From: Syntrophobacterales bacterium
GTDB lineage: Bacteria; Desulfobacterota; Desulfobaccia; Desulfobaccales; 0-14-0-80-60-11
DNA length: 58,371 bases
Reading direction: 5' to 3'
Assembly: GCA_020060385.1 (NCBI GenBank)
Contig: JAGVAH010000123.1
Span: 1 to 58,371, forward strand
Position numbers and translations under genes: made by a program. Positions 1 to 58,371 of this stretch are shown here, in pieces. Below the pieces are notes generated by a model, which did not search any database, was not told where the DNA came from, and saw only the letters and a program-made list of their open reading frames with translations. Position 1 is the first letter of the stretch, and each line of letters begins with the position of its first letter.

Positions 1-607
1 GCTTTTTGTAGGCCCCATTAATCCCAAAAGTGTTACCTATGTCTCCGAACGGTTGTTACCCTTCTCCCCGGTCCAAACACCAGCGGGGGGAGAGGGTTAG
101 GGTGAGGGGGGGTGGAAAAAACTTTTGGCAACCAGTATAGTTGCTGGGGGTGCCATCGGACCCGGGGTTTTTACGCCAGTCTCAAAGGGATGGATCTTGC
201 CGGGGCCAACGGCCATGCCCTGGTGGTTCTTGGTATTGTCTGCTCCCTTGGTGTGTTTATGTTACTTGCCGCCGGTCAACTGGCGTCGGGGCGGGCGGCA
301 TGAACTCGGGTGGCGGTCCGGGTGGCGGGTAGCTTGATCGCTGCTAATTGGTCTATTCATGCTGGGCCGGGCCTTGAAGGGCCCGGAAATGCTCATATTT
401 GCCATCATGATGCGCCCATTGCATCTTCCTGGTAATTATTGCTGCCTGCCATATCTGCGTGGTTTCCACTAAAAGAATAGGTGTTCGATATGATTATCAT
501 AAATGGAAATCACTTGATGGGGGTTTTTTAAATTTGGCCCCCCGTGATGTCAGACTTAACCCAATCTTGGTTTGAGGGCGGTCAGCTTCAATCTTGGGCG
601 CTGCACT
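1..607. other. Gene-poor left edge
   Basis: No convincing gene is seen. A pyrimidine-rich block near 59-69 and a G-rich block at 85-96 form an imperfect inverted repeat of a type common in spacers of this genome. A perfect hairpin with 7-bp arms CCGGGCC/GGCCCGG lies at 367-386 but lacks a T-run. Short reading frames at 112-337 start on TTG or weak sites and resemble nothing known to me. The stretch lies downstream of the tungstate transport genes and should hold the 3' end of that transcript. The only terminator-like pairing there is G5 at 519-523 against C6 at 538-543. Confidence 0.5.
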
Positions 608-1261
608 TTACGAGGGTACGAGTTTGCCACCTTGCATCAGGAGGACTTGATCCCCCAGCCTCTCCGCCTGGGCCGGGTCATGGGTCACCATGATGATGGT
701 GGCCTTTCTCTCGGCTTTCATCTCCTTGATGATGCCTTCCATGATCTCGGAATTTTCCTGGTCAATGGACGCGGTGGGCTCGTCCAGGAGGATGACCTCC
801 GGCTCCAGGACCATGGCCCGGGCCAGGCCCAGGCGCTTGGCCTGGCCGGTGGAGAGGTCCAGGGCCCGCTGCCGCCGCTTCTCCTGCAGGCCCACCACCT
901 CCAGAATCCCCATCACCCTTTCCTCTATCTCCCGCCGGGGGACGCCCCGGATTTTCAAGCCGTAGGCCACATTGTGGTAGACCGAGGTGTTGAACACCCC
1001 CACCGCGGGCAGCAACAGAGTGAGGCGGCGCTTTAACTCCAGATCCGGGGCCAGGGGCCGGCCGCCGGCCAGATAGCTGACCCGGCCCCGGTCCGGGGCC
1101 TCCAGCAGGGCGCAGATCCTTAACAGGGTGGACTTGCCGCTGCCGTTCAGTCCCATGATCACCTGGGTCAGGCCCTCCCCGAAGACCCAGGAGCAATCTT
1201 TTAAGATCTCCTGGCCGTTGTAAAGCTTGGAGATCTGGTGCAGCTCCAGACTCAATCCCAT
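608..1261 (-). CDS. tupC: Tungstate-type ABC transporter ATP-binding protein
   Basis: This 217-residue ATPase would energise oxyanion (tungstate or molybdate) import through TupB at the inner face of the cytoplasmic membrane. Walker A (GLNGSGKST) is at about residues 37-45, the signature LSTGQ at 136-140, Walker B ending in LLDE near 158-161, and the H-loop histidine at about 194. The signature has Thr for the usual first Gly. The start chosen at 1261 overlaps the tupB stop by 10 bp. An in-frame upstream start at 1291 would overlap more and add residues unlike the family. It is the last gene of the run tupA-tupB-tupC. Substrate is inferred from the neighbouring TupA protein. Confidence 0.85.
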   Translation of the reverse strand: MGLSLELHQISKLYNGQEILKDCSWVFGEGLTQVIMGLNGSGKSTLLRICALLEAPDRGRVSYLAGGRPLAPDLELKRRLTLLLPAVGVFNTSVYHNVAYGLKIRGVPRREIEERVMGILEVVGLQEKRRQRALDLSTGQAKRLGLARAMVLEPEVILLDEPTASIDQENSEIMEGIIKEMKAERKATIIMVTHDPAQAERLGDQVLLMQGGKLVPS

Positions 1262-1971
1262 AACACCACCCCGGAGGAAGCCCGGCCCCACCTCTGGATG
1301 GCCCGGAGGGTCACGTTGATCATCAGGGAGAGACCCAAGAGGATGATCCCCAGGGCAATGGCCAGAGCGAACTCCCCCTTATCCGTTTCCAAAGCAATGG
1401 TGGTGGTCATCACCCGGGTGTAACCGGCAATGTTACCCCCCACCATGAGCACCGCGCCCACTTCCGCGGTCACCCGGCCCAGGCCGGCGATGCCCCCTGT
1501 CATGATTCCGTAACGGGCCTCCCGGATGATGGTCAGGGCCTCTTGCAGGGGGTTGGCCCCCAGGACCCGGGCCGCCTGCCGGATAATGGGATTGACGTTG
1601 ACAATGGCGGTATGGGACAGGGAAGTGACGATGGGGAAGGCCAGGATGAACTGGGCGATGATCATGGCCCCGGGGGTATAGAGGAGTTCCAGAAACCCCA
1701 TGGGCCCGCTCCGGGAAAAGAGCAGATAGACAAAGAGGCCCACCACCACCGGCGGCAGGCCCATGCCGGTATTGACGACGCTGAGGATCAGCCCTCGCCA
1801 GGGGAGGCGTTTCAGGGCCAATAGGGCCCCCACCGGCAGGCCCAGGAGGGTAGCCAAAAGCAGGGCTGCCCCCGAGACCTTTAAGGACAGCCAGATGATT
1901 TGCAGCAGGGTGGGATCAAACGCGGCCATCAGGTAGAAGGCGCTGATAAATCCCTGGAATATGGTATCCAT
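1252..1971 (-). CDS. tupB: Tungstate-type ABC transporter permease
   Basis: A 239-residue inner-membrane permease of the BPD_transp_1 class. Several hydrophobic helices are evident, for example residues 30-48, 62-85 and 205-222. The EAA-type cytoplasmic loop is near residues 130-170 and contains the run AARVLGANPLQEALTIIREA, where it should contact TupC. The sequence resembles TupB/WtpB-like permeases more than ModB, and the genome also carries a separate ModB at 5485-6156. No clear Shine-Dalgarno sequence precedes the ATG at 1971. The spacer behind it is a heptamer repeat array, so translation may depend on the upstream tupA transcript. Confidence 0.85.
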   Translation of the reverse strand: MDTIFQGFISAFYLMAAFDPTLLQIIWLSLKVSGAALLLATLLGLPVGALLALKRLPWRGLILSVVNTGMGLPPVVVGLFVYLLFSRSGPMGFLELLYTPGAMIIAQFILAFPIVTSLSHTAIVNVNPIIRQAARVLGANPLQEALTIIREARYGIMTGGIAGLGRVTAEVGAVLMVGGNIAGYTRVMTTTIALETDKGEFALAIALGIILLGLSLMINVTLRAIQRWGRASSGVVLWD

Positions 1972-1980
1972 GTTTTAAGA

Positions 1981-2067
1981 GTGAGCAGTAAGCAGTGAGC
2001 AGCAAGGAGTAAAAAGCAAGGTGTCCGTAAGGTGGTTTCTATTACTGCTCACCGCTCACCGCTCACT
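1981..2067. repeat. Heptamer tandem repeats as inverted arms between tupA and tupB
   Basis: The left arm at 1981-2022 reads as degenerate 7-bp units (GTGAGCA, GTAAGCA, GTGAGCA, GCAAGGA, GTAAAAA, GCAAGGT). The right arm at about 2044-2067 is built from ACTGCTC, ACCGCTC, ACCGCTC, which is the reverse complement of the left theme. The two arms could fold together. The right arm runs directly into the tupA TAG stop at 2066-2068. The same 7-bp period occurs in several other spacers of this window. Confidence 0.7.
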
Positions 2068-2884
2068 ATTTCTTGGCATTGGGAGTAAAGAGCTGATTGC
2101 CGTGTTTATCCTTAAATGCGCCGATGGCCTTTTGGCCCTCCGGGGAGATGAGCCAGTCGATGAAGAGCATGGCCTCTTTATATTTCGCCTGTTTGTGTTT
2201 TTCGGGATTGACCGCCATCACCCCGTATTGATTGAATAGGATCGGGTCTCCTTCCAGGACGATGACCATCTCCAGCTTGTCCTTGTCCTTGGTGGCCAGC
2301 CAGGTGCCCCGGTCGGTCAAGGTGTAGGCCCGTTTCTCGTTGGCGATGCGCTGGGTCTTTTCCATGCCCTGGCCCACCTCCAAGTACCATTTCCGCCCCT
2401 TGGGATCGAGGCCCGCGGCCTTCCAGAGGGCCAGTTCCTTGGTATTGGTGCCAGATTTATCCCCCCGGGAGACAAATGGCCCGCCTTGGGCGGCGATCTT
2501 CTTGAAGGCCTCCACCGCGGACTTCAGACCCTTGATCTTCAGAGGGTCGTTGGCGGGGCCGATGATCACGAAATCATTGTACATCAGATCATGGCGGTTG
2601 ACGAAGGCCCCTTCCTTAACCGCCTGCAACTCCTGTTGTTTGGCGTGGACCATGACCACGTCCGCGTCCCCCCGCTTGCCGATCTCAATGGCCGCGCCGG
2701 TGCCCACGGCCACCACGTCCACCTTGATGCCGGTCTTTTTCTCGAACAGGGGCAGCAGGTAATCGAACAGCCCCGAATTCTGGGTGCTGGTGGTGGAGGC
2801 GCACTTGATCCGGGTGGCCGCGGCAGCATTACTTACCATAAAAACCATTACTATCAATGCCAAAATTAAACATTTTCTGGTCAT
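2066..2884 (-). CDS. tupA: Tungstate-binding periplasmic protein
   Basis: A 272-residue secreted binding protein. An N-terminal signal peptide (basic MTRK, hydrophobic core, AAA cleavage region near residue 22) is followed by the TupA hallmark TTSTQNSGL at about residues 31-39. Other family-type stretches are GTGAAIEIGKRGDADVVMVH and VSRGDKSGTNTKE. It would bind tungstate (possibly molybdate) in the periplasm and deliver it to TupB/TupC. A strong AGGAGG lies 7 nt before the ATG. A second, more divergent family member is encoded 64 bp upstream, so the system has two binding proteins for one permease and ATPase. The tungstate preference is family knowledge, not visible in the sequence. Confidence 0.88.
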   Translation of the reverse strand: MTRKCLILALIVMVFMVSNAAAATRIKCASTTSTQNSGLFDYLLPLFEKKTGIKVDVVAVGTGAAIEIGKRGDADVVMVHAKQQELQAVKEGAFVNRHDLMYNDFVIIGPANDPLKIKGLKSAVEAFKKIAAQGGPFVSRGDKSGTNTKELALWKAAGLDPKGRKWYLEVGQGMEKTQRIANEKRAYTLTDRGTWLATKDKDKLEMVIVLEGDPILFNQYGVMAVNPEKHKQAKYKEAMLFIDWLISPEGQKAIGAFKDKHGNQLFTPNAKK

Positions 2885-2948
2885 TTTCCGTCCTCCTTTA
2901 TTTCCAGGACCTCTTAGTCGTCCAGAAGTCAGATTAGACTGATGAACC

Positions 2949-3809
2949 TCAATGGTCGTATTTTTTGGCGTAGGCCGCGTCGTTGTATAGCCCCTCTCCG
3001 TAACGCTTTTTGCCGTAATCCTGGATGATCTTCTGCCCCTGGGGCGAAGCCAAGAAGTCGATGAACTTGGCGGCTATGGATGCGCCCCGGGTGGCCCCGG
3101 CGGGCTGGCACAGGGCATGGTAAGTATTAACCAACAGCTTGTCACCTTTGAAGAGAATCTTGAGATTGGGGACCCCCTTCTTCTCCGCCACCCAGGTGCT
3201 GCTGTCCACCATGAAATACCCCTTTTCCTTATTGGCCCTATTCAGGGTGGCGGTCATGAAATCCTTGGTGACCACGTACCAGTTCCCCTGGGGCTGGAGG
3301 TCCGCTTTTTTCCAAATGGACAACTCTTTCTTATGGGTGCCGGAATTATCCCCTCGGGAGAAAAACTTGGCCTTGGCCGCGGCGATCCGCTGGTAGGCAT
3401 CCGGGGCGTCCTTGGCCGCGGCGATTTTTGCGGGATCACTGGCCGGGCCGACGATGAAGAATTCATTGGACCCCAAGAGGGTGCGCTTGGAGGCCCAGCC
3501 GTCTTTTACCGCCTGTTTTTCCGCGGCCGGGGCGTGCACCATGATCATGTCCACCTTTTTATCCTTCAGGAGTTGCAGGGACTTGCCGGAGCCGGCCTTG
3601 TACCAGGCCATTTGGGCCTGGTTCTCTTTGCAGAAGGTTTCCGCCAGCACCTTTAACAGTCCCAGTTCCCCGGGGCTGCCGGTGGCCAAAGAAAACTTCT
3701 GCGCGCCGCTGCCGTAAACCGCGGTGGGCTTAGCGGCCGCACTGGCCGCTGCCCCCCACAGCAGGCAGGCCATGAGCGCCAGGACTCCCAATAGAGACTT
3801 CCTTCTCAT
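2949..3809 (-). CDS. Second TupA-like oxyanion-binding protein
   Basis: A 286-residue secreted protein with a signal peptide (MRRK, hydrophobic core, ASAAA cleavage near residue 25). It is paralogous to TupA: both share the SRGDxSGT-KEL-WK block and the VDMIMVHAP/ADVVMVHA segment. The ligand-binding motif differs, with ATGSPGELGLL replacing TTSTQNSGL, so it may bind another anion or bind with another affinity. The C-terminus is Lys/Tyr-rich. AGGAGG lies 5 nt before the ATG. It is the first gene after a ModE-like operator (3833-3856), so it probably leads the tup transcript. Alternative: a sulfate- or molybdate-type binding protein recruited to the locus. Confidence 0.75.
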   Translation of the reverse strand: MRRKSLLGVLALMACLLWGAAASAAAKPTAVYGSGAQKFSLATGSPGELGLLKVLAETFCKENQAQMAWYKAGSGKSLQLLKDKKVDMIMVHAPAAEKQAVKDGWASKRTLLGSNEFFIVGPASDPAKIAAAKDAPDAYQRIAAAKAKFFSRGDNSGTHKKELSIWKKADLQPQGNWYVVTKDFMTATLNRANKEKGYFMVDSSTWVAEKKGVPNLKILFKGDKLLVNTYHALCQPAGATRGASIAAKFIDFLASPQGQKIIQDYGKKRYGEGLYNDAAYAKKYDH

Positions 3810-3832
3810 GCTTCCCTCCTGGAGAATAGTTC

Positions 3833-3856
3833 CGGTATTTGTTTAATAGAATAGCG
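3833..3856. promoter_or_regulatory. ModE-like operator upstream of the tup genes
   Basis: A 24-bp imperfect palindrome of the form CGGTAT-N12-ATAGCG on the plus strand, beginning 24 bp upstream of the second tupA-like ATG. The half-sites and the 12-bp separation match the ModE operator pattern CGnTAT-N12-ATAnCG as I remember it from E. coli mod. A second copy lies upstream of fdhA at 10204-10227, and a ModE-type gene is in the same block. Its position near the start fits repression by ModE. Confidence 0.6.
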
Positions 3857-3918
3857 AAGAGATAAATAAATCCGAAGATTTTTGCAACTATTTTTTCCCG
3901 GGTGCTATCTGGGGGGGG

Positions 3919-4662
3919 TCAGAGGGAGGGCGCGGGGATCAGGGAGGATAAAGAGACAGCCAGTTGTTCCGGGGCAAACTCTTGGGTGTCGGCCATAATT
4001 TGCCGCACCCGGCCATGGTCATAGACCACCAGGGTTTCCGCCAGGGCCGCCACGTCTTCGGGATCATGGGTGATGAGCATCACCGGGATGGTGAACCGCT
4101 CTTTGATCCTCAAGAGCTCCTGTCGCATCTTGGCCCGGAGGAGGGCGTCCAGGGCCGAGAAAGGTTCATCCAAAAGCAGCAGCTTCGGGCGGCGGATGAG
4201 GGCCCGGGCCAGGCCCACCCGCTGGCGTTGGCCCCCGGACAGGTCCCGGGGCAGGGAGTCCTGCACCCGGGTCAATTCAAAGATCTCCAGCACCTCCTCC
4301 AGGCGCAGGCGTTCCTGAAGGGGCAGACGCCAACTCCAGCCGTGTTTCAGGCCGAAGGAGATATTGCGGGCCACACTCAGGTGGGGGAAGAGGGCGTATT
4401 CCTGGAAGACGTAACCCACGTCCCGGCGGCGGGCCGGCACTCTGATGCGCCGGGAGGAATCAAAGAGAACCCGGTTCCCCACCACGATGCGCCCGGCATC
4501 CGGGGTGACCAGGCCGGCGATGGCCTGGAGGGTGAGGGTCTTGCCGGCCCCTGAAGGACCGAAGAGGACCACCACGTCCTTATCGGAGCTAAAGGCCGCT
4601 TCCAGGCCAAAGACCCGTTTCCCGGATCCCAGGCGTTTTTTAATATCCACGATAATCTTCAT
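3919..4662 (-). CDS. modC: Molybdate ABC transporter ATP-binding protein, TOBE-less
   Basis: A 247-residue ATPase. Walker A GPSGAGKT is at 35-42, a Q-loop in VFQEYALFPHL at about 85-95, LSGGQ at 141-145 and Walker B LLLLDE at 161-166, with the D-loop SALD following. These features and the ALFPHLSVARNI segment fit ModC. E. coli-type ModC has about 350 residues with a C-terminal molybdate-binding TOBE/Mop domain; that domain is absent here, and the reading frame ends cleanly with no sign of frameshift. It follows modA by 42 bp and completes modB-modA-modC. No obvious Shine-Dalgarno precedes the ATG. Confidence 0.88.
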   Translation of the reverse strand: MKIIVDIKKRLGSGKRVFGLEAAFSSDKDVVVLFGPSGAGKTLTLQAIAGLVTPDAGRIVVGNRVLFDSSRRIRVPARRRDVGYVFQEYALFPHLSVARNISFGLKHGWSWRLPLQERLRLEEVLEIFELTRVQDSLPRDLSGGQRQRVGLARALIRRPKLLLLDEPFSALDALLRAKMRQELLRIKERFTIPVMLITHDPEDVAALAETLVVYDHGRVRQIMADTQEFAPEQLAVSLSSLIPAPSL

Positions 4663-4704
4663 GGCAGCAATGGCCCGGCCGCGGGGGCGGCCGGGCAGAC
4701 CCGG

Positions 4705-5466
4705 TTAGGCCGGGCCAAAGCCAAACTTTTTAAAGATCTTCTGAGCCCCGGGGCTCAAGACAAAATTGAGAAAATCCTGGGCCAGGGCCTCCTTGCCCGT
4801 GGAGGCGGTGACCGCGAGGAGATAGAGAATGGGGGAATGTTCGCTCACCGCCATGATAACCTTCACCTTGCCCAGGGCAACGGCCGCGTCGGTGGAATAG
4901 ACAAAGCCCGTGTCCACCTCCCCCCGGCGCACATAGTCCAGGACCTGGCGCACCGACTCGGCCATGATGTACTTGGGTGTCAGCTTCTCCCACAGACCCG
5001 CTTTCACCAAGGCCTCCTGGGAGTAACGCCCCGCGGGCACGGTGGCCGGGCTCCCCACCGCCACCCGTTTCACCTCCGCTTTGGTCAGGTCCTGGAGACT
5101 GGTAAGGGTCAGCTTAGAATCCATGGGCACGATGAGCACCAGGCGATTGGTGACAAAGTTCTTCCGGCTCCCGGGCCGGATCAGCTTTTTCTCCTGGGCC
5201 TGGTTCATGGTCTTTTGGTCCGCGGCGGCAAAGACGTCCACCGGCGCGCCCTTGGCCATCTGCTGCAATAAGACACCGGACGCGGCAAAATTACAGACGA
5301 TCTTGGCGCCGGGATGCGCTTTTTCGTATGCTGCGGCCACTTCCTTCATGGCGTTGGTGAGGCTGGCCGCGGCGGAGACAATGAGCTCCTGGGCGGCGAA
5401 GGCCGGCGTCCCCCCGAGAATCAGGGCCGCCAACCCCAGCAGGGCGCAGAATTTAGCTTTAGACAT
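4705..5466 (-). CDS. modA: Molybdate-binding periplasmic protein
   Basis: A 253-residue periplasmic molybdate receptor. A signal peptide ends near AFA. The mature start LIVSAAASLTNAMKEVA is the ModA signature, and further family segments are FAASGVLLQQMAKGAPVDVF and RGEVDTGFVYSTDA. The ATG at 5466 is preferred because AGGAGG lies 6 nt before it; a TTG two codons upstream would sit directly against that AGGAGG. It lies 18 bp after modB in the same transcript and hands molybdate (or tungstate) to ModB/ModC. Confidence 0.92.
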   Translation of the reverse strand: MSKAKFCALLGLAALILGGTPAFAAQELIVSAAASLTNAMKEVAAAYEKAHPGAKIVCNFAASGVLLQQMAKGAPVDVFAAADQKTMNQAQEKKLIRPGSRKNFVTNRLVLIVPMDSKLTLTSLQDLTKAEVKRVAVGSPATVPAGRYSQEALVKAGLWEKLTPKYIMAESVRQVLDYVRRGEVDTGFVYSTDAAVALGKVKVIMAVSEHSPILYLLAVTASTGKEALAQDFLNFVLSPGAQKIFKKFGFGPA

Positions 5467-5484
5467 AGCCAACCTCCTAAAAGT

Positions 5485-6156
5485 TCACAGGTACCTGATC
5501 TTAAAAATCTTGCCGGAGACCAGCAGGATGGTGAGACAGACCGCGGAGATGATCACCACCAGGACGGTGGCCGTCTGGTCATTGCCGGCCAGAAAGGCGT
5601 CATACACGGCGATGGACAGGGTTTGGGTCTTGCCGGGGAGATTACCCGCCACCATCAGGGTGGCCCCGAACTCCCCCATGGCCCGGGCGAAGGCCATCAT
5701 CGCCCCGGCCCAAATCCCCCCCCAGGCCAGGGGCAGGGACACCCGCAGAAAGACCCCCAGTTCCGAGAGGCCCAGGGTGCGGGCGGCGTTTTCCAGGTTG
5801 GGGTCCACCCCTTCGAACGCGGCCCGGGCCGACTTGTAGATCAGGGGCAAAGAGACCACGGCCGCGGCCAGGGCCGCACCCTGCCAGGTAAAGATCAGGG
5901 AGATGCCCCAGGTCTCCTGGAGCCAGCGGCCCAACCAGCCGTGCCGGCCGATCAAGACGATGAGGTAATAACCCAGGACCGTGGGGGGCATGACCAGGGG
6001 CAGGGTGCAGATGGAGTCCAGGCCCTCCCGGCCCCAGAAACGGCTGCGGGCCACCAGGAAGGCCAGGACCACCCCCACCAGAAAGCTCAGCAGGGTGGCC
6101 ACCCCGGCCACCTTCAAGGTCAGCCAGAGGGGAGTCAGATTAAGGGGGATAGTCAT
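5485..6156 (-). CDS. modB: Molybdate ABC transporter permease
   Basis: A 223-residue inner-membrane permease with about five hydrophobic segments. Typical ModB segments are LPLVMPPTVLGYYLIVLIG (about residues 53-71), the EAA loop with AARTLGLSELGVFLRVSLPL, and RAMGEFGATLMVAGNLPGKTQTL. It is the first gene of modB-modA-modC, an order unlike the common modABC. AGGAGG lies 7 nt before the ATG. A sigma-54-type promoter element at 6196-6210 would place the transcript start roughly 25-30 nt upstream of the ATG. Confidence 0.92.
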   Translation of the reverse strand: MTIPLNLTPLWLTLKVAGVATLLSFLVGVVLAFLVARSRFWGREGLDSICTLPLVMPPTVLGYYLIVLIGRHGWLGRWLQETWGISLIFTWQGAALAAAVVSLPLIYKSARAAFEGVDPNLENAARTLGLSELGVFLRVSLPLAWGGIWAGAMMAFARAMGEFGATLMVAGNLPGKTQTLSIAVYDAFLAGNDQTATVLVVIISAVCLTILLVSGKIFKIRYL

Positions 6157-6195
6157 GGTGGCACCTCCTATGCCCCTACAGATAATTTATTAAAA

Positions 6196-6210
6196 GCAAG
6201 TTTCCTGCCA
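6196..6210 (-). promoter_or_regulatory. Sigma-54-type -24/-12 promoter of modBAC
   Basis: On the minus strand the sequence TGGCAGG-AAAC-TTGC followed by T matches the RpoN consensus TGGCACG-N4-TTGCW with one base changed and exact GG/GC spacing. The GC of the -12 element is 41 nt from the modB ATG, giving a short leader that contains the AGGAGG. It lies in an AT-rich 280-bp gap with room for an upstream activator site, for which a palindrome at 6296-6311 is a candidate. Confidence 0.6.
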
Positions 6211-6295
6211 TGAAGGGGCATAATAGTTAACTAATATAATTTAATAGATAATTTGGGCTGTCAGGATAATGCTGGGAGTTTACCTTGATAATTTT

Positions 6296-6311
6296 ATTAC
6301 ATTATTGTAAT
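6296..6311. promoter_or_regulatory. Palindrome, possible activator site
   Basis: ATTACA-TTAT-TGTAAT is a perfect 6-bp inverted repeat with a 4-bp centre. It lies about 110 bp upstream of the predicted sigma-54 start of modBAC, the usual distance for an enhancer-binding-protein site. No regulator can be assigned from sequence. AT-rich palindromes also arise by chance. Confidence 0.35.
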
Positions 6312-6437
6312 CTATATAAACTGGTCGCGATAAGTTTTTGTTCATTTATGTACATTATTAGAAGAAGTAATCCTCGGGGCTCTGTCCTCTTCCCCTAGCC
6401 CTGGTTCAAATGATAAGGAGGATTCCGTTTCCTGGGC

Positions 6438-8075
6438 TCATTTCCCGAAGGGGCATTTCTGGGGAAAGGTGCAAGACTTGCAATTGAGGCAAAAAGCGCC
6501 GTGACCCATCCGGGCCAGATCGTGGCGGTTAATTTCCAGTCCAGCCAGGAGGCGGGGCAGCAGCAGATCAAAACTGGTGGTCTTGAAATAGAGGGCGCAG
6601 GCCGGCACCCCCATGACCTGCACCGGGCCGATCCGGGCCAGCAGGGTCATGGCCCCGGGAATAATGGGGGCGCCGTAGACCAGATCGCTGGCCCCCGCGT
6701 CCACCAATCCCTGGCGGGTGACGTCATCCGGGTCCACGGAGAGCCCCGCGGTGGTCACCAGGAGATCGACGCCGCTATCCAGGATTTCCTTTACCCCCTC
6801 GCCAATGGCCCGGCGGTCATCCGGCACGATCAGGGATTTGACCACCTGGCCCCCGAATTTTTCCACCTTGGTGGTGATAATGGGAACAAACCTGTCTTCC
6901 ACCAGGCCCATGAAGACTTCCGTGCCGGTGACCAGGATGCCCACCCGGGGGGCGCGCATCTCCAACACCCTAAAGATCGGCCCCTCCCTTAACACGGCCA
7001 GGGCCTTTTCCAGGTGCGCCCGGGGCAGGTACAAGGGGATGGCCCGGGTGGCCCCCAGCATCCGGTGGTGGGAGACTACAGTAAAAGTCTGGCGACAGGC
7101 GCAAACGACCCCGGGCACCAGGTTGAAGACCTCCAGGCGGGCCTCGTCCACCACCAGGAGACCATCTTTGGCCGCCAGGAAATTGACCTTGCCTTCCCGG
7201 GGAGGCTCGGTAAAAGTCACCCCTGCCCCGGCCATGACCCGGCCGAAGGCCAGGGCGGCTTCATCTTCGTGGACCCACTCCGAACCCACCCGGTTGTCCT
7301 CCTGGACATAGATATGCTGCCGTCCCATCTGCTGCAGGCGGCAGAGGTCCCCCACGCCGATCACCTGGCCCTTCTCGAAGGCCGGGGCCTTGCTGACCCC
7401 GGGATTGATCATGGTCATGTCGTGCAAGGTCCGGCGGCCCACGGTTTCCGTCAAGGGCAAGCATTCTAGGGCCGGCCCTTCCACCCCGGTGGCCTCGGCC
7501 TGGTCGGCCGCGAGATAGGGGGCGTCCCCCTGGCAGCCCCGGCAGATGCCGCCGTCCTGGGCCGGATAGGCCTCCTGGCACAGGGGGCAGATGACCATCC
7601 GGCCCCGGCCGCGCCTCTGGAGAAACTGGGGACGCACCTTGATCTGGCGCCATCCCAAGATCTCCGGCCCCGCCGCCTTGATCTGTTCCAGGAGCAGGTC
7701 GGAGTCCTGCTCCTTTTTGGGTCGCAGTTTGAGATACCAGGCTTCTATCTCCGGCCAGCGGGACACTTCTGCGGGGTCAAGGAAGACCCGCACCCCTGCC
7801 CCCGTGTATTTGTCATAAAGGCTGAGCGCGAAACGGTCCAGATTCACTACTTTCAGCCAGCCGTTGCCGGTGGTGCAGGGGGTCAGGAGCTGCACCGCGT
7901 CCGGGAGGCAATTCCGGGTCTCCGCCAAGGCGTCGAAGAGGATGTCCGGGGGGAGATGCCGCCGGGCCAGATCCACCATGACCCCGCCGATCACCACCCC
8001 CGGGGCCAGATAGCCGTGGAAGGATTGCACCGCTGCCAAAAATTCATCGTAAGTGTAAGGTCCGATTGTCTTCAT
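6438..8075 (-). CDS. FmdE-domain / molybdopterin-binding (MoeA/MogA-like) fusion protein
   Basis: A 545-residue protein with three parts. Residues about 5-150 resemble FmdE (SFHGYLAPGVVIGG, then TPCTTGNGWLKV), a domain first linked to formylmethanofuran dehydrogenase operons. A small zinc-ribbon-like stretch with CPLCQ and CRGC follows at about 160-180. The C-terminal half holds a MoCF/MPT-binding domain (VGILVTGTEVFMG, then LVTTAGLSVDPDDVT). The tail has five closely spaced cysteines (CLNCKSC, KCPFGK). The ATG at 8075 has GGTGAT just upstream; a GTG at 8120 is less likely. It sits 80 bp downstream of fdhA on the same strand. A role in Mo/W-cofactor insertion into FdhA is inferred. Confidence 0.75.
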   Translation of the reverse strand: MKTIGPYTYDEFLAAVQSFHGYLAPGVVIGGVMVDLARRHLPPDILFDALAETRNCLPDAVQLLTPCTTGNGWLKVVNLDRFALSLYDKYTGAGVRVFLDPAEVSRWPEIEAWYLKLRPKKEQDSDLLLEQIKAAGPEILGWRQIKVRPQFLQRRGRGRMVICPLCQEAYPAQDGGICRGCQGDAPYLAADQAEATGVEGPALECLPLTETVGRRTLHDMTMINPGVSKAPAFEKGQVIGVGDLCRLQQMGRQHIYVQEDNRVGSEWVHEDEAALAFGRVMAGAGVTFTEPPREGKVNFLAAKDGLLVVDEARLEVFNLVPGVVCACRQTFTVVSHHRMLGATRAIPLYLPRAHLEKALAVLREGPIFRVLEMRAPRVGILVTGTEVFMGLVEDRFVPIITTKVEKFGGQVVKSLIVPDDRRAIGEGVKEILDSGVDLLVTTAGLSVDPDDVTRQGLVDAGASDLVYGAPIIPGAMTLLARIGPVQVMGVPACALYFKTTSFDLLLPRLLAGLEINRHDLARMGHGAFCLNCKSCTFPQKCPFGK

Positions 8076-8155
8076 TAGATCACCACGGATTGCCGGGGGC
8101 TGAGAAAGGAGCACCCCCACCCAGGGGGAGAAGCGGGTGGGGGTGGCAGGGGGGG

Positions 8156-10189
8156 TTATGCCGATTTGGCCAAGTTAACCGCACAGACTTTATATTCCGG
8201 GGTTTTGGTCACCGGGTCCAGGGCCGCGTTGGTCAGCCGGTTGGCGGCGTTCTCCGCGTAATGCAGGGGGATGAAGACCACTCCCGGCCTGACCTTGGTG
8301 GTTACCAGTGCTCGGGCCTTGATGGTGCCCCGGCGGCTGGTGGCCTGAATTTCTTCTCCCGCTTCGATATGCAGGCGCTGGGCGTCCTCAGGATTGATTT
8401 CCACCTCCACCACCGGGTTTTCATGGTGGAGGGTGGGACAGCGCCGGGTCATGGTGCCGGTGAGATAATGGGTGAAGAGGGTGCCGGTGGTCAGCCAGAA
8501 CGGATAGTCTTTATCCGGGGCCTCCGCGGGCGGCCGGTAATCAATGGCGTTGAACATGCCCAGGCCCCGGGAGAACCTGCCTTGGTGCAGGTATTGCGTG
8601 CCCGGGTGATCCGCAGTGGGGCAGGGCCAACAGAGCCCCTTCTCATTGAGGCGGGCGAAACTCATGCCCCCGAAGGCCGGGGTCAGGGAGGCCATTTCGT
8701 TGAAGATGTCCTCTCCGCAAGTATATTTCAGGGGATAGCCCATGCGGGTGGACAGTTCCTGGAGGGTCTCCCAGTTGGCTTTCCCGGGAATGGGGGGGAT
8801 GGCCGGACGCACCCGCTGCACCCGGCGTTCGGAGCTGGAGTAGGTGCCGTCCGACTCCGCGAAGGAACACGCGGGCAGCACCACGTGGGCAAAGGCCGAA
8901 GTGGGGGTGGGAAAGATGTCCATGACCAGCAGGAACTCCAGGGCCTGCATGGCCTTTTCCACCCGGTTGACATCGGGGTAGCTGGTTACCGGGTTGGCGC
9001 CAAAGACCACCAGCCCCTTGAACTTCCCGTCCAGGATGGCGTCGATCTGCTCCACCATGGTGAGGCCGGGAGTGGGGGACAACTTGGCGTTCCAGGCCTT
9101 GGCGAACTTCTCCAGGTTCTCCGGCACCGTAATATACTGGTAGCCCGGCAGGACGTTGGGCAGGCAGCCCATATCACAGGCACCCTGGACGTTGTTCTGG
9201 CCCCGGATGGGGTTCACCCCGGTGGAGGGCCGGCCGATCTGGCCGCAGAGCATGGACAGGTTGGCCAGGCTCTTGACGTTGTCCGTACCGGTGGAATGCT
9301 GGGTGATGCCCAGGACGTAACAGATGGCGCTGGACTCGGAGCGGCTGTACCATTCCGCGGCCTGCTTAAGCTGGTCCACCGGCACCCCGGTGATCTCCGA
9401 GGTGCGCTCCGGCGGGAATTGTTCGATGACCTCCGCCAGGGCCGGGAAGTTTTCCGTCCGCTCCTCGATAAAGGCCTGGTTGTGCCAGCCGTTTTTGTAG
9501 ATGATGTGCATGAGTCCGTTGATCAGGGCCACGTCGGTCCCCAGGCGGTGCTGGATATGCAGATGGGCCAGGGACGCGATCTGGGTCCTCCGGGGATCGG
9601 CCACAATCAGCTTGGCGCCGTTGGACTTGGCCCGCATCAGGCGCATGGAGCCGATGGGGTGGGCCACGGTGGTATTGGTGCCGATGGCCAAGATGCAATT
9701 GGCGCTTTCCAACTCCTTGAAGGAGTTGGTCATCGCCCCACTGCCAAATGCGGCGGCCAGCCCGGCCACCGTAGGCGCGTGTCAGAGACGGGCGCAGTGA
9801 TCGACGTGGTTGTGGCCGAACACTGCCCGGGCAAATTTTTGAAAGACATAGGTCTCTTCGTTGGTGCACCGGGCTGAGCCCACGAAGGCGACGCTTTCCG
9901 GCCCATAAGTATCCTTCAGCCGGGTCAGCTCGGAGGCGGCATGATCCAGGGCTTGATCCCAGGTAACCGCCTTTAAGGAATCGTTTTGGCGCAGGGACGG
10001 GGTGGTCAGGCGGTCCTGATGCTGCACAAATTCATGGACGTTCCAGCCTTTGATGCAGAGACTGCCTTCATTTGACGGTCCGGTTTTCGCGGGCAGGGTG
10101 CTGACGATCTGATCGTCCAACACCTGTAAAAGCATGTTGCACCCCACCGCGCAGTAGGGACAGGTGGTGAGAACCGAGCGAAACTCCAT
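8156..10189 (-). CDS. fdhA: Formate dehydrogenase catalytic subunit, selenoprotein (UGA at codon 136)
   Basis: This should oxidise formate to CO2 (or reduce CO2) at a Mo- or W-bis-pterin site in the cytoplasm; no Tat signal is seen. A [4Fe-4S] site is formed by Cys10, Cys13, Cys17 and Cys45. At codon 136 (9784-9782) an in-frame TGA occurs in the context HCARL-U-HAPTVAGL, exactly where FdhH-type enzymes carry selenocysteine, and the frame continues for 541 more codons to a C-terminal molydopterin-binding domain. With Sec the protein has 677 residues, close to E. coli FdhF. The ATG at 10189 has GGGAGG 5 nt upstream. A conventional gene caller would split it into two genes. No FdhB-type partner is adjacent; the ferredoxin at 22108 is one candidate partner. 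Confidence 0.92.
9751..9784 (-). promoter_or_regulatory. SECIS element of fdhA with selenocysteine UGA
   Basis: Directly after the TGA (9784-9782) the mRNA can form an 8-bp stem CGGTGGCC/GGCCGCCG (9771-9764 with 9758-9751) closed by the loop GGGCU. Measured from the UGA, the loop falls at the same distance as the GGUCU of the E. coli fdhF SECIS recalled from memory. This placement within the coding region is the bacterial arrangement recognised by SelB. Confidence 0.75.
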
Positions 10190-10203
10190 GCCAACCTCCC
10201 AAC

Positions 10204-10227
10204 CGCTATTCTTATTTAAGGATAGCG
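10204..10227. promoter_or_regulatory. ModE-like operator between modE and fdhA
   Basis: A 24-bp imperfect palindrome CGCTAT-N12-ATAGCG with perfectly complementary outer half-sites and further internal pairing. It fits the ModE operator pattern in sequence and spacing and ends 14 bp before the fdhA ATG, in the 64-bp gap after modE. As RNA it could also form a hairpin next to the fdhA ribosome site. A related box lies at 3833-3856. Confidence 0.65.
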
Positions 10228-10253
10228 ATGGCAAAAAATTAATTACCCATACC

Positions 10254-10637
10254 TCAGAATTTTTGGTCTGTGAGCCATTCTTGAAACTTATCCGCCATCT
10301 GCCAAAAATCGGCCACTATGGCTTCTCCCGCGGGAGTGAGCCAGGCGCGGCCGCCGCTCTTGCCCCCGAAAATGCGGGCCACCAGGTCTTCCCCGGCTAA
10401 ACGGTTCATGTCCGCCACCATGGACCAGGCATGGCTGTAAGCCATGTTCATGGACCGGGCCGCGGCGGCGATGGACCCCAGGTCGCGGATGCGCTCCAGG
10501 AGCACCACCCGCCCCCAACTCAAGAAAGTCTCACCATCCTTTTCCAGCCAGAGGCGGCCTTTGATTTGCACCCCGGCAGCCGCTGAACTGGAAGCCAGGG
10601 CCGTGCCCCGGCCATGATCCTTTTTCTTGATGGCCAT
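10254..10637 (-). CDS. modE: ModE-family transcriptional regulator, DNA-binding domain only
   Basis: A 127-residue regulator carrying only the N-terminal winged-helix of ModE: RVVLLERIRDLGSIAAAARSMNMAYSHAWSMV is the diagnostic helix-turn-helix, and GGKSGGRAWLTPAG the wing. E. coli ModE has about 260 residues with two C-terminal TOBE domains that bind molybdate; these are absent. Oxyanion sensing must be indirect, lost, or done by a separate Mop protein. The ATG at 10637 fits the domain; an in-frame TTG at 10736 would add a long Lys- and Ile/Leu-rich head. It is the first gene of the block and lies next to its likely operator at 10204-10227. Confidence 0.82.
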   Translation of the reverse strand: MAIKKKDHGRGTALASSSAAAGVQIKGRLWLEKDGETFLSWGRVVLLERIRDLGSIAAAARSMNMAYSHAWSMVADMNRLAGEDLVARIFGGKSGGRAWLTPAGEAIVADFWQMADKFQEWLTDQKF

Positions 10638-10987
10638 GCGATATTCTAAAAAAAAAATAGCAGAATTCAAAATCAAACTCAAGTATTTTCCCGTGGGCAG
10701 GGCCATAAGGCAAATAAATTTTTTCTTTTTTCCCAATTTAGCCGAAATAAATAGTTACATGCTGATGAGGGTGAGGGGAATATTCTCTGGGACAAGAGAA
10801 ATATTCTCTTTGATTTCAGTGGAATTTTATAATAAAAATAGAGTTTAAGCGTCTAACTAGTAAAGACGGACCCAACCCGGGAATTTAGTGGGGGGAGAAG
10901 TGAGGCAAATTCCCGGTGCGGCAGTGAACGTCGTTTGTCATCTCTGCCTTCTCTCTTCTCCCCCGTGTTGAGATTAAGGGAATTATT
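10638..10987. other. AT-rich divergent spacer between modE and the RND exporter
   Basis: No gene is seen. The part 10640-10860 is markedly AT-rich and should hold promoters for modE (leftward) and hpnN (rightward); a TATAAT occurs at 10828-10833 without a good -35 partner. A perfect 10-bp inverted repeat GGGGGAGAAG/CTTCTCCCCC joins 10891-10900 to 10955-10964. Confidence 0.5.
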
Positions 10988-13777
10988 TTGCCAGAAAACT
11001 CTCAAATTCCAAGGGCTTGTCAGAGAATGATTCGGGGGCTGCAGCGCTGCGCCTGGCCGATAATCGGCATAGCCTTGGCCATCGCTGCGCTTTCGGTTTA
11101 TTATACCGTCACCCATCTGACCTTCCGCACCAGCCGCAATGATCTGGTGGCCAGCGACCAGAAGCTCATTGCCCGGAGCCAGCAACTGGACAAGGCCTTC
11201 GGTTCCCGGGACGGGCTGATGGTGGTGGCGGAGAATCACCATCCCAGTCATTCCATCGCCTTTGCCGAAGCCTTGGCCAAGGAGCTGCGGCGTTATCCCA
11301 AAGAATTCCCCGAACTTTTTTACCGGATGGATCCGGAAAAATTCAAGCAGTGGGCCCTGCTCTATATGGACCCCAAGGACCTGGAAAAACTCAAGACCAG
11401 CTTGCTGGATAATCGCCAGGTCTTGGAGGGACTGGCCGCCAGACCCAATCTCACCGGGTATTTTCAAGTAATTAATGAGGAAATCACCCGGTCCATGATC
11501 GGCCATCTCTTCACCGATTTCTTGGCAGAAAAGCAGGCCGGCGACCAGCTTCCGGACCTCACTTTTCTGAACGCCACCTTGCTGCAGCTTAAGGGGCAGC
11601 TGGCAGGGGACCAGAAGACCTATGTCTCCCCCTTCAAGGGCCTATTCCCGGGGGAACTGGCCGATCTGTCCCAAGAAGGATACCTGTTTACCGCCAACGA
11701 CAAGTATCTGCTTTTTCTCATCACCCCGGAAGAGGACGGCTATGCCACTTCGGCCCGGACTTTGGCCTTGCTGCGGCAATGCGTGGCCCGGGTCATTGCC
11801 CGCTTTCCCCATCTCCAGGCCGGGGTGACCGGTCCCACGGCCCTGGAAGCCGACGAGATGGCCGGGGCCATGAAAGACGTCTCCTTGGCCACCTGGTTGT
11901 CCCTGATGGGCCAGATGCTGCTCCTGATCCTGTTCTTGCGCAGCCTGAAACGTCCCCTGGTGGAAAGTCTGATATTGGTCATCGGCCTTTGCTGGACCTT
12001 CGGGGTGGCCACCCTGGTGGTGGGCCATCTCAATCTCCTCTCCATGGTCTTTGCCCCCTTGATGTTGGGCATTACCATCGATTACGGGGTGCATTGGCTC
12101 TGCCGCCTGGAAGAAGAGCAACGGGATCCGAAACGCTGCACCCTGGAGAACCTGGCCTTCACGATGCGGCGGGCGGCGCCGGGCATCATCTACGCGGCGC
12201 TGGCGGCCGCGGTTTCCTTCTTCCCCCTGGTCTTCACCGGCTTCAAGGGGCTGGAGGAGATGGGGAAGATTCTCTCCTTGGGTGTGCTGCTGATGCTGGT
12301 GGCCACCATGCTGTTGCTGCCGGTCCTGGTGATGCTCACCGAAAAGTGCCGGCCCGCCCAGGGGCCCCATGAATCCGGCCAGCCCCGGCCATTCCTGGCC
12401 TTATCCTGGAAGCGTCCGGGAATCATCGTGGTGGTGGGGTTGGGGTTGATGGCCCTGGGGGGCTATAGCCTGACCCATGTGCCCTTCGATCTGAATCCCT
12501 TGCATCTGCAAAACCAGGATACCGAATCGGTGATCTGGGAAATGAAGTTGCTCAAGGATTCCCGTTATTCCACCACCTATGGGGCCATGACCGCCAGTTC
12601 CCTGCCGGAGCTGGAGGCCAAATCCCAGGCCTTGAAAAAGCTGGCCACGGTCTCCCACGTGGAATCCGCCCTCTCCTTTCTGCCCAGTGGGGTGGAGGAG
12701 AAGCGCCAGATACTCCAGGGACTGAAGCCCATCTTTTCCCAGATAAAATTTTCGGGCACTCCTGTCAGCCCCTCCTCCCCCCAGGAGTTGGCCGGGGTTC
12801 TGGGGCGGATCCATTTCAAACTGGCCCAGGCCAAAGGGAGTCTGGAAGGCAAGGATGACTCGTCCACGAAGGCGCAGATCCTGGAGGCCGACTCCCTTCT
12901 GAACCAGATCATCCCCCTCCTTAATCCCCAAAGCCACCCCCAGGCCGGGGCCCGGTTGGCGGCCTTTGAGAAGCGGTTTTTTCATGACCTTAAAGACATG
13001 TGGAGCCTCCTCCGGGAGAACTTATATGCCCAGCCCCCTTCTATGGGGGATCTCCCTCCCCAGGTGAAGAGCCGCTTTGTCAGTCCCCAGGGGGATTACC
13101 TCATCCGGGTCTTTCCTTCCCAGGATATTTGGGAGCAAAAGCCCCTGGGAAAATTCGTCCATGACCTGAGAACTGTTGACCCCCAGGTGGTGGGGGACCC
13201 GGTTCTGCTCTACCACTTTAACCGGGCCTTCCGTAATGCCTGCCTCTGGGCCGCGGGCGCGGCCCTGGCCGCCATCAGCGTCATGCTCCTCCTTCTCTTC
13301 CGCAGCCTGAAGTTAACGCTGCTGGCCTTGCTGCCCTTGTGGGTGGGGACCGGCTGGACCCTGAACATGATGTGGCTCCTGGGGCTGCCCTTCAACCAGG
13401 CCAATGTCCTCTTCCTGCCGTTGATTTTGGGGGAAGGCATTGAGTTTGGCATCATCATCCTGGTGCGCTGGCAGATGGAGGAATCGGCCCGGGCCATCAC
13501 CTTGCCGGCCAGCACCGCCAAGGGTGTGGCGTTGGCGGCCTTGACCACCACTGTGGGCTTCGGCAGTCTGATGATCTCCGGACACCGGGGGGTCTTCAGC
13601 CTGGGTCTGTTGGCCACCGTGGGCAGCATCAGCGTCTTGCTGGCCTCTTTGAGCGTTCTGCCTGCCTTCCTGCGGCTCCTGGAAAAAAGAGGTAGCAACA
13701 CTGCGTCCTCTTGGCTGGATTTCCAAAGTCTGGGGCGCTGGCTGCATCAACTTTTGGGATGGAAAGAAGCACGATGA
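10988..13777 (+). CDS. hpnN: HpnN-type RND/MMPL exporter
   Basis: A 929-residue inner-membrane transporter with two RND halves. Each half has one helix followed by a large periplasmic domain and a bundle of helices, for example VSLATWLSLMGQMLLLILFL and YAALAAAVSFFPLVF in the first half and the run near 13250-13660 in the second. The N-terminal LTFRTSRNDLVASDQ segment is typical of HpnN, which moves hopanoids to the outer membrane in Rhodopseudomonas. No hopanoid biosynthesis gene is in the window, so the cargo could be another lipid. The start is a TTG with AAGGGA upstream; ATG at 11027 is an alternative. It overlaps the MlaC-like gene by 4 bp. Confidence 0.75.
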   Translation: MPENSQIPRACQRMIRGLQRCAWPIIGIALAIAALSVYYTVTHLTFRTSRNDLVASDQKLIARSQQLDKAFGSRDGLMVVAENHHPSHSIAFAEALAKELRRYPKEFPELFYRMDPEKFKQWALLYMDPKDLEKLKTSLLDNRQVLEGLAARPNLTGYFQVINEEITRSMIGHLFTDFLAEKQAGDQLPDLTFLNATLLQLKGQLAGDQKTYVSPFKGLFPGELADLSQEGYLFTANDKYLLFLITPEEDGYATSARTLALLRQCVARVIARFPHLQAGVTGPTALEADEMAGAMKDVSLATWLSLMGQMLLLILFLRSLKRPLVESLILVIGLCWTFGVATLVVGHLNLLSMVFAPLMLGITIDYGVHWLCRLEEEQRDPKRCTLENLAFTMRRAAPGIIYAALAAAVSFFPLVFTGFKGLEEMGKILSLGVLLMLVATMLLLPVLVMLTEKCRPAQGPHESGQPRPFLALSWKRPGIIVVVGLGLMALGGYSLTHVPFDLNPLHLQNQDTESVIWEMKLLKDSRYSTTYGAMTASSLPELEAKSQALKKLATVSHVESALSFLPSGVEEKRQILQGLKPIFSQIKFSGTPVSPSSPQELAGVLGRIHFKLAQAKGSLEGKDDSSTKAQILEADSLLNQIIPLLNPQSHPQAGARLAAFEKRFFHDLKDMWSLLRENLYAQPPSMGDLPPQVKSRFVSPQGDYLIRVFPSQDIWEQKPLGKFVHDLRTVDPQVVGDPVLLYHFNRAFRNACLWAAGAALAAISVMLLLLFRSLKLTLLALLPLWVGTGWTLNMMWLLGLPFNQANVLFLPLILGEGIEFGIIILVRWQMEESARAITLPASTAKGVALAALTTTVGFGSLMISGHRGVFSLGLLATVGSISVLLASLSVLPAFLRLLEKRGSNTASSWLDFQSLGRWLHQLLGWKEAR

Positions 13778-14376
13778 GAAAACGGCTCCACCTCTCTATC
13801 TTGGTATTGACCATTCTTTGCCTGGGTCCTTCTCTGGCTTGGGCCGAGACCCCCACGGCCTTTGTGCAAGGGATTCTGGACCGGGTCATCACCATTCAGA
13901 ACGACCCGGCCCTGGCCGGGCCGAAGCACCGGCCGGCCCGGGCCCAGGCCATCCGCCAGATCATTCAGAAAAGTTTCGATTTTAACCGGATGGCCCAGAC
14001 TTCTCTAGGCTCTGTGTATGGCGGCCTCAGCGCCAGCCAGCGCCAGGAATTCTTTTCCACGTTCAGCCGCCTCTTCCAGGACTCTTATACTCGCCTGGTG
14101 CTGGATTTCTTGAAGAAGGAAACCATCAAGTACGATCAGGAACGCCGGGACGGCCAAACGGCCCGGGTGAACACCACCATGATCCGCACCAATGAGAGGA
14201 TACCGGTGGACTACGTGATGCGGCCCCAGGGCCAGGGATGGCTCCTTTATGACGTCGTGGTGGACGGGGTCAGCATCCTGGATAATTACCAGCGTCAATT
14301 CGCCCAGGTGATCAGGGCCAATTCCTTTCAGTTCCTTCTGAACAAGATGAAGACCCAGGCCCGGGCCCTGCAATAG
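13774..14376 (+). CDS. MlaC/Ttg2D-type periplasmic lipid carrier
   Basis: A 200-residue secreted protein (signal peptide MRKRLHLSILVLTILCL with cleavage near AWA). It matches the MlaC/HpnM family: FVQGILDRVITIQ at the start, FDFNRMAQTSLG, SRLFQDSYTRLVLDF, and YDVVVDGVSILDNYQRQFAQVI near the end. MlaC proteins shuttle phospholipids between membranes. The ATG overlaps the hpnN stop (ATGA), so the two are translationally coupled and probably form one lipid-export unit. GGAAAG precedes the start. A longer in-frame start at 13711 would lie inside hpnN. Confidence 0.85.
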   Translation: MRKRLHLSILVLTILCLGPSLAWAETPTAFVQGILDRVITIQNDPALAGPKHRPARAQAIRQIIQKSFDFNRMAQTSLGSVYGGLSASQRQEFFSTFSRLFQDSYTRLVLDFLKKETIKYDQERRDGQTARVNTTMIRTNERIPVDYVMRPQGQGWLLYDVVVDGVSILDNYQRQFAQVIRANSFQFLLNKMKTQARALQ

Positions 14377-14497
14377 CCCGGCCCAACCTTTGGAGGAGGG
14401 ACCAGGAGCCCCGCGGCCATGCTCCCTTCCACCCTATTTCTTTTCTTCCTGCCATTCCGGTTTGATCCCAAAGAACGCGGCCACCTCCGCCCTCTTG

Positions 14498-14530
14498 GCC
14501 TGGAACCATTGAATTCCAGGCTTTAATGAT
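14498..14530 (+). terminator. Possible terminator after mlaC-like gene
   Basis: Perfect 8-bp arms GCCTGGAA (14498-14505) and TTCCAGGC (14514-14521) with an 8-nt loop are followed by TTTAATGATTATT. The T-tract is weak, so termination may be partial. It precedes the small gene at 14572. Confidence 0.45.
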
Positions 14531-14571
14531 TATTCTTTCATTTAATTATTCCGGCATTACAGGAGGGGAAA

Positions 14572-14859
14572 ATGATAGTCTATGTCACTGAATCCGGCTC
14601 GGATCGCCAGGAACTCACCGAGGCCCTGGTAAAAGAAGGGATCACTTATCAGGAATGCCCGGCCGAAACCACCAGGGAATTGGGAACCGCCAGCTGGCGG
14701 ATGATCGAGGTACAGGCCAATGTCCCGGAGATAAAGGTGCCCCCGGAATACCGGCAGAGTGAAGGCGATGTCCGGGCCTGGCGCCTGCCTTCGGGCCGCC
14801 TGATCATCACCGATTTGGAGGGCAACCTGGAGCAGATCGCTTCCCCGCCGCCGGGTTGA
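14572..14859 (+). CDS. Small protein of unknown function (95 aa)
   Basis: A 95-residue soluble protein I do not recognise. The start is well supported by AGGAGGGG 4 nt before the ATG. It has an alternating beta/alpha look (MIVYVTES, then QELTEALVKEGITY), acidic character, and ends in a proline-rich tail. The first part resembles a thioredoxin-like or ACT-like fold start, but no catalytic motif is visible and the two cysteine-type positions are absent. It lies between the lipid-export pair and convergent crotonase genes, possibly in its own transcript. Confidence 0.6.
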   Translation: MIVYVTESGSDRQELTEALVKEGITYQECPAETTRELGTASWRMIEVQANVPEIKVPPEYRQSEGDVRAWRLPSGRLIITDLEGNLEQIASPPPG

Positions 14860-14914
14860 TGAGGCAGTTGGGAGAGGGGGCTAACGGCCGGCGGGTCCCC
14901 GCCCCCCACTCCTG

Positions 14915-15691
14915 TTAAGACTGGAACCGGGGCTGGCGCTTTTCCAGAAAAGCGTTGACCCCCTCTTTGACGTCCGGGCTGGTGAAGCAGAGGGCAAAGG
15001 TCTCGGCTTCCAGGGCGCAGCCTGTCCTTAAATCCACGTCCGCCCCCCAATCGATCACCCGCTTCACTGATTCCAGGGCCACCCGGCCCTTGGCGGCCAG
15101 GGCCAGGGCCGCCCGGCGGCACTCCTCCTGGAAGGTGGCCTCGGGGAATATCTGGGCCACCAGGCCCAGGACCCGGGCCTCCTCCGCGTCCAGGAAGCGG
15201 CCGGTGAGGCACAGTTCTTTGGCCAGGCTTTTCCCCACTATCCTGGTCAGGCGTTGGCTGCCCCCCCAACAGGGATTGAAGCCCAGGTTGATCTCCGGCT
15301 GGCCGAATTTGGAATTTTTGGCGGCATAAATAAAATCACAGGCCAAGGCGATTTCGCAGCCACCACCCAAGGCAAAGCCATGGACGCAGGCGATCACCGG
15401 GATGGGCAGCTCTTCCAGCTTAAAGAGCGCATCCTGGCCTTTGACGGCCATCTGGCGGGCGCTCAAGGGGTCCAACTCCAGGAAATGCTTGATGTCCGCC
15501 CCGGCAATAAAGGCCCGCCCCTGGCCGGTAAGGAGGAGCACCCGGATGGCCGCATTGCTCCGGACTTCCTCCAAGGCCTGGGAAAATTCGGCCAGCAACT
15601 CCGGATTTATGGCGTTCAGCTTCTCCGGACGATTGAAACTCAGGGTGGCCACCGGACCATCAACAGTGAAGATTATTGTTTTGTACCCCAT
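14915..15691 (-). CDS. Enoyl-CoA hydratase/isomerase family protein
   Basis: A 258-residue crotonase-fold enzyme. The oxyanion-hole segments are AFIAGADIKHFLELD at about 61-75 and HGFALGGGCEIALACDF at about 105-121. The first catalytic Glu of hydratases is in GGCE; the second is within FGQPEINLGFNPCWGGSQRL. The usual P-G-A-G-G turn reads N-P-C-W-G-G, which may alter the substrate pocket. The reaction is probably hydration of short 2-enoyl-CoA in fatty- or aromatic-acid oxidation. The next gene upstream on the same strand is another crotonase homologue. Confidence 0.85.
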   Translation of the reverse strand: MGYKTIIFTVDGPVATLSFNRPEKLNAINPELLAEFSQALEEVRSNAAIRVLLLTGQGRAFIAGADIKHFLELDPLSARQMAVKGQDALFKLEELPIPVIACVHGFALGGGCEIALACDFIYAAKNSKFGQPEINLGFNPCWGGSQRLTRIVGKSLAKELCLTGRFLDAEEARVLGLVAQIFPEATFQEECRRAALALAAKGRVALESVKRVIDWGADVDLRTGCALEAETFALCFTSPDVKEGVNAFLEKRQPRFQS

Positions 15692-15753
15692 GAACTCCGC
15701 CTCCCATTTCCAGAATTATCCCTCAGGTTGCTGGGGCCGGACCAGGCCGGGCC

Positions 15754-16809
15754 CTATAAATCCCGCGGCAAACGCACCTCTTCCAGGGTGGCCGGCTGCC
15801 AGCGGGGTTGCTGGTCCCGGTCCAACAGGCGGGCCCTGATCCCCTCCAGGTAATCGGGATGGGCGATCATGAACCTCGCGGCCCTGGCTTCCCCAGCCAA
15901 TACCTCTGCCAACGGGCGGCCCTGATGGCGGCGCAGCAGGCGCAAAGTCAAGACCAGGGCCGTGGGGGAGCGGGCCTGGAGTCGCTCCAGGACCACGTGG
16001 TCCAACCGGCATTGGTCGTGGCAGCAGGCCAGGGAGTCCATGATCTCCCGGACCGCGGCCTTCCCCCCGAAGTGCCGGGCCACCCAGGCGTCCATCTCCG
16101 GCTGGGTTTTTTGTTGGCCCCAATGGGCCAATATCTTCCGGAGCAGAGATAGGGCTTCCCCTTTGCCTGGAGGCAGATTTGCCGCCGCCTCCCTGAAGGT
16201 CTCCAGCAGCCCCGGCACCTGTGCCGCCGGCGCCAGGTGGGTGGCCAGCCCCACCCTGACGCCTTCCCCGCCCACCAGCTCCTGGCCGGTCAGGGCCAGA
16301 TACTCCGGGTAACCCGGGGGGCATTTGCTATGGAGCCAACCCGTGGCCCCCACGTCCGGGAAAAAGCCGATGCCGGTCTCCGGCATGGCCAGGCGGCTCT
16401 CCTCCGTGGCCACCACCAGATCGGCTCCGGCCGCCAGTCCCAGCCCGCCCCCCATGGTGATGCCCCCAGCCAGGGCCACCACCGGTTTTGGGAAGCGGTG
16501 AAGGTAGAGGTCCAGGGCATACTCCTCCTGGAAAAATTGGGCGGCCCGGTCCCAGGCTTTCTCCCGCACCAGTTGCACTAAGGCCTTCAGATCCCCGCCC
16601 GCGCAGAATCCCCGCTCCCCCGCGCCCCTCAAGCAGACCAGCCGGCATCCCGGGTCTGCCTCCGCGGCCTTCAGAGCCTGGTTAAGCCCGCGGATGATGG
16701 CCAGATTGAGGGTGTTGAGGACCCGGGGGCGGTTAAGGACCAGTTCCCAGAACCCGGGATGGCGCACCACCTGTAACGGCGGGTCTGCCCCCTCCCTTCG
16801 CGCCACCAT
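15754..16809 (-). CDS. 3-Hydroxyisobutyryl-CoA hydrolase-like crotonase
   Basis: A 351-residue protein of the ECH_2 type, longer than simple hydratases. N-terminal crotonase motifs are ELVLNRPRVLNTLN, GERGFCAGGDLKALV and ALAGGITMGGGLGLAAGADL. MPETGIGFFPDVGATGWL is characteristic of HIBCH-like enzymes. The C-terminal helices (ALVLTLRLLRRHQG, DYLEGIRARLLDRDQQPRW) match that family, with GIRARLLDRD being its usual close. The activity could be hydrolysis of 3-hydroxyisobutyryl-CoA in valine breakdown or a related acyl-CoA. It lies 62 bp upstream of the hydratase gene in the same direction. Confidence 0.8.
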   Translation of the reverse strand: MVARREGADPPLQVVRHPGFWELVLNRPRVLNTLNLAIIRGLNQALKAAEADPGCRLVCLRGAGERGFCAGGDLKALVQLVREKAWDRAAQFFQEEYALDLYLHRFPKPVVALAGGITMGGGLGLAAGADLVVATEESRLAMPETGIGFFPDVGATGWLHSKCPPGYPEYLALTGQELVGGEGVRVGLATHLAPAAQVPGLLETFREAAANLPPGKGEALSLLRKILAHWGQQKTQPEMDAWVARHFGGKAAVREIMDSLACCHDQCRLDHVVLERLQARSPTALVLTLRLLRRHQGRPLAEVLAGEARAARFMIAHPDYLEGIRARLLDRDQQPRWQPATLEEVRLPRDL

Positions 16810-16949
16810 GTCTCACCTCCTTGCCGCAGGGTGACCTTTCCCCTTCCTTTTACCATATTTCTCGGAATATAATCACTCATCCCGGCAGGCGCTAAGGCAG
16901 CCCCAGGCTTTCAGCCTGCTCCTGCGACAAAGGAGCCGCTTTAATAGAT

Positions 16950-16979
16950 TGACAAAGTTTCAATTAGGTTCATAGAATT
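16950..16979 (+). promoter_or_regulatory. Sigma-70-type promoter of the outer-membrane protein gene
   Basis: TTGACA at 16950-16955 and TAGAAT at 16974-16979 are separated by 18 bp in an AT-rich stretch. The expected start near 16986 leaves a leader of about 23 nt that contains the AGGGGGGG ribosome site of the gene at 17009. Confidence 0.6.
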
Positions 16980-17008
16980 ATCCTGTTTTCTAAAAGGGGG
17001 GGACAACT

Positions 17009-17878
17009 ATGCGGTCGAGGCCCATGAACAAGTCGGCGGGCGTATTGGTGATCCTGGGCTTATTGTTGCTGCCGGTGGGCGACCAACCGGCCCGGGCGGA
17101 GCAGGGAGCTACCACCTTGGCCATCGGCGCCTCGGTCATCGGGGTAATCGGCACTTCCGCCATCCTCTATGGCCTCTGGCGGAATCGCCCTTCCCAACAG
17201 GGTAAACAAGAGCCCGGCTTATTCCCGGGAGAATTTTATGTGGGGGGTTACCTGGGGGCCTCCCTGGTCCCCAGCACTGACCTCCAATTTAATAATGGCA
17301 TTTTCCCGGGCGGCGGCACGGTCAACACCTCCAAACAAAGATTTGAGCCCGCGGTGGTGGGGGGCTTGAAGTTCGGCTATTTTCTCAAGTCCATCCCTTA
17401 TCTGGGTCTGGAAGCCGAAACCAATTATGCCCGCAATTATGTGCGGGAGCAACGGGTCACCCTGAGCCGCCCGGTGCAGGGGACCACGCAGGCCATCCTG
17501 CCCACCGACGACTGGTGCACCTGGACCCTGGCCCTGCATATCGTCGGCCGCTACGGATTTCTACCGGACCGGGAGGTGCCCTTCGGGCGGCTCCAGCCTT
17601 ACGTGGGCTTGGGCCCGGGCCTGGTCATGATCTATGATGAAGTGGACGCGGCCAAGAATTTCGCCATTGACGCCATGGCGGGGGTGCGCTACATGATGTT
17701 GAAAAATGTCGCCGCGTTCGTGGAATATAAATATTCCCACCAGTTTGACGTGGAGTTGGAAAGTCACGCCATTCTCCCCGTGGCCGCCAATGGCGTCCTG
17801 GGGACTCTGCAACGGGGCACCGCGCGCTTCGATTATGACAGCCACCGCATCGTCTTAGGGGTGGCCTATCATTTTTGA
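17009..17878 (+). CDS. Outer-membrane beta-barrel protein
   Basis: A 289-residue exported protein. The signal peptide ends near ARA (about residue 30). A short hydrophobic segment (TLAIGASVIGVIGTSAILYGLW) follows, which is unusual for a barrel protein and could be a membrane anchor or plug. From about residue 70 the pattern of alternating residues with aromatic girdle (EFYVGGYLGASL, LKFGYFLKSIPYLGLEAETNY, VAAFVEYKYSHQF, IVLGVAYHF) is that of an 8-stranded OmpA/OprF-like barrel with terminal Phe. It is monocistronic, with its own promoter and a strong terminator. No specific function can be given. Confidence 0.75.
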   Translation: MRSRPMNKSAGVLVILGLLLLPVGDQPARAEQGATTLAIGASVIGVIGTSAILYGLWRNRPSQQGKQEPGLFPGEFYVGGYLGASLVPSTDLQFNNGIFPGGGTVNTSKQRFEPAVVGGLKFGYFLKSIPYLGLEAETNYARNYVREQRVTLSRPVQGTTQAILPTDDWCTWTLALHIVGRYGFLPDREVPFGRLQPYVGLGPGLVMIYDEVDAAKNFAIDAMAGVRYMMLKNVAAFVEYKYSHQFDVELESHAILPVAANGVLGTLQRGTARFDYDSHRIVLGVAYHF

Positions 17879-17902
17879 GGAGCCCACCGTCCCTGGCCAC
17901 AG

Positions 17903-17930
17903 AAAAGGCGGCCCCAGGCCGCCTTTTGTT
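17903..17930 (+). terminator. Rho-independent terminator, bidirectional
   Basis: AAAA then GGCGGCC (17907-17913), loop CCA and GGCCGCC (17917-17923), followed by TTTTGTTTG. The flanking A and T tracts make it usable from both sides, serving the barrel gene (plus) and the 121-residue gene (minus). Confidence 0.85.
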
Positions 17931-17956
17931 TGTCTGCCCATTAGAGGTTAACGGAG

Positions 17957-17977
17957 AACTAAAAACTAAAAACGGTC
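17957..17977. repeat. Heptamer repeat abutting a stop codon
   Basis: Units AACTAAA, AACTAAA, AACGGTC run directly into the TAA stop (plus-strand TTA at 17978-17980) of the minus-strand gene. Almost the same string, AACTAAA twice then AACTGTATTA, ends the outer-membrane gene at 49798. Confidence 0.65.
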
Positions 17978-18343
17978 TTATTGCACCTGCCCCTGTCCGG
18001 GTTCTTCTTGAAATTTCAGGGCTTCAGGGCGGTTGGTGGCGTCAATGTAGCGGTTCCAAATGTCTCTCAAATCCTGGATGACCGGTTTCACCTCCAGTTC
18101 CATCCCTAGGGCCCGCAACTGTCCCAGGCAGTAATAGAGCTCGTTGAGCAGGCGAATCTGGGTGACGCCCACCACCTGCTCGAAATCTTCCTCCGGCAGG
18201 GAGGGGAGGTCAACTTTTTCGATTTCGGCCAGCTCGTTGAGGATCTCCTGGGCGATGCCGGTGAGCATGTCCTGGTAGTAATGGGGGCCGCTGAGATCCA
18301 GGACGCGGCCCCGGCTCATGGTGATGACCGCGGGTCGACCCAT
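17978..18343 (-). CDS. Unknown protein coupled to IMP cyclohydrolase (121 aa)
   Basis: A 121-residue soluble, mainly helical protein I do not recognise (helices HYYQDMLTGIAQEILNELAE, TQIRLLNELYYCLGQLRALG, VIQDLRDIWNRYIDATN). Its ATG shares one base with the stop of the IMP cyclohydrolase gene (TGATG), so it is translationally coupled. The absence of the second PurH domain upstream makes it tempting to link it to purine synthesis, but it bears no formyltransferase features. A C-terminal Gln/Gly/Glu tail looks disordered. Confidence 0.65.
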   Translation of the reverse strand: MGRPAVITMSRGRVLDLSGPHYYQDMLTGIAQEILNELAEIEKVDLPSLPEEDFEQVVGVTQIRLLNELYYCLGQLRALGMELEVKPVIQDLRDIWNRYIDATNRPEALKFQEEPGQGQVQ

Positions 18344-18942
18344 CAGCAGGCCAGCTTGTCTTCCAGGTACCGGGAAATGGCCCCGTCGTATTCGCCGGTG
18401 ATCTTAAAGACCTTCCGGGCCAGGCGAAAGCGGGTGCCCACGATGGTGGCTCCTTTATTCAGTTTGATCTCTTCCATGAGGTGGGGATAATCCTGGGGGT
18501 CCACCACCACGGTGACTGATTGGTAGTTCTTGGCCGCGGCCCGGAGCAGGGTGGGGCCGCCGATGTCGATATTTTCAATGGCGTCTTCCAAGGTGCAGCC
18601 GGGCTTGGCCACCGTCTTTTCGAACTGGTAGAGGTTGACCACCACCAGGTCGATGGGCAGAATATTTTGGGCGGCCATCTGTTCTAAATGCCCGGGGAGG
18701 TCCCGGCGGCCCAGGATGCCCCCATGGATTTTCGGGTGCAGGGTCTTCACCCGGCCATCCAGCATTTCCGGAAAGCCGGTGAAGTCGGAGACCTCCACCA
18801 CCTTGACGCCGCCATCCCGCAGCATCTTGGCGGTGCCGCCGGTGGAAAGGATTTCCACCTGGTATTTGGCCAGGAACTGGGCAAACTCCAGCAAGCCGCT
18901 TTTGTCCGTAACACTCATCAACGCCCGGGTTATGGGTTTCAT
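18343..18942 (-). CDS. purH: Stand-alone IMP cyclohydrolase (PurH N-terminal domain)
   Basis: A 199-residue protein that would close FAICAR to IMP, the last step of purine synthesis. It matches only the MGS-like cyclohydrolase half of Pur[75 protein letters not shown] and [17 protein letters not shown] are all intact. Bifunctional PurH has about 510-530 residues with an AICAR transformylase domain; that half is missing and no remnant follows. Separate cyclohydrolases are known in sulfate reducers, so a distinct transformylase is expected elsewhere. purM lies about 5 kb away. Confidence 0.88.
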
Positions 18943-19230
18943 CAGATTCCTCCGCTAGTCTCGGTTTAGTCCTCCAGGGGGAAATGTGCTTTTTACCGTC
19001 CCAAAATCCCTGAAGGGCTGCTTATAAAGGACACTACTACAGGATTGGTGGTTATGCAAGACGGGAATATTCTGGGGTAAAAGGAGAAAAGGGAAAAAGG
19101 GGAAAGGGGGAAAACTAGTAAGGTTTTCGGAGAGAATCATCTTTTCTTGGTTCCTCTTTCCCTCTTCCCCCTTTTTTAGAGGTCGCTATTTTTCTTCCCT
19201 GAGACTCTGGCTTCGCGGTAAAATGAATTT

Positions 19231-20460
19231 ATGCTTTACCTCATCATCGGCGCCAGCGCCGCGGGCCTGGCTGCCGCGGAGATCTTGCGGCAGTGGGACC
19301 CCCGGGGGGCCATTACCCTGATCAGCGAGGAGCCTCACCCTCCTTACAGCCGGCCCTTGCTCACCTATCTGTTGAGCCGGGAGGTCAGGCTGGATCAGGT
19401 CTGGCTCAAGGGCCCGGATTACTTCCAGGAATGGGGGTTTGAGGCCCGCCTGGGGGAGCGGGTGGTCCAGGTGGCCCCGGGAGAGCGCGAGGTGCGCCTG
19501 CAGTCCGGAGAGGCCCTCCCTTATGACCGCCTGCTCATTGCCTCGGGAGCCTCCCCCCGGTTGCCGGGCATCCCCGGGGAAGATTTGGCGGGGGTCTTCA
19601 CCCTGCGCACCCTGGCGGATTGGCGGCGCCTGGACGCGGGCCTGCCCGAGGGAGGACAGGTGGCGGTGGTGGGCGCGGGGCCGGTGGGGGTTAAGGCCGC
19701 GGAAGCTTTGGTACACCGGGGCTGCCGGGTGGCCCTGGTGGAGATGGAGCCCCAGGTCCTCCCCCGGCTGCTGGAGTCCCAGGCCGCGGCCCTGCTGGAT
19801 GACGCCTTAAAGAAATGGGGCATCGACGTATACTGTAATGCCGCACCTGCAGGGATTGTGGGGCGCCAGGGCCGGGTCCGGGCCCTGGCCCTGGCCGACG
19901 GCCGGGAGCTGCCGGCCCAGGCCGTGCTCTGCGCCATCGGCGTGACCCCCAATACCGCGTTTCTGGCGGCCCCCCACCTGGCCGTGGCGGGGGGCCTCCA
20001 GGTCAATGCCCGGATGCAGACCGCACACCCGGACATTTACGGGGCCGGGGATTGCGTCCAGGGGGTGCATCTCCTCACCGGCCAACCCGCTTACGTGCCC
20101 ATCTGGCCCGGGGCCGTGGCCCAGGGGCGCATCGCCGGGGCCAATATGGGGGGAGCCCAGCGGCGTTATCCCGGGGCCTTGCCCCAAAACAGCATTTCCC
20201 TGCGGGGGTTCCGGGTCATTACCGGGGGGCTGGTAGAGCCGGAGGGCGCAGACGTGGAGATAGTCTCCGAACATGACCGGCAGCGGGGCGGATACCGGCG
20301 TCTGGTGTACCAACAGGGCCGCCTGGTGGGCCTCACCCTGGTGGGCCAAGTGGAGGACGCGGGGATTTACTTCCAGCTCATGGGCCAGCAATTGCCCGTT
20401 AAAGACCTATCGGCGGACCCCCGGACCCCGGATTTCCATCCCGGGCGGTTGTGGGGGTGA
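19231..20460 (+). CDS. FAD-dependent NAD(P) oxidoreductase
   Basis: A 409-residue flavoprotein of the pyridine nucleotide-disulfide oxidoreductase superfamily. The FAD-binding GASAAGLAAAE motif is at about residues 7-17, the NAD(P)-binding GAGPVGVKAAE motif at about 149-159, and the second FAD motif, IYGAGDCVQG, at about 269-278. No redox-active CxxC is present, so it is closer to rubredoxin/nitrite-reductase-type and CooF-linked FNOR enzymes. The CooF-like ferredoxin at 22108 would be its electron partner; known FNOR genes sit beside CooF and CO dehydrogenase. Here an AT-rich island separates the two. The cytoplasmic role proposed is moving electrons between ferredoxin and NAD(P). Confidence 0.82.
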   Translation: MLYLIIGASAAGLAAAEILRQWDPRGAITLISEEPHPPYSRPLLTYLLSREVRLDQVWLKGPDYFQEWGFEARLGERVVQVAPGEREVRLQSGEALPYDRLLIASGASPRLPGIPGEDLAGVFTLRTLADWRRLDAGLPEGGQVAVVGAGPVGVKAAEALVHRGCRVALVEMEPQVLPRLLESQAAALLDDALKKWGIDVYCNAAPAGIVGRQGRVRALALADGRELPAQAVLCAIGVTPNTAFLAAPHLAVAGGLQVNARMQTAHPDIYGAGDCVQGVHLLTGQPAYVPIWPGAVAQGRIAGANMGGAQRRYPGALPQNSISLRGFRVITGGLVEPEGADVEIVSEHDRQRGGYRRLVYQQGRLVGLTLVGQVEDAGIYFQLMGQQLPVKDLSADPRTPDFHPGRLWG

Positions 20461-20491
20461 AGGAATAATATTTCCGAAAAAGGAAGGCCCC

Positions 20492-20737
20492 ATGGATTAT
20501 TCCCCCACGAACTTGAAATACAAGATTCTGGAGCTCTATCCGGAGATCGTCCATTACGGCATTGATGTTTTTATCATCTATGACCAGGATAAAGGCCGCT
20601 ATGGCATCAGATTCACCATGCCCAGTCCCGATACCACCGTCTTCCTGGACCAGAAAGACGCGGACGGCTGCATGGCAGGGAAAAAAAACGATCCCTTGGG
20701 GCAGAGCCTGGAAAAGTTTATTGCCGAGAACACCTGA
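20492..20737 (+). CDS. Small protein of unknown function (81 aa)
   Basis: An 81-residue soluble protein I do not recognise, with the ATG at 20492 preceded by AGGAAG. It begins 31 bp after the oxidoreductase stop and is probably in the same transcript. It has an alpha-beta-beta look: a helix (LKYKILELYPEIVHYG) followed by strands (DVFIIYDQ, YGIRFTMPS, TTVFLDQ) and a closing helix. One Cys is present. It could be an accessory protein of the FNOR/ferredoxin unit, but that rests on position only. Confidence 0.6.
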   Translation: MDYSPTNLKYKILELYPEIVHYGIDVFIIYDQDKGRYGIRFTMPSPDTTVFLDQKDADGCMAGKKNDPLGQSLEKFIAENT

Positions 20738-20973
20738 TGGCCAGGCAGGCATCGGGGAAAAGACAAGTTTGCATCGGGTGCAGGGTTCAATGCCCCTTTG
20801 CCTCTTTCCGAAAAGAACCTGTCCAAAATTATTTTTTGCTGAGTATTAAACAGGCTGTTGACCGGGAAAGACGAAGAAATTAAAATATTGACTTAAAAGA
20901 AACTTCTTAATACCTTCATTCTATGCATAAGCACCGAAAAATAACTTTTCTATTCTAAGTGGAATTCGCTATT

Positions 20974-21885
20974 ATGGCTAATGTTACGAAAGAAAAATTT
21001 ATTAACGAGCTCAAGGACCGATATGGTAATATACACAGACTAGATGATAGTTTGTCTCTATATGATTTAGGTAATGGGGCTGGACGAGTATATATTAGAT
21101 ATTCTAAAGTGCACGGACGTGGACAGACATTCTACGGACTGAGACACAAAGATTTAAAGAAATTGGAGGGGCAGCCAGCAGTTATCTGTTTCCTTTGGAA
21201 AGATCAATTAGAACCATTATTTATACCTTTTTCTGACTTTGAAGATGTTTTCCATTCTGTCTCTCCTGCAAGTGATGGTCAATACAAAGCACAGCTTTTT
21301 CTACAAGACGCTGGAACCGATTTGTACATAGCCAACGCAGGTAGGTTTAATGTCGAAGCATACTTTGGTTGGGCTCAACTCGACTCTTTAATTACCAAAT
21401 CACAATTAACTGACTATCCTGATCTCTCGCATATCCAAGTCCAGACTCTGCTTGGATCAATAGGTGCAAACAAAGGCTATGACATTTGGATTCCGAAAAA
21501 TGATCGAGGAAAATTAGATTGGAATCTAACTAAGCAATTTAAATATAACGCTGAAATTCCTCTTGAATATCATCGAATTGAAGATATCCTGGCCGAAATA
21601 GATGTAATATGGATTGAACGTGGAGCAGGAAAACTTAGGGCACTTTTTGAAGTTGAACATTCAACTCCAATCTATTCAGGACTTCTGCGGTTTAATGATG
21701 TTCATTTAATGTCTCCTAGTTCAAAGGCAACATATAGTATAGTATCGAATGATGATAGAAGAGCTTTATTTGTTCGTCAATTAAGTCGTCCGACCTTTGC
21801 TTTGAGTAAACTTGGCGAGAATTGCAATTTCCTTAAATATCCGAATGTATTAATGTGGCATAAACGTTTATTAAAAGAATTGTAG
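20974..21885 (+). CDS. PD-(D/E)XK nuclease-like protein of an accessory island
   Basis: A 303-residue protein. The C-terminal third has a pattern I associate with restriction-endonuclease-like proteins: GYDIWIPKNDRGK, then IDVIWIERGAGKLRALFEVEHSTPIYSGLLRFNDV. Asp in the first strand and the Glu of FEVE would be the metal-binding pair, though the canonical Lys is not clear. The N-terminal half has an unassigned alpha/beta composition. No methyltransferase or specificity subunit is nearby, so a classical restriction pair is unlikely. The ATG at 20974 is chosen over a GTG at 20959; ribosome sites are weak for both. The gene is AT-rich and probably acquired, possibly for defence. Confidence 0.6.
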   Translation: MANVTKEKFINELKDRYGNIHRLDDSLSLYDLGNGAGRVYIRYSKVHGRGQTFYGLRHKDLKKLEGQPAVICFLWKDQLEPLFIPFSDFEDVFHSVSPASDGQYKAQLFLQDAGTDLYIANAGRFNVEAYFGWAQLDSLITKSQLTDYPDLSHIQVQTLLGSIGANKGYDIWIPKNDRGKLDWNLTKQFKYNAEIPLEYHRIEDILAEIDVIWIERGAGKLRALFEVEHSTPIYSGLLRFNDVHLMSPSSKATYSIVSNDDRRALFVRQLSRPTFALSKLGENCNFLKYPNVLMWHKRLLKEL

Positions 21886-21893
21886 GATTGATT

Positions 21894-22076
21894 ATGGACA
21901 GACAAGAAAAAGAAGTTTTATGGATTACTGTCAAGGTATGGAGAGGTTTTCCTGATGAGGTACGAGGGTTTAGAAAAAAGTCTGATGCAGAAAGACAAGA
22001 AAAAAAATGGCGTAAAAAAATGAATCCTGACTATGATGAGACTGCAGTACTTCCATTAATCTTAAGCGATAAATAA
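21894..22076 (+). CDS. Small basic protein of the accessory island (60 aa)
   Basis: A 60-residue protein rich in Lys, Arg and Glu, 8 bp after the nuclease-like gene, with AGGATT just before the ATG at 21894. The sequence reads as a strand (LWITVKVWRG), a short link and a charged helix (KKSDAERQEKKWRKKM). Similar short proteins with an A-E-K-x-W helix occur in many bacteria without an assigned function. It could be a partner or antitoxin of the nuclease-like protein; this is position-based only. Confidence 0.55.
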   Translation: MDRQEKEVLWITVKVWRGFPDEVRGFRKKSDAERQEKKWRKKMNPDYDETAVLPLILSDK

Positions 22077-22107
22077 TTTTCCCTCAAATAACTCAAAGGG
22101 GAGCACC

Positions 22108-22692
22108 ATGAAAACCGTCATTATCCAGCCGGAGCGTTGCCTGGGTTGTCTGCAGTGCCGTTTGGCCTGTGCGGTGGAGCATTCCCGGGCCAAGGAGTTG
22201 GTGGCCGCGATTCAGGAGCAGGTGGTCCCCCGGGCCCGGCTGCGCATCTACCCCGGCCGTCAGCATTTGGCCTTTCCCAACAAGTGCCGCCACTGCGAGC
22301 CCGCGCCCTGCCAGCAGGTGTGCATCGCCGGGGCCATTTGCCGCACGCCCCGGGGCACGGTGGACATCGACCCGGAGCGGTGCATCAACTGCGCCATGTG
22401 CGCCATGGCCTGCCCCTTCGGGGTCCTTACCTACGCTTCCCTGTATCTGGCCCCGGAGAAGGCCGCGGTGGCCCTGAAGTGCGACCAGTGCCCGGACCGG
22501 GAAGCCGCGGGCCGCCTGCCCGCGTGCGTGGAGGCCTGCAAGGTGGGGGCCCTGACCTACGGGGAGTGGCAGGAGACCCAGGAGGACAAAGGCCGGGCCC
22601 TGGCCCGGGCGTTTTTTACCTCCCTGCCGGCCTCCCAGGAGACGGCCTCCTCCCTGCCGGCAACCATCCGGGTCTGGCGGCAGTTGTCCTAG
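22108..22692 (+). CDS. CooF/HycB-type four-cluster ferredoxin
   Basis: A 194-residue cytoplasmic electron carrier with sixteen cysteines in four groups: Cys11-x2-Cys-x2-Cys-x3-Cys near the start, CRHCEPAPCQQVC at about 60-72, CINCAMCAMACP at about 90-101, and CDQCP plus ACVEAC at about 125-145. This is the CooF/HycB/HydN layout. Such proteins link CO dehydrogenase, formate dehydrogenase or hydrogenase to other carriers. Likely partners here are the FAD/NAD oxidoreductase at 19231 and perhaps FdhA at 8156; no CO dehydrogenase gene is in the window. AAGGGGAG precedes the ATG. Confidence 0.85.
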   Translation: MKTVIIQPERCLGCLQCRLACAVEHSRAKELVAAIQEQVVPRARLRIYPGRQHLAFPNKCRHCEPAPCQQVCIAGAICRTPRGTVDIDPERCINCAMCAMACPFGVLTYASLYLAPEKAAVALKCDQCPDREAAGRLPACVEACKVGALTYGEWQETQEDKGRALARAFFTSLPASQETASSLPATIRVWRQLS

Positions 22693-22718
22693 CCCGGAGT
22701 GGGGGCTACAGCAAAGTC

Positions 22719-22795
22719 CCGGTCAGCCATCAGCTTCAAGCTCCAAAAAGGTTGCAGGCAGGTGGAGGTCCTTGATGAAAGCTGATGACCCCTCC
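22719..22795. repeat. Inverted heptamer-like repeat after the ferredoxin gene
   Basis: GGTCAGCCATCAGCTTCAAG near 22719-22740 is mirrored by CTTGATGAAAGCTGATGACC at about 22772-22791. The first arm can be read as 7-bp units (GTCAGCC, ATCAGCT, TCAAGCT). It resembles the AGC/CAG arrays at 36544-36632 and could act as a terminator stem for the ferredoxin transcript. Confidence 0.5.
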
Positions 22796-22913
22796 TTTTC
22801 CCCCTTCCTCCCGGAGCCTTTCTGGCAGGTTTACTCCCGGTTCGGTTAAATTTTGGGGAAATTTATTTATTAAATGGGCCGGGTTTCCGATTATCAAATA
22901 AAGCGGGTGTAGC

Positions 22914-23981
22914 TTGTCAAAAAACCCCCGGCCCCGCTCTCCTGAATCTATGAAGCAGCTTCTGGATCACGATCTGAAAAGCAGTAGAATCATTGCTCCG
23001 GCCATCGGCGAAGAAAAGGGGGGATTCATCCCTCTGCCCTTGCGCAACCTGAGGCCGGATGAAGAGATTTCCTTTGATATTTTATTAAAGGTCAAGACCA
23101 AAGGTGAGAAGGAGCCCCGGTTTATCCCGGCCTGCCCCCAGGGTGAAATATTTAAAGAGGAATGGTATAAAAAGCTGCAGGCCTTGGATATCCAATGGCT
23201 CTATTACTCCCAGGATGATGAAGAGAAGGTCCTGGAATACCTGGATCGCTGCCTGGAAAAAGTCTTGCCGGACGAGGACCGGGAACCCGAGGAGAAGGTC
23301 ACCCTCCTCTATGACACCACCCTGATTTGGGTGCGCAGCTTTTTTTCTTCCGTGGAACAGGTGGGCTCCGCGCCCCAGATGTTTAGAGCCCTCCGCCTCA
23401 TTGACAGCCTCTTCGATTTAATGAAAGGCGGGGGGGTTGACTACTATCGGTCCATTCTGGATATCAGGCGCGCCGGCCACGTCCTTTACAACCACTCCAT
23501 CAATGTCTGCTTCCTGGGGCTGGCCTTTGTCAGCTTTATGGGCTGGGACGCCCAGAAGGCCCAGGATTTCGGGGTGGGGGCCATGCTCCATGACATCGGC
23601 CTCATTCACCTCAAGCCGGAACTGGTCCACAAGGCGGCCCGGAGGTCGGCGGACCGACCCACGGACTCCCATCCCGCCATGGGTTACAAGATGCTGGCCA
23701 ATATGTCCGGACTGCGGCGGGAAGTGAGATACATGGCCTTGCAGCACCACGAGAACGGTGACGGTTCGGGTTATCCCGGGGGCTTGAAGATCAATGCCAT
23801 TGACCCCTGGGCCCGGGTCCTGCGGATTCTGGACCATTACGAGACCCTGACCAGCGGCAATTCCCGGAAACGTCCCCTGTCCTCCAAAGAGGCCCTGAAG
23901 GAGATGGCCGCCCTCCAGGAGAGAAAGATCTTCGACCTGAATTATTTTATGAATTTTATTAAATTTACCGGGAAGACCTAG
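22914..23981 (+). CDS. HD-GYP domain protein (cyclic-di-GMP phosphodiesterase type)
   Basis: A 355-residue cytoplasmic protein. Residues about 1-150 form an unassigned N-terminal region that may be a sensor or regulatory domain. The HD-GYP domain occupies about 180-345: HSINVCFLG, the metal pair MLHDIG, HPAMGYKML, then QHHENGDGSGYPGGL and ILDHYETLTS. These retain the HD and GYP residues expected for hydrolysis of cyclic-di-GMP. The start is uncertain: TTG at 22914 gives full length, ATG at 22950 would shorten it by 12 residues, and neither has a good ribosome site. A clear terminator follows at 24033. Confidence 0.85.
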   Translation: MSKNPRPRSPESMKQLLDHDLKSSRIIAPAIGEEKGGFIPLPLRNLRPDEEISFDILLKVKTKGEKEPRFIPACPQGEIFKEEWYKKLQALDIQWLYYSQDDEEKVLEYLDRCLEKVLPDEDREPEEKVTLLYDTTLIWVRSFFSSVEQVGSAPQMFRALRLIDSLFDLMKGGGVDYYRSILDIRRAGHVLYNHSINVCFLGLAFVSFMGWDAQKAQDFGVGAMLHDIGLIHLKPELVHKAARRSADRPTDSHPAMGYKMLANMSGLRREVRYMALQHHENGDGSGYPGGLKINAIDPWARVLRILDHYETLTSGNSRKRPLSSKEALKEMAALQERKIFDLNYFMNFIKFTGKT

Positions 23982-23986
23982 AGGCG

Positions 23987-24115
23987 GTTTTCTGTTTTCG
24001 GTAAAAATCCTTTGTGGAGACCAAAAATGAACGGGCAAATGGCTAGCCTTTTGCCCCTTTTTTTTATCTTGTCACCCTATCGACAATTTCTTTTCTTTTT
24101 AACCGAAAACCGAAA
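23987..24115. repeat. Heptamer arms flanking a convergent gene junction
   Basis: GTTTTCT and GTTTTCG (23987-24000) lie 5 bp after the HD-GYP stop. ACCGAAA twice (24102-24115) lies 8 bp before the purM stop. The arms are reverse complements of one another and bracket the terminator at 24033-24065. Confidence 0.55.
24033..24065 (+). terminator. Rho-independent terminator of the HD-GYP gene
   Basis: GGGCAAA (24033-24039) pairs with TTTGCCC (24050-24056) across a 10-nt loop that itself contains GGCTAGCC. One C and then eight T follow. Confidence 0.85.
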
Positions 24116-24123
24116 AATATCTT

Positions 24124-25164
24124 TTAAACAAAGACCACTGACGGGTCATTCGGCTTCCGGGAGACGATCTCCCCAATCAGAAAAGCCTTTTCCTGAAGCC
24201 CCTGGAGGCGCAACAGCACGTCCGGCACCAGCTCATCCGCCATCACCATCACCAGACCCAGGCCGTTATTAAAGGTGCGGAGCATCTCCTCGTCGGCAAT
24301 GTTGCCCTTCTCTTGCAGAAACCGGAAGATGGGAGGCACCGGCCAGCTCTGCCGCTGGATCACCGCCTGGCAGGTGCGGGGCAGAATGCGGGGCAGATTC
24401 TGGGTGAGGCCGCCGCCGGTGATATGGGCGATGCCGCTTAAGGGGAAATCCCGGAGGAGATTGAGCACCGGCTCCACGTAAATCCGGGTGGGTTGGAGGA
24501 GATCCTCCCCCAGGGGGCCGCCCAGTTCCGGAATTTCATCCGTCACTTTATATCCATGCCGTTCGAAGAGGACCTTGCGCACCAGGGAAAAGCCGTTGGC
24601 GTGCAGGCCGCTGGAGGCGATGCCGATGAGACGGTGGCCCACGGCGATGTCCGAGCCGTCGATGATCTGGCTCCGGTCCACCACCCCCACCACAAATCCG
24701 GCCAGATCGTAATCTCCCGGTTTATAGAGGCCCGGCATTTCTGCGGTTTCCCCGCCAATCAGGGAGCAGCGGGCCTGGAGGCAGCCATTGGTGATCCCTT
24801 CTATGATCTGGGTGCCGGTCTCTGGGGAGAGCTGGCCCATGGCCAGGTAATCCAGGAAAAATAAGGGGGTGGCCCCGTGGACGATGATGTCATTGACGCA
24901 CATGGCCACCAGATCGATGCCGATGGTATGGTGGCGGTTCATCAGCACGGCCACCATGATCTTGGTTCCCACCCCGTCGGTGGCGGAGACCAGCACCGGG
25001 TCATGGTATTGCTGGAGGTTCAGATGGAAGAGGCCGCCGTAGCCGCCGATCTCTCCCAGGACTCCGGTGCGGAAAGTGGATTTAACCAGGGGCCGAATCT
25101 TTTGAATAAACGCTTCGGCCTTGTCGATATCGACCCCTGAATCCCGATACGTGATTTCATCCAT
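24124..25164 (-). CDS. purM: Phosphoribosylformylglycinamidine cyclo-ligase (AIR synthetase)
   Basis: A 346-residue enzyme that closes FGAM to AIR with ATP in purine synthesis. Hallmarks in order: TYRDSGVDIDKAEAFIQKI at the start, LVSATDGVGTKIMVA, GIDLVAMCVNDIIVHGATPLFFLDYLA, SLIGGETAEMPGLY, IGIASSGLHANGFSLVRKV and GIAHITGGGLTQNLPRILP. Length is normal for PurM. Together with the stand-alone PurH domain and prs it adds to the purine genes of this region, though they are not in one operon. It converges on the HD-GYP gene. Confidence 0.95.
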   Translation of the reverse strand: MDEITYRDSGVDIDKAEAFIQKIRPLVKSTFRTGVLGEIGGYGGLFHLNLQQYHDPVLVSATDGVGTKIMVAVLMNRHHTIGIDLVAMCVNDIIVHGATPLFFLDYLAMGQLSPETGTQIIEGITNGCLQARCSLIGGETAEMPGLYKPGDYDLAGFVVGVVDRSQIIDGSDIAVGHRLIGIASSGLHANGFSLVRKVLFERHGYKVTDEIPELGGPLGEDLLQPTRIYVEPVLNLLRDFPLSGIAHITGGGLTQNLPRILPRTCQAVIQRQSWPVPPIFRFLQEKGNIADEEMLRTFNNGLGLVMVMADELVPDVLLRLQGLQEKAFLIGEIVSRKPNDPSVVFV

Positions 25165-25201
25165 CCCCTGTTACCCCCCCGAAAGCTTCAGGGCCCAGGA
25201 A

Positions 25202-25627
25202 TTATTTGCGGGTCTTGTCCAGGAAGAGCTGGCCAAAATTTTGACTCTGGCACTTGGAGCAGGCTTGTGGAGCTCCCCCCTCGGCAGTGACTGTAGCCTC
25301 ATAATGGCCACAGAAGCGGCACTCCAGGAACTGACCCACCAGGCGGTAATCCCCCCCCTCGATACGGATCGCCTTGCCATGGGTCAAGGCATCGGCCACC
25401 GCCCGGTGCGCCCGGGCCAGCATGCGGGTTACCGTGGGGCGGGAAACTTGCATCTGCTTGGCTACTTCTTCCTGATTCAGGCCCAAAAAGTCCGACAGCC
25501 GCATGGCTTCCATTTCGTCAACGGTGATCACCGTGTGCTCTAAAGCCGCCAGGGGAACCCCCTGGGGTTTAAAGAATGTAACTCCTGGTTCCATTTTTAC
25601 CCAGCGGCACTTTTTAGGCCTGGCCAT
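25202..25627 (-). CDS. DUF134/UPF0251 family DNA-binding protein
   Basis: A 141-residue protein with the UPF0251 opening ARPKKCRWV and the family core VDEMEAMRLSDFLGLNQEEVAKQMQVSRPTVTRMLARA, a sigma-70-region-4-like helix-turn-helix. A zinc-ribbon-like tail with CRFCGHYEA and CSKC follows. Proteins of this family are presumed regulators; their targets are unknown. The start at 25627 follows the family, although the AAGGA before it has almost no spacing. It lies 37 bp upstream of purM on the same strand. Confidence 0.8.
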   Translation of the reverse strand: MARPKKCRWVKMEPGVTFFKPQGVPLAALEHTVITVDEMEAMRLSDFLGLNQEEVAKQMQVSRPTVTRMLARAHRAVADALTHGKAIRIEGGDYRLVGQFLECRFCGHYEATVTAEGGAPQACSKCQSQNFGQLFLDKTRK

Positions 25628-25787
25628 TCCTTGTGGTCCCCGGTCGATAATGCTCATATTTTTAAAGACTAAGCAGGATTCTGTCAAGGGAATAAACCAG
25701 GAAACCTGAGGGAGGAGGCCTCAGCCATTGACGAATGCCAGAAAGCATCATATCTTGAGACATTACTATTGAGAGCGGGGATAGAAG

Positions 25788-26633
25788 GTGACTGCCAAGC
25801 AATATTACACCCAGGTGGAGGAGTGCGCCGGATTCCTGGGCCGGGAAGGGGCCGGGGCCCTGGAATGGGGCATCATCCTGGGAACCGGCATGGGGCTGTT
25901 GGCGGAGAGTATGGAGGTGGCAGGGAGCCTCCCCTATGAGGAGCTGCCCCATTATCCCCGGGCCACCACGCCCAGCCATCGGGGCCGCCTGAGCTGGGGC
26001 CGCCTCGCCGGCAGCCAGACGCTCCTCTGCCAGGGGCGGATCCATGCCTATGAGGGTTACTCTCTGCGCCAAGTGACCTTTGCGGTGCGGGTCATGGCGG
26101 CCCTGGGCGTCAAAAAACTGATCCTCACCAATGCCGCGGGGGGGCTCAACCCCCTCTTCCGGATTGGGGATTTGATGCTGATCCGGGACCACATCAACCT
26201 GCTGGGGGACAGCCCCTTGACAGGGGAGAATGTCGACGCCTGGGGGCCCAGGTTTCCGGATTTAAGCCGGGTATATGACCGCAACCTGATGCAGATGGCG
26301 GAGGAGGTGGCCCTGCAGCAGGGTTTGGTCCTGCGGCAAGGGGTTTATGTGGCGGTAAAGGGCCCCCATCTGGAGACGCCGGCGGAGACCCGCTTCCTCA
26401 GGTTGATCGGCGCGGACGCGGTGGGGATGTCCACCGTGCCCGAAGCCATCTGTGCGGTGCATGCCGGTCTGCAGGTCTTGGGGTTTTCAGTGCTCAGCAA
26501 CCTGAATCTCCCGGATGCCATGGCCCCCACCTCCCTGGAGGAGATTGTGGCCACCGTGGCCCAGGCGGAACCCCGGCTCGTGCAACTGCTTTTGGGGATT
26601 ATGGAGCAGGCTGCGGCCGCAGAACCGGCCTAG
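25788..26633 (+). CDS. punA: Purine nucleoside phosphorylase
   Basis: A 281-residue trimeric-type PNP for phosphorolysis of inosine and guanosine in purine salvage. Key stretches: ILGTGMGLLAE (phosphate site), SHRGRLSWGRLAG, RIHAYEGYSLRQVTF, LTNAAGGLNPLFRIGDLMLI, GVYVAVKGPHLETPAETRF, GADAVGMSTVPEAICAVHAGL and SNLNLPD where the purine-binding Asn is expected. The start is a GTG with GGGGAT upstream. Its end overlaps the convergent zinc-ribbon gene by 4 bp. Confidence 0.92.
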   Translation: MTAKQYYTQVEECAGFLGREGAGALEWGIILGTGMGLLAESMEVAGSLPYEELPHYPRATTPSHRGRLSWGRLAGSQTLLCQGRIHAYEGYSLRQVTFAVRVMAALGVKKLILTNAAGGLNPLFRIGDLMLIRDHINLLGDSPLTGENVDAWGPRFPDLSRVYDRNLMQMAEEVALQQGLVLRQGVYVAVKGPHLETPAETRFLRLIGADAVGMSTVPEAICAVHAGLQVLGFSVLSNLNLPDAMAPTSLEEIVATVAQAEPRLVQLLLGIMEQAAAAEPA

Positions 26634-26899
26634 CTCTTTTTCTTCCGGGGCTTTCTGGGGGCCTTGGCGCTCTTGGGAGCGGCCGGAGTCTCTGAAGTTG
26701 CGGCTGGCAAAGGAGATTCCGGAGTCGGTGTGGCTTTGAGAAGGCGGGAAGGTGGCGCCGCGGCCGCGCCCGGGGCACCGAGCACATACACCCGTTTTTC
26801 CAGGGGCAGATTGTCCAGGGGGAGCCCGCAATTGGCGCAGGCTTTTAAAAATAAGGGATTATCCGTCTGGCATTTCGGGCACTTCATCCACAGCCCCAT
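26630..26899 (-). CDS. Zinc-ribbon protein with basic Pro/Ala tail
   Basis: An 89-residue protein. An N-terminal zinc ribbon (CPKCQTDNPLFLKACANCG, two CxxC pairs) is followed by a low-complexity tail rich in Ala, Pro, Lys and Arg, ending PRKPRKKKS. The tail suggests nucleic-acid contact or disorder. The ATG at 26899 is chosen because GGGAGG lies 6 nt before it; ATG codons at 26905 and 26887 are alternatives. Function is unknown. Confidence 0.65.
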   Translation of the reverse strand: MGLWMKCPKCQTDNPLFLKACANCGLPLDNLPLEKRVYVLGAPGAAAAPPSRLLKATPTPESPLPAATSETPAAPKSAKAPRKPRKKKS

Positions 26900-27027
26900 C
26901 AGCATCCTCCCGGGTTTTTGGTTACAATTAACAAACCCCAGGCCAATCTTCAAGGTTTTTCTTACAGATATTGACTCGCAGCTCCAGGAGACAGAGATTT
27001 AACTTCACTGCAAAGGAAAAAAACGCC

Positions 27028-27411
27028 ATGAAAAAGATAGTGATTACGACGGATCAGGCCCCGCCTCCCGTCGGCCCTTACACCCAGGCCCTGGCGGCCG
27101 GCCCCTTCGTTTTTATTTCCGGCCAGATTCCCCTGGATGCCGCTGGCAACCTGGTGGCAGGGGACATCGTGGTCCAAACCGTCCAGGTGATCCAGAATCT
27201 GAAGGCCATCCTGGCCGCAGCCAGCCTCACTCTCAAGGACGTGGTCAAGACCACCGTCTACCTGGCGGACCTGGCGGATTTCAAGGAAATGAACCGCACT
27301 TACGCCGAGTTTTTCCTGGATCACCCCCCGGCCCGCACCACCATCCAGGCCGCGGCCCTACCCCGGGGGGTGGCCATCGAGATAGACGCCATTGCCTTGA
27401 AGAAGGTCTAG
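27028..27411 (+). CDS. ridA: RidA family reactive intermediate deaminase
   Basis: A 127-residue cytoplasmic trimer-forming enzyme that hydrolyses reactive enamine/imine products of PLP enzymes. Signature parts are APPPVGPYTQALAAGPFVFISGQIPLD at the start and NRTYAEFFLDHPPARTTIQAAALPRGVAIEIDAIA at the end, where the conserved Arg of PARTT binds the substrate carboxylate. Length is normal. The ATG has AAAGGA about 9 nt upstream. Confidence 0.93.
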   Translation: MKKIVITTDQAPPPVGPYTQALAAGPFVFISGQIPLDAAGNLVAGDIVVQTVQVIQNLKAILAAASLTLKDVVKTTVYLADLADFKEMNRTYAEFFLDHPPARTTIQAAALPRGVAIEIDAIALKKV

Positions 27412-27489
27412 GTAGTGCGCCTTTTCATGATTTACGGGTAAGCCCCAGGCTCATGAACAACTCTTCCGAATTATAGGCAAATTTTAGGG

Positions 27490-27517
27490 AAAAACGAAAA
27501 ACCAAAAACGAAAAACG
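27490..27517. repeat. Heptamer array forming the leader of the globin-PsiE gene
   Basis: Four units AAAAACG, AAAAACC, AAAAACG, AAAAACG, followed by GTATAAC and the ATG at 27525. No Shine-Dalgarno sequence is present in this leader. Confidence 0.7.
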
Positions 27518-27524
27518 GTATAAC

Positions 27525-28418
27525 ATGCGCACTTTCCAGGAGATCAAAGACAACTACCGGTTCACGGAAGCAGAAGTGGAGACCCTGCGGGGCCTGCTCC
27601 CGGTGGTGGAACCCCACGCCGACCGCCTGGTTAGCGACTTCTACCACCTTTTCCAGCAGATGCCGGATGCGGCCAAGTTCCTCCAGGATGAGGCCCGGCT
27701 GGCCCGGCTCACGGAGATGCATCGCGCCTGGCTGTTGACCCTGTTTCAAGGGTCCTTTGATGAGCGCTACTACCTGCGTCTGCAACGGATCGGCCACACC
27801 CACGTGCGCATCGGCCTGTCGGCCCATTTCGTCTACGTGGGCATGAATTTTCTCCGCCTGCGGCTGCAGAAGATTATCGACACCGAGGTGGAGCCCAAGC
27901 TCCGGGAGCTGTCCCTGCGGGCCATGGAGAAGATCCTGGATCTCAACCTGGATGTCATTGCCCGCACCTACCACGAAGAAGAGATGCGCCGGGTCTTTTT
28001 GTCCTACCGCCTGGACAATGCCTTGATCCGCTTTGCCCACCGCTTCACCTTCGGCCTCAACATGCTGCTGCTGGTGGGCCTCATTGCCCTGTCTCTGGGG
28101 GTGGTGGCGGTGCTGGCCCATGACATCAGCCTGATCTTCCGGGGCAATCCGGAAAAAGGGCTGGTCTCGGCCCTGGGTTCCTTACTGATCCTCTGGCTGA
28201 TGATCGAACTGTTGGACGCGGAGATCGACCGGCTTCAGGGCGGGGGGTTTCAACTCTCCCTGTTTGTGGGCGTGGCCCTGGTGGCCTTTATCCGGAAGGT
28301 GCTGGTGGCCTCCCTGGCCCATGAGTCCTTGCAGGTGGAAATCCTCTATCTGGCGGGCATCTTCATCCTGGGGGCCATCTATTGGCTGGTGTCCCGGACG
28401 GAAACCAGGAAAGTTTAG
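27525..28418 (+). CDS. Protoglobin-PsiE membrane fusion protein
   Basis: A 297-residue protein. Residues about 1-155 form a globin-sensor (protoglobin) domain: TEAEVETLRGLLPVVEPHAD and LRLQRIGHTHVRIGLSAHFVYVGMNF, with His93 as likely proximal haem ligand. Residues about 170-290 carry four hydrophobic segments (FGLNMLLLVGLIALSLGVV, LGSLLILWLMIELLDAEI, SLFVGVALVAFIRKVLVASL, YLAGIFILGAIYWLV) resembling PsiE (PF06146). No GGDEF, methyl-accepting or kinase output is attached, which is unusual for a globin-coupled sensor. An O2/NO/CO sensor acting at the membrane is inferred. A histidine kinase gene ends 6 bp away, convergent. The ATG follows a heptamer array. Confidence 0.75.
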   Translation: MRTFQEIKDNYRFTEAEVETLRGLLPVVEPHADRLVSDFYHLFQQMPDAAKFLQDEARLARLTEMHRAWLLTLFQGSFDERYYLRLQRIGHTHVRIGLSAHFVYVGMNFLRLRLQKIIDTEVEPKLRELSLRAMEKILDLNLDVIARTYHEEEMRRVFLSYRLDNALIRFAHRFTFGLNMLLLVGLIALSLGVVAVLAHDISLIFRGNPEKGLVSALGSLLILWLMIELLDAEIDRLQGGGFQLSLFVGVALVAFIRKVLVASLAHESLQVEILYLAGIFILGAIYWLVSRTETRKV

Positions 28419-28424
28419 GAAGGG

Positions 28425-29582
28425 CTATGGAGATGCGCCGCCGGCCTCTGGTGGAATCTGGGGCGTGGGGGGAGCTTCCGCCTCCTCCCCCACCTCCGGG
28501 CGGTCCACAAACCGGTGGGGCAGCCGGATAATCACCGTCGTCCCCCGGCCCACCATGCTGTTCAAAGCGATTTCTCCCCGGTGTTCGTCCACAATCTGCC
28601 GCACAAAGACCATCCCTAAGCCGGTGCCGCCGATCTTGGTGGTGTAGAAGGGCACAAAGACCTTATCCACCACCTCCTGGGGCATACCCCGGCCGGTATC
28701 CTGGATTCGCAAAATGGCGTGGTTTTTTTCCACTGAGGTGCGCACCATGATCCGGCCGTGGGGTCGGGTGGCTTCAATGGCGTTGCGCACCAGATGGGAG
28801 AGGGCCACTTTGAGGAGATGGCGGTTGAAGCGTCCCATCAGGGGCTGGGGGTGGAACTCGGTGATCAAGGTGATATTTTTGGCTTTGATCTCCGGCCGCA
28901 GCAATTCCAAGGTGTCCCCGACGATATCGTTGAGGTCCTCCTGGTTGAAAAAGGACTCCTTCCTCTGGGCCAGGGATTCGAAACGGGTCACCATCTGCTC
29001 GATGCGCCGGGCCTCCTCGGCGATGGCCGATAGCCAGGTGCGGGTGGGGTCATCCGGGTCGGTCTTCCGCAAGAGGCGATGGCTGAAGCCGCCAATGATA
29101 TGAAGGGGGTTGCGGATGCCGTGGGCCATGCCCAGGGCCATTTCCGCCATGGTGCGCTCCATCACCAGGGCCTCCATCTCCCGGTTGAGGGCCAGGATTT
29201 CGTGGCTGGTTTGCTCCAGGTGGTGGTGGTCCTCCTCCATGCGGTGATACAGGCGCTGCACCCGGTGGAAAAAGAGGGTGATGGCGGCAATGACCACATA
29301 GATGGAGCTGTCAAACCCCCCGAAAATCCTCCGCAGAACCCACAGGGTTTGACTCTCCCCATAATATTTGATGGCCACCTGCAGGCCGTGGGAAATGGTG
29401 TGGGTGGTGGAAAAGATGACAAAGCAGACGGTGAGCCAGTCCAAAAAGAGCCAGAGGGCGTTTTCCGGATCCCGGGCCATCAGGCGCCGGGTGATCCTTA
29501 AGGATAACCAAGAGAAAACGATAACCGCCAGGGAGCCCAGAACTTGAACAATCCAAATGGGGAGAAGGGGCAGGGCGATCAT
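28425..29582 (-). CDS. Membrane sensor histidine kinase
   Basis: A 385-residue kinase. Three hydrophobic segments (about 5-28, 45-65, 93-105) are followed by a coiled linker (RMEEDHHHLEQTSHEILALN). The H-box GMAHGIRNPLHIIGGF holds the phospho-accepting His154. Catalytic motifs follow in order: N-box HLVRNAIEAT, G1 DTGRGMP, F-box FVPFYTTK, G2 GGTGLGMVFV. The C-terminal 30 residues are proline- and glutamate-rich. No response regulator is adjacent; a receiver-only protein is at 36101. It starts 2 bp after the stop of a small membrane protein, which may be its sensory partner. Confidence 0.87.
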   Translation of the reverse strand: MIALPLLPIWIVQVLGSLAVIVFSWLSLRITRRLMARDPENALWLFLDWLTVCFVIFSTTHTISHGLQVAIKYYGESQTLWVLRRIFGGFDSSIYVVIAAITLFFHRVQRLYHRMEEDHHHLEQTSHEILALNREMEALVMERTMAEMALGMAHGIRNPLHIIGGFSHRLLRKTDPDDPTRTWLSAIAEEARRIEQMVTRFESLAQRKESFFNQEDLNDIVGDTLELLRPEIKAKNITLITEFHPQPLMGRFNRHLLKVALSHLVRNAIEATRPHGRIMVRTSVEKNHAILRIQDTGRGMPQEVVDKVFVPFYTTKIGGTGLGMVFVRQIVDEHRGEIALNSMVGRGTTVIIRLPHRFVDRPEVGEEAEAPPTPQIPPEAGGASP

Positions 29583-29584
29583 CG

Positions 29585-30040
29585 CTAGTCGAGGTGGGAC
29601 TCCTGGGCAAAGGCCCTGAGCCCCCGATAGAAAAGGTAGAAAGCCGGAATCAGCAAGGCAAAGTGATCAATTTGGGTGAGATAAAAGAACCAGGATTCCG
29701 GGTCCTCCATGAGCAGGCGTTTGGCAAGGCCGTGGCCCAGGATGACCGGGTTGACCTGGCCCCATTCAAGGGTATGGCCCACCACCGCATCCAGGTTCCA
29801 CCAGGCCAGGATGCCGCAGGCCCACATCAGGCAGCGGAAGCCCTTGTATTTCTGTAACTTCTCCCGGTGAATCTCGAAAATGAAAAAGATCATGGCCCCG
29901 GCAAAGAGGAGGTGGGCCGTCTGGTGGACGTAAGAGCCTTCCGTGCCCCACTCGAACCAGCCCTGGGCCAGGACATACCTGGGAGAAAAGAGGAGAGGAA
30001 GAAAAACCCCGGAGAGAATTGGAGCCAGGCGGCGGGTCAT
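29585..30040 (-). CDS. Small membrane protein paired with histidine kinase (151 aa)
   Basis: A 151-residue integral membrane protein I do not recognise. The N-terminus looks like a signal peptide or first helix (LAPILSGVFLPLLFSP). Two or three further helices follow (AHLLFAGAMIFFIFEIH, LMWACGILAWWNL, HFALLIPAFYLFYRGL). Several His residues lie at membrane edges (VHQTAH, VVGHTLEW, DHFAL), which might bind haem or metal. It is separated from the kinase start by 2 bp, so the two are co-transcribed and probably coupled. A sensory role is inferred from this alone. Confidence 0.65.
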   Translation of the reverse strand: MTRRLAPILSGVFLPLLFSPRYVLAQGWFEWGTEGSYVHQTAHLLFAGAMIFFIFEIHREKLQKYKGFRCLMWACGILAWWNLDAVVGHTLEWGQVNPVILGHGLAKRLLMEDPESWFFYLTQIDHFALLIPAFYLFYRGLRAFAQESHLD

Positions 30041-30266
30041 CGGTTGCGCCTCACTACCTTATTATCGGCATCACCCGGGCAATTGTCAATGAGGTCTGGG
30101 AACCTCTCCCCGGTCATTTAGAGGGAGCGGCGCGGCCGCAGCATACCATTTTGGTGGCACAGCCTTTCCAGGCTGTGTTGATAGTCTCGCACAGGGTAGT
30201 AAGCCTGTGTCACCTGCTACTTCCCTCAGGATGAGCAAATGGTTTTTGGCGGGGGTCCGCTGGGCT

Positions 30267-31157
30267 TCAGCTTTGGTAGCCCAGCAAGCGGAGGGCCCGG
30301 GCATCCTTGCGCCAGTTTTTCCACACCTTGACCCAGAGTTCCAGATAGACCCGGCAGCCCAGCAGGGTCTCGATCTCCCCCCGGGCCTCCTGGCCGATGG
30401 TTTTCAGCAGATGCCCCTTCTTGCCGATGACGATGCCCTTCTGGGATTGCCGTTCCACGTAAATCACCGCCCGGATGCTCACCAGATCCGGCCGCCGGCT
30501 TTCCTCGAACTCCTCGATGGCCACGGCCACCGCGTAGGGCATCTCCTCCCCCAGGTGATGGAGGAGGCGCTCCCGAATCAGCTCCGTCACCAGGAAGCGC
30601 TCCGTCTGTTCCGTGATCTGTTCTTCCGGGTAGATGGGCGGGGCTGCGGGCAGCAATTTGATGATTTCGGCTTCCAACTCCGCCAGGCCCTCCCCCATCA
30701 GGGCGCTCACCGGGATGACCGGGCTTCCGGGGAAAAGCCGGTGATACGCGGCCATCAGGGGCAGGAGCTTGGGTTTGGAGATGGTGTCGATCTTGTTGAT
30801 GGCCACGATCAAGGGCTGGGCCAGCTTTTGCAGATGGGGGAGCAAGACCGGGTCCCGGGGGTCGGGCAGCCGGGGTTCCACCAGCCAGACCACCACCTCG
30901 GCCGCGGCCAGGGCGCTGAGCGCGGCCTGCACCAGGCCCTGGTCCAAGGGCCTTTTGGGTTCCAGAACCCCGGGGGTATCCAGATAAAGGAGCTGGGCCC
31001 CGGGCTTATTGACGATGCCCAGGAGCCGGTGGCGGGTGGTCTGGGGCTTAGGCGAGGTAATGGCCAGCTTTTCCCCCACCAGCTTGTTGAGCAAGGTGGA
31101 CTTCCCCACATTGGGCAGGCCGATGAGGGCGATATGGCCGGTTTTGTATGCAGACAT
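30267..31157 (-). CDS. era: GTPase Era
   Basis: A 296-residue essential GTPase that binds 16S rRNA in 30S assembly. G1 is GLPNVGKS (about 13-20), switch region KPQTTRHR, G3 DTPG, G4 NKID; the C-terminal KH domain contains GIVIGKKGHLLKTIGQEAR. Length and domain order are standard. It is downstream of lnt on the same strand, with a strong hairpin in the gap (31179-31233). Confidence 0.96.
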   Translation of the reverse strand: MSAYKTGHIALIGLPNVGKSTLLNKLVGEKLAITSPKPQTTRHRLLGIVNKPGAQLLYLDTPGVLEPKRPLDQGLVQAALSALAAAEVVVWLVEPRLPDPRDPVLLPHLQKLAQPLIVAINKIDTISKPKLLPLMAAYHRLFPGSPVIPVSALMGEGLAELEAEIIKLLPAAPPIYPEEQITEQTERFLVTELIRERLLHHLGEEMPYAVAVAIEEFEESRRPDLVSIRAVIYVERQSQKGIVIGKKGHLLKTIGQEARGEIETLLGCRVYLELWVKVWKNWRKDARALRLLGYQS

Positions 31158-31178
31158 AAGTTTATTGGCCAGCTATTT

Positions 31179-31233
31179 GGGGGAGGGGGCTAAAGGCCCT
31201 GGGCCAGGTATCTCGGATACCTGACCCTCCCCC
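31179..31233. repeat. Nested GC-rich hairpin between lnt and era
   Basis: Outer arms GGGGGAGGG (31179-31187) and CCCTCCCCC (31225-31233) enclose an inner perfect hairpin AGGTATC/GATACCT (31206-31212 with 31216-31222, loop TCG). Similar G-run/C-run palindromes occur near 14870-14910, 42528-42566 and 47415-47455. Confidence 0.6.
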
Positions 31234-31239
31234 CCCACA

Positions 31240-32769
31240 TTATATCCTGGCCCGCCGCCGGCGGCCCAGGATTAATTCCAGGCCGGTGATGATCACGCAA
31301 CCCCAGGCGAAGATATCCCCGATCCTGGTGTAGAGGCTGCCGCCTTTGAGCCAGGGGAGTTCCAGGGCCTGGGCCGCGGGCACGAAGAGGTCGGATTGCC
31401 AGAGGATGCGGCCGTCCGGGCCGATGAAGGCGCTGATGCCGGTATTGGCGGCCCGGGCCATGCAGACGTGGGTCTCCACAGACCGGAGCACGGCCATGGC
31501 CAGGGACTGGTAGGGCGCGCTGGTGGTGCCGTACCAGGCGTCGTTGGTCATGTTCACTAACAGCCGCGCCCCGTTTTGCACCTGGGCCCGGGAGAGATCG
31601 GGAAAGATGGACTCGAAGCAGATCAGCGGCCCCACCTCCCCCTGGGGCAGGCTCACCACCCCCCCCACCTTGCCTTCGGCAAAATCCCCCACCATGGCCA
31701 CCATCTTGCCGATGCCCATGAAGGAGAAAAGGCGTTTTAAGGGCACATATTCTCCAAAGGGCACCAGGTGGGCCTTGTCATAATAGCCCGCCACGTTGCC
31801 TTCCGGGGATAGGAGATAGGCCCGGTTATAGAAAACTTCCTTCTGGGTGGTGAGTTCGTAGGCGGGCGCGCCGAAGAGGAGATAGCCGCCGGCGGCCTGG
31901 GCGATGGCCTGGACCTGGCCCGTCAGGTCCGGGGTGCGGAGAAAAAAGAAGGGCGCGGCCGTTTCGGGCCAGATGATCAGATCGGCCCCTTTCACCTGGG
32001 CGGTCAGCTCGCCGTAACGGTCCAGGGTGGCCTGGACCATTTCTTTTTTCCACTTTTCCCCCTGCTTAATGTTGCCCTGGACCACCGCCACCTTGATCCG
32101 GGGGCTGGCTGCCGCTAATTTATCCAGCGCTCCCAGGCGATAGTAGCCGTATCCCACCCAGGCGGCCAGAATCAGGATGAGCACCGTGAGCTGGAAAAAG
32201 CGGCGGCGCTCCCGGCCCCTTAGGGGATAAAGGAGGAGGAAGATGCCGGCATTGACCAGAACCAGCAGGAAGGAGAGGCCGTAAACCCCGGCCAGGTCGG
32301 CGGCCTGCAGAAAGACCGGAAAACGGTAGAGGCCGGTGCCCAAAAGTTCCCAGGGGAAGCCGCTGATAATGTAAGTCTGGCCATATTCCAGGGCCACCCA
32401 GACCACCGGCGCCCACCAGAGGAGGCTGAACCCCCGGGCCTCACCCCAGTTGACCGCCAGGGCCCAGAGGCCCCGGTAGAGGCTTAGGTAACCCGCCAGT
32501 GACAAGAGGACGCCCAAACAGAGGGGTAGCGGCAGGCCGCCAAAGACACGGGTGACATAGACGATCCAATAGAGGAGCCCGGCAAAGTAGGTCAACCCGG
32601 AGACCAGCCCCAGCCAGAAGGCCGCCGCCCGGGACTGCCCCCTCAGGGCCCAGAGGAGGGGCACCAGGGCCACGGCCAGGAGATAATTCTGGTCCCACTT
32701 GGGGAAGGCCGCGGCCAGCAGCAGCCCGGAGAGCACGGCCGCGGCCCAATGTGAAAAACCGGTGCGCAT
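31240..32769 (-). CDS. lnt: Apolipoprotein N-acyltransferase
   Basis: A 509-residue inner-membrane enzyme that adds the third acyl chain to lipoproteins. Six or so N-terminal helices lead into a periplasmic nitrilase-type domain. The catalytic triad residues are in IIWPETAAPFFF (Glu), YYDKAHLVPFGEYVPL (Lys) and GPLICFESIFPDLS (Cys). A final helix ends the protein. The ATG at 32769 follows the usual Lnt start; an in-frame ATG at 32808 would begin inside the repeat element upstream. Neither has a good ribosome site. Confidence 0.92.
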   Translation of the reverse strand: MRTGFSHWAAAVLSGLLLAAAFPKWDQNYLLAVALVPLLWALRGQSRAAAFWLGLVSGLTYFAGLLYWIVYVTRVFGGLPLPLCLGVLLSLAGYLSLYRGLWALAVNWGEARGFSLLWWAPVVWVALEYGQTYIISGFPWELLGTGLYRFPVFLQAADLAGVYGLSFLLVLVNAGIFLLLYPLRGRERRRFFQLTVLILILAAWVGYGYYRLGALDKLAAASPRIKVAVVQGNIKQGEKWKKEMVQATLDRYGELTAQVKGADLIIWPETAAPFFFLRTPDLTGQVQAIAQAAGGYLLFGAPAYELTTQKEVFYNRAYLLSPEGNVAGYYDKAHLVPFGEYVPLKRLFSFMGIGKMVAMVGDFAEGKVGGVVSLPQGEVGPLICFESIFPDLSRAQVQNGARLLVNMTNDAWYGTTSAPYQSLAMAVLRSVETHVCMARAANTGISAFIGPDGRILWQSDLFVPAAQALELPWLKGGSLYTRIGDIFAWGCVIITGLELILGRRRRARI

Positions 32770-32785
32770 AGGAATTAGAAAAGAA

Positions 32786-32907
32786 TCACCACAAAGACAC
32801 AAAGGCACTAAGAGACACCAAGATATTTTTTATTTTTGGCGGCGAGCCGCCAAAACAAAAATTTATTTCTTTGTGACCCTTTGTGTCTTGGTGCCTTTGT
32901 GGTTAAT
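32786..32907. repeat. Long inverted repeat element between corC and lnt
   Basis: About 120 bp reading as two arms built from ACAAAG/CACCAAG-type words with a roughly 8-bp period (left about 32786-32820, right about 32872-32907). The centre is a perfect hairpin GGCGGC-GA-GCCGCC (32838-32851) between T5 and A4 runs. The centre is terminator-like in both directions. Similar CACCACAAAG/CTTTGTGGTG spacers are widespread in bacterial genomes. No coding capacity. Confidence 0.7.
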
Positions 32908-32909
32908 CT

Positions 32910-33764
32910 TTATTCACTTTCCACCGGCGGCAGGAGCCGGGCCCGGACCTGCTTGGCCCGGCGTTCGTCCGCGGCCACCACGGTGAGTTCCAGGTTTTTC
33001 ATGGCCACCTGGTCATTGATCTGGGGGACCCGGTTCAGGAGGTGGATGAGCAGGCCGCCCACGGATTCGAATTTGCCTTCCGGACGGGTCAGGTGGAAGT
33101 GATCCATCAGCTCTTCCACGTCCAACCTGGCGTCCACCAGGACGGAGCCGTCAGCCTCGGGAAGCAGGCGGGGTTCCATGTGGTCGTATTCATCATAGAT
33201 TTCCCCGACGATCTCTTCCAGGATGTCCTCCAGGGTGATGAGGCCGGCGGTGCCCCCGTATTCATCGATGACGATGGCGATCTGGGTTTTGCGCTCCACC
33301 AGGTCCCGGAGGAGATCGCTGATCTTTTTGCTTTCCGGGATAAAGTAGGCGGGGCGCAGGACCCGGCCCAGATCCCAGGTCTCTTCGGGGGTCTGCCAGA
33401 ACACCAGGAGGTCTTTGGCCAGGAGAATGCCTTTGATGTGGTCGATGTCGCCGGCAAAGACCGGCAGGCGGGAGTGGCCCTTTTCCAGGATGAGGCCGAT
33501 GATCTGGTCCAAAGGGGTATGGCGCTCCACCCCGATGATTTCCAGGCGGGGCACCATGATTTCCCGGACGAGGGTATCCTTGAATTCAAAGATACTCTCA
33601 ATGAGCTCGCCTTCCCGGCGGGTAATCAGCCCCCGTTCTTCGCCGACACCGATGATGCTTTGGATTTCCCGTTCGAGATCTTCCGGCTGGGTGATGGCTC
33701 TGCGGGAGAAACGTTGCCGGAGCCGCTTCAGGAAGCCGGAAGAACTACTTTCGGCCTCATCCAT
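32910..33764 (-). CDS. corC: CorC/HlyC-type CBS-domain protein
   Basis: A 284-residue cytoplasmic protein. A charged N-terminus (residues 1-60) is followed by two CBS domains (LVREIMVPRLEIIGVERHTPLDQII and later SDLLRDLVERKTQIAIVIDEYGGTAGLITLEDILEEIVGEI). A CorC_HlyC domain (about 200-280) contains LVDARLDVEELMDHF and SVGGLLIHLLNRVPQ. It has no membrane helices, as in E. coli CorC, which aids Mg/Co efflux. It begins 2 bp after speH and is upstream of lnt, the same neighbourhood as ybeX-lnt in E. coli. Confidence 0.88.
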   Translation of the reverse strand: MDEAESSSSGFLKRLRQRFSRRAITQPEDLEREIQSIIGVGEERGLITRREGELIESIFEFKDTLVREIMVPRLEIIGVERHTPLDQIIGLILEKGHSRLPVFAGDIDHIKGILLAKDLLVFWQTPEETWDLGRVLRPAYFIPESKKISDLLRDLVERKTQIAIVIDEYGGTAGLITLEDILEEIVGEIYDEYDHMEPRLLPEADGSVLVDARLDVEELMDHFHLTRPEGKFESVGGLLIHLLNRVPQINDQVAMKNLELTVVAADERRAKQVRARLLPPVESE

Positions 33765-33766
33765 GC

Positions 33767-34204
33767 TCAGCCTCGCATCTGGCTCCGTTCCTGCCGCAGA
33801 AAGTTCGCCACGGTTTTGACTTCTTTGGGGAATTCCAGACCCCGGTCCAGAAGATTGATTTCGTGGCGGGTGATGCCGAACAGTTCGGTGACGTAAGCCA
33901 CCGCCTGTTGGTAGTCAAAGTCTTTGCAGGAAAAGATATCCAGGCTGAGATAACCCCGATCGGGGAAGGTGTGGATACTGATGTGGCTTTCCGCAATGAG
34001 CACAAATCCCGAGAGCCCCCAATCTTCCGGCACCTTACCATGGTATTTGAACACGTAAGGGGGCATGATTTTGGTCATGTGGATCAGGTCCGGGCAGTGC
34101 TCCAGAAATTCATATATGGTGTCCAGATTAGCTAGCTGCTCTTGACTGGCTCCATAACCATCCAGGGTTAAATGCAGTCCAAAGCCAACAGCTGGTTTTT
34201 TCAA
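33767..34204 (-). CDS. speH: S-adenosylmethionine decarboxylase proenzyme
   Basis: A 145-residue class-1 bacterial AdoMet decarboxylase that makes the aminopropyl donor for spermidine. The self-cleavage site is in AESHISIHTFP: Glu72-Ser73, the Ser becoming the pyruvoyl cofactor. The acidic and His residues of the active site surround it, and SCKDFDY supplies the catalytic Cys region. The start is a TTG with AGGAGG 8 nt upstream. It leads the speH-corC transcript from a clear promoter at 34471-34499, after a long structured leader. Confidence 0.93.
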   Translation of the reverse strand: MKKPAVGFGLHLTLDGYGASQEQLANLDTIYEFLEHCPDLIHMTKIMPPYVFKYHGKVPEDWGLSGFVLIAESHISIHTFPDRGYLSLDIFSCKDFDYQQAVAYVTELFGITRHEINLLDRGLEFPKEVKTVANFLRQERSQMRG

Positions 34205-34464
34205 TCTTCCATCCTCCTCGCACCAGGTTTAGCATCACCGGGTATGTCCGGCAGATCAACCAGTGGCGTCGCTGGCCGACGCGGCCCCGGAGTTCATTCA
34301 ACGACTCCGGAGCATAAGGTACTGGGCCCCGGCTGTTTCGGAAAGCACGAGGAAGGGAGCGCTGCTGCCCCACATTTTTTTGACTCCGAAACCTGATTAA
34401 CCCCTCCCCCTTTGGGGAAGGGGTTATCCGCATAACCCAGTCCTTTGCCAAGCAAAATGTTATT
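34205..34464 (-). ncRNA. Structured leader or small RNA upstream of speH
   Basis: About 260 nt between the predicted start and the TTG of speH hold no gene but many helices: ACCCCTTCCCC/GGGGGAGGGGT near 34400-34425, GTTTCGGA/TCCGAAAC (34385-34392 with 34335-34342) around an internal GC hairpin, CCGGAGT/ACTCCGG (34287-34293 with 34304-34310), and GCGTCG/CGACGC (34266-34271 with 34277-34282). No SAM, SAH, 6S, tmRNA or RNase P signature could be confirmed. It could be a riboswitch-like leader for polyamine synthesis or an independent RNA. Confidence 0.45.
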
Positions 34465-34470
34465 CAGCCA

Positions 34471-34499
34471 TATATAACTTTTATGTTTCCCAGGGTCAA
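34471..34499 (-). promoter_or_regulatory. Sigma-70 promoter of the speH leader
   Basis: On the minus strand TTGACC (34499-34494) and TATATA (34476-34471) are separated by exactly 17 bp. The expected start is near 34464. Confidence 0.7.
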
Positions 34500-34618
34500 T
34501 ATTTTTTTATGAATTTTCCCGGGGACTGTCTTCAGAAACAGGAAGATTTTTTCCCTATTGACCTCTGGCGCATCAATGGTAAATTTAACCCGGTATCCAA
34601 AGCCAGGAGGATGAAGCA

Positions 34619-35974
34619 TTGGCTCAAGTCGCCCCGTTTCGGGCGTTACATTATAATCCCGCGCAAATTCCCCAGCCCCAAGAGGTGGTCACCCCCCCTT
34701 ATGATGTGATCCGTCCCCATGAACGGGAGGCCATGGCCGCGCTCAACCCCTATAACATGGTGCGCCTGATCTTGCCCCAACCCCAGCCCGGAGACGACCT
34801 CTTGCAGAACCGTTACACCCGGGCGGCCGCCGCTTTTCGCCAGTGGCAGCAGGCCGGGGTGCTGGTGCGGGACCCGGACCCGGCTTATTATTATTGGGAA
34901 ACCGAGTTTTTGGTGAACGGGCGCCAATTTACCCGCAAGGGCCTGGTGGCCCTGGTGCGCCTGGAGCCTTTCAGCAGCGGGGTGATCCGCCCCCACGAAC
35001 AGACCTTTTCCGCGCCCAAGGCGGACCGCCTGGAACTCCTCAAACAGACCCAGGCCCATTTCTCTCCCATCTTTGCCATTTACCCTGACCCTGAAGACCT
35101 GGTCATCAGAACCTTGCGCGGCAGTCTCCCCGGGGAGGCGATGCTGGCCTTCGAAGATTCGGAGGGTTACTTCCAGAGGGTCTTCCGGGTCACCGACCCC
35201 TCTTGCCTGGCCGCGGTCCACCGGGCTTTTGAGCCCATGACCCTGTTCATCGCCGATGGGCATCACCGTTATGAGACCGCCCTGAACTACCAGAAGTGGC
35301 TGAAAGAGAGGTATCCCCAGGCGCCGGTGAACGCTTCCTTCAATTATGTCCTGGTGTATCTCTCCAATATCTTTGACCCGGAACTGGTCATCCTCATGGC
35401 CCACCGCCTCCTGGCGGGCCCCCGGGTGAAGCAGGTGGAAGAGGGCGTGCTCTTGCGGCGGCTGGCGGAATATTTCGAAGTGGCCCCCTTAGCTTACCCA
35501 GGCGGGGGGGGCGGCCCCAGCCCGGAGTTCCTCCAGGAGAGCCTGGACACGGCCCCCCAGCAGGAGACCTCTTTCATTCTCCTGGGTTTCGGCCTGCAGG
35601 CCTGGCGGCTTAAGTTGCGGGAGGGGGTGCGCCAAAGACTCCTGGCCCGGGAGATGCACCCGGCCCTGGCCCAACTGGACGTGGTGGTCTTGAATTATCT
35701 GATTTTTGAAAAGATCCTGGGACTTGACGCCCAGGCCCAGGATGATCAACAGACCTGCAAGTTCACCAGCAAGATCCCCGAGGTCCTGGAGATTCTGAAA
35801 AAGGGGGAAGCCAAACTGGCCTTTTTACTGAACCCCACCCGGGTGGACCAGGTCCAGCAGGTGGCCTCCGCGGGCCTGATTATGCCCCGGAAATCCACTT
35901 ACTTTTATCCCAAGGTCAAGGACGGCATCGTCCTTAGCCCCATCAATCCCGGAGAAGAAATCTTCATCCCCTGA
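34619..35974 (+). CDS. DUF1015 family protein
   Basis: A 451-residue cytoplasmic protein of the DUF1015 family, whose function I cannot state. Family landmarks are FRALHYNPAQ and VVTPPYDVIRPHEREA at the start, FTRKGLVALVRLE, VIRPHEQTFSAPKADRLELLK, LFIADGHHRYETALNYQKW and LNPTRVDQVQQVASAG near the end. The HHRYET motif looks like an active or metal site. The TTG start at 34619 has AGGAGG 8 nt upstream; a nearby ATG is out of frame. It is monocistronic. Confidence 0.82.
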   Translation: MAQVAPFRALHYNPAQIPQPQEVVTPPYDVIRPHEREAMAALNPYNMVRLILPQPQPGDDLLQNRYTRAAAAFRQWQQAGVLVRDPDPAYYYWETEFLVNGRQFTRKGLVALVRLEPFSSGVIRPHEQTFSAPKADRLELLKQTQAHFSPIFAIYPDPEDLVIRTLRGSLPGEAMLAFEDSEGYFQRVFRVTDPSCLAAVHRAFEPMTLFIADGHHRYETALNYQKWLKERYPQAPVNASFNYVLVYLSNIFDPELVILMAHRLLAGPRVKQVEEGVLLRRLAEYFEVAPLAYPGGGGGPSPEFLQESLDTAPQQETSFILLGFGLQAWRLKLREGVRQRLLAREMHPALAQLDVVVLNYLIFEKILGLDAQAQDDQQTCKFTSKIPEVLEILKKGEAKLAFLLNPTRVDQVQQVASAGLIMPRKSTYFYPKVKDGIVLSPINPGEEIFIP

Positions 35975-36100
35975 ACCCCGGCGGTCCGACTCCCCCGGAT
36001 AAGTCCCGGAGCCCCCACCGGGGAAAAATCACCCCCCTCTTGCCAAAGGGGCCTGACATTTGTTAAATTATTCGGGAATACCAGTCAAGGAGACTCCGGG

Positions 36101-36541
36101 ATGAGGGCTAAGGTGGTCGAACGCCGGGTACGGATCCTGGTGGTGGATCCTGAAGACTGGTGCCGGGATTTCCTTGCTTCCGTCATGCGCTTGTGCGGGC
36201 TGGAGGAGTATAAAATGGTGGCCTCCGCTGCCGAGGCCCTGCAAGCCCTGGAAGAAACCACCTTCGATCTTCTCATCGCCGACCTGAAGCTGGCCCAGCA
36301 GCAGCGGCTCCTGGAGAGTGCCCGGGACCGCGACCCCACCATGCGTTTCATCTTCATGCTCCAGAAGTGGAGTCAGACCCCCCGCACGGTTTTTCTGGAA
36401 CACGCGGATTATGTGTTCAAACCCCTGAGCCTGGACGAGATCGTCCGGAAAATCCGGGACGCCATCCACCAGAAAAACCTGCGCCGGGCCGAAGAAGAGA
36501 TCCGCCGCCTGAAACAGACCGCGTTCCGCATCTTGGGATAA
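36101..36541 (+). CDS. Atypical receiver-domain protein
   Basis: A 146-residue protein with one CheY-like receiver domain and a short C-terminal coiled helix (KNLRRAEEEIRRLKQTAFR), without a DNA-binding output. The acidic pair is around Asp16-Asp19 (VVDPED), the phosphoacceptor is Asp61 (LLIADL) and the lysine is Lys107 (VFKPLS). The conserved Thr/Ser after strand 4 appears replaced in FIFMLQKW, so phosphorylation signalling may be altered. It could receive phosphate from the kinase at 28425 or act as a single-domain adaptor; no kinase is adjacent. Confidence 0.78.
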   Translation: MRAKVVERRVRILVVDPEDWCRDFLASVMRLCGLEEYKMVASAAEALQALEETTFDLLIADLKLAQQQRLLESARDRDPTMRFIFMLQKWSQTPRTVFLEHADYVFKPLSLDEIVRKIRDAIHQKNLRRAEEEIRRLKQTAFRILG

Positions 36542-36543
36542 GT

Positions 36544-36632
36544 AGCTGTCAGCATTCAGCTATCAGCAGTCAGCTGGTAAAAGTTGAAAGCGATTCTGTT
36601 TTTTGCTGAAAGCTGACCGCTGATAGCTTTCC
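36544..36632. repeat. Heptamer arrays as inverted arms before a stop codon
   Basis: Left array 36544-36578: AGCTGTC, AGCATTC, AGCTATC, AGCAGTC, AGCTGGT. Right array 36605-36632: GCTGAAA, GCTGACC, GCTGATA, GCTTTCC, ending exactly at the stop codon (TTA at 36633) of the minus-strand UPF0104 gene. The arms are near reverse complements. Confidence 0.7.
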
Positions 36633-37592
36633 TTATTTCTCCCGGGCCACCGCCAGCAGCCCCAGTCCCAGCCAGAAGGCTTCCCGGAGCCGCCTGAGGA
36701 TGCTGAAGGCCACCCCTAAGACCATACCCAGGTCAAACCCCAGGGCCAGGAGAATATTCCCCCCTTCCTGTATCCCCGCGGCCGCGGGGATGAAGAATCC
36801 CAGGGCGGTGAAGAGCATGGCCAGGGCATCCAGGCAGATGGCCAGGTCCCAGCCGATGGGGTGCCCCAACAGCCAGAACATCAGGTAGACCTCCACCCCG
36901 TGCAGCAGCCAGCTGGCAAAGAATAAGGCAAAGGCCAGCGCACAGCGGTAGGGATGCTCCCGATAAAAACCGGATAGACGCGCGTCCAGATTATTGAAGG
37001 ATTCTTCCTTGTCCTTCAAGGTGGGCGGGCAAACCCCCAGTTTGTTGAGGAAACGGAGGCCGAAGCCGCAGGGAGCCCGGCCTTGGACAAAGACGAAAAT
37101 ACCTCCGGCCGTGGCCAACACTAACGCGGCCAGACTCAAGGCCCAAAGGTGGGAACGGGTGCCGGGTAAAAGAAAAGGGGCCAGGGCCAGCCCCAGGAAG
37201 ATATAGAGGGCCAGGCTCAAGACCAGGATGCCCTTGTGAATCACCACCGAGGCGGTGGCTTCGTCCCAGGGAATGCCCCGGGATTGCAAGGCCGCAGCCT
37301 TAAAGGGCTCCCCCCCCAGGCTGGCGGTGGGGGTGAGTTGGTTCAGAGACTCCCCTCCCAGGCGCAGCCAAAACAGGCAGTTCAGGGAAGGAATTTTATC
37401 CTGGCTCAACAACAGATATTTCCAGGAGATGGCTTCCAGCAGGTTCACCAGGCCATAGGGGAGAAGCAACAAGGGCCAATACCAGCCGATCCTCCACAAA
37501 TACTCTCCCAGGGTATGCCAACCCACTTTATGTAAAAGCCAAAAAATAAAGACAACGGCAATGGCTAAAAGTACCAGGTTGAGACGGCGCAA
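36633..37592 (-). CDS. UPF0104 / lysylphosphatidylglycerol synthase-like membrane protein
   Basis: A 319-residue inner-membrane protein with about eight helices, matching the LPG_synthase_TM (UPF0104) family: WKYLLLSQDKIPSLNCLFWLRLGGESLNQLTPTASLGGEPFKAAAL is the recognisable core, and ALGFFIPAAAGIQEGGNILLALGFDLG the second. It lacks the cytosolic catalytic domain of MprF, so aminoacylation is not implied. Relatives occur near hopanoid (HpnL) and lipid genes. No partner gene is adjacent. Confidence 0.8.
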   Translation of the reverse strand: MRRLNLVLLAIAVVFIFWLLHKVGWHTLGEYLWRIGWYWPLLLLPYGLVNLLEAISWKYLLLSQDKIPSLNCLFWLRLGGESLNQLTPTASLGGEPFKAAALQSRGIPWDEATASVVIHKGILVLSLALYIFLGLALAPFLLPGTRSHLWALSLAALVLATAGGIFVFVQGRAPCGFGLRFLNKLGVCPPTLKDKEESFNNLDARLSGFYREHPYRCALAFALFFASWLLHGVEVYLMFWLLGHPIGWDLAICLDALAMLFTALGFFIPAAAGIQEGGNILLALGFDLGMVLGVAFSILRRLREAFWLGLGLLAVAREK

Positions 37593-37655
37593 AAAAATAT
37601 CCTTCTTGGGGAGTGTAAGAAAATTAATCTGTTAAGAATAGCAGAAGGGAGGCGA

Positions 37656-39236
37656 TCAGTGAAGGCCTTCCATGCCTTTTCCTTCCTCAGGCCGGGGCAG
37701 ACGGCGCATGAGGAACACCAGGGGCAGAAGGCAGAGAAAGACGATGGTAAAAAACCGGTAGTCGTCACAGAAGGCCATCATCTTCGCCTGGCGCAGGACT
37801 TCTTCATACAGCCCCCCCAGGGCCTGGGGCGAATTCCACCACTGCCAGTTGCTCCCCAGGTCGGGCAGGGCCTGGGAGAGCCGGTGCTGCCAGTCGGTAA
37901 AGGGCAAAGAAAAGGGAGTGAGGTGTTCCACCAGGCGGCTCTGGTGGAACTGGCTGCGCCGGGACAGGAGGGTGGTGGCCGCGGCAATGCCGAAGGAGCC
38001 CCCCAGGTTGCGCATCAGATTGAAGATACCGGTGGCATTGCCCATTTTTTCCTGGGAGATGCGGGACATGGTCAGGGTGGTGAGGGCCACGAAGGTGGAG
38101 CCCAAGCCGAAGCCCTGGACGAACCTGGGCCACCAGGCGTGGAAAAAATCGATGGAGGTATTGTACTGACTCATGAGATACACCGCATAGGCATTGAGGA
38201 CCAGGCCCACAAAGACAATCTTGCGGCTATCCATGACCATGGTCAACCGGCCCACCACCGGCATGACCATGATGGAGCCGATGCCCCCGAAGGCCAGGGC
38301 CCAGCCCGCCAGGGTGGCGTCGTACCCCATCAGGGTTTGAAGATACAGGGGCAGGAGCATGATGCTGCCGTACAGGACAAACCCGAAGAAAAACATAATG
38401 GTCACGCCGGAGGCGTAGTTGCGCTCCTTGAAGAGGCGCAGGTCCACCACCGGGTGCCGGGTCTTGAGCTCGTGATAGATCAGGATCGCCAGGGCCACCA
38501 CGGCGATGATGGCCAGGCGGGCAATGAACGCGGATGACAACCAGTCGTCCCGCTCCCCTTTGTCCAGCACCACCTGCAGGGCCCCCAGGCCCACCACCAG
38601 CAGTCCCAAGCCCCAATAGTCGATGCTGCCGGCCCGCTGCTTCTTGATGTAATCCGGGTCGAAAATGAAGAGAAAGGTCAACAGCAGGGACATAATGCCG
38701 ATGGGCAGGTTGATGTAAAAGGCCCAGCGCCAGGTGAGGTTGTCGGTGACCCAGCCGCCCATGACCGGGCCGATGATGGGGGCGATGATCACCCCGATGC
38801 CCCAGATGGCCATGGCCATGCCCCGCTCCCGCACCGGGAAGGTTTCCAGCAAAATGGCCTGGGAAATGGGCTGCAGCGCGCCGCCGCCCACCCCCTGGAT
38901 GATCCGGAAACAGATGAGCATCCCCAGATTGGTGGCCGCGCCGCAGAGCATGGAACTGAGGGTGAACAGGGCCAGGCAGAGCATCAGGAAGCGTTTGCGG
39001 CCGATGAGGGCCGAGAGCCAGCCGGTGATGGGCAGGATGACCGCGTTGGAGACCAGGTAGGCCGTCAGGATCCAGGTGGTCTCGTCCTCGGAGGAGGCCA
39101 GGGAGCCGGCGATGTGGGGCAGGGCCACGTTGACCACCGTGGTGTCCACGATTTCCATGAAGGTGCCGGCCATCACCGCAATGGTGACCAGCCATTTGTT
39201 CACCGAGGTGGGGCCGTTGGCCGGAGTATTATTCAT
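37656..39236 (-). CDS. emrB: EmrB/QacA-type DHA2 major facilitator exporter
   Basis: A 526-residue, 14-helix drug:proton antiporter. Family motifs: TFMEIVDTTVVNVALPHIAGSL in helix 1, GWLSALIGRKRFLM (motif A), RIIQGVGGGALQPISQAILLE and GPVMGGWVTDNLTWRWAFYINLP. It is the last gene of tetR-tolC-emrA-emrB and would form a tripartite pump exporting toxic compounds across both membranes. Confidence 0.92.
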   Translation of the reverse strand: MNNTPANGPTSVNKWLVTIAVMAGTFMEIVDTTVVNVALPHIAGSLASSEDETTWILTAYLVSNAVILPITGWLSALIGRKRFLMLCLALFTLSSMLCGAATNLGMLICFRIIQGVGGGALQPISQAILLETFPVRERGMAMAIWGIGVIIAPIIGPVMGGWVTDNLTWRWAFYINLPIGIMSLLLTFLFIFDPDYIKKQRAGSIDYWGLGLLVVGLGALQVVLDKGERDDWLSSAFIARLAIIAVVALAILIYHELKTRHPVVDLRLFKERNYASGVTIMFFFGFVLYGSIMLLPLYLQTLMGYDATLAGWALAFGGIGSIMVMPVVGRLTMVMDSRKIVFVGLVLNAYAVYLMSQYNTSIDFFHAWWPRFVQGFGLGSTFVALTTLTMSRISQEKMGNATGIFNLMRNLGGSFGIAAATTLLSRRSQFHQSRLVEHLTPFSLPFTDWQHRLSQALPDLGSNWQWWNSPQALGGLYEEVLRQAKMMAFCDDYRFFTIVFLCLLPLVFLMRRLPRPEEGKGMEGLH

Positions 39237-39268
39237 GGCAGGACATCGGGCGCGGACCGGGGCCAGAT

Positions 39269-39328
39269 GGTAATCAGTAATCAGTAATGGGCTTTTTTCC
39301 CTGGCTACTGGCTACTGATCACTGGCTG
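39269..39328. repeat. Two heptamer arrays between emrA and emrB
   Basis: GGTAATC, AGTAATC, AGTAATG (39269-39289), then 39301-39328 as CTGGCTA, CTGGCTA, CTGATCA, CTGGCTG. Both keep a strict 7-bp period though their words differ. Confidence 0.65.
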
Positions 39329-39345
39329 CTTCCTCCCCTATCTCT

Positions 39346-40392
39346 TCACTTCCCGCCCGGGGCCAGCAACCGGGGGCCCGTGCGCTTGCGGGTATCGATG
39401 GCGACCTCGCTGGACATTCCCAGGCGCAGGGGCCGGTCCTGGGGGAAGGGCGGCAGGAGCACGATTTTCACGGGAATACGCTGCACCACCTTCACCCAGT
39501 TGCCGGTGGCGTTCTCCGGCGGCAGGAGAGAAAAGGCTGACCCGGTCCCGGCCATAATGGAGTCCACCTTGCCTGCAAATTCGACCCCGGGGTAGAGGTC
39601 CAGCTGCACCGTGGCGGTCTGACCCACATAGACATGGGTCAGCTGCGTTTCCTTATAGTTGGCCTGGATCCACAAGTCTGAGGTATTGAGGGGCACCAGC
39701 ATCATCAGGGGCTGGCCCGGCTGCACCCAGTTGCCCGCGGTCACCTGCCGCTTGGTGACATATCCCCCGATTTCCGCCTTGACCCGGGTGTAGCCCAGGT
39801 TGAGACGTGCCTGCTCCAGTTTTGCCTGGGCTTCCTTGATGGCCGGCTGCTCCTCCAGGGGAATGCTGGTGGAGCCGCCGATGGCGGCCAGGGCCTCCCG
39901 GAGTTCCTGCTGGGACTGGTCCACTTCCGCCTGGGTCACCTTGAAGGTGGTGTTCACCTTGTCATAAGTCTGTTTGGCCACGGTGCGGCGCTCATAAAGG
40001 CCGGTATAGCGTTTCCGGTCGACCCCGGCCTGATGGAAATTGGCTTCGGTCTGGGCCACCTTGGCCCGGGCCGTGGAGACCTTGACGTAGCGTTGGGCCA
40101 GATCCTGGCGCAGGCGGGCCAGGTTGGCCGCGGCCTGATCCACGGCCACCTGGAAGTCCGCAGGGTCCAGGGTGAAGAGGACCTGGCCGGGGGTGACCCA
40201 CTGGTTGTTATCCACCAGCACTGCCAGCACCCGCCCCGGGACCCGGGGGGAGACCACCCCCACGTGGCCGCTCACATAGGCGTCGTCTGTGCTGACGAAG
40301 ATATGGATATAGTACCAGTAACCCAGGCCGGCCCCCACCATCACCAGCAGCAGCAGCACCAGACCTATGCGGACCGAAGTCTTATGGAGCAT
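39346..40392 (-). CDS. emrA: EmrA/HlyD-type membrane fusion protein
   Basis: A 348-residue periplasmic adaptor anchored by one N-terminal helix (VRIGLVLLLLVMVGAGLGYWYYI). STDDAYVSGHVGVVSPRVPGRV is the first lipoyl half, followed by a long alpha-hairpin (about 95-200) and beta-barrel (GYVTKRQVTAGNWVQPGQPLMMLV). It links EmrB to the TolC protein. The ATG at 40392 overlaps the tolC-like gene by 11 bp and has AAGGAG 8 nt upstream; a longer frame from 40473 would lie in tolC. Confidence 0.9.
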   Translation of the reverse strand: MLHKTSVRIGLVLLLLVMVGAGLGYWYYIHIFVSTDDAYVSGHVGVVSPRVPGRVLAVLVDNNQWVTPGQVLFTLDPADFQVAVDQAAANLARLRQDLAQRYVKVSTARAKVAQTEANFHQAGVDRKRYTGLYERRTVAKQTYDKVNTTFKVTQAEVDQSQQELREALAAIGGSTSIPLEEQPAIKEAQAKLEQARLNLGYTRVKAEIGGYVTKRQVTAGNWVQPGQPLMMLVPLNTSDLWIQANYKETQLTHVYVGQTATVQLDLYPGVEFAGKVDSIMAGTGSAFSLLPPENATGNWVKVVQRIPVKIVLLPPFPQDRPLRLGMSSEVAIDTRKRTGPRLLAPGGK

Positions 40393-41761
40393 GGGGGGAT
40401 GGCTCCTTGGGGAGGAGGGCGTTGATGGCCCCCATGGCCCAGAGCAGTTCGGCCTTGGCCATCTGGTGGTCATAGATGGCGGTCCAGTAGTTGACCCGGG
40501 TCTTGGTGAGCAGGGTCTCGGCGTCGATGACGTTGGTGGCGGTGCCCACCTGTTCCTTGTAGCGTTCCTCGTTGAGGCGCAGATTCTCTTCCGCCTGGGT
40601 CACGGCCTTTTCCGTCACCCCTATGCGATCCGCGGTTTCCCTGACCCTAAGATAGGCATTCTGCACGTCCAGGCGCACCTGGTCGTTCAGGTCCCTGTGC
40701 TGCTCCCTAAGCTGATTCACCTTCAATCTAGCCTGGGCCACCTGGGCCTTGGTGTCCAACCCGGAGAATAAGGTCCACTGCATGCCGAAGATGCCGAACC
40801 ACTGGGTGTCATGCAATTGGTATTCGTTCTGCTGCCAATTCATCCCGGCCTGGGTGTAAAACCGGGGGAAAAACTGGGACTTGGTCTGGGTCACCACTTT
40901 TTCCTGCTGGGAGATGCGCGTGGTGGAGGCCTTGAGGTCGCTGCGCTGCTTCAGGGCCTTGTCGGTGGCTTCCTCCAGGCCCCAGGGCCGGGTTTCCAGC
41001 TTTTCGTCCTTGAGCACCGTGGCCGCGGAGACCGGCAGGGCCAGGACCTTGTTGAGGGCCGAGCGGATGTTGATGGTGTCGGTCTGGGCCACGATGAGGC
41101 GCTGCTGGGCGTCCGCCAGGGAAACGTCGGCCTGGAGCACGTCATTGTAGGTGACGACTCCGAATTCGTATTGGTCCTGGGCGATCTTCAGGTGGGCCTT
41201 AAGATCCACCACCTCCTGCCGGGCCACGATCTCCATCTTCTGGGCCCGCAGGGTGGTGAAATAGCCCTTGGAGACATTGAGGAAGAGGTCGTCCCGGGTC
41301 TTGGAGGTGTCCAGGAGGCTGGCCGATTTGCCCAGGACCGCGGCCTGGTACCGGGAGGGGGTGCCCCAGAAATCGAAGATGGTCTGATCCAGGTAGACCT
41401 TGCTGCTCCAGAAGTTGCGGTTGGTGGTGGGAAAGGTAAAGTATCCGCCGGGTGCTCCCGCACCCCCCCCCGGAAAGGCGTTAGACGGAATTTTCGCCTG
41501 GACTTCATTATCATAAATGGTCTGGCTCACCTCGGATCTGACGGTGGGCAGGAACCCGGAGCGGGCCCGCACCACCTCCTCGCTGGCGATGAGGGACTGG
41601 AGGCGGCTGATCTGCAAATTGGGATTGGCTTTCCAGGCCAAGCGCAGGGCGTCCTTCAGGGTCAAAGCGGCCGGGGCTTCGGCGGCGCCGCCGGGAACCG
41701 CCAACAGGTTCCAGACCAACACCCCGAGAAGGAAACCGCGCCGGAGACTGCGGAGCATCAT
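40382..41761 (-). CDS. TolC-family outer-membrane efflux protein
   Basis: A 459-residue outer-membrane channel. A signal peptide ends near GGAAEA. Two OEP repeats follow: LTLKDALRLAWKANPNLQISRLQ to about residue 240, and a second copy from about 265 with long helices (QVAQARLKVNQLREQHRDLNDQVRLD). The loop KIPSNAFPGGGAGAPGG near residue 95 would face outside. It overlaps tetR by 4 bp (ATGA) upstream and emrA by 11 bp downstream, so all genes are coupled. Confidence 0.9.
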   Translation of the reverse strand: MMLRSLRRGFLLGVLVWNLLAVPGGAAEAPAALTLKDALRLAWKANPNLQISRLQSLIASEEVVRARSGFLPTVRSEVSQTIYDNEVQAKIPSNAFPGGGAGAPGGYFTFPTTNRNFWSSKVYLDQTIFDFWGTPSRYQAAVLGKSASLLDTSKTRDDLFLNVSKGYFTTLRAQKMEIVARQEVVDLKAHLKIAQDQYEFGVVTYNDVLQADVSLADAQQRLIVAQTDTINIRSALNKVLALPVSAATVLKDEKLETRPWGLEEATDKALKQRSDLKASTTRISQQEKVVTQTKSQFFPRFYTQAGMNWQQNEYQLHDTQWFGIFGMQWTLFSGLDTKAQVAQARLKVNQLREQHRDLNDQVRLDVQNAYLRVRETADRIGVTEKAVTQAEENLRLNEERYKEQVGTATNVIDAETLLTKTRVNYWTAIYDHQMAKAELLWAMGAINALLPKEPSPHAP

Positions 41762-42408
41762 GAGGGGGTCACCTCTGCGGCGCTGGGGGATTTCGGGGTC
41801 AAACCCGAGAAGAGCAAGGCCAACAGAATCGGCGTGGCCTCTTTGATCGCCTCTTCGGTCCCTGCCGCCATTTGATAATGGCCCACGGCCCTAACCAGCC
41901 CCCGCAGCAAAAAAGAGAGAAGACGAGGGTTGGCCGCATTAAACTGCCCCTGGGCGATACCTTCGGCAAACAGGTGTGTGAGCCGGGTGTTAATCCTTTC
42001 ATCCAGGTCCTGGAAGCGCCGCTCCCGGCCGGGTGTTTCGGCGCGCTCCCGCCATAATTCGTGCATAAAAACCGGAAAAAGGAACCGTTCCCGTTCCAAG
42101 TTGGCCAGCAGCCAGGTCACTGCTTGCCGCAGTTTCTCCTCCGGCGGTTGGGGAGCATTAATGAGAGATTCCAGGGCGGCCACGATATTTTCCCCCACCT
42201 GGGACAACAGCTCTTGGATCAGCTTCTTTTTGCTGGGGAAATAGAGGTAAAGGGTGCCTTTGGCCAACCCCGCGGCCCCGGCGATGCCCTCCATGGTGAG
42301 GCCCTCCATCCCCCCCCGCTCCAGCAAGCTGCGGGCCGCGGTGAGGATCTCCCGGGTGCGGAAGGCCGTGACCAATTCCTTCTTGGTGGATTGGCGGGAA
42401 CGAGGCAT
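41758..42408 (-). CDS. TetR-family repressor of the efflux operon
   Basis: A 216-residue repressor. The helix-turn-helix is at about residues 15-60 (TREILTAARSLLERGGMEGLTMEGIAGAAGLAKGTLYLYFPSKKKLIQEL). The C-terminal helical domain should bind the efflux substrate. As first gene of tetR-tolC-emrA-emrB it would repress its own operon through the twin operators at 42411-42444. No other regulator is near. Confidence 0.9.
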   Translation of the reverse strand: MPRSRQSTKKELVTAFRTREILTAARSLLERGGMEGLTMEGIAGAAGLAKGTLYLYFPSKKKLIQELLSQVGENIVAALESLINAPQPPEEKLRQAVTWLLANLERERFLFPVFMHELWRERAETPGRERRFQDLDERINTRLTHLFAEGIAQGQFNAANPRLLSFLLRGLVRAVGHYQMAAGTEEAIKEATPILLALLFSGLTPKSPSAAEVTPS

Positions 42409-42410
42409 AA

Positions 42411-42444
42411 TGACTTTTCGGTCAGTTTTTTGACTTTAAAGTCA
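42411..42444. promoter_or_regulatory. Twin TetR operators
   Basis: TGACTTTTCGGTCA (42411-42424) and TGACTTTAAAGTCA (42431-42444) both fit TGAC-N6-GTCA. The second extends to a perfect 16-bp palindrome TTGACTTTAAAGTCAA at 42430-42445. Their centres are exactly 20 bp apart, two helical turns, so two dimers would bind the same face. The second covers the -10 of the tetR promoter; the first lies between start site and ATG. Confidence 0.75.
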
Positions 42445-42470
42445 ATAGCGGCATTCCCCCATTATGTCAA
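42442..42470 (-). promoter_or_regulatory. Promoter of the tetR-tolC-emrAB operon
   Basis: On the minus strand TTGACA (42470-42465) and TATTGA (42447-42442) with 17-bp spacing. The predicted start near 42435 falls inside the operator. A weaker divergent promoter (TTGCAA 42478-42483, TAGATT 42501-42506, 17 bp apart) faces the DUF362 gene. Confidence 0.65.
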
Positions 42471-42598
42471 GAAAAACTTGCAAACCCCTCTAGCGCTGTT
42501 TAGATTAAACCAGATGTAGGTTGGTGGAGGGAGAGTCAGGGGCCCGCGGCCCCTGGCCCCCTCCCTTAGAATTAATCTTGCAACAACGGAGGCGCCCC

Positions 42599-43519
42599 AT
42601 GCAGCGGCGGGAGTTTCTCAAGCAACTGGCGGCCCTGGGCGCGGTGGCCGGGACCGGGGGGTTGACGGTCATGCCCCGGGAACTGTGGGCCATGGCCCCC
42701 AAGGATAAGCCCCAATCCCTCCTGGCCAAGGTCCAGGGGACCAATTACCCCCAGATCACCGGGGAGGCCATCCAGGCCCTGGGAGGCATGAAGAAATTCG
42801 TCAACTCCGGGGAAGTGGTGGTGGTCAAACCCAATATGGCCTGGGACCGGGCCCCGGAGCTGGCGGCCAACGCCCACCCCCTGGTGGTGCGCCAGGTGGT
42901 GGAACTCTGTCTGGATGCGGGGGCCAAGAAGGTGAAGGTGCTGGACCACACCTGCCACGACGCCCGCAAGGCCTATAAGAACAGCGGCATCCAGGACGCG
43001 GTGGCCGGCCTCAAGGACCCCCGGGCGGTGGTGGAGTTCGTGGATGAACGCCGCTTCGTGGAGCTGAAAGTGGAAGGGGCCAGGGCCCTGAAGAAATGGT
43101 ATTTTTATAAGGACATCCTGGAGGCCGATCGCTTCATTAATATCCCCATCGCCAAACAGCACGCGGAATCCCGCCTCACCATGTGTCTGAAGAACATGAT
43201 GGGGGCCATCGGCGGCTGGCGGGGCCGCATCCACGTGGGCTTGCACCAGAACATCGCCGACATGAACCTGATCCTGCGTCCGGATTTGCACGTCCTGGAC
43301 GCCACCCGCATCCTGGTGCGCAACGGACCTTCCGGGGGGCGGCCGGAAGACGTGGAGGTGAGAAACCTGGTCTTCGCGGGGACCGATCCCGTGGCCCTGG
43401 ACGCCTGCGGCACCATCCTCTTCGGGCTGAAGCCCGGGGACATCGGCTATATCATCAAGGCCCATGAGGCGGGCCGGGGGGAAATGGACCTCACCAAAAT
43501 TAAAGTCCTTTCTTCTTAA
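42599..43519 (+). CDS. DUF362 family iron-sulfur-associated protein with Tat-like signal
   Basis: A 306-residue protein. The start RREFLKQLAALGAVAGTGG is a Tat-type signal, predicting export in folded form. The body matches DUF362: VVVVKPNMAWDR, VLDHTCHDARKAYKNSGI, INIPIAKQHAESRLTMCLKNMMGAIGG and DPVALDACGTILFG. DUF362 proteins are often found with ferredoxins and 4Fe-4S membrane proteins; a NapH/G-like protein is encoded at 45855. The ATG has GGAGG 6 nt upstream; its leader contains a G/C hairpin (42528-42566). Confidence 0.82.
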   Translation: MQRREFLKQLAALGAVAGTGGLTVMPRELWAMAPKDKPQSLLAKVQGTNYPQITGEAIQALGGMKKFVNSGEVVVVKPNMAWDRAPELAANAHPLVVRQVVELCLDAGAKKVKVLDHTCHDARKAYKNSGIQDAVAGLKDPRAVVEFVDERRFVELKVEGARALKKWYFYKDILEADRFINIPIAKQHAESRLTMCLKNMMGAIGGWRGRIHVGLHQNIADMNLILRPDLHVLDATRILVRNGPSGGRPEDVEVRNLVFAGTDPVALDACGTILFGLKPGDIGYIIKAHEAGRGEMDLTKIKVLSS

Positions 43520-43854
43520 AGGCCTAAGCCCGCGCCGATTATCGTTCACAGAATGGTTAATTAATTAATGCTGCATCATTCTGGAAGAATTATTGCAGCA
43601 TTTGCAGGACAGTTATTAATGGGCCTTTGGCCCTATGGCGAATTATGAAGGATCGTAGGGGCGGGCGTCTCGCCCGCCTCGCTCATATGCACGGGTTGGA
43701 AGGCCTGGGCCACCAAGACTAACCAACTTTTCAGGGCAGCTCCCCTTGAGCTGTTGGACCTCCTAGGAAAAATTCGTGGAATCGCGCACTTAACTTTGAA
43801 CTTTGAACTTTGAACCTTGAACTTTGGACTTTTCAAGGCAGGAAAACCTGAGTT
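43520..43854. other. Repeat-rich spacer
   Basis: No gene. A perfect 8-bp hairpin GGCGGGCG-TCT-CGCCCGCC lies at 43660-43678, a spacer motif with a relative at 52463-52490. Between 43787 and 43835 there are seven consecutive 7-bp units (CACTTAA, CTTTGAA three times, CCTTGAA, CTTTGGA, CTTTTCA), the longest heptamer array of the window, ending 19 bp before the next gene. Confidence 0.65.
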
Positions 43855-44580
43855 TTGCCGGCTCCGTCAACTTCTTTCCCGGCTTGGCTGACCCAGTGGC
43901 TGCATGTCCAGAATATCGTCCATTGGGGCGCGGCCGACCTGCGGGGTTTCTCCACCCCCAGGGATGCGGCCGGGCGGGAGTTTCCCGGGGCCATTTCCTG
44001 GGTGGTCCCGGTAAACCCCCGGGTAATGGCCCAGGTCCAGCATGGCCCCACCCAGGCCTATGCCGCGGAGTATGACCGGGTTAATCTTCAAATTAACGAA
44101 CTGGCGGAGCGCCTGGCCGCGGTCCTCCGGGACCGGGGCTTTCAAGCCCAGCCCCTGGCGGCTTCGGTGCGGAGCGATCCGGTAAATATCCGGGGAGACT
44201 TTCCCCACAAGACTGCGGCCACCCGGGCGGGATTGGGCTGGATCGGCCGCCATTGCCAATTGGTGACTTTTAAATGGGGCTCCTGGGTGCGCCTGGGCAC
44301 CGTGTTCACCGATCTGGACCTCCCTACCGGCCGGCCGGTGCAGCGCAGCTTTTGCGGCCGTTGCCGCCGCTGCGTGGAGGCCTGCCCCGCCGGGGCCTTG
44401 ACCGGCGCTAGGTGGTCGCCGGACCTGCCCCGGGAGAACATCTTAGACGTAAGAGCTTGCGACCATTGGAAGAAGGAGAATTATCGCCAATATCATGAGG
44501 GCCACGTCTGTGGCATCTGCTCTGCGGTGTGCCCCTTTGGCCTGAAGTTGCTGAAAAAGTCAGCCGGTACTGGTGGTTAA
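43855..44580 (+). CDS. QueG-like double 4Fe-4S protein
   Basis: A 241-residue protein resembling the C-terminal part of epoxyqueuosine reductase QueG. HKTAATRAGLGWIGRHCQLVT and GSWVRLGTVFTDLDL correspond to the QueG active-site region, and the clusters are CGRCRRCVEACPAGAL and ACD...HVCGICSAVCPFG. It is clearly shorter than QueG (about 380 residues) and lacks its N-terminal cobalamin part and HEAT repeats, so it may be a related ferredoxin-like reductase. The TTG start at 43855 is uncertain; a heptamer array lies just upstream. Confidence 0.7.
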   Translation: MPAPSTSFPAWLTQWLHVQNIVHWGAADLRGFSTPRDAAGREFPGAISWVVPVNPRVMAQVQHGPTQAYAAEYDRVNLQINELAERLAAVLRDRGFQAQPLAASVRSDPVNIRGDFPHKTAATRAGLGWIGRHCQLVTFKWGSWVRLGTVFTDLDLPTGRPVQRSFCGRCRRCVEACPAGALTGARWSPDLPRENILDVRACDHWKKENYRQYHEGHVCGICSAVCPFGLKLLKKSAGTGG

Positions 44581-44771
44581 GCCGGTTCTGCCGGAAACTT
44601 GTTAAATCTGGGAGTCCAATCAGTGACTGCAATGCCAGTTGGTTATCTCCTGATCAGCCTCTTTCGCAGTCTCAAAAGAAGAACAATTGGGGATTTGGAA
44701 AAGATTGCGCGGTCAGCCTGGCCTCGGATGATTTAGGCGCAAGATAATCCCTCAAAAGACTGGAGAGGAAA

Positions 44772-45755
44772 ATGTCAGGCCAGAAAGAATCCAGAAATAG
44801 ATGGTTCTGGGTGCTAATTCTTGTCAGCGTCTTTCTGCTGATTGGCTTCCAGGCTTATGCCGCCGAGATTGATTTCATCCAACAGGCGATCAAGGTCAAG
44901 CAAGCCAAATGGGTGGCCAAGGAGAACCCCATCTCCCGGCTTCCCGCCGAGATCAGAAAAAAGCTGCTGGGGGCGCCGGATCAGGACTTGGACACCGGAG
45001 CCCCATTACTGGAGCCTTACGGCGCAGAAGCGGCGGCCCTGCCGTCGAGTTTCGATTGGCGGAGCGCTCCCGGCGGCAATTTCGTCACGCCGGTCCGGGA
45101 TCAAAAGACCTGCGGCAGTTGCTGGGCCTTCAGCACCACCGCCGCCCTGGAGGCGAAGTGCCTGATCACCTTCAATTGGCCGGGAACAAATTTGGACCTG
45201 TCGGAGCAGGTAGTCTTGTCCTGCAGCGGCGGCGGCAACTGCAGCAGCGGCTATGCTTCCACCGCCTCCGACTACCTGCAAAGCACGGGTACCACCCTGG
45301 AGAGTTGTTACCCCTATACCAACTCCAACGGCGTCTGCAGTAACGCCTGCGCCAACTGGCAGAAGAATGCCTACAAGATCGCCTCCTGGCAGTATGTCTC
45401 CATCTCGGGCAGCGCTACGGCCGCCACCATCAAAAACGCCATTTATAACCACGGTCCGGTGGTCGTCTGGTTTAAGGTCTATGAAGATTTTTATTCCTAT
45501 AGTTCGGGAGTTTATACCTATGCCTATGGCAGGTATGAGGGGAACCACTTTGTCCTGGCGACGGGCTGGGACGATACCCAGAGCGCCTTTATCGTCAAGA
45601 ATAGCTGGAACACCACCTGGGGAATGGCCGGATATTTCAAGATCGCCTATAGCGAGCTGACCGGCGCCACTCAGTTCGGCTATTGGACCTACGGTTACGG
45701 CACGGCCATCAAGCCCAATAAAGCCCTGCCATATTTGGACCTGTTACTCATGTGA
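44772..45755 (+). CDS. Secreted papain-like (C1A) cysteine protease
   Basis: A 327-residue exported protease. The signal peptide is about residues 10-31 (WFWVLILVSVFLLIGFQAYA). A short propeptide of about 60 residues follows, without a clear I29 domain. The mature enzyme begins near LPSSFDWRS. The oxyanion Gln111 and catalytic Cys117 are in QKTCGSCWAFS, His259 in GNHFVLATGWDD and Asn277 in VKNSWNTTWG, so the active site is complete. Cys-rich stretches around 151-193 suggest disulfides. Papain-type enzymes are uncommon in bacteria. It sits between two iron-sulfur genes with no obvious link. Confidence 0.88.
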   Translation: MSGQKESRNRWFWVLILVSVFLLIGFQAYAAEIDFIQQAIKVKQAKWVAKENPISRLPAEIRKKLLGAPDQDLDTGAPLLEPYGAEAAALPSSFDWRSAPGGNFVTPVRDQKTCGSCWAFSTTAALEAKCLITFNWPGTNLDLSEQVVLSCSGGGNCSSGYASTASDYLQSTGTTLESCYPYTNSNGVCSNACANWQKNAYKIASWQYVSISGSATAATIKNAIYNHGPVVVWFKVYEDFYSYSSGVYTYAYGRYEGNHFVLATGWDDTQSAFIVKNSWNTTWGMAGYFKIAYSELTGATQFGYWTYGYGTAIKPNKALPYLDLLLM

Positions 45756-45854
45756 GGATGAGAGCATTATCTGGTGCGAGAGCGCCGATTAACCTCGAAC
45801 TAAAGACTTCATGTCACGGATTATAATCTGACAAAACTTTGAGCCAACAAAACC

Positions 45855-47408
45855 ATGGAACCCAAACAAACTTTATTCCGCCGCTGGATCAGCCTGCGGC
45901 GTGTCTCTCAACTCTTTTTTTTCGCCCTGTTCGTGTTTCTCTTTCTCAAGGCCGAATACGTGGGCCAAGAGGTCTTGTCCTGGCCGGTGGACCTCTTCTT
46001 CCGCTTCGACCCCCTGATCTTTGCGGCCCATCTTCTCTCGTTCAGCCCCTGGGTGGCCGGGCTCTCCTGGTCCCTGGTGTTCGTGGCCCTGACCCTGGTC
46101 CTGGGCCGCTTTTTCTGCGGCTGGGTCTGCCCTATGGGCACCGCCCTGGACGGCTGCCGCCGGCTGCTCTTCAGGCCCCGGGAGGATCGGGGCCTGGCTG
46201 CGCGTTGGCGCCGGGGCAAATATTATCTACTCATTGCCCTGCTGGTGAGCGCGCCCTTCTCCCTGAACCTGGTGGGCCTCTTCGATCCCCTCTCCCTCCT
46301 TTACCGCTCCCTGGCCATTGTCTTCTTCCCCGGGTTCGGCTATGGGGTGGAAAAGGCGGCTCTGGCCATGTATCGCCTGGGCGCACCATTCACCTATGTG
46401 AGCGAACCGGTTTACCAGGCATTGAAGGCCGTGGTTCTGCCCTTCAAACCCCTGGTTTATCTGCTGCCCTTTCTTACCCTCATCCTTTTTGCCCTGGTGG
46501 TGGCCGCGGAAAGGGTGGACCGGCGCTTCTGGTGCCGGGCTCTCTGTCCCCTGGGGGCCCTTTACGGCCTGCTGGCCCGCTTTTCCCTCCTCAGGCGGCG
46601 GCCCGCCGCGCTCTGCCCCGATTGCGGCGACTGCACCCAGATCTGCAAAATGGCGGCCTTCGCGCCGGGAAAACCGGCCCGCCATATAAACGCGGAATGC
46701 CAGCTCTGCCTTAGCTGCCTGGACCAGTGCCAGAAGGAGGACCGGGTGGTCTTCACCTGGCGCTCTAAGGCCCCCCGGGCCCCCCTGGACCTGGGCCGCC
46801 GCCAGGTGATCACCTCTTTGGCCGCCGGGGCGGCGGCGGTGCCCCTGCTCCGCCTGGGCTCTTTGGCCCGGCGTCCCGACGAATACCTGATCCGGCCCCC
46901 CGGGGCCCAGGAGGAGGCCCCGCTCCTCACCCGCTGCATCCGCTGCGGGCAGTGCCTGAAGGTCTGCCTCACCAACGGCCTGCAGCCCGTGCTCTGGGAA
47001 GCCGGCCTGGAGGGGCTCTATACCCCCCGCCTCGTGCCCCGTATGGGCTATTGCGCCTATTCCTGCAACCTCTGCGGCCAGGTCTGCCCCACCGGCGCCA
47101 TCCCTTCCCGGCCCCTGGCGGAGAAACAGACCCTGGTCCTGGGGACCGCGTTCATCGACCGCAGCCGTTGCATTCCTTACACCGAAGGCGCCGACTGCCT
47201 GGTCTGCGAAGAACACTGTCCGGTCTCTCCCAAGGCCATCGGCTACCACGAGCAGGAAGTCACCAACCTCCAGGGGGAAAGGGTCAAGGTCAAACTCCCC
47301 GTGGTCCACCCGGACCGCTGCATCGGCTGCGGCCACTGCGAACACGTCTGCCCGGTGGGGGGCGCCGCGGCGATTAGAGTTAAAAGGTCATTGAGGGTGG
47401 AAATGTGA
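45855..47408 (+). CDS. NapH/NapG-like membrane polyferredoxin fusion
   Basis: A 517-residue membrane iron-sulfur protein. The N-terminal half has about five helices with the paired cysteine motifs FFCGWVCPMG and WCRALCPLG of NapH/NosR/RdxA-type proteins, then CPDCGDCTQIC and CQLCLSCLDQC clusters. Around residue 317 a helix (RRQVITSLAAGAAAVPLL) starts a NapG/MauM-like half with CIRCGQCLKVC, CNLCGQVCP, CLVCEEHCP and CIGCGHCEHVC. It looks like NapH and NapG joined in one chain. It probably passes quinol electrons outward, perhaps to the DUF362 protein. The ATG has only a weak ribosome site. Confidence 0.82.
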   Translation: MEPKQTLFRRWISLRRVSQLFFFALFVFLFLKAEYVGQEVLSWPVDLFFRFDPLIFAAHLLSFSPWVAGLSWSLVFVALTLVLGRFFCGWVCPMGTALDGCRRLLFRPREDRGLAARWRRGKYYLLIALLVSAPFSLNLVGLFDPLSLLYRSLAIVFFPGFGYGVEKAALAMYRLGAPFTYVSEPVYQALKAVVLPFKPLVYLLPFLTLILFALVVAAERVDRRFWCRALCPLGALYGLLARFSLLRRRPAALCPDCGDCTQICKMAAFAPGKPARHINAECQLCLSCLDQCQKEDRVVFTWRSKAPRAPLDLGRRQVITSLAAGAAAVPLLRLGSLARRPDEYLIRPPGAQEEAPLLTRCIRCGQCLKVCLTNGLQPVLWEAGLEGLYTPRLVPRMGYCAYSCNLCGQVCPTGAIPSRPLAEKQTLVLGTAFIDRSRCIPYTEGADCLVCEEHCPVSPKAIGYHEQEVTNLQGERVKVKLPVVHPDRCIGCGHCEHVCPVGGAAAIRVKRSLRVEM

Positions 47409-47412
47409 GAGA

Positions 47413-47934
47413 TTGGGGCGGGGGCCTCAAGTCCCTGGCCCTCCCCCACAAATTAAATCAGAGGTAACCGCCATCAAACGTCACTATCCTGATCACCCCC
47501 TCGTGGGCGTGGCAGCCGTCATCTTCCGGGGGGAAGAGGTCCTCCTGGTGCTCCGGGGCCAGGAGCCGGCCCGGGGCGTCTGGAGTCTCCCCGGGGGCCT
47601 GGTGGAGTTGGGAGAGACCCTGGAGGAGGCCCTGCACCGGGAGTTGGCGGAAGAGGCGGGGATTACCGTGGAGGTCCTGGGGATCACCGCGGTCTTGGAC
47701 CGGATTTACCGGGACCCCCAGGGCGGCGTTCCCTACCACTACGTGCTGGTGGATTTTCTCTGCGACTACGGGGATGGGGAGCTGCGCCCCGGCTCGGATA
47801 TCACCGGGGCCCGTTTCATCCCTCTCTCAGAATTGGACCGGTTTGAGTTGCCCGCGTTCACGGCCCGGGTAATCCGGCGGGCTTGGGAGCAGAAGCGGCA
47901 AGGAGAGGCATTACCCCTTATTGAGCTTGCGTAG
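47413..47934 (+). CDS. Nudix hydrolase
   Basis: A Nudix-fold pyrophosphohydrolase. The full Nudix box is present: GGLVELGETLEEALHREL followed by AEEAGI, and the body starts HPLVGVAAVIFRGEEVLLVLRG, as in ADP-ribose/NADH-type hydrolases. The start is doubtful. The only standard codon is a TTG at 47413 that would read through a G/C-rich spacer (GRGPQVPGPPP). The family start KRHYPDHP aligns with an ATC at 47473, 7 nt after AGAGG. Substrate unknown. It begins 4 bp after the NapH/G gene. Confidence 0.83.
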   Translation: MGRGPQVPGPPPQIKSEVTAIKRHYPDHPLVGVAAVIFRGEEVLLVLRGQEPARGVWSLPGGLVELGETLEEALHRELAEEAGITVEVLGITAVLDRIYRDPQGGVPYHYVLVDFLCDYGDGELRPGSDITGARFIPLSELDRFELPAFTARVIRRAWEQKRQGEALPLIELA

Positions 47935-47943
47935 AAGTACCCA

Positions 47944-47964
47944 GGGCGAACCCCAGGTTCGCCC
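47944..47964. repeat. Hairpin repeat between convergent Nudix and prs genes
   Basis: A perfect 9-bp hairpin GGGCGAACC-CCA-GGTTCGCCC. It lacks a T-run but sits between convergent stops and may end both transcripts. GGGCGAACC-type hairpins are a common spacer repeat in bacteria. Confidence 0.6.
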
Positions 47965-47993
47965 CTACACCCCTTCTTCCTGGAAAATCTTCC

Positions 47994-48959
47994 CTAAAAA
48001 TGGATCTCGAATAGAGAACTGATGGAGTCTTCCCGGTGGATGCTGAGGATGGCCCGGGAGAAGAGGTTCGCCACGGAGAGCTGCACAATCTTGGGGCATT
48101 CCCTGGCCTTGTCACTCAAGGGGATGGTGTCGGTGACCACCAGGCTTTTTAAGGGGGACTCCGTGACCCGGTCCACCGCCGGTCCCGAGAGCACCGCGTG
48201 GGTGCAGCAGGCGTTGACGCTGAGCGCGCCCCGGTTCATGATCACCTTGGCGGCCTCCGACAGAGTGCCCCCGGTATCGATGATGTCATCCATGACCACC
48301 ACTTCTTTGCCCAGGACTTCGCCGATGAGGTGCAGGGCCTGGGCCTTCCCCGGCGCGTCCCGGCGTTTGTCGATCAAGCCTAAGGACGCGGCCAGCCTCT
48401 TAGCATAAGCCCGGGCCCGGGGCACGCCCCCCGCGTCCGGAGAAACGATGGATAGGTCATCATGAAAGTTTTCCCGGATATAGGGGATCATGATGGGGGA
48501 GCCGTAGAGGTTGTCCACCGGGATGTTGAAAAAGCCCTGGATCTGGCCCACGTGCAGGTCCATGGTGAGGACGCGGTGGGCCCCGGCGGTGGAGATGAGG
48601 TCCGCCACCAGCTTGGCGGTGATGGGCACCCGGGGGGCTACCTTGCGGTCCTGGCGGGCATAGCCGAAATAAGGGATGACCGCGGTGATGCGCCGCGCGG
48701 AGGCCCTTTTCACCGCGTCGATCATCACCAGGAGTTCCATGATGTTGTGGTTGGCCGGGGGGCAGGTGGGCTGGATGAGAAAGACGTCCCGGCCCCGGAC
48801 GTTCTCGCCGATCTCCACCCGGATTTCGCCGTCGCTGAAGGTGGTGACCAGGGCCTGGCCCAGGGTCATGCCCAGTTGGTCGCAAATTTTCCGGGCCAAC
48901 TCCGGGTTGGCGTTGCCCGTAAATATCCGGATATTGTTGTTGGGTGCGGCAGCAGTCAT
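47994..48959 (-). CDS. prs: Ribose-phosphate pyrophosphokinase
   Basis: A 321-residue enzyme making PRPP from ribose 5-phosphate and ATP, for purine, pyrimidine, His and Trp synthesis. Hallmarks: [42 protein letters not shown], the catalytic flexible-loop [14 protein letters not shown], and the PRPP-binding [13 protein letters not shown]. Length is normal. It follows sfsA by 65 bp on the same strand. Confidence 0.96.
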
Positions 48960-49024
48960 CTTTTCTATCTCAAAGGGGATTTGGTTTTCAGAAGCACGAA
49001 TTTGGTGGCGCGGTTTCCGGGTGC

Positions 49025-49723
49025 TTATGATAAATCAAAGGGCAGGGTGGAGGCAAGATTAATTTCCGGGGGCGTTACCTTTTCTTGGATAACCAAAATT
49101 TCTACCCCGTTTCGGGCCGCCAGGGCCAGTTCCCGGGCATAACCCGGATCTAACTGGGCCGCGGGCTTGAGGATCCGGGCGTCTTCCCGCTGCACCACGA
49201 AGACTTGCCAGGCCTGATGACCCTGGCGCACCAGGTGCGACAGTTCTTGCAGATGGCGGCGCCCCCGGGCCGTGACCCCATCCGGGAAGAGGGCCACCCC
49301 TCCTTCCACCCAGGTGACGCTCTTTATCTCCAAAAACGCCATCTCTCCCCCCAAATCCAGGGCAAAATCCAGGCGGCCCCCCTGGGGGAGGGACACCTCC
49401 CGCCGCACCTGCAGGGGCTTAGGGATGCCGGGGAGGCCGGACCCGGCCAGGGCCTCGGCCACCAGGCGGTTGGGGGCCATGGTATCGATGCAGATCCAGC
49501 TTTCCGGTCCCTTCACGAAGCGCCAGGTATATGCCGTCTTGCGCCCGGCGCGGCCGTCTTGGGTGAGCAAGACCTCCTGGCCCGGCGAGGCGCAGCCCCG
49601 GAGCGCCCCGGTATTGGGTACGTGGGCCCAGACCCGACTCCGGTCGGACAGTTCCACTTCGGCCAGGAAACGCTGCTGACGGCGCAAAAAACGGCCGGGA
49701 ATCAGGGGAAAGGAATAGCGCAC
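49025..49723 (-). CDS. sfsA: SfsA family protein
   Basis: A 232-residue SfsA (sugar fermentation stimulation) protein. Family stretches: [24 protein letters not shown] at the N-terminus, [69 protein letters not shown]. The Asp, Glu and Lys of LDFAL and LEIKS form a PD-(D/E)XK-like nuclease site. Its cellular role is not firmly known. It lies upstream of prs. Confidence 0.92.
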
Positions 49724-49764
49724 GTTGTAGGACTTTAAGAAGGTTAGTGGCTATCTGGGTTTAA

Positions 49765-49799
49765 CCGAAAACAAAAAACTAAAAACTAAAAACTGTATT
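49765..49799. repeat. Heptamer array overlapping a stop codon
   Basis: CCGAAAA, CAAAAAA, CTAAAAA, CTAAAAA, CTGTATT; the last unit contributes bases to the TAA stop (TTA at 49798-49800) of the outer-membrane gene. It is close in sequence to the array at 17957-17977. Confidence 0.65.
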
Positions 49800-50406
49800 A
49801 AAAAGCGTACCACACCCGGAGCCAGTTCTGGAAGTCATCGCCCCGGTCCCGATCGCCGGTTTCTATCTGGCTTTTGATGATAAAACTCCAGCGGCCCAGA
49901 TCGTATTTAATCCCCGGGCCCAGGCCCATCACCCGGTCGCCGAAGGAGCGGTTGAAGGTGAACCTCTGGTCCCCGGAAGGATAATAGAGATAGCCGCTCA
50001 GGCCCACCTCGAAGTTGGGGAGCAGGTGATAATCCATGGAGTATTTAAATAGGGGCAGGGTGTCCCGATGGCGGCCGGGGTCCAGCAAGGCGCTGTTATG
50101 GTTATAGAGAAAAGAAACGTTCATCTGTAAGTTAGGGGTAAGATTGAGGGTGGCGCCGCTTCGGGAACCGGTGGGCAAGCCCAGGCTGCGGTGCAGCAGG
50201 TTTAATTTGGAGGAAGGCGGGGTCGGCTTTTCGCCCAGAATCTGGGCGTCCAGGGGGGAAGAGGCGGCAGCGGAGAGAACAGGAGAAATTCCGGCATCGC
50301 CTCTCCAAATATCGGCGTCTGCCGCCGCCGCCCTTCCCGGGAGGAAAAGGCTTATCGCCAGCAACGCCATTACGGCCAGCCGGGCCATCCCCCTGCATCC
50401 CTGCAT
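49798..50406 (-). CDS. Putative outer-membrane protein, uncharacterised
   Basis: A 202-residue exported protein. The signal peptide ends near RAAAA (about residue 29). The mature part has alternating strand patterns (GATLNLTPNLQMNVSFLYN, FKYSMDYHLLPNFEVGLSGYLYYP, GIKYDLGRWSFIIKSQIE) and ends in an aromatic strand WLRVWYAF with terminal Phe, the typical BAM signal. A short barrel, or part of one, is likely. GGGGGAG lies 7 nt before the ATG. Confidence 0.7.
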   Translation of the reverse strand: MQGCRGMARLAVMALLAISLFLPGRAAAADADIWRGDAGISPVLSAAASSPLDAQILGEKPTPPSSKLNLLHRSLGLPTGSRSGATLNLTPNLQMNVSFLYNHNSALLDPGRHRDTLPLFKYSMDYHLLPNFEVGLSGYLYYPSGDQRFTFNRSFGDRVMGLGPGIKYDLGRWSFIIKSQIETGDRDRGDDFQNWLRVWYAF

Positions 50407-50562
50407 GCCTTTACTCCCCCAGCTTCTTTTGACCCTTATAATTTATATCTAGATCGGCCAGAAGTCAAGGATACCGGAATTTGGGGGGTGTTTCAGTGTG
50501 AAATTTTGGAGACAAAAAAGCAGCCCGAAGGCCATTTAAAGTTTTTATTTGAAAAAGAAAAA

Positions 50563-51108
50563 TTAATAGCAGTCTGCGAAAAACGCTGCATCTAGTCGTA
50601 TTTCTTGATCTGCGCTTTGGGCTACCGCTGTTGAACGGCTGCGAGCAATCATTGCAGCAACGATCTGCTTGCCTGCTGCTTTAACAGCATCAACTGCCGG
50701 AGCCAAGTCTCCATCGCCAGAAACAAGTATAGACAAATCATAATGGTTTAGAAAGGCCATTGACACCATATCGGTTGCCAACAGGGTGTCTACTCCCTTT
50801 TGAATATATCCACCCCGTCTAAAAATAAGAGGTCTCGTTTTAAGGGTAACAAACGGCATCTGCTGAACTTTGCTAATAAATTTCATTTGTGCCGCATATT
50901 TGGCAGGCTCTCTGACCTGATCATAAGTGCCAGTATAAACATATACGCGGATAAGCCGACGATGAGGACAAGCAAGTTTGCAAGCGAACTTATAAAAATC
51001 TATATTAGTATTGATATTAAGCCCTTTCTTGCCCAAGCTCTCATAGAGATTCATGGCATCAATAAAGACCATGACCCTCTCAGGTGCTATCCCAGGCGAA
51101 GTTGACAT
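50563..51108 (-). CDS. NYN-domain (LabA/DUF88) RNase-like protein
   Basis: A 181-residue PIN-like NYN protein. Conserved acidic positions are in MVFIDAMNLYES (Asp near the first strand), KGVDTLLATDMV and ILVSGDGDLAPAVDAVKAAGK. These form the metal site of NYN endoribonucleases. The gene is lower in GC than its neighbours and may be acquired. The ATG at 51108 has GGGAGG 5 nt upstream. Its leader holds two perfect hairpins with shared GATTCCTCCC sequences complementary to that ribosome site (51142-51215), suggesting translational control, perhaps by the protein itself. Confidence 0.83.
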   Translation of the reverse strand: MSTSPGIAPERVMVFIDAMNLYESLGKKGLNINTNIDFYKFACKLACPHRRLIRVYVYTGTYDQVREPAKYAAQMKFISKVQQMPFVTLKTRPLIFRRGGYIQKGVDTLLATDMVSMAFLNHYDLSILVSGDGDLAPAVDAVKAAGKQIVAAMIARSRSTAVAQSADQEIRLDAAFFADCY

Positions 51109-51141
51109 GAATACCTCCCGGCTAATGGGATTAAAATTAAA

Positions 51142-51215
51142 CCGGGGGTTGACCAAGAGGCCAACCCCCGGGAGGAATCGGCCCGATATTGAATGACCAA
51201 TATCGGGGAGGAATC
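51142..51215 (-). promoter_or_regulatory. Twin-hairpin leader of the NYN gene
   Basis: Hairpin 1 has 10-bp arms 51142-51151/51162-51171 (CCGGGGGTTG/CAACCCCCGG). Hairpin 2 has 10-bp arms 51182-51191/51198-51207 (CCCGATATTG/CAATATCGGG). Each is bordered on the mRNA 5' side by GATTCCTCC (plus-strand GGAGGAATC at 51171-51179 and 51207-51215). CCTCCC can pair with the GGGAGG ribosome site at 51114-51119. A third, imperfect hairpin lies near 51229-51252. The rest of the gap to 51452 is AT-rich with nothing else recognised. Confidence 0.55.
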
Positions 51216-51452
51216 CAAGTCACTCGCGCGGGATTTCTCCCTAGCGCTGACTTAATTTTAAGGATCGGTATTTTATTGTCAAGCATTAAATTTGTGAAAA
51301 TTATCTTTTAAGTGTCTTTTGCTTTTATTCTATCAACATCGCAATTTTCTCTAAAATCCACCCATGATCTGAAATGCCGGCTTCCATCGTCTGAGGTACT
51401 CTCAGGTTTTGTGAATCCTGATAAGTTGAGCGGATTTTCTACTGATAGGAGG

Positions 51453-52415
51453 CTATATCTGCCGCCCATAGATCTGGGCCAGGATTTCCCGGCCGCCCTG
51501 GTCCAGGAGGCGCTCCGCCAGGGTATGTCCCAGGGAATCGGCCTCTGCCCGCTCCCCGGTGATCTCGCCCCGGATGAGGCGCTGGCCCTCCAGGTCGCCG
51601 ATCAGGGCCTCAAAGGTGAGGGAGTCGCCCTGGATCTGGGCCAGGCCCGCTACCGGCACCACGCAGCCCCCCTCCAGGCGGGCCAGGAAGGCCCGCTCCG
51701 CCCGCACCGCGCTATGGGTCACCGGGTCATTAAGAAAGGCGATGAGGTCCCGGACCCGGCCGTCCTCGGCCCGGGTCTCCAGCCCCAGGGCCCCCTGGCT
51801 AACTGCTGGTAGCATCTCTTTGGCGGACAAAAAACTCCGGCTGACGTGGGTCAGGCCCAGGCGGGCCAGGCCCGCGGCCGCCAGGATGATGGCTTCCAGG
51901 CCCATCTCCGCCATCTTCCGCAGCCGGGTGTCCACGTTCCCCCGCAAGGGCACGACCTCTAAATCTGGCCGCAGATGGAGCAGCTGCACCCGGCGCCGCA
52001 GGCTGCCGGTGCCCACCCGGCCCTTAGGGGGAATGGTGGCTAATGTGTCGTAATTGTGGGAGATAAAGGCGTCCCGCCAGTCCTCCCGGGGGGGCACCGC
52101 GGCTATCGCCAGCCTCTCCGGCACCAAGGCGGGCATGTCTTTCAAGCTGTGCACCGCCAGGTCCACCTGGCCGGCCAGCAGGGCCTCTTCAATCTCCTTG
52201 ATAAACAGGCCCTTGCCCCCCACCTGGGCCAGGGGCACGTCCTGCAACTTGTCCCCGGTGGTCTTGATGATCACCAGTTCCACCGCCAGGTGGGGATAAC
52301 GCTCCTCCAGCCGCTCCTTGACCCAGTTGGCCTGGGCCAGGGCCAGTTTGCTCCCCCGGGTGCCGATGCGCAGGGAAGACTGTTTTCTGTTTTCTGTTTC
52401 TTGTTTTCTGTTCAT
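51453..52415 (-). CDS. hemC: Porphobilinogen deaminase (hydroxymethylbilane synthase)
   Basis: A 320-residue enzyme joining four porphobilinogens in tetrapyrrole synthesis. Signature parts: LRIGTRGSKLALAQANWV, IIKTTGDKLQDVPL, KGLFIKEIEEALLAGQVDLAVHSLKDMP, GTGSLRRRVQLL, RGNVDTRL and RLEGGCVVPVAG, the last bearing the dipyrromethane-attaching Cys. The N-terminal MNRKQETENRKQ is not part of the family: it is encoded by a heptamer repeat array that also provides the ATG. No alternative start exists between array and conserved core. Confidence 0.95.
   Translation of the reverse strand: MNRKQETENRKQSSLRIGTRGSKLALAQANWVKERLEERYPHLAVELVIIKTTGDKLQDVPLAQVGGKGLFIKEIEEALLAGQVDLAVHSLKDMPALVPERLAIAAVPPREDWRDAFISHNYDTLATIPPKGRVGTGSLRRRVQLLHLRPDLEVVPLRGNVDTRLRKMAEMGLEAIILAAAGLARLGLTHVSRSFLSAKEMLPAVSQGALGLETRAEDGRVRDLIAFLNDPVTHSAVRAERAFLARLEGGCVVPVAGLAQIQGDSLTFEALIGDLEGQRLIRGEITGERAEADSLGHTLAERLLDQGGREILAQIYGRQI
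52380..52414. repeat. Heptamer array inside the 5' end of hemC
   Basis: Units on the plus strand: CTGTTTT, CTGTTTT, CTGTTTC, TTGTTTT, CTGTTCA. On the coding strand it encodes the non-conserved N-terminal residues, and its last unit contains the complement of the ATG start. Confidence 0.75.
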
Positions 52416-52542
52416 TTCAATCGTTCATGAGCCTGAGGCTCAACCGTAAACCATGAAAAATCGGGGCAGGCGTCTCGTCCGCCAGAGGGGGGCGGAGGCG
52501 AAACTACTGCCCTACCAAGAATGACTTGCCTTGGGGACCCCT

Positions 52543-52764
52543 TTAATGGCAGGTGCTGCAGGAGGTGGCGGCACACCCGGTGCAGGAAGCGCCCTTGGGG
52601 TTGGAGGCGGCGGTGAACTTGTAACCCACCTTGGCGGCACAGGCGCTCATCAGCTTCTCCACTGTTTTCTCATGGCAGGAAGGGCACTCCACCTCATCAC
52701 CGCCGAAGACCAGCTGCTCAAATTCATGACCGCAAGCCTGACAACGGAACTCAAAAATGGGCAT
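52543..52764 (-). CDS. FmdB-family zinc-ribbon protein
   Basis: A 73-residue protein with the FmdB/CxxC zinc ribbon: PIFEFRCQACGHEFEQLVFGGDEVECPSCHEKTVEKLMSA. A Cys-rich tail (CTGCAATSCSTCH) adds a second possible metal site, common in this family. Function is unknown beyond regulatory suggestions. ATG at 52764 has AGAGG 8 nt upstream; TTG at 52773 is less likely. A hairpin GGTGCGT-CTC-ACGCACC lies upstream at 52793-52809. Confidence 0.8.
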   Translation of the reverse strand: MPIFEFRCQACGHEFEQLVFGGDEVECPSCHEKTVEKLMSACAAKVGYKFTAASNPKGASCTGCAATSCSTCH

Positions 52765-52934
52765 GGATAACAACCTCTGAAAATTAATGTAAGGTGCGTC
52801 TCACGCACCATTTGGGGCGCGGACGACGCGGCCTCCAATAGATTTCATCTCCCCCAGTTAAACTTGGGGCAGAATGAGGTTCCCAAGTACAACCCGGGAA
52901 CCAGAAGAATTTTGTTTCGTTTATTTATTTTACA

Positions 52935-53312
52935 CTATTTCTTCTCGATGCGCACCGTGGCCCCCGCGGGCACCAGTTTCAGGCAGCAGGGGTCGCCGTG
53001 GACGCGGCCCACCAGGTTGACGGCGCTGGCCGGGCGGATCTCCCCGGGGACGCTGCCGGGGGTCATCCCGAAAAAGAGGCAAAAAGCCTTGCCCGTGGGC
53101 CAGTAGCCCAGGTCCCCCACGTTTACCACCACCGCTGCGGTGTCGTCCAGGTCCGCCACCACCTGGGGCACCGGGAAGTAGATTTCCTCGCCCCAGAGCT
53201 GGGCCTGGCCGGTGATGGGCAGGGCCGCGGCCAGGGCCTGGGCCGTGGGGGTGTCCGTCAAAAAGCCTTCCAGGCGCTGGTCATGCGCGGTGATCACGAT
53301 GTCAGTGGGCAT
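52935..53312 (-). CDS. Cyclophilin-like fold protein
   Basis: A 125-residue protein of the cyclophilin-like family typified by Thermotoga TM1367: TPTAQALAAALPITGQAQLWGEEIYFPVP, VVNVGDLGYWPTGKAFCLFFGMTP and ASAVNLVGRV are the recognisable elements. Isomerase activity is not established for the family. It overlaps the 3' end of the deoxyhypusine-synthase-like gene by 11 bp and is co-transcribed with it. Confidence 0.8.
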   Translation of the reverse strand: MPTDIVITAHDQRLEGFLTDTPTAQALAAALPITGQAQLWGEEIYFPVPQVVADLDDTAAVVVNVGDLGYWPTGKAFCLFFGMTPGSVPGEIRPASAVNLVGRVHGDPCCLKLVPAGATVRIEKK

Positions 53313-54261
53313 GGGCTCCCTCCAGTTCCTCCACCACCAGCGCGGCCAGCAGGGGCAGGAGCAGTTCGTGGTGGCCGGTCAGGGCGTAGCCTTGCCCCAC
53401 CCCGGCGGTGGGCCGCCGCACCACGTTGGTCAGGGGGCGGTAATGCTGGACAAAATCCAGGTTGACGGTGGTCAGGGGCTCCACCTTATGCCCCAGGTTC
53501 CGGGCCAGGGTCACGGCCTTGAGGAAGACCTCGGGGAGGATCACCGCGGAGCCCAGATTAATATACAAACCCCCGGCCAGGCGGCTGACCAGGGCGGCAA
53601 AAAGGCGAAAATCCCGATGGGTGGCCGCGCCCAGGGCCCCCGGGTCCACCGATGGATGTAAATGGATGATATCCGTGCCCACAGCCACGTGGACGGTCAG
53701 GGGCACCTCCAATTCTGCGGCCGCGGCCAGAAGGCTCAGGTGTCTGAAGGGGAAATCGGACTCCAGCAGGCGGCGGCCCACTGCTTCCCCCAGGCCCAGG
53801 TTTTGCGCCGCCCCCCAGGAGATGGCGGCGTTGAGGAATTCCCCGGTCTCCTGGGCCATGCCGAACTGGCCGCACCCCAAGACCTGGTCCACGTCCTCGG
53901 AGGTGCGGCCCACCATGGCGATCTCCGCGTCATGAACGATGCCCGCGCCGTTCAAGGCCACGCCGGTGATCAGGCCCCGCCGCAACAGGTCGATGAGGAT
54001 GGGGCTGAGCCCCACCTTGAGGGGGTGGGCGCCCATCCCCAGGAGCGCCTGGCAGCCCTGCCGGTGGGCCCGGACCCAGGCCCCGGCCACTTCCCGCAGA
54101 GCCGTGCCCGCGAGAATACGGGGCAGGCCCTCCACAAACTCCCGGAGGCTGCCCCCGGCCTGCCAGACCCGGGCAAAGTCCCGGTGGCTCACTTTGGAGG
54201 GACGGTCTTTCAAGCTATAGGTCTTGATGCCCTTAAGGTCTAGAGGGTCCAGTTTCTTCAT
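53302..54261 (-). CDS. Deoxyhypusine synthase-like protein
   Basis: A 319-residue protein that I associate with the deoxyhypusine-synthase fold (DHS-like NAD-binding): MGAHPLKVGLSPILIDLLRRGLITGVALNGAGIVHDAEIAMVGRTSEDV resembles the family core, and VGTDIIHLHPSVD and YINLGSAVILPEVFLKAV follow. Bacteria lack eIF5A, and the catalytic Lys region is not evident, so true hypusine formation is unlikely. It is coupled to gmhA (4-bp overlap) and to the cyclophilin-like gene. Its function is unknown, perhaps in sugar or polyamine chemistry. Confidence 0.65.
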   Translation of the reverse strand: MKKLDPLDLKGIKTYSLKDRPSKVSHRDFARVWQAGGSLREFVEGLPRILAGTALREVAGAWVRAHRQGCQALLGMGAHPLKVGLSPILIDLLRRGLITGVALNGAGIVHDAEIAMVGRTSEDVDQVLGCGQFGMAQETGEFLNAAISWGAAQNLGLGEAVGRRLLESDFPFRHLSLLAAAAELEVPLTVHVAVGTDIIHLHPSVDPGALGAATHRDFRLFAALVSRLAGGLYINLGSAVILPEVFLKAVTLARNLGHKVEPLTTVNLDFVQHYRPLTNVVRRPTAGVGQGYALTGHHELLLPLLAALVVEELEGAHAH

Positions 54262-54860
54262 CCGCTCCCCTCAGGGCCGAATTTCTCCGGATAGAGTTGA
54301 AAGTCCACCAGATCGCAGAGTATATGGCCGATGGTGATGTGCACTTCCTGGACCCGGGGGGTATTCCGGGAGCGGACAATCAGGGCCAGGTCCGCGGCCC
54401 GGGCCACCTCCCCTCCATCCCGGCCGCAAAAGGCCAGAGTCTTCAATCCCAACTCCCGGGCCGTTTGCAGCCCCTGCACCACGTTGGGGGAGCCGCCGCT
54501 GGTGCTGATGCCCCAGGCCACGTCCCCCGGCCTTCCCAAGGCCCGGAGCTGCTTGGCGAACACCTCGTTAAAGTCGTAATCATTGGCCACCGCGGTGAGG
54601 ATGGAAGTGTCCGTGGTCAGGGCCAGGGCCCCCAAAGGGGGCCGCTCCACCTGGAAACGGTTGACGAACTCCGCGGCCAGGTGTTGGGCGTCCGCGGCGC
54701 TGCCCCCATTGCCGAAGATAAATACCCGCCCCCCGGCTTGGAAGGTCTCGGCCAACATGCGGGCCGCGGCCGCCACCGCCGCGTTCTGCTCCTGCCAAAA
54801 CTCCTGCTGCAGCCGGATCGTTTCCCCTACCGCTTCCTGCGCCCGGGCCATGAGGGGCAT
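54258..54860 (-). CDS. gmhA: Sedoheptulose-7-phosphate isomerase-like SIS protein
   Basis: A 200-residue SIS-domain protein. FIFGNGGSAADAQHLAAEFVNRF, GISTSGGSPNVVQGLQTARE and VQEVHITIGHILCDLVDFQL match GmhA, which makes D-glycero-heptose 7-phosphate for LPS core; the His and Glu of VHITIGH fit the zinc site. DiaA-type proteins are similar and cannot be fully excluded. It follows the GH57 gene by 49 bp. Confidence 0.87.
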   Translation of the reverse strand: MPLMARAQEAVGETIRLQQEFWQEQNAAVAAAARMLAETFQAGGRVFIFGNGGSAADAQHLAAEFVNRFQVERPPLGALALTTDTSILTAVANDYDFNEVFAKQLRALGRPGDVAWGISTSGGSPNVVQGLQTARELGLKTLAFCGRDGGEVARAADLALIVRSRNTPRVQEVHITIGHILCDLVDFQLYPEKFGPEGSG

Positions 54861-54909
54861 AAGGCCTCCTTTGTGGTTTTAGGGGCCATCTGGCCCTTTC
54901 CCCTAAGAT

Positions 54910-57441
54910 TCAAGCCAGTAGCTTCAAATACCGCACCGGGCTGAAGTTGAGGGCTTCCACCAGGTCGATGAGCAGCCGGCTGAGGGTCCGGGCCCTGGTA
55001 TCCGTGGCCGCCCGGGCCGCCAGTTTTGGGAAGCGCTCCTCCATCAGGGAGAAAAATAGGTTTTGGGCCTCCGTTAATTCCAGGGTCATGGGGATCTGTC
55101 CCATCAGGGCCACGAATTGCTTCAGGTGCTCGGCGTTAACCGTGGTGAAGTCCGCGGCCAGATTGTGGAGGTGGCGGTCCAAAATCCGCCCCAGAATTTG
55201 GGCGCCCCGGATCGATTCCAGCTTCAAACCCAAAAGGGCGCCCTCCTGGATGATCTCCAGGAAATCGTCAACAATGGCGGCAGACACGGGTTCCGTTTCC
55301 AGTTTCTGCAGCAGCTCCACCAGGAGATTATTGAGAGTGATTTCCCCGGCGGTCTGAAACAGCCGGGGCAGGGGCAGGCCCTCCACGGCCATGGCCTTTA
55401 GCAGTGGCCTGGCTTCCTCAAAGTTGTGGGCAATGACGGCCAGGGCTTCATCCATATTATGGCGCAGCAGGTCCTGGAAAAGCTCCTGCTTTTCATCCCG
55501 GAACATGTCGTGGAAGGAGTAATAGCGTTCTCCCAGGCGCCGGGCCATGGAAGCGATCAGGTCTTCCGGGGTGTTTTCCAGAACTTGAAATAGTTCCTGT
55601 TTCAGGGTATGGAAATCTTGGGGCGCGGCGCCCGGCATGATTTGGGTGCGGTAGAGGTAGCTCCCCATAAAGACCGTAAAAAAGCTGAGGACCTGGCCCT
55701 TTAAGGTGGTGCCGGAGGCCAGGCGGAGGCGCCCCGCGCCCATGACCAATGACCCCTGGGCCTTTTGTTCCAGCTCCAGGGTCTCCACCTGGAAGTGGTA
55801 GATGCGGGTGGGACATTGCCGTTCCCGCTCCTTGAGCCAGGAAATGGCCCATTGGTTCACCACCTTGGGGAAGTCCACCACCAGGGGATTGACCCGCTCC
55901 AGATAGAGGTCGCGGCCGCTGCCCATACCGGGGACGTTGCTCACGGCCTTCTCCAGACGCAGCAGGAAGGGGGTCTCCAGGACCTCGGTGGTGAAATTTT
56001 GCCCCAGCTGCAGGGCCCGGGCCGCGTACTTCAGCACCTGGAGGGTCTCCAGGCCCGCCAGGTCGGCGAAAAACCAGCCGCAACTGGTGTACATCAGCAA
56101 GGCGTGGCGCTGCATCTCCAGGAGCATCAGGGCCGGCACCCAATCGCTCCGGCTCAGGCCCGGCGTCCCTACCTGGGCGAAGAACCGGGCCAGGGTCTCG
56201 GGGGTGCGCTCCAGAATCACCTGTACATAAGCATTGCGGGCCTCCCAGGGGTCCCGGAGATACTTCTGCCCCTGGGACTCAAAGATCAGGGCCAGGCGCT
56301 CATTCAAGAAGTCGAAGGCCTCCCGCAAGGGAGTGCGCCACCTCTGGTTCCAGGTGGGTTGGCCGCCGGTGGAGCAGCCGCAGTCCGAGCGCCAGCGCTC
56401 CACCCCGTGGGCGCAGCTCCAGGAGCTGCCGTCTCCCGCGGGACCCAGGCAGAGTTCCACTTCCATCTGGGGCGGGGCCATCTCCAGGAAGGCGGCATAG
56501 TTGCAGAGCTGCAGATCCCTCTGGGGCAGGGCCTGGGTCAGGGCATGGGCCAGGGCCAGTTCCCCGAACTTTTTATGATGCCCGTAATTTTCCCCGTCCG
56601 TGGCCACGTGCAAAATCTGTGGGCGCAGGGTGGTGGGAGAAAAGCTCTCCGCCAGACGCGCGGCCAGGCGGTTGCTGTCCTGGAGGAGGTCCCCGAAGCT
56701 GATGTCCGCAGCCAACGTCCCGTTATAAAAAAAGACCTCGATATAGCGCCTCCTGGCGGGCTTCCCCTCCCCATCCGGCAGATAGCAGCGGTAAGGCTGG
56801 GTGGTGTCCAGGCTGTTGCCCTGGACCCGCTCCCAGGGACCGCCGGCCAGAGGCCGCACCCGCAAGGCCTGATAGGGCGAAAGGATGACGAACTTCATGC
56901 CCTGTTGGGCCAGGGCCGCCAGGGTAGGCAAATTAACCGCAGTCTCTGGCAGCCACATGGCCTCGGCCGTTCTTTGAAAACGGTGGGAAAAGTCTTTGAG
57001 GCCCCAGATGATCTGGGTCTCCCGGTCCCGGGGATTGGCCAGGGGTAAAATGGCATGGTTATAGGCCTGGGCCAGGGCGTTGCCGTGCCCCAGGCGGGCC
57101 AGGCTGCGCCGGTCCGCGTCCAGAATCCGCTGGTAGGCCAGGGGGGCCGCGGTCTCCAGCCAGCTCAAAAGGGTGGGACCGAAGTTGAAGCTGATGAACT
57201 CATAATTGTTAATAATATCCAGGATGCGCTGCTGGCCGTCGAAGACCCGGGCGCAACCGTTGGGGCTGTAACATTCCACGTTGATGCGGGTGTTCCAATC
57301 ATGGTAGGGATGGGCGCTGGTCTCCACTTCGATCTGCTCAATCCAGGGGTTTTCCCGGGGAGGCTGATAGAAATGGCCGTGGATGACCACGTAGCCCTGG
57401 GCGGTTTTTTTCGGCGGTGCAGGGTCCATGTGCAGTCCCAT
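54910..57441 (-). CDS. Glycoside hydrolase family 57 protein with DUF3536
   Basis: An 843-residue cytoplasmic enzyme. HGHFYQPPRENPW is the GH57 opening motif; AEAMWLPETAVNL should contain the nucleophile Glu region and ATDGENYGHHKKFGE the acid Asp. The C-terminal half (about 420-840) is a helical DUF3536-type region. Family members act on alpha-glucans (amylase, amylopullulanase, branching), so glycogen or starch turnover is likely. It is the first gene of the run ending at hemC. Start ATG at 57441 or 57429; ribosome sites are weak. Confidence 0.85.
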   Translation of the reverse strand: MGLHMDPAPPKKTAQGYVVIHGHFYQPPRENPWIEQIEVETSAHPYHDWNTRINVECYSPNGCARVFDGQQRILDIINNYEFISFNFGPTLLSWLETAAPLAYQRILDADRRSLARLGHGNALAQAYNHAILPLANPRDRETQIIWGLKDFSHRFQRTAEAMWLPETAVNLPTLAALAQQGMKFVILSPYQALRVRPLAGGPWERVQGNSLDTTQPYRCYLPDGEGKPARRRYIEVFFYNGTLAADISFGDLLQDSNRLAARLAESFSPTTLRPQILHVATDGENYGHHKKFGELALAHALTQALPQRDLQLCNYAAFLEMAPPQMEVELCLGPAGDGSSWSCAHGVERWRSDCGCSTGGQPTWNQRWRTPLREAFDFLNERLALIFESQGQKYLRDPWEARNAYVQVILERTPETLARFFAQVGTPGLSRSDWVPALMLLEMQRHALLMYTSCGWFFADLAGLETLQVLKYAARALQLGQNFTTEVLETPFLLRLEKAVSNVPGMGSGRDLYLERVNPLVVDFPKVVNQWAISWLKERERQCPTRIYHFQVETLELEQKAQGSLVMGAGRLRLASGTTLKGQVLSFFTVFMGSYLYRTQIMPGAAPQDFHTLKQELFQVLENTPEDLIASMARRLGERYYSFHDMFRDEKQELFQDLLRHNMDEALAVIAHNFEEARPLLKAMAVEGLPLPRLFQTAGEITLNNLLVELLQKLETEPVSAAIVDDFLEIIQEGALLGLKLESIRGAQILGRILDRHLHNLAADFTTVNAEHLKQFVALMGQIPMTLELTEAQNLFFSLMEERFPKLAARAATDTRARTLSRLLIDLVEALNFSPVRYLKLLA

Positions 57442-57546
57442 TTCTTGGGAATCAAGCTATCTTAATCCGGCCCGGGATTCCTGTCAATTACCGGCTCTCA
57501 AGGCGGCCCCGGGAAGGAAAAATTAAGGGTCAATTCCCCCAATGCC

Positions 57547-57574
57547 TTGACAAGATAAGAAAAGCAGATATTAT
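57547..57574 (+). promoter_or_regulatory. Sigma-70 promoter of rplU-rpmA-obg
   Basis: TTGACA (57547-57552) and TATTAT (57569-57574) with 16-bp spacing. The predicted start near 57581 gives a leader of about 29 nt that holds AGGAGG. Confidence 0.7.
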
Positions 57575-57609
57575 TAACTGTCTATCGGTATTTAATGCAG
57601 GAGGCTAAA

Positions 57610-57924
57610 GTGTACGCCATTATCGTAACCGGCGGTAAACAATATCGAGTCTCTCCCGGGGACGTCCTCCGGGTGGAGCGTCTGCCCGGGGAGCGGGGCG
57701 CAGAGGTGGTTTTGGACCAGGTGCTCCTGGTGCACGACGACCAGGAGCTGAAGGTGGGCCAGCCCTTGGTGGAGAACGCCAGCGTCCGGGGCCAGATACT
57801 GCGGCAGGGCAAGGGTAAAAAGATCCTGGTCTATAAAAAGAAACGCCGTAAGAATTACCGGCGCAAACAAGGGCACCGGCAGCTCTATACGGCCTTGCAG
57901 ATTCAGGAGATTCTTTTCTCGTAA
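57610..57924 (+). CDS. rplU: 50S ribosomal protein L21
   Basis: A 104-residue ribosomal protein: [24 protein letters not shown] at the start and [32 protein letters not shown] at the end are diagnostic. The GTG at 57610 is chosen because AGGAGG lies 5 nt before it; the in-frame ATG at 57595 would place AGGAGG inside the gene. First gene of the rplU-rpmA-obg operon. Confidence 0.97.
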
Positions 57925-57991
57925 GTTGAGGGCGGGACGGTAGCCCAGGCTTGCCAGCCGGGCCACCTCCCCTAAAACAGGAGTCATTACC

Positions 57992-58249
57992 ATGGCACAT
58001 AAAAAAGCGGGCGGCAGTTCCCGGAACGGCCGGGACAGCGCGGGCAAACGCCGGGGCGTCAAGCGTTTTGCCGGGCAGTCGGTACTGGCCGGCAACATCC
58101 TGGTGCGCCAGGTGGGCACCCGCCTCCATCCCGGCAACAACGTGGGCATGGGCCGTGATTACACCCTGTTCGCCAAGATCGACGGGGTGGTGGCCTTTGA
58201 GGCCTTCGGCAAAAACCGCAAACGGGTCAGCGTTTATCCCCCAGCTTGA
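57992..58249 (+). CDS. rpmA: 50S ribosomal protein L27
   Basis: An 85-residue ribosomal protein. [20 protein letters not shown] is the usual start, then [40 protein letters not shown]. No N-terminal extension for cleavage is present, as in most Gram-negatives. Its stop overlaps the obg start. Confidence 0.97.
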
Positions 58250-58371
58250 AATCCTTTCCCGATGAGGCGGAGATCACCGTCCGGGGCGGCGCCGGGGGAG
58301 CGGGCTGCGTCAGTTTCCTCAGGACGCGGCACCGGCCCCAGGGGCGGCCCGACGGCGGTGACGGCGGCGCC
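58246..58371 (+). CDS. obg: GTPase Obg, N-terminal fragment (cut by window end)
   Basis: The first 42 codons of Obg: [28 protein letters not shown] then PDGGDGG match the glycine-rich Obg fold that precedes the GTPase domain. The likely start is a TTG at 58246 overlapping the rpmA stop (TTGA), which implies translational coupling; no ribosome site is seen. The frame is open to the window edge. Confidence 0.9.

Follow-up and report, generated by a model that had tools for sequence, protein, structure and literature searches.

Transcription of the molybdate transport operon modBAC in a Syntrophobacterales bacterium (order Desulfobaccales) is probably governed by nitrogen limitation, through a sigma-54 promoter and an activator bound to dyads farther upstream, in concert with nif and ammonium-assimilation genes. 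The initial annotation of this locus had proposed a sigma-54-type promoter with an enhancer-type palindrome and had not named the signal; our analysis supports the first part and sharpens the second, the different signal being most likely nitrogen status. The operon and its control region lie in a contig of 58,371 nucleotides, hereafter the window, which was analysed over its whole length and contains the following features:

5485-6156, minus strand: modB, molybdate ABC permease, first gene of modB-modA-modC (TIGR02141, 231.8 bits against a cut-off of 182.6)
4705-5472, minus strand: modA, molybdate-binding protein (TIGR01256, 207.6 bits against a cut-off of 62.5)
3919-4662, minus strand: modC-like ATPase of 247 amino acids, with ABC_tran as the sole transporter domain matched in Pfam
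6157-6184, minus strand: predicted 28-nt leader, with a ribosome-binding site AGGAGG at 6169-6164
6195-6210, minus strand: -24/-12 element TGGCAGG-AAAC-TTGCT, reading TGGCAGGAAACTTGCT and kept in relatives
6296-6311, minus strand: proximal putative activator site ATTACAATAATGTAAT, a 16-bp palindrome containing a TAC-N6-GTA dyad (score 18.8)
6339-6354, minus strand: distal, weaker putative activator site TGTACATAAATGAACA (score 7.3), 43 bp from the proximal one

The modC-like ATPase remains below the cut-off of its best family, TIGR02142 (211.6 versus 285.05 bits), because its C-terminal part is absent: the alignment spans positions 1-215 of 353, and no C-terminal TOBE/MOP regulatory domain is matched in Pfam. 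Immediately upstream of modB, positions 6438-8120 (minus strand) encode a fusion of an FmdE domain, a treble-clef zinc finger and a MoCF_biosynth (MoeA-like) domain, which is found in relatives too. Two TupA-like binding proteins, encoded side by side at 2066-2884 and 2949-3809 (minus strand), adjoin modBAC and both score under the TupA cut-off (255.4 and 142.9 of 400 bits). An Rfam scan of the window returned zero matches, which leaves no sign of a known Moco or tungsten riboswitch.

The -24/-12 element begins 54 bp upstream of the modB start codon, an ATG at 6156 on the minus strand. The sequence TGGCAGGAAACTTGCT (6210-6195) shows no mismatch to TGGCANGNNNNTTGCW, of which it is the sole perfect match in the window; it retains the GG-N10-GC spacing noted in the initial annotation and is close to TGGCAYR-N4-TTGCW, with G instead of Y as the sixth base. 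Sites with up to two mismatches to the sigma-54 consensus are not above chance in the window (26 found, 36 expected), and the score of the modB element was reached in 1 of 1000 dinucleotide-preserving shuffles of its leader. One RpoN is encoded per genome. The location of the -12 GC would put the transcription start of modB near 6184, which defines the predicted leader. We consider it very likely that 6210-6195 is a sigma-54 promoter of modBAC. We rejected as a core part of this promoter a 12-nt inverted repeat around the element (6169-6180/6211-6222, TATGCCCCTACA/TGAAGGGGCATA, 92% complementary), because no such repeat is seen in the leaders of relatives and because a transcript from this promoter would not include its upstream arm.

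The palindrome that had been noted about 110 bp upstream corresponds to ATTACAATAATGTAAT (6311-6296), 101 bp upstream of the -24/-12 element. Under a matrix trained on nifH and amtB sites only, these training sites being themselves picked by the TAC-N6-GTA pattern, its score is equalled by none of 1000 dinucleotide-preserving leader shuffles, and no other site in the 58-kb window reaches a score of 10. The motif also emerges when it is not preset. When every palindromic trinucleotide dyad with a spacer of 0 to 16 is enumerated, GCA-N7-TGC (the sigma-54 core) and TAC-N6-GTA rank first and second in five mod leaders, and both are within the top three in ten nifH/amtB leaders. The putative operator matches the form of the published AnfA operator: in Rhodobacter capsulatus, two TAC-N6-GTA AnfA sites precede the anfH promoter (PMC7294313). 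The classical NifA operator, TGT-N10-ACA, has one fit in the window (TGTACATAAATGAACA) and is absent from the other four mod leaders and from four nifH leaders; as these sites are not conserved, we rejected this reading.

Orthologues of modB were sought in 59 relatives. Four further intact genes of the same family were recovered (93, 83, 74 and 74% identical), with the same FmdE/MoeA-like gene upstream. Loss of the element in close relatives had been named as an argument against the promoter; GG-N10-GC is kept in all five mod leaders, if weakly in one of them (G003), 54-63 bp upstream of the start codon and between diverging flanks. The elements of the four relatives, 57-63 bp before the start codon, read:

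G003: CGGTATAAAACTTGCC
G016: GGGCATGGAACTTGCC
G001: TGGCACAATATATGCT
G006: TGGCATACATTATGCT

In each of these four leaders, TAC-N6-G(T/A)A dyads also occur as a pair, 90-160 bp ahead of the -24/-12 element. Taken as an AnfA-type operator, the dyad is present as strict TAC-N6-GTA in four of the five mod leaders and as TAC-N6-GAA in the fifth, and is paired in all five; the dyads of G003, G016 and G006 lie 42 bp apart. Neighbouring dyads are preferentially 21, 30-32, 42-43 or 50-51 bp from each other, in helical phase (resultant of 0.89 at 10.5 bp; for six representatives, 27 of 20000 random sets were equally good). The weakest leader on both element and dyads is that of G003, with CGGTA at -24 and GAA half-sites: shuffles are as good in 62/1000 cases for the element and 28/1000 for the dyad, so that this leader is unconvincing on its own. 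Orthologous leader sites are not independent of one another. In distant mod operons, mostly with modA ahead of modB and including those of G024 and G041, no sigma-54-plus-dyad composite was found within 1.5 kb, and the arrangement is therefore limited to the locus of the window's modB family.

Three other loci deserve mention. On a contig labelled Halodesulfovibrio (L039), a strong sigma-54 match, TGGCACCTTCCTTGCT (8913-8928), lies 88 bp upstream of a modB whose leader contains no TAC-N6-GTA dyad; sigma-54 control may perhaps operate there through another activator. Locus L034 presents a sigma-54 match weaker than that of L039, and no dyad. Finally, a modB remnant (L028, G007:C1:21724-21973) consists of two short matches on opposite strands, without a regulatory leader, and is apparently a broken, rearranged copy.

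The conservation of this control region bears on a rival explanation, by which most modBAC transcription would come from a sigma-70 promoter or from read-through of the FmdE/MoeA-like gene, with the -24/-12 element a coincidence. Two sigma-70-like matches lie on the minus strand of the AT-rich leader, the gene upstream points the same way, and no terminator was found. However, both element and dyads are conserved across five species despite divergent flanks, and their combination is rare in the genome. We thus hold this explanation to be improbable.

The same combination marks nitrogen genes. A first whole-genome pattern search matched the mod leaders plus, in G003, a tandem dyad pair upstream of nifH. 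In four genomes out of four, the nifH leader has a TGGCA-type sigma-54 element at about -55, accompanied by upstream dyads in three; that of G001 has no strong dyad. Strong sigma-54 elements and dyads, mostly 30-32 bp apart, are present in the amtB leaders of G000, G003, G007, G016 and G024. In all, the composite is common to amtB, glnB, glnA, a glutamate-synthase-like gene and nifH in these genomes.

Its rarity was assessed at several scales. With the nifH/amtB-trained matrix, the modB leader of the window has a composite score of 32.8; of 217 control leaders, taken from about 0.44 Mb of the window's own genome, none exceeds 21.7. The best-scoring controls are the leaders of P-II, FlgF, GlnA and the glutamate-synthase-like protein; that of FlgF is the lone control in which a strong sigma-54 site stands without a dyad, a state expected of flagellar genes. 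A composite scan of 629 kb, partly enriched in nitrogen genes since nifA, glnA and amtB neighbourhoods were chosen for inclusion, returned 15 matches, all but one of them (14/15) before amtB, glnB, the glutamate-synthase-like gene, glnA, nifH or modB. Whole-genome searches with the strict dyad pattern are free of this neighbourhood-choice bias: they identify three places in the 4.15-Mb genome of the window (amtB, modB and one without a matching gene) and 16 places in nine genomes, of which 12 precede amtB, glnA or the glutamate-synthase-like gene, 1 precedes modB and 3 are unassigned. Our genome-wide statements are based on searches for exact patterns and on sampled sequence stretches.

The nif cluster is ordered nifH-I1-I2-D-K-E, and nifD, nifK and nifE score above Mo-nitrogenase cut-offs, so that molybdate uptake has an obvious purpose. 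Because the same composite marks nifH, amtB, glnB, glnA and the glutamate-synthase-like gene, the signal acting on modBAC is most likely nitrogen limitation, and it appears highly likely from these shared motifs that the operon belongs to a common nitrogen-limitation regulon.

This distribution also weighs on a third possibility, namely that the palindromes are operators of a ModE/TunR-like protein exerting Mo- or W-responsive control. Such a protein is encoded 4 kb away (10254-10736, minus strand), just upstream of formate dehydrogenase genes: it is a ModE-type winged-helix protein with the N-terminal domain and without molybdate-binding domains, reminiscent of TunR, and obtains 70.2 bits with TIGR00637, below the cut-off of 98.5. 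As previously annotated, however, the modB leader (6157-6437) contains no ModE-like box, the only match with three mismatches in the window being located near tup, at 3833-3856. Moreover, the dyad precedes amtB, glnA and nifH and not tup or the fdh region. We consider Mo- or W-responsive control through these palindromes very improbable. The suggestion that modBAC follows a signal separate from that of tup and fdhA is in turn reinforced, by the relatives as well as by the genome scans.

A search for an RpoN activator gene near mod loci had also been suggested. None was found within the window, and the best candidate sits on another contig. Full-length sigma-54 activators number 27 in the window's genome; 26 of them (L061 was left out) were screened against NCBIfam. 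None reached the ntrC cut-off, and one exceeded the curated NifA cut-off (TIGR01817, 536.3 versus 528.85 bits):

G000:C25:9461-11029: NifA-family candidate activator, with GAF, AAA+ and Fis-type HTH domains

The candidate gene shares its contig with glnA and the glutamate-synthase-like gene, and several genomes show linkage of nifA to glnA/amtB. Near-complete orthologues in relatives are 71-94% identical. The best NifA-profile stretch of the candidate ends at position 438 of 534, short of the HTH. A homologue in Desulfovibrio strain DP4 is 45% identical, and the nifH promoter of that strain, TGGCACATCCCTTGCC, has a TAC-N6-GTA dyad, GCTACAAAAATGTAGC, 113 bp upstream. The HTH sequences of the candidate and of the DP4 homologue nevertheless differ, and with this reservation we regard the NifA-family protein as a fairly likely activator of the modBAC promoter.

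The main rival to this assignment retains both the sigma-54 promoter and the nitrogen regulon and calls on a different member of the 27 activators, for instance an NtrC-like response regulator. Besides the sheer number of activators, it can invoke the HTH of the candidate, which falls outside the matched NifA profile, and the targets themselves: glnA, gltB and amtB are classically under NtrC, and the text of PMC2725144 describes RpoN dependence of glnA, gltB and nif genes in Geobacter without naming a NifA. On the other hand, the NCBIfam screen singled out one protein at the nifA cut-off and none at that of ntrC, the nifA linkage joins this gene to its presumed targets glnA and amtB, and the operator has the AnfA form. 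A different activator is accordingly a possibility we deem unlikely.

NifA-type control of molybdate uptake is already known as a principle. Bradyrhizobium, Rhizobium sp. NGR234 and Gluconacetobacter provide documented or predicted cases for modABC (PMC4999443); in Bradyrhizobium DOA9, modABC is lowered in an rpoN mutant and a -24/-12 element is predicted before modA (PMC13207237). The present system resembles these alphaproteobacterial cases in placing a molybdate transporter under sigma-54 and a (here presumed) NifA-family activator alongside nitrogenase. It differs from them in phylum, in operator (TAC-N6-GTA, whereas NifA sites there are TGT-N10-ACA) and in the sharing of this operator with ammonium-assimilation genes. 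With the AnfA/anfHDGK system of R. capsulatus (PMC7294313), the only report containing the TAC-N6-GTA string among the open-access literature searched, it has in common paired dyads upstream of a -24/-12 promoter; AnfA, however, governs an Fe-only nitrogenase, whereas here nifD/K/E belong to the Mo type and modBAC, amtB and glnA are among the targets. Among sulfate reducers, DVUA0143 of Desulfovibrio vulgaris, with an AnfA/VnfA-like N-terminus, is the predicted activator of the nif operon (PMC4641369). It is likewise a one-component GAF activator, of which we infer the DP4 protein to be the orthologue, but its predicted regulon comprises no more than the nif operon and DVUA0016 and includes no mod genes. 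Lastly, ModE-repressed modABC of the E. coli type serves the same transport function; for modBAC here, neither a ModE box nor a full-length ModE was found. What we have not found described in the open-access literature is the occurrence of such control in Desulfobacterota, via an AnfA-type operator common to glnA, the glutamate-synthase-like gene, glnB-amtB and Mo-nitrogenase.

In the mechanism we propose, RNA polymerase with RpoN would be bound at 6210-6195 and held until activated. An AAA+ enhancer-binding protein, most likely the NifA-family candidate, would occupy the dyads at 6296-6311 and 6339-6354 and open the modB promoter. Scarcity of fixed nitrogen would then induce molybdate uptake jointly with Mo-nitrogenase and ammonium assimilation. 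Nitrogen-fixation control over molybdate transport, known from alphaproteobacteria, would probably occur, via a different operator, also in a phylum that comprises sulfate reducers and related bacteria. There is perhaps an even chance that, in Desulfobaccales, a single NifA-family one-component activator with an AnfA-type operator acts as a general nitrogen regulator, covering the job of NtrC (glnA, glutamate synthase, glnB and amtB) and that of NifA (nif) as well as molybdate uptake; metal supply would then be anticipated from nitrogen status, not sensed via ModE. Members of this order are mostly uncultured, and the strains carrying this modB leader have no cultured representative. The paired, helically phased TAC-N6-GTA operator and its associated regulon (nif, glnA, the glutamate-synthase-like gene, glnB-amtB and mod) could be used to predict nitrogen regulation across Desulfobaccales, and a cultured relative, Desulfobacca acetoxidans, could serve for the amtB and glnA part.

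Two dyad locations stand somewhat apart. At L098 (G000:C119:9644-9657), a perfect dyad, ATTACAATATTGTATT, has no recognised nitrogen gene alongside and is possibly a further regulon member or a chance occurrence. In G024, strict dyads at C1:1203308 and C1:1203675 (L177/L180) lie between glnA, which is preceded by TGGCACAGGTGTTGCT, and a divergent gene encoding a protein similar to CarA, the carbamoyl-phosphate synthase small subunit.
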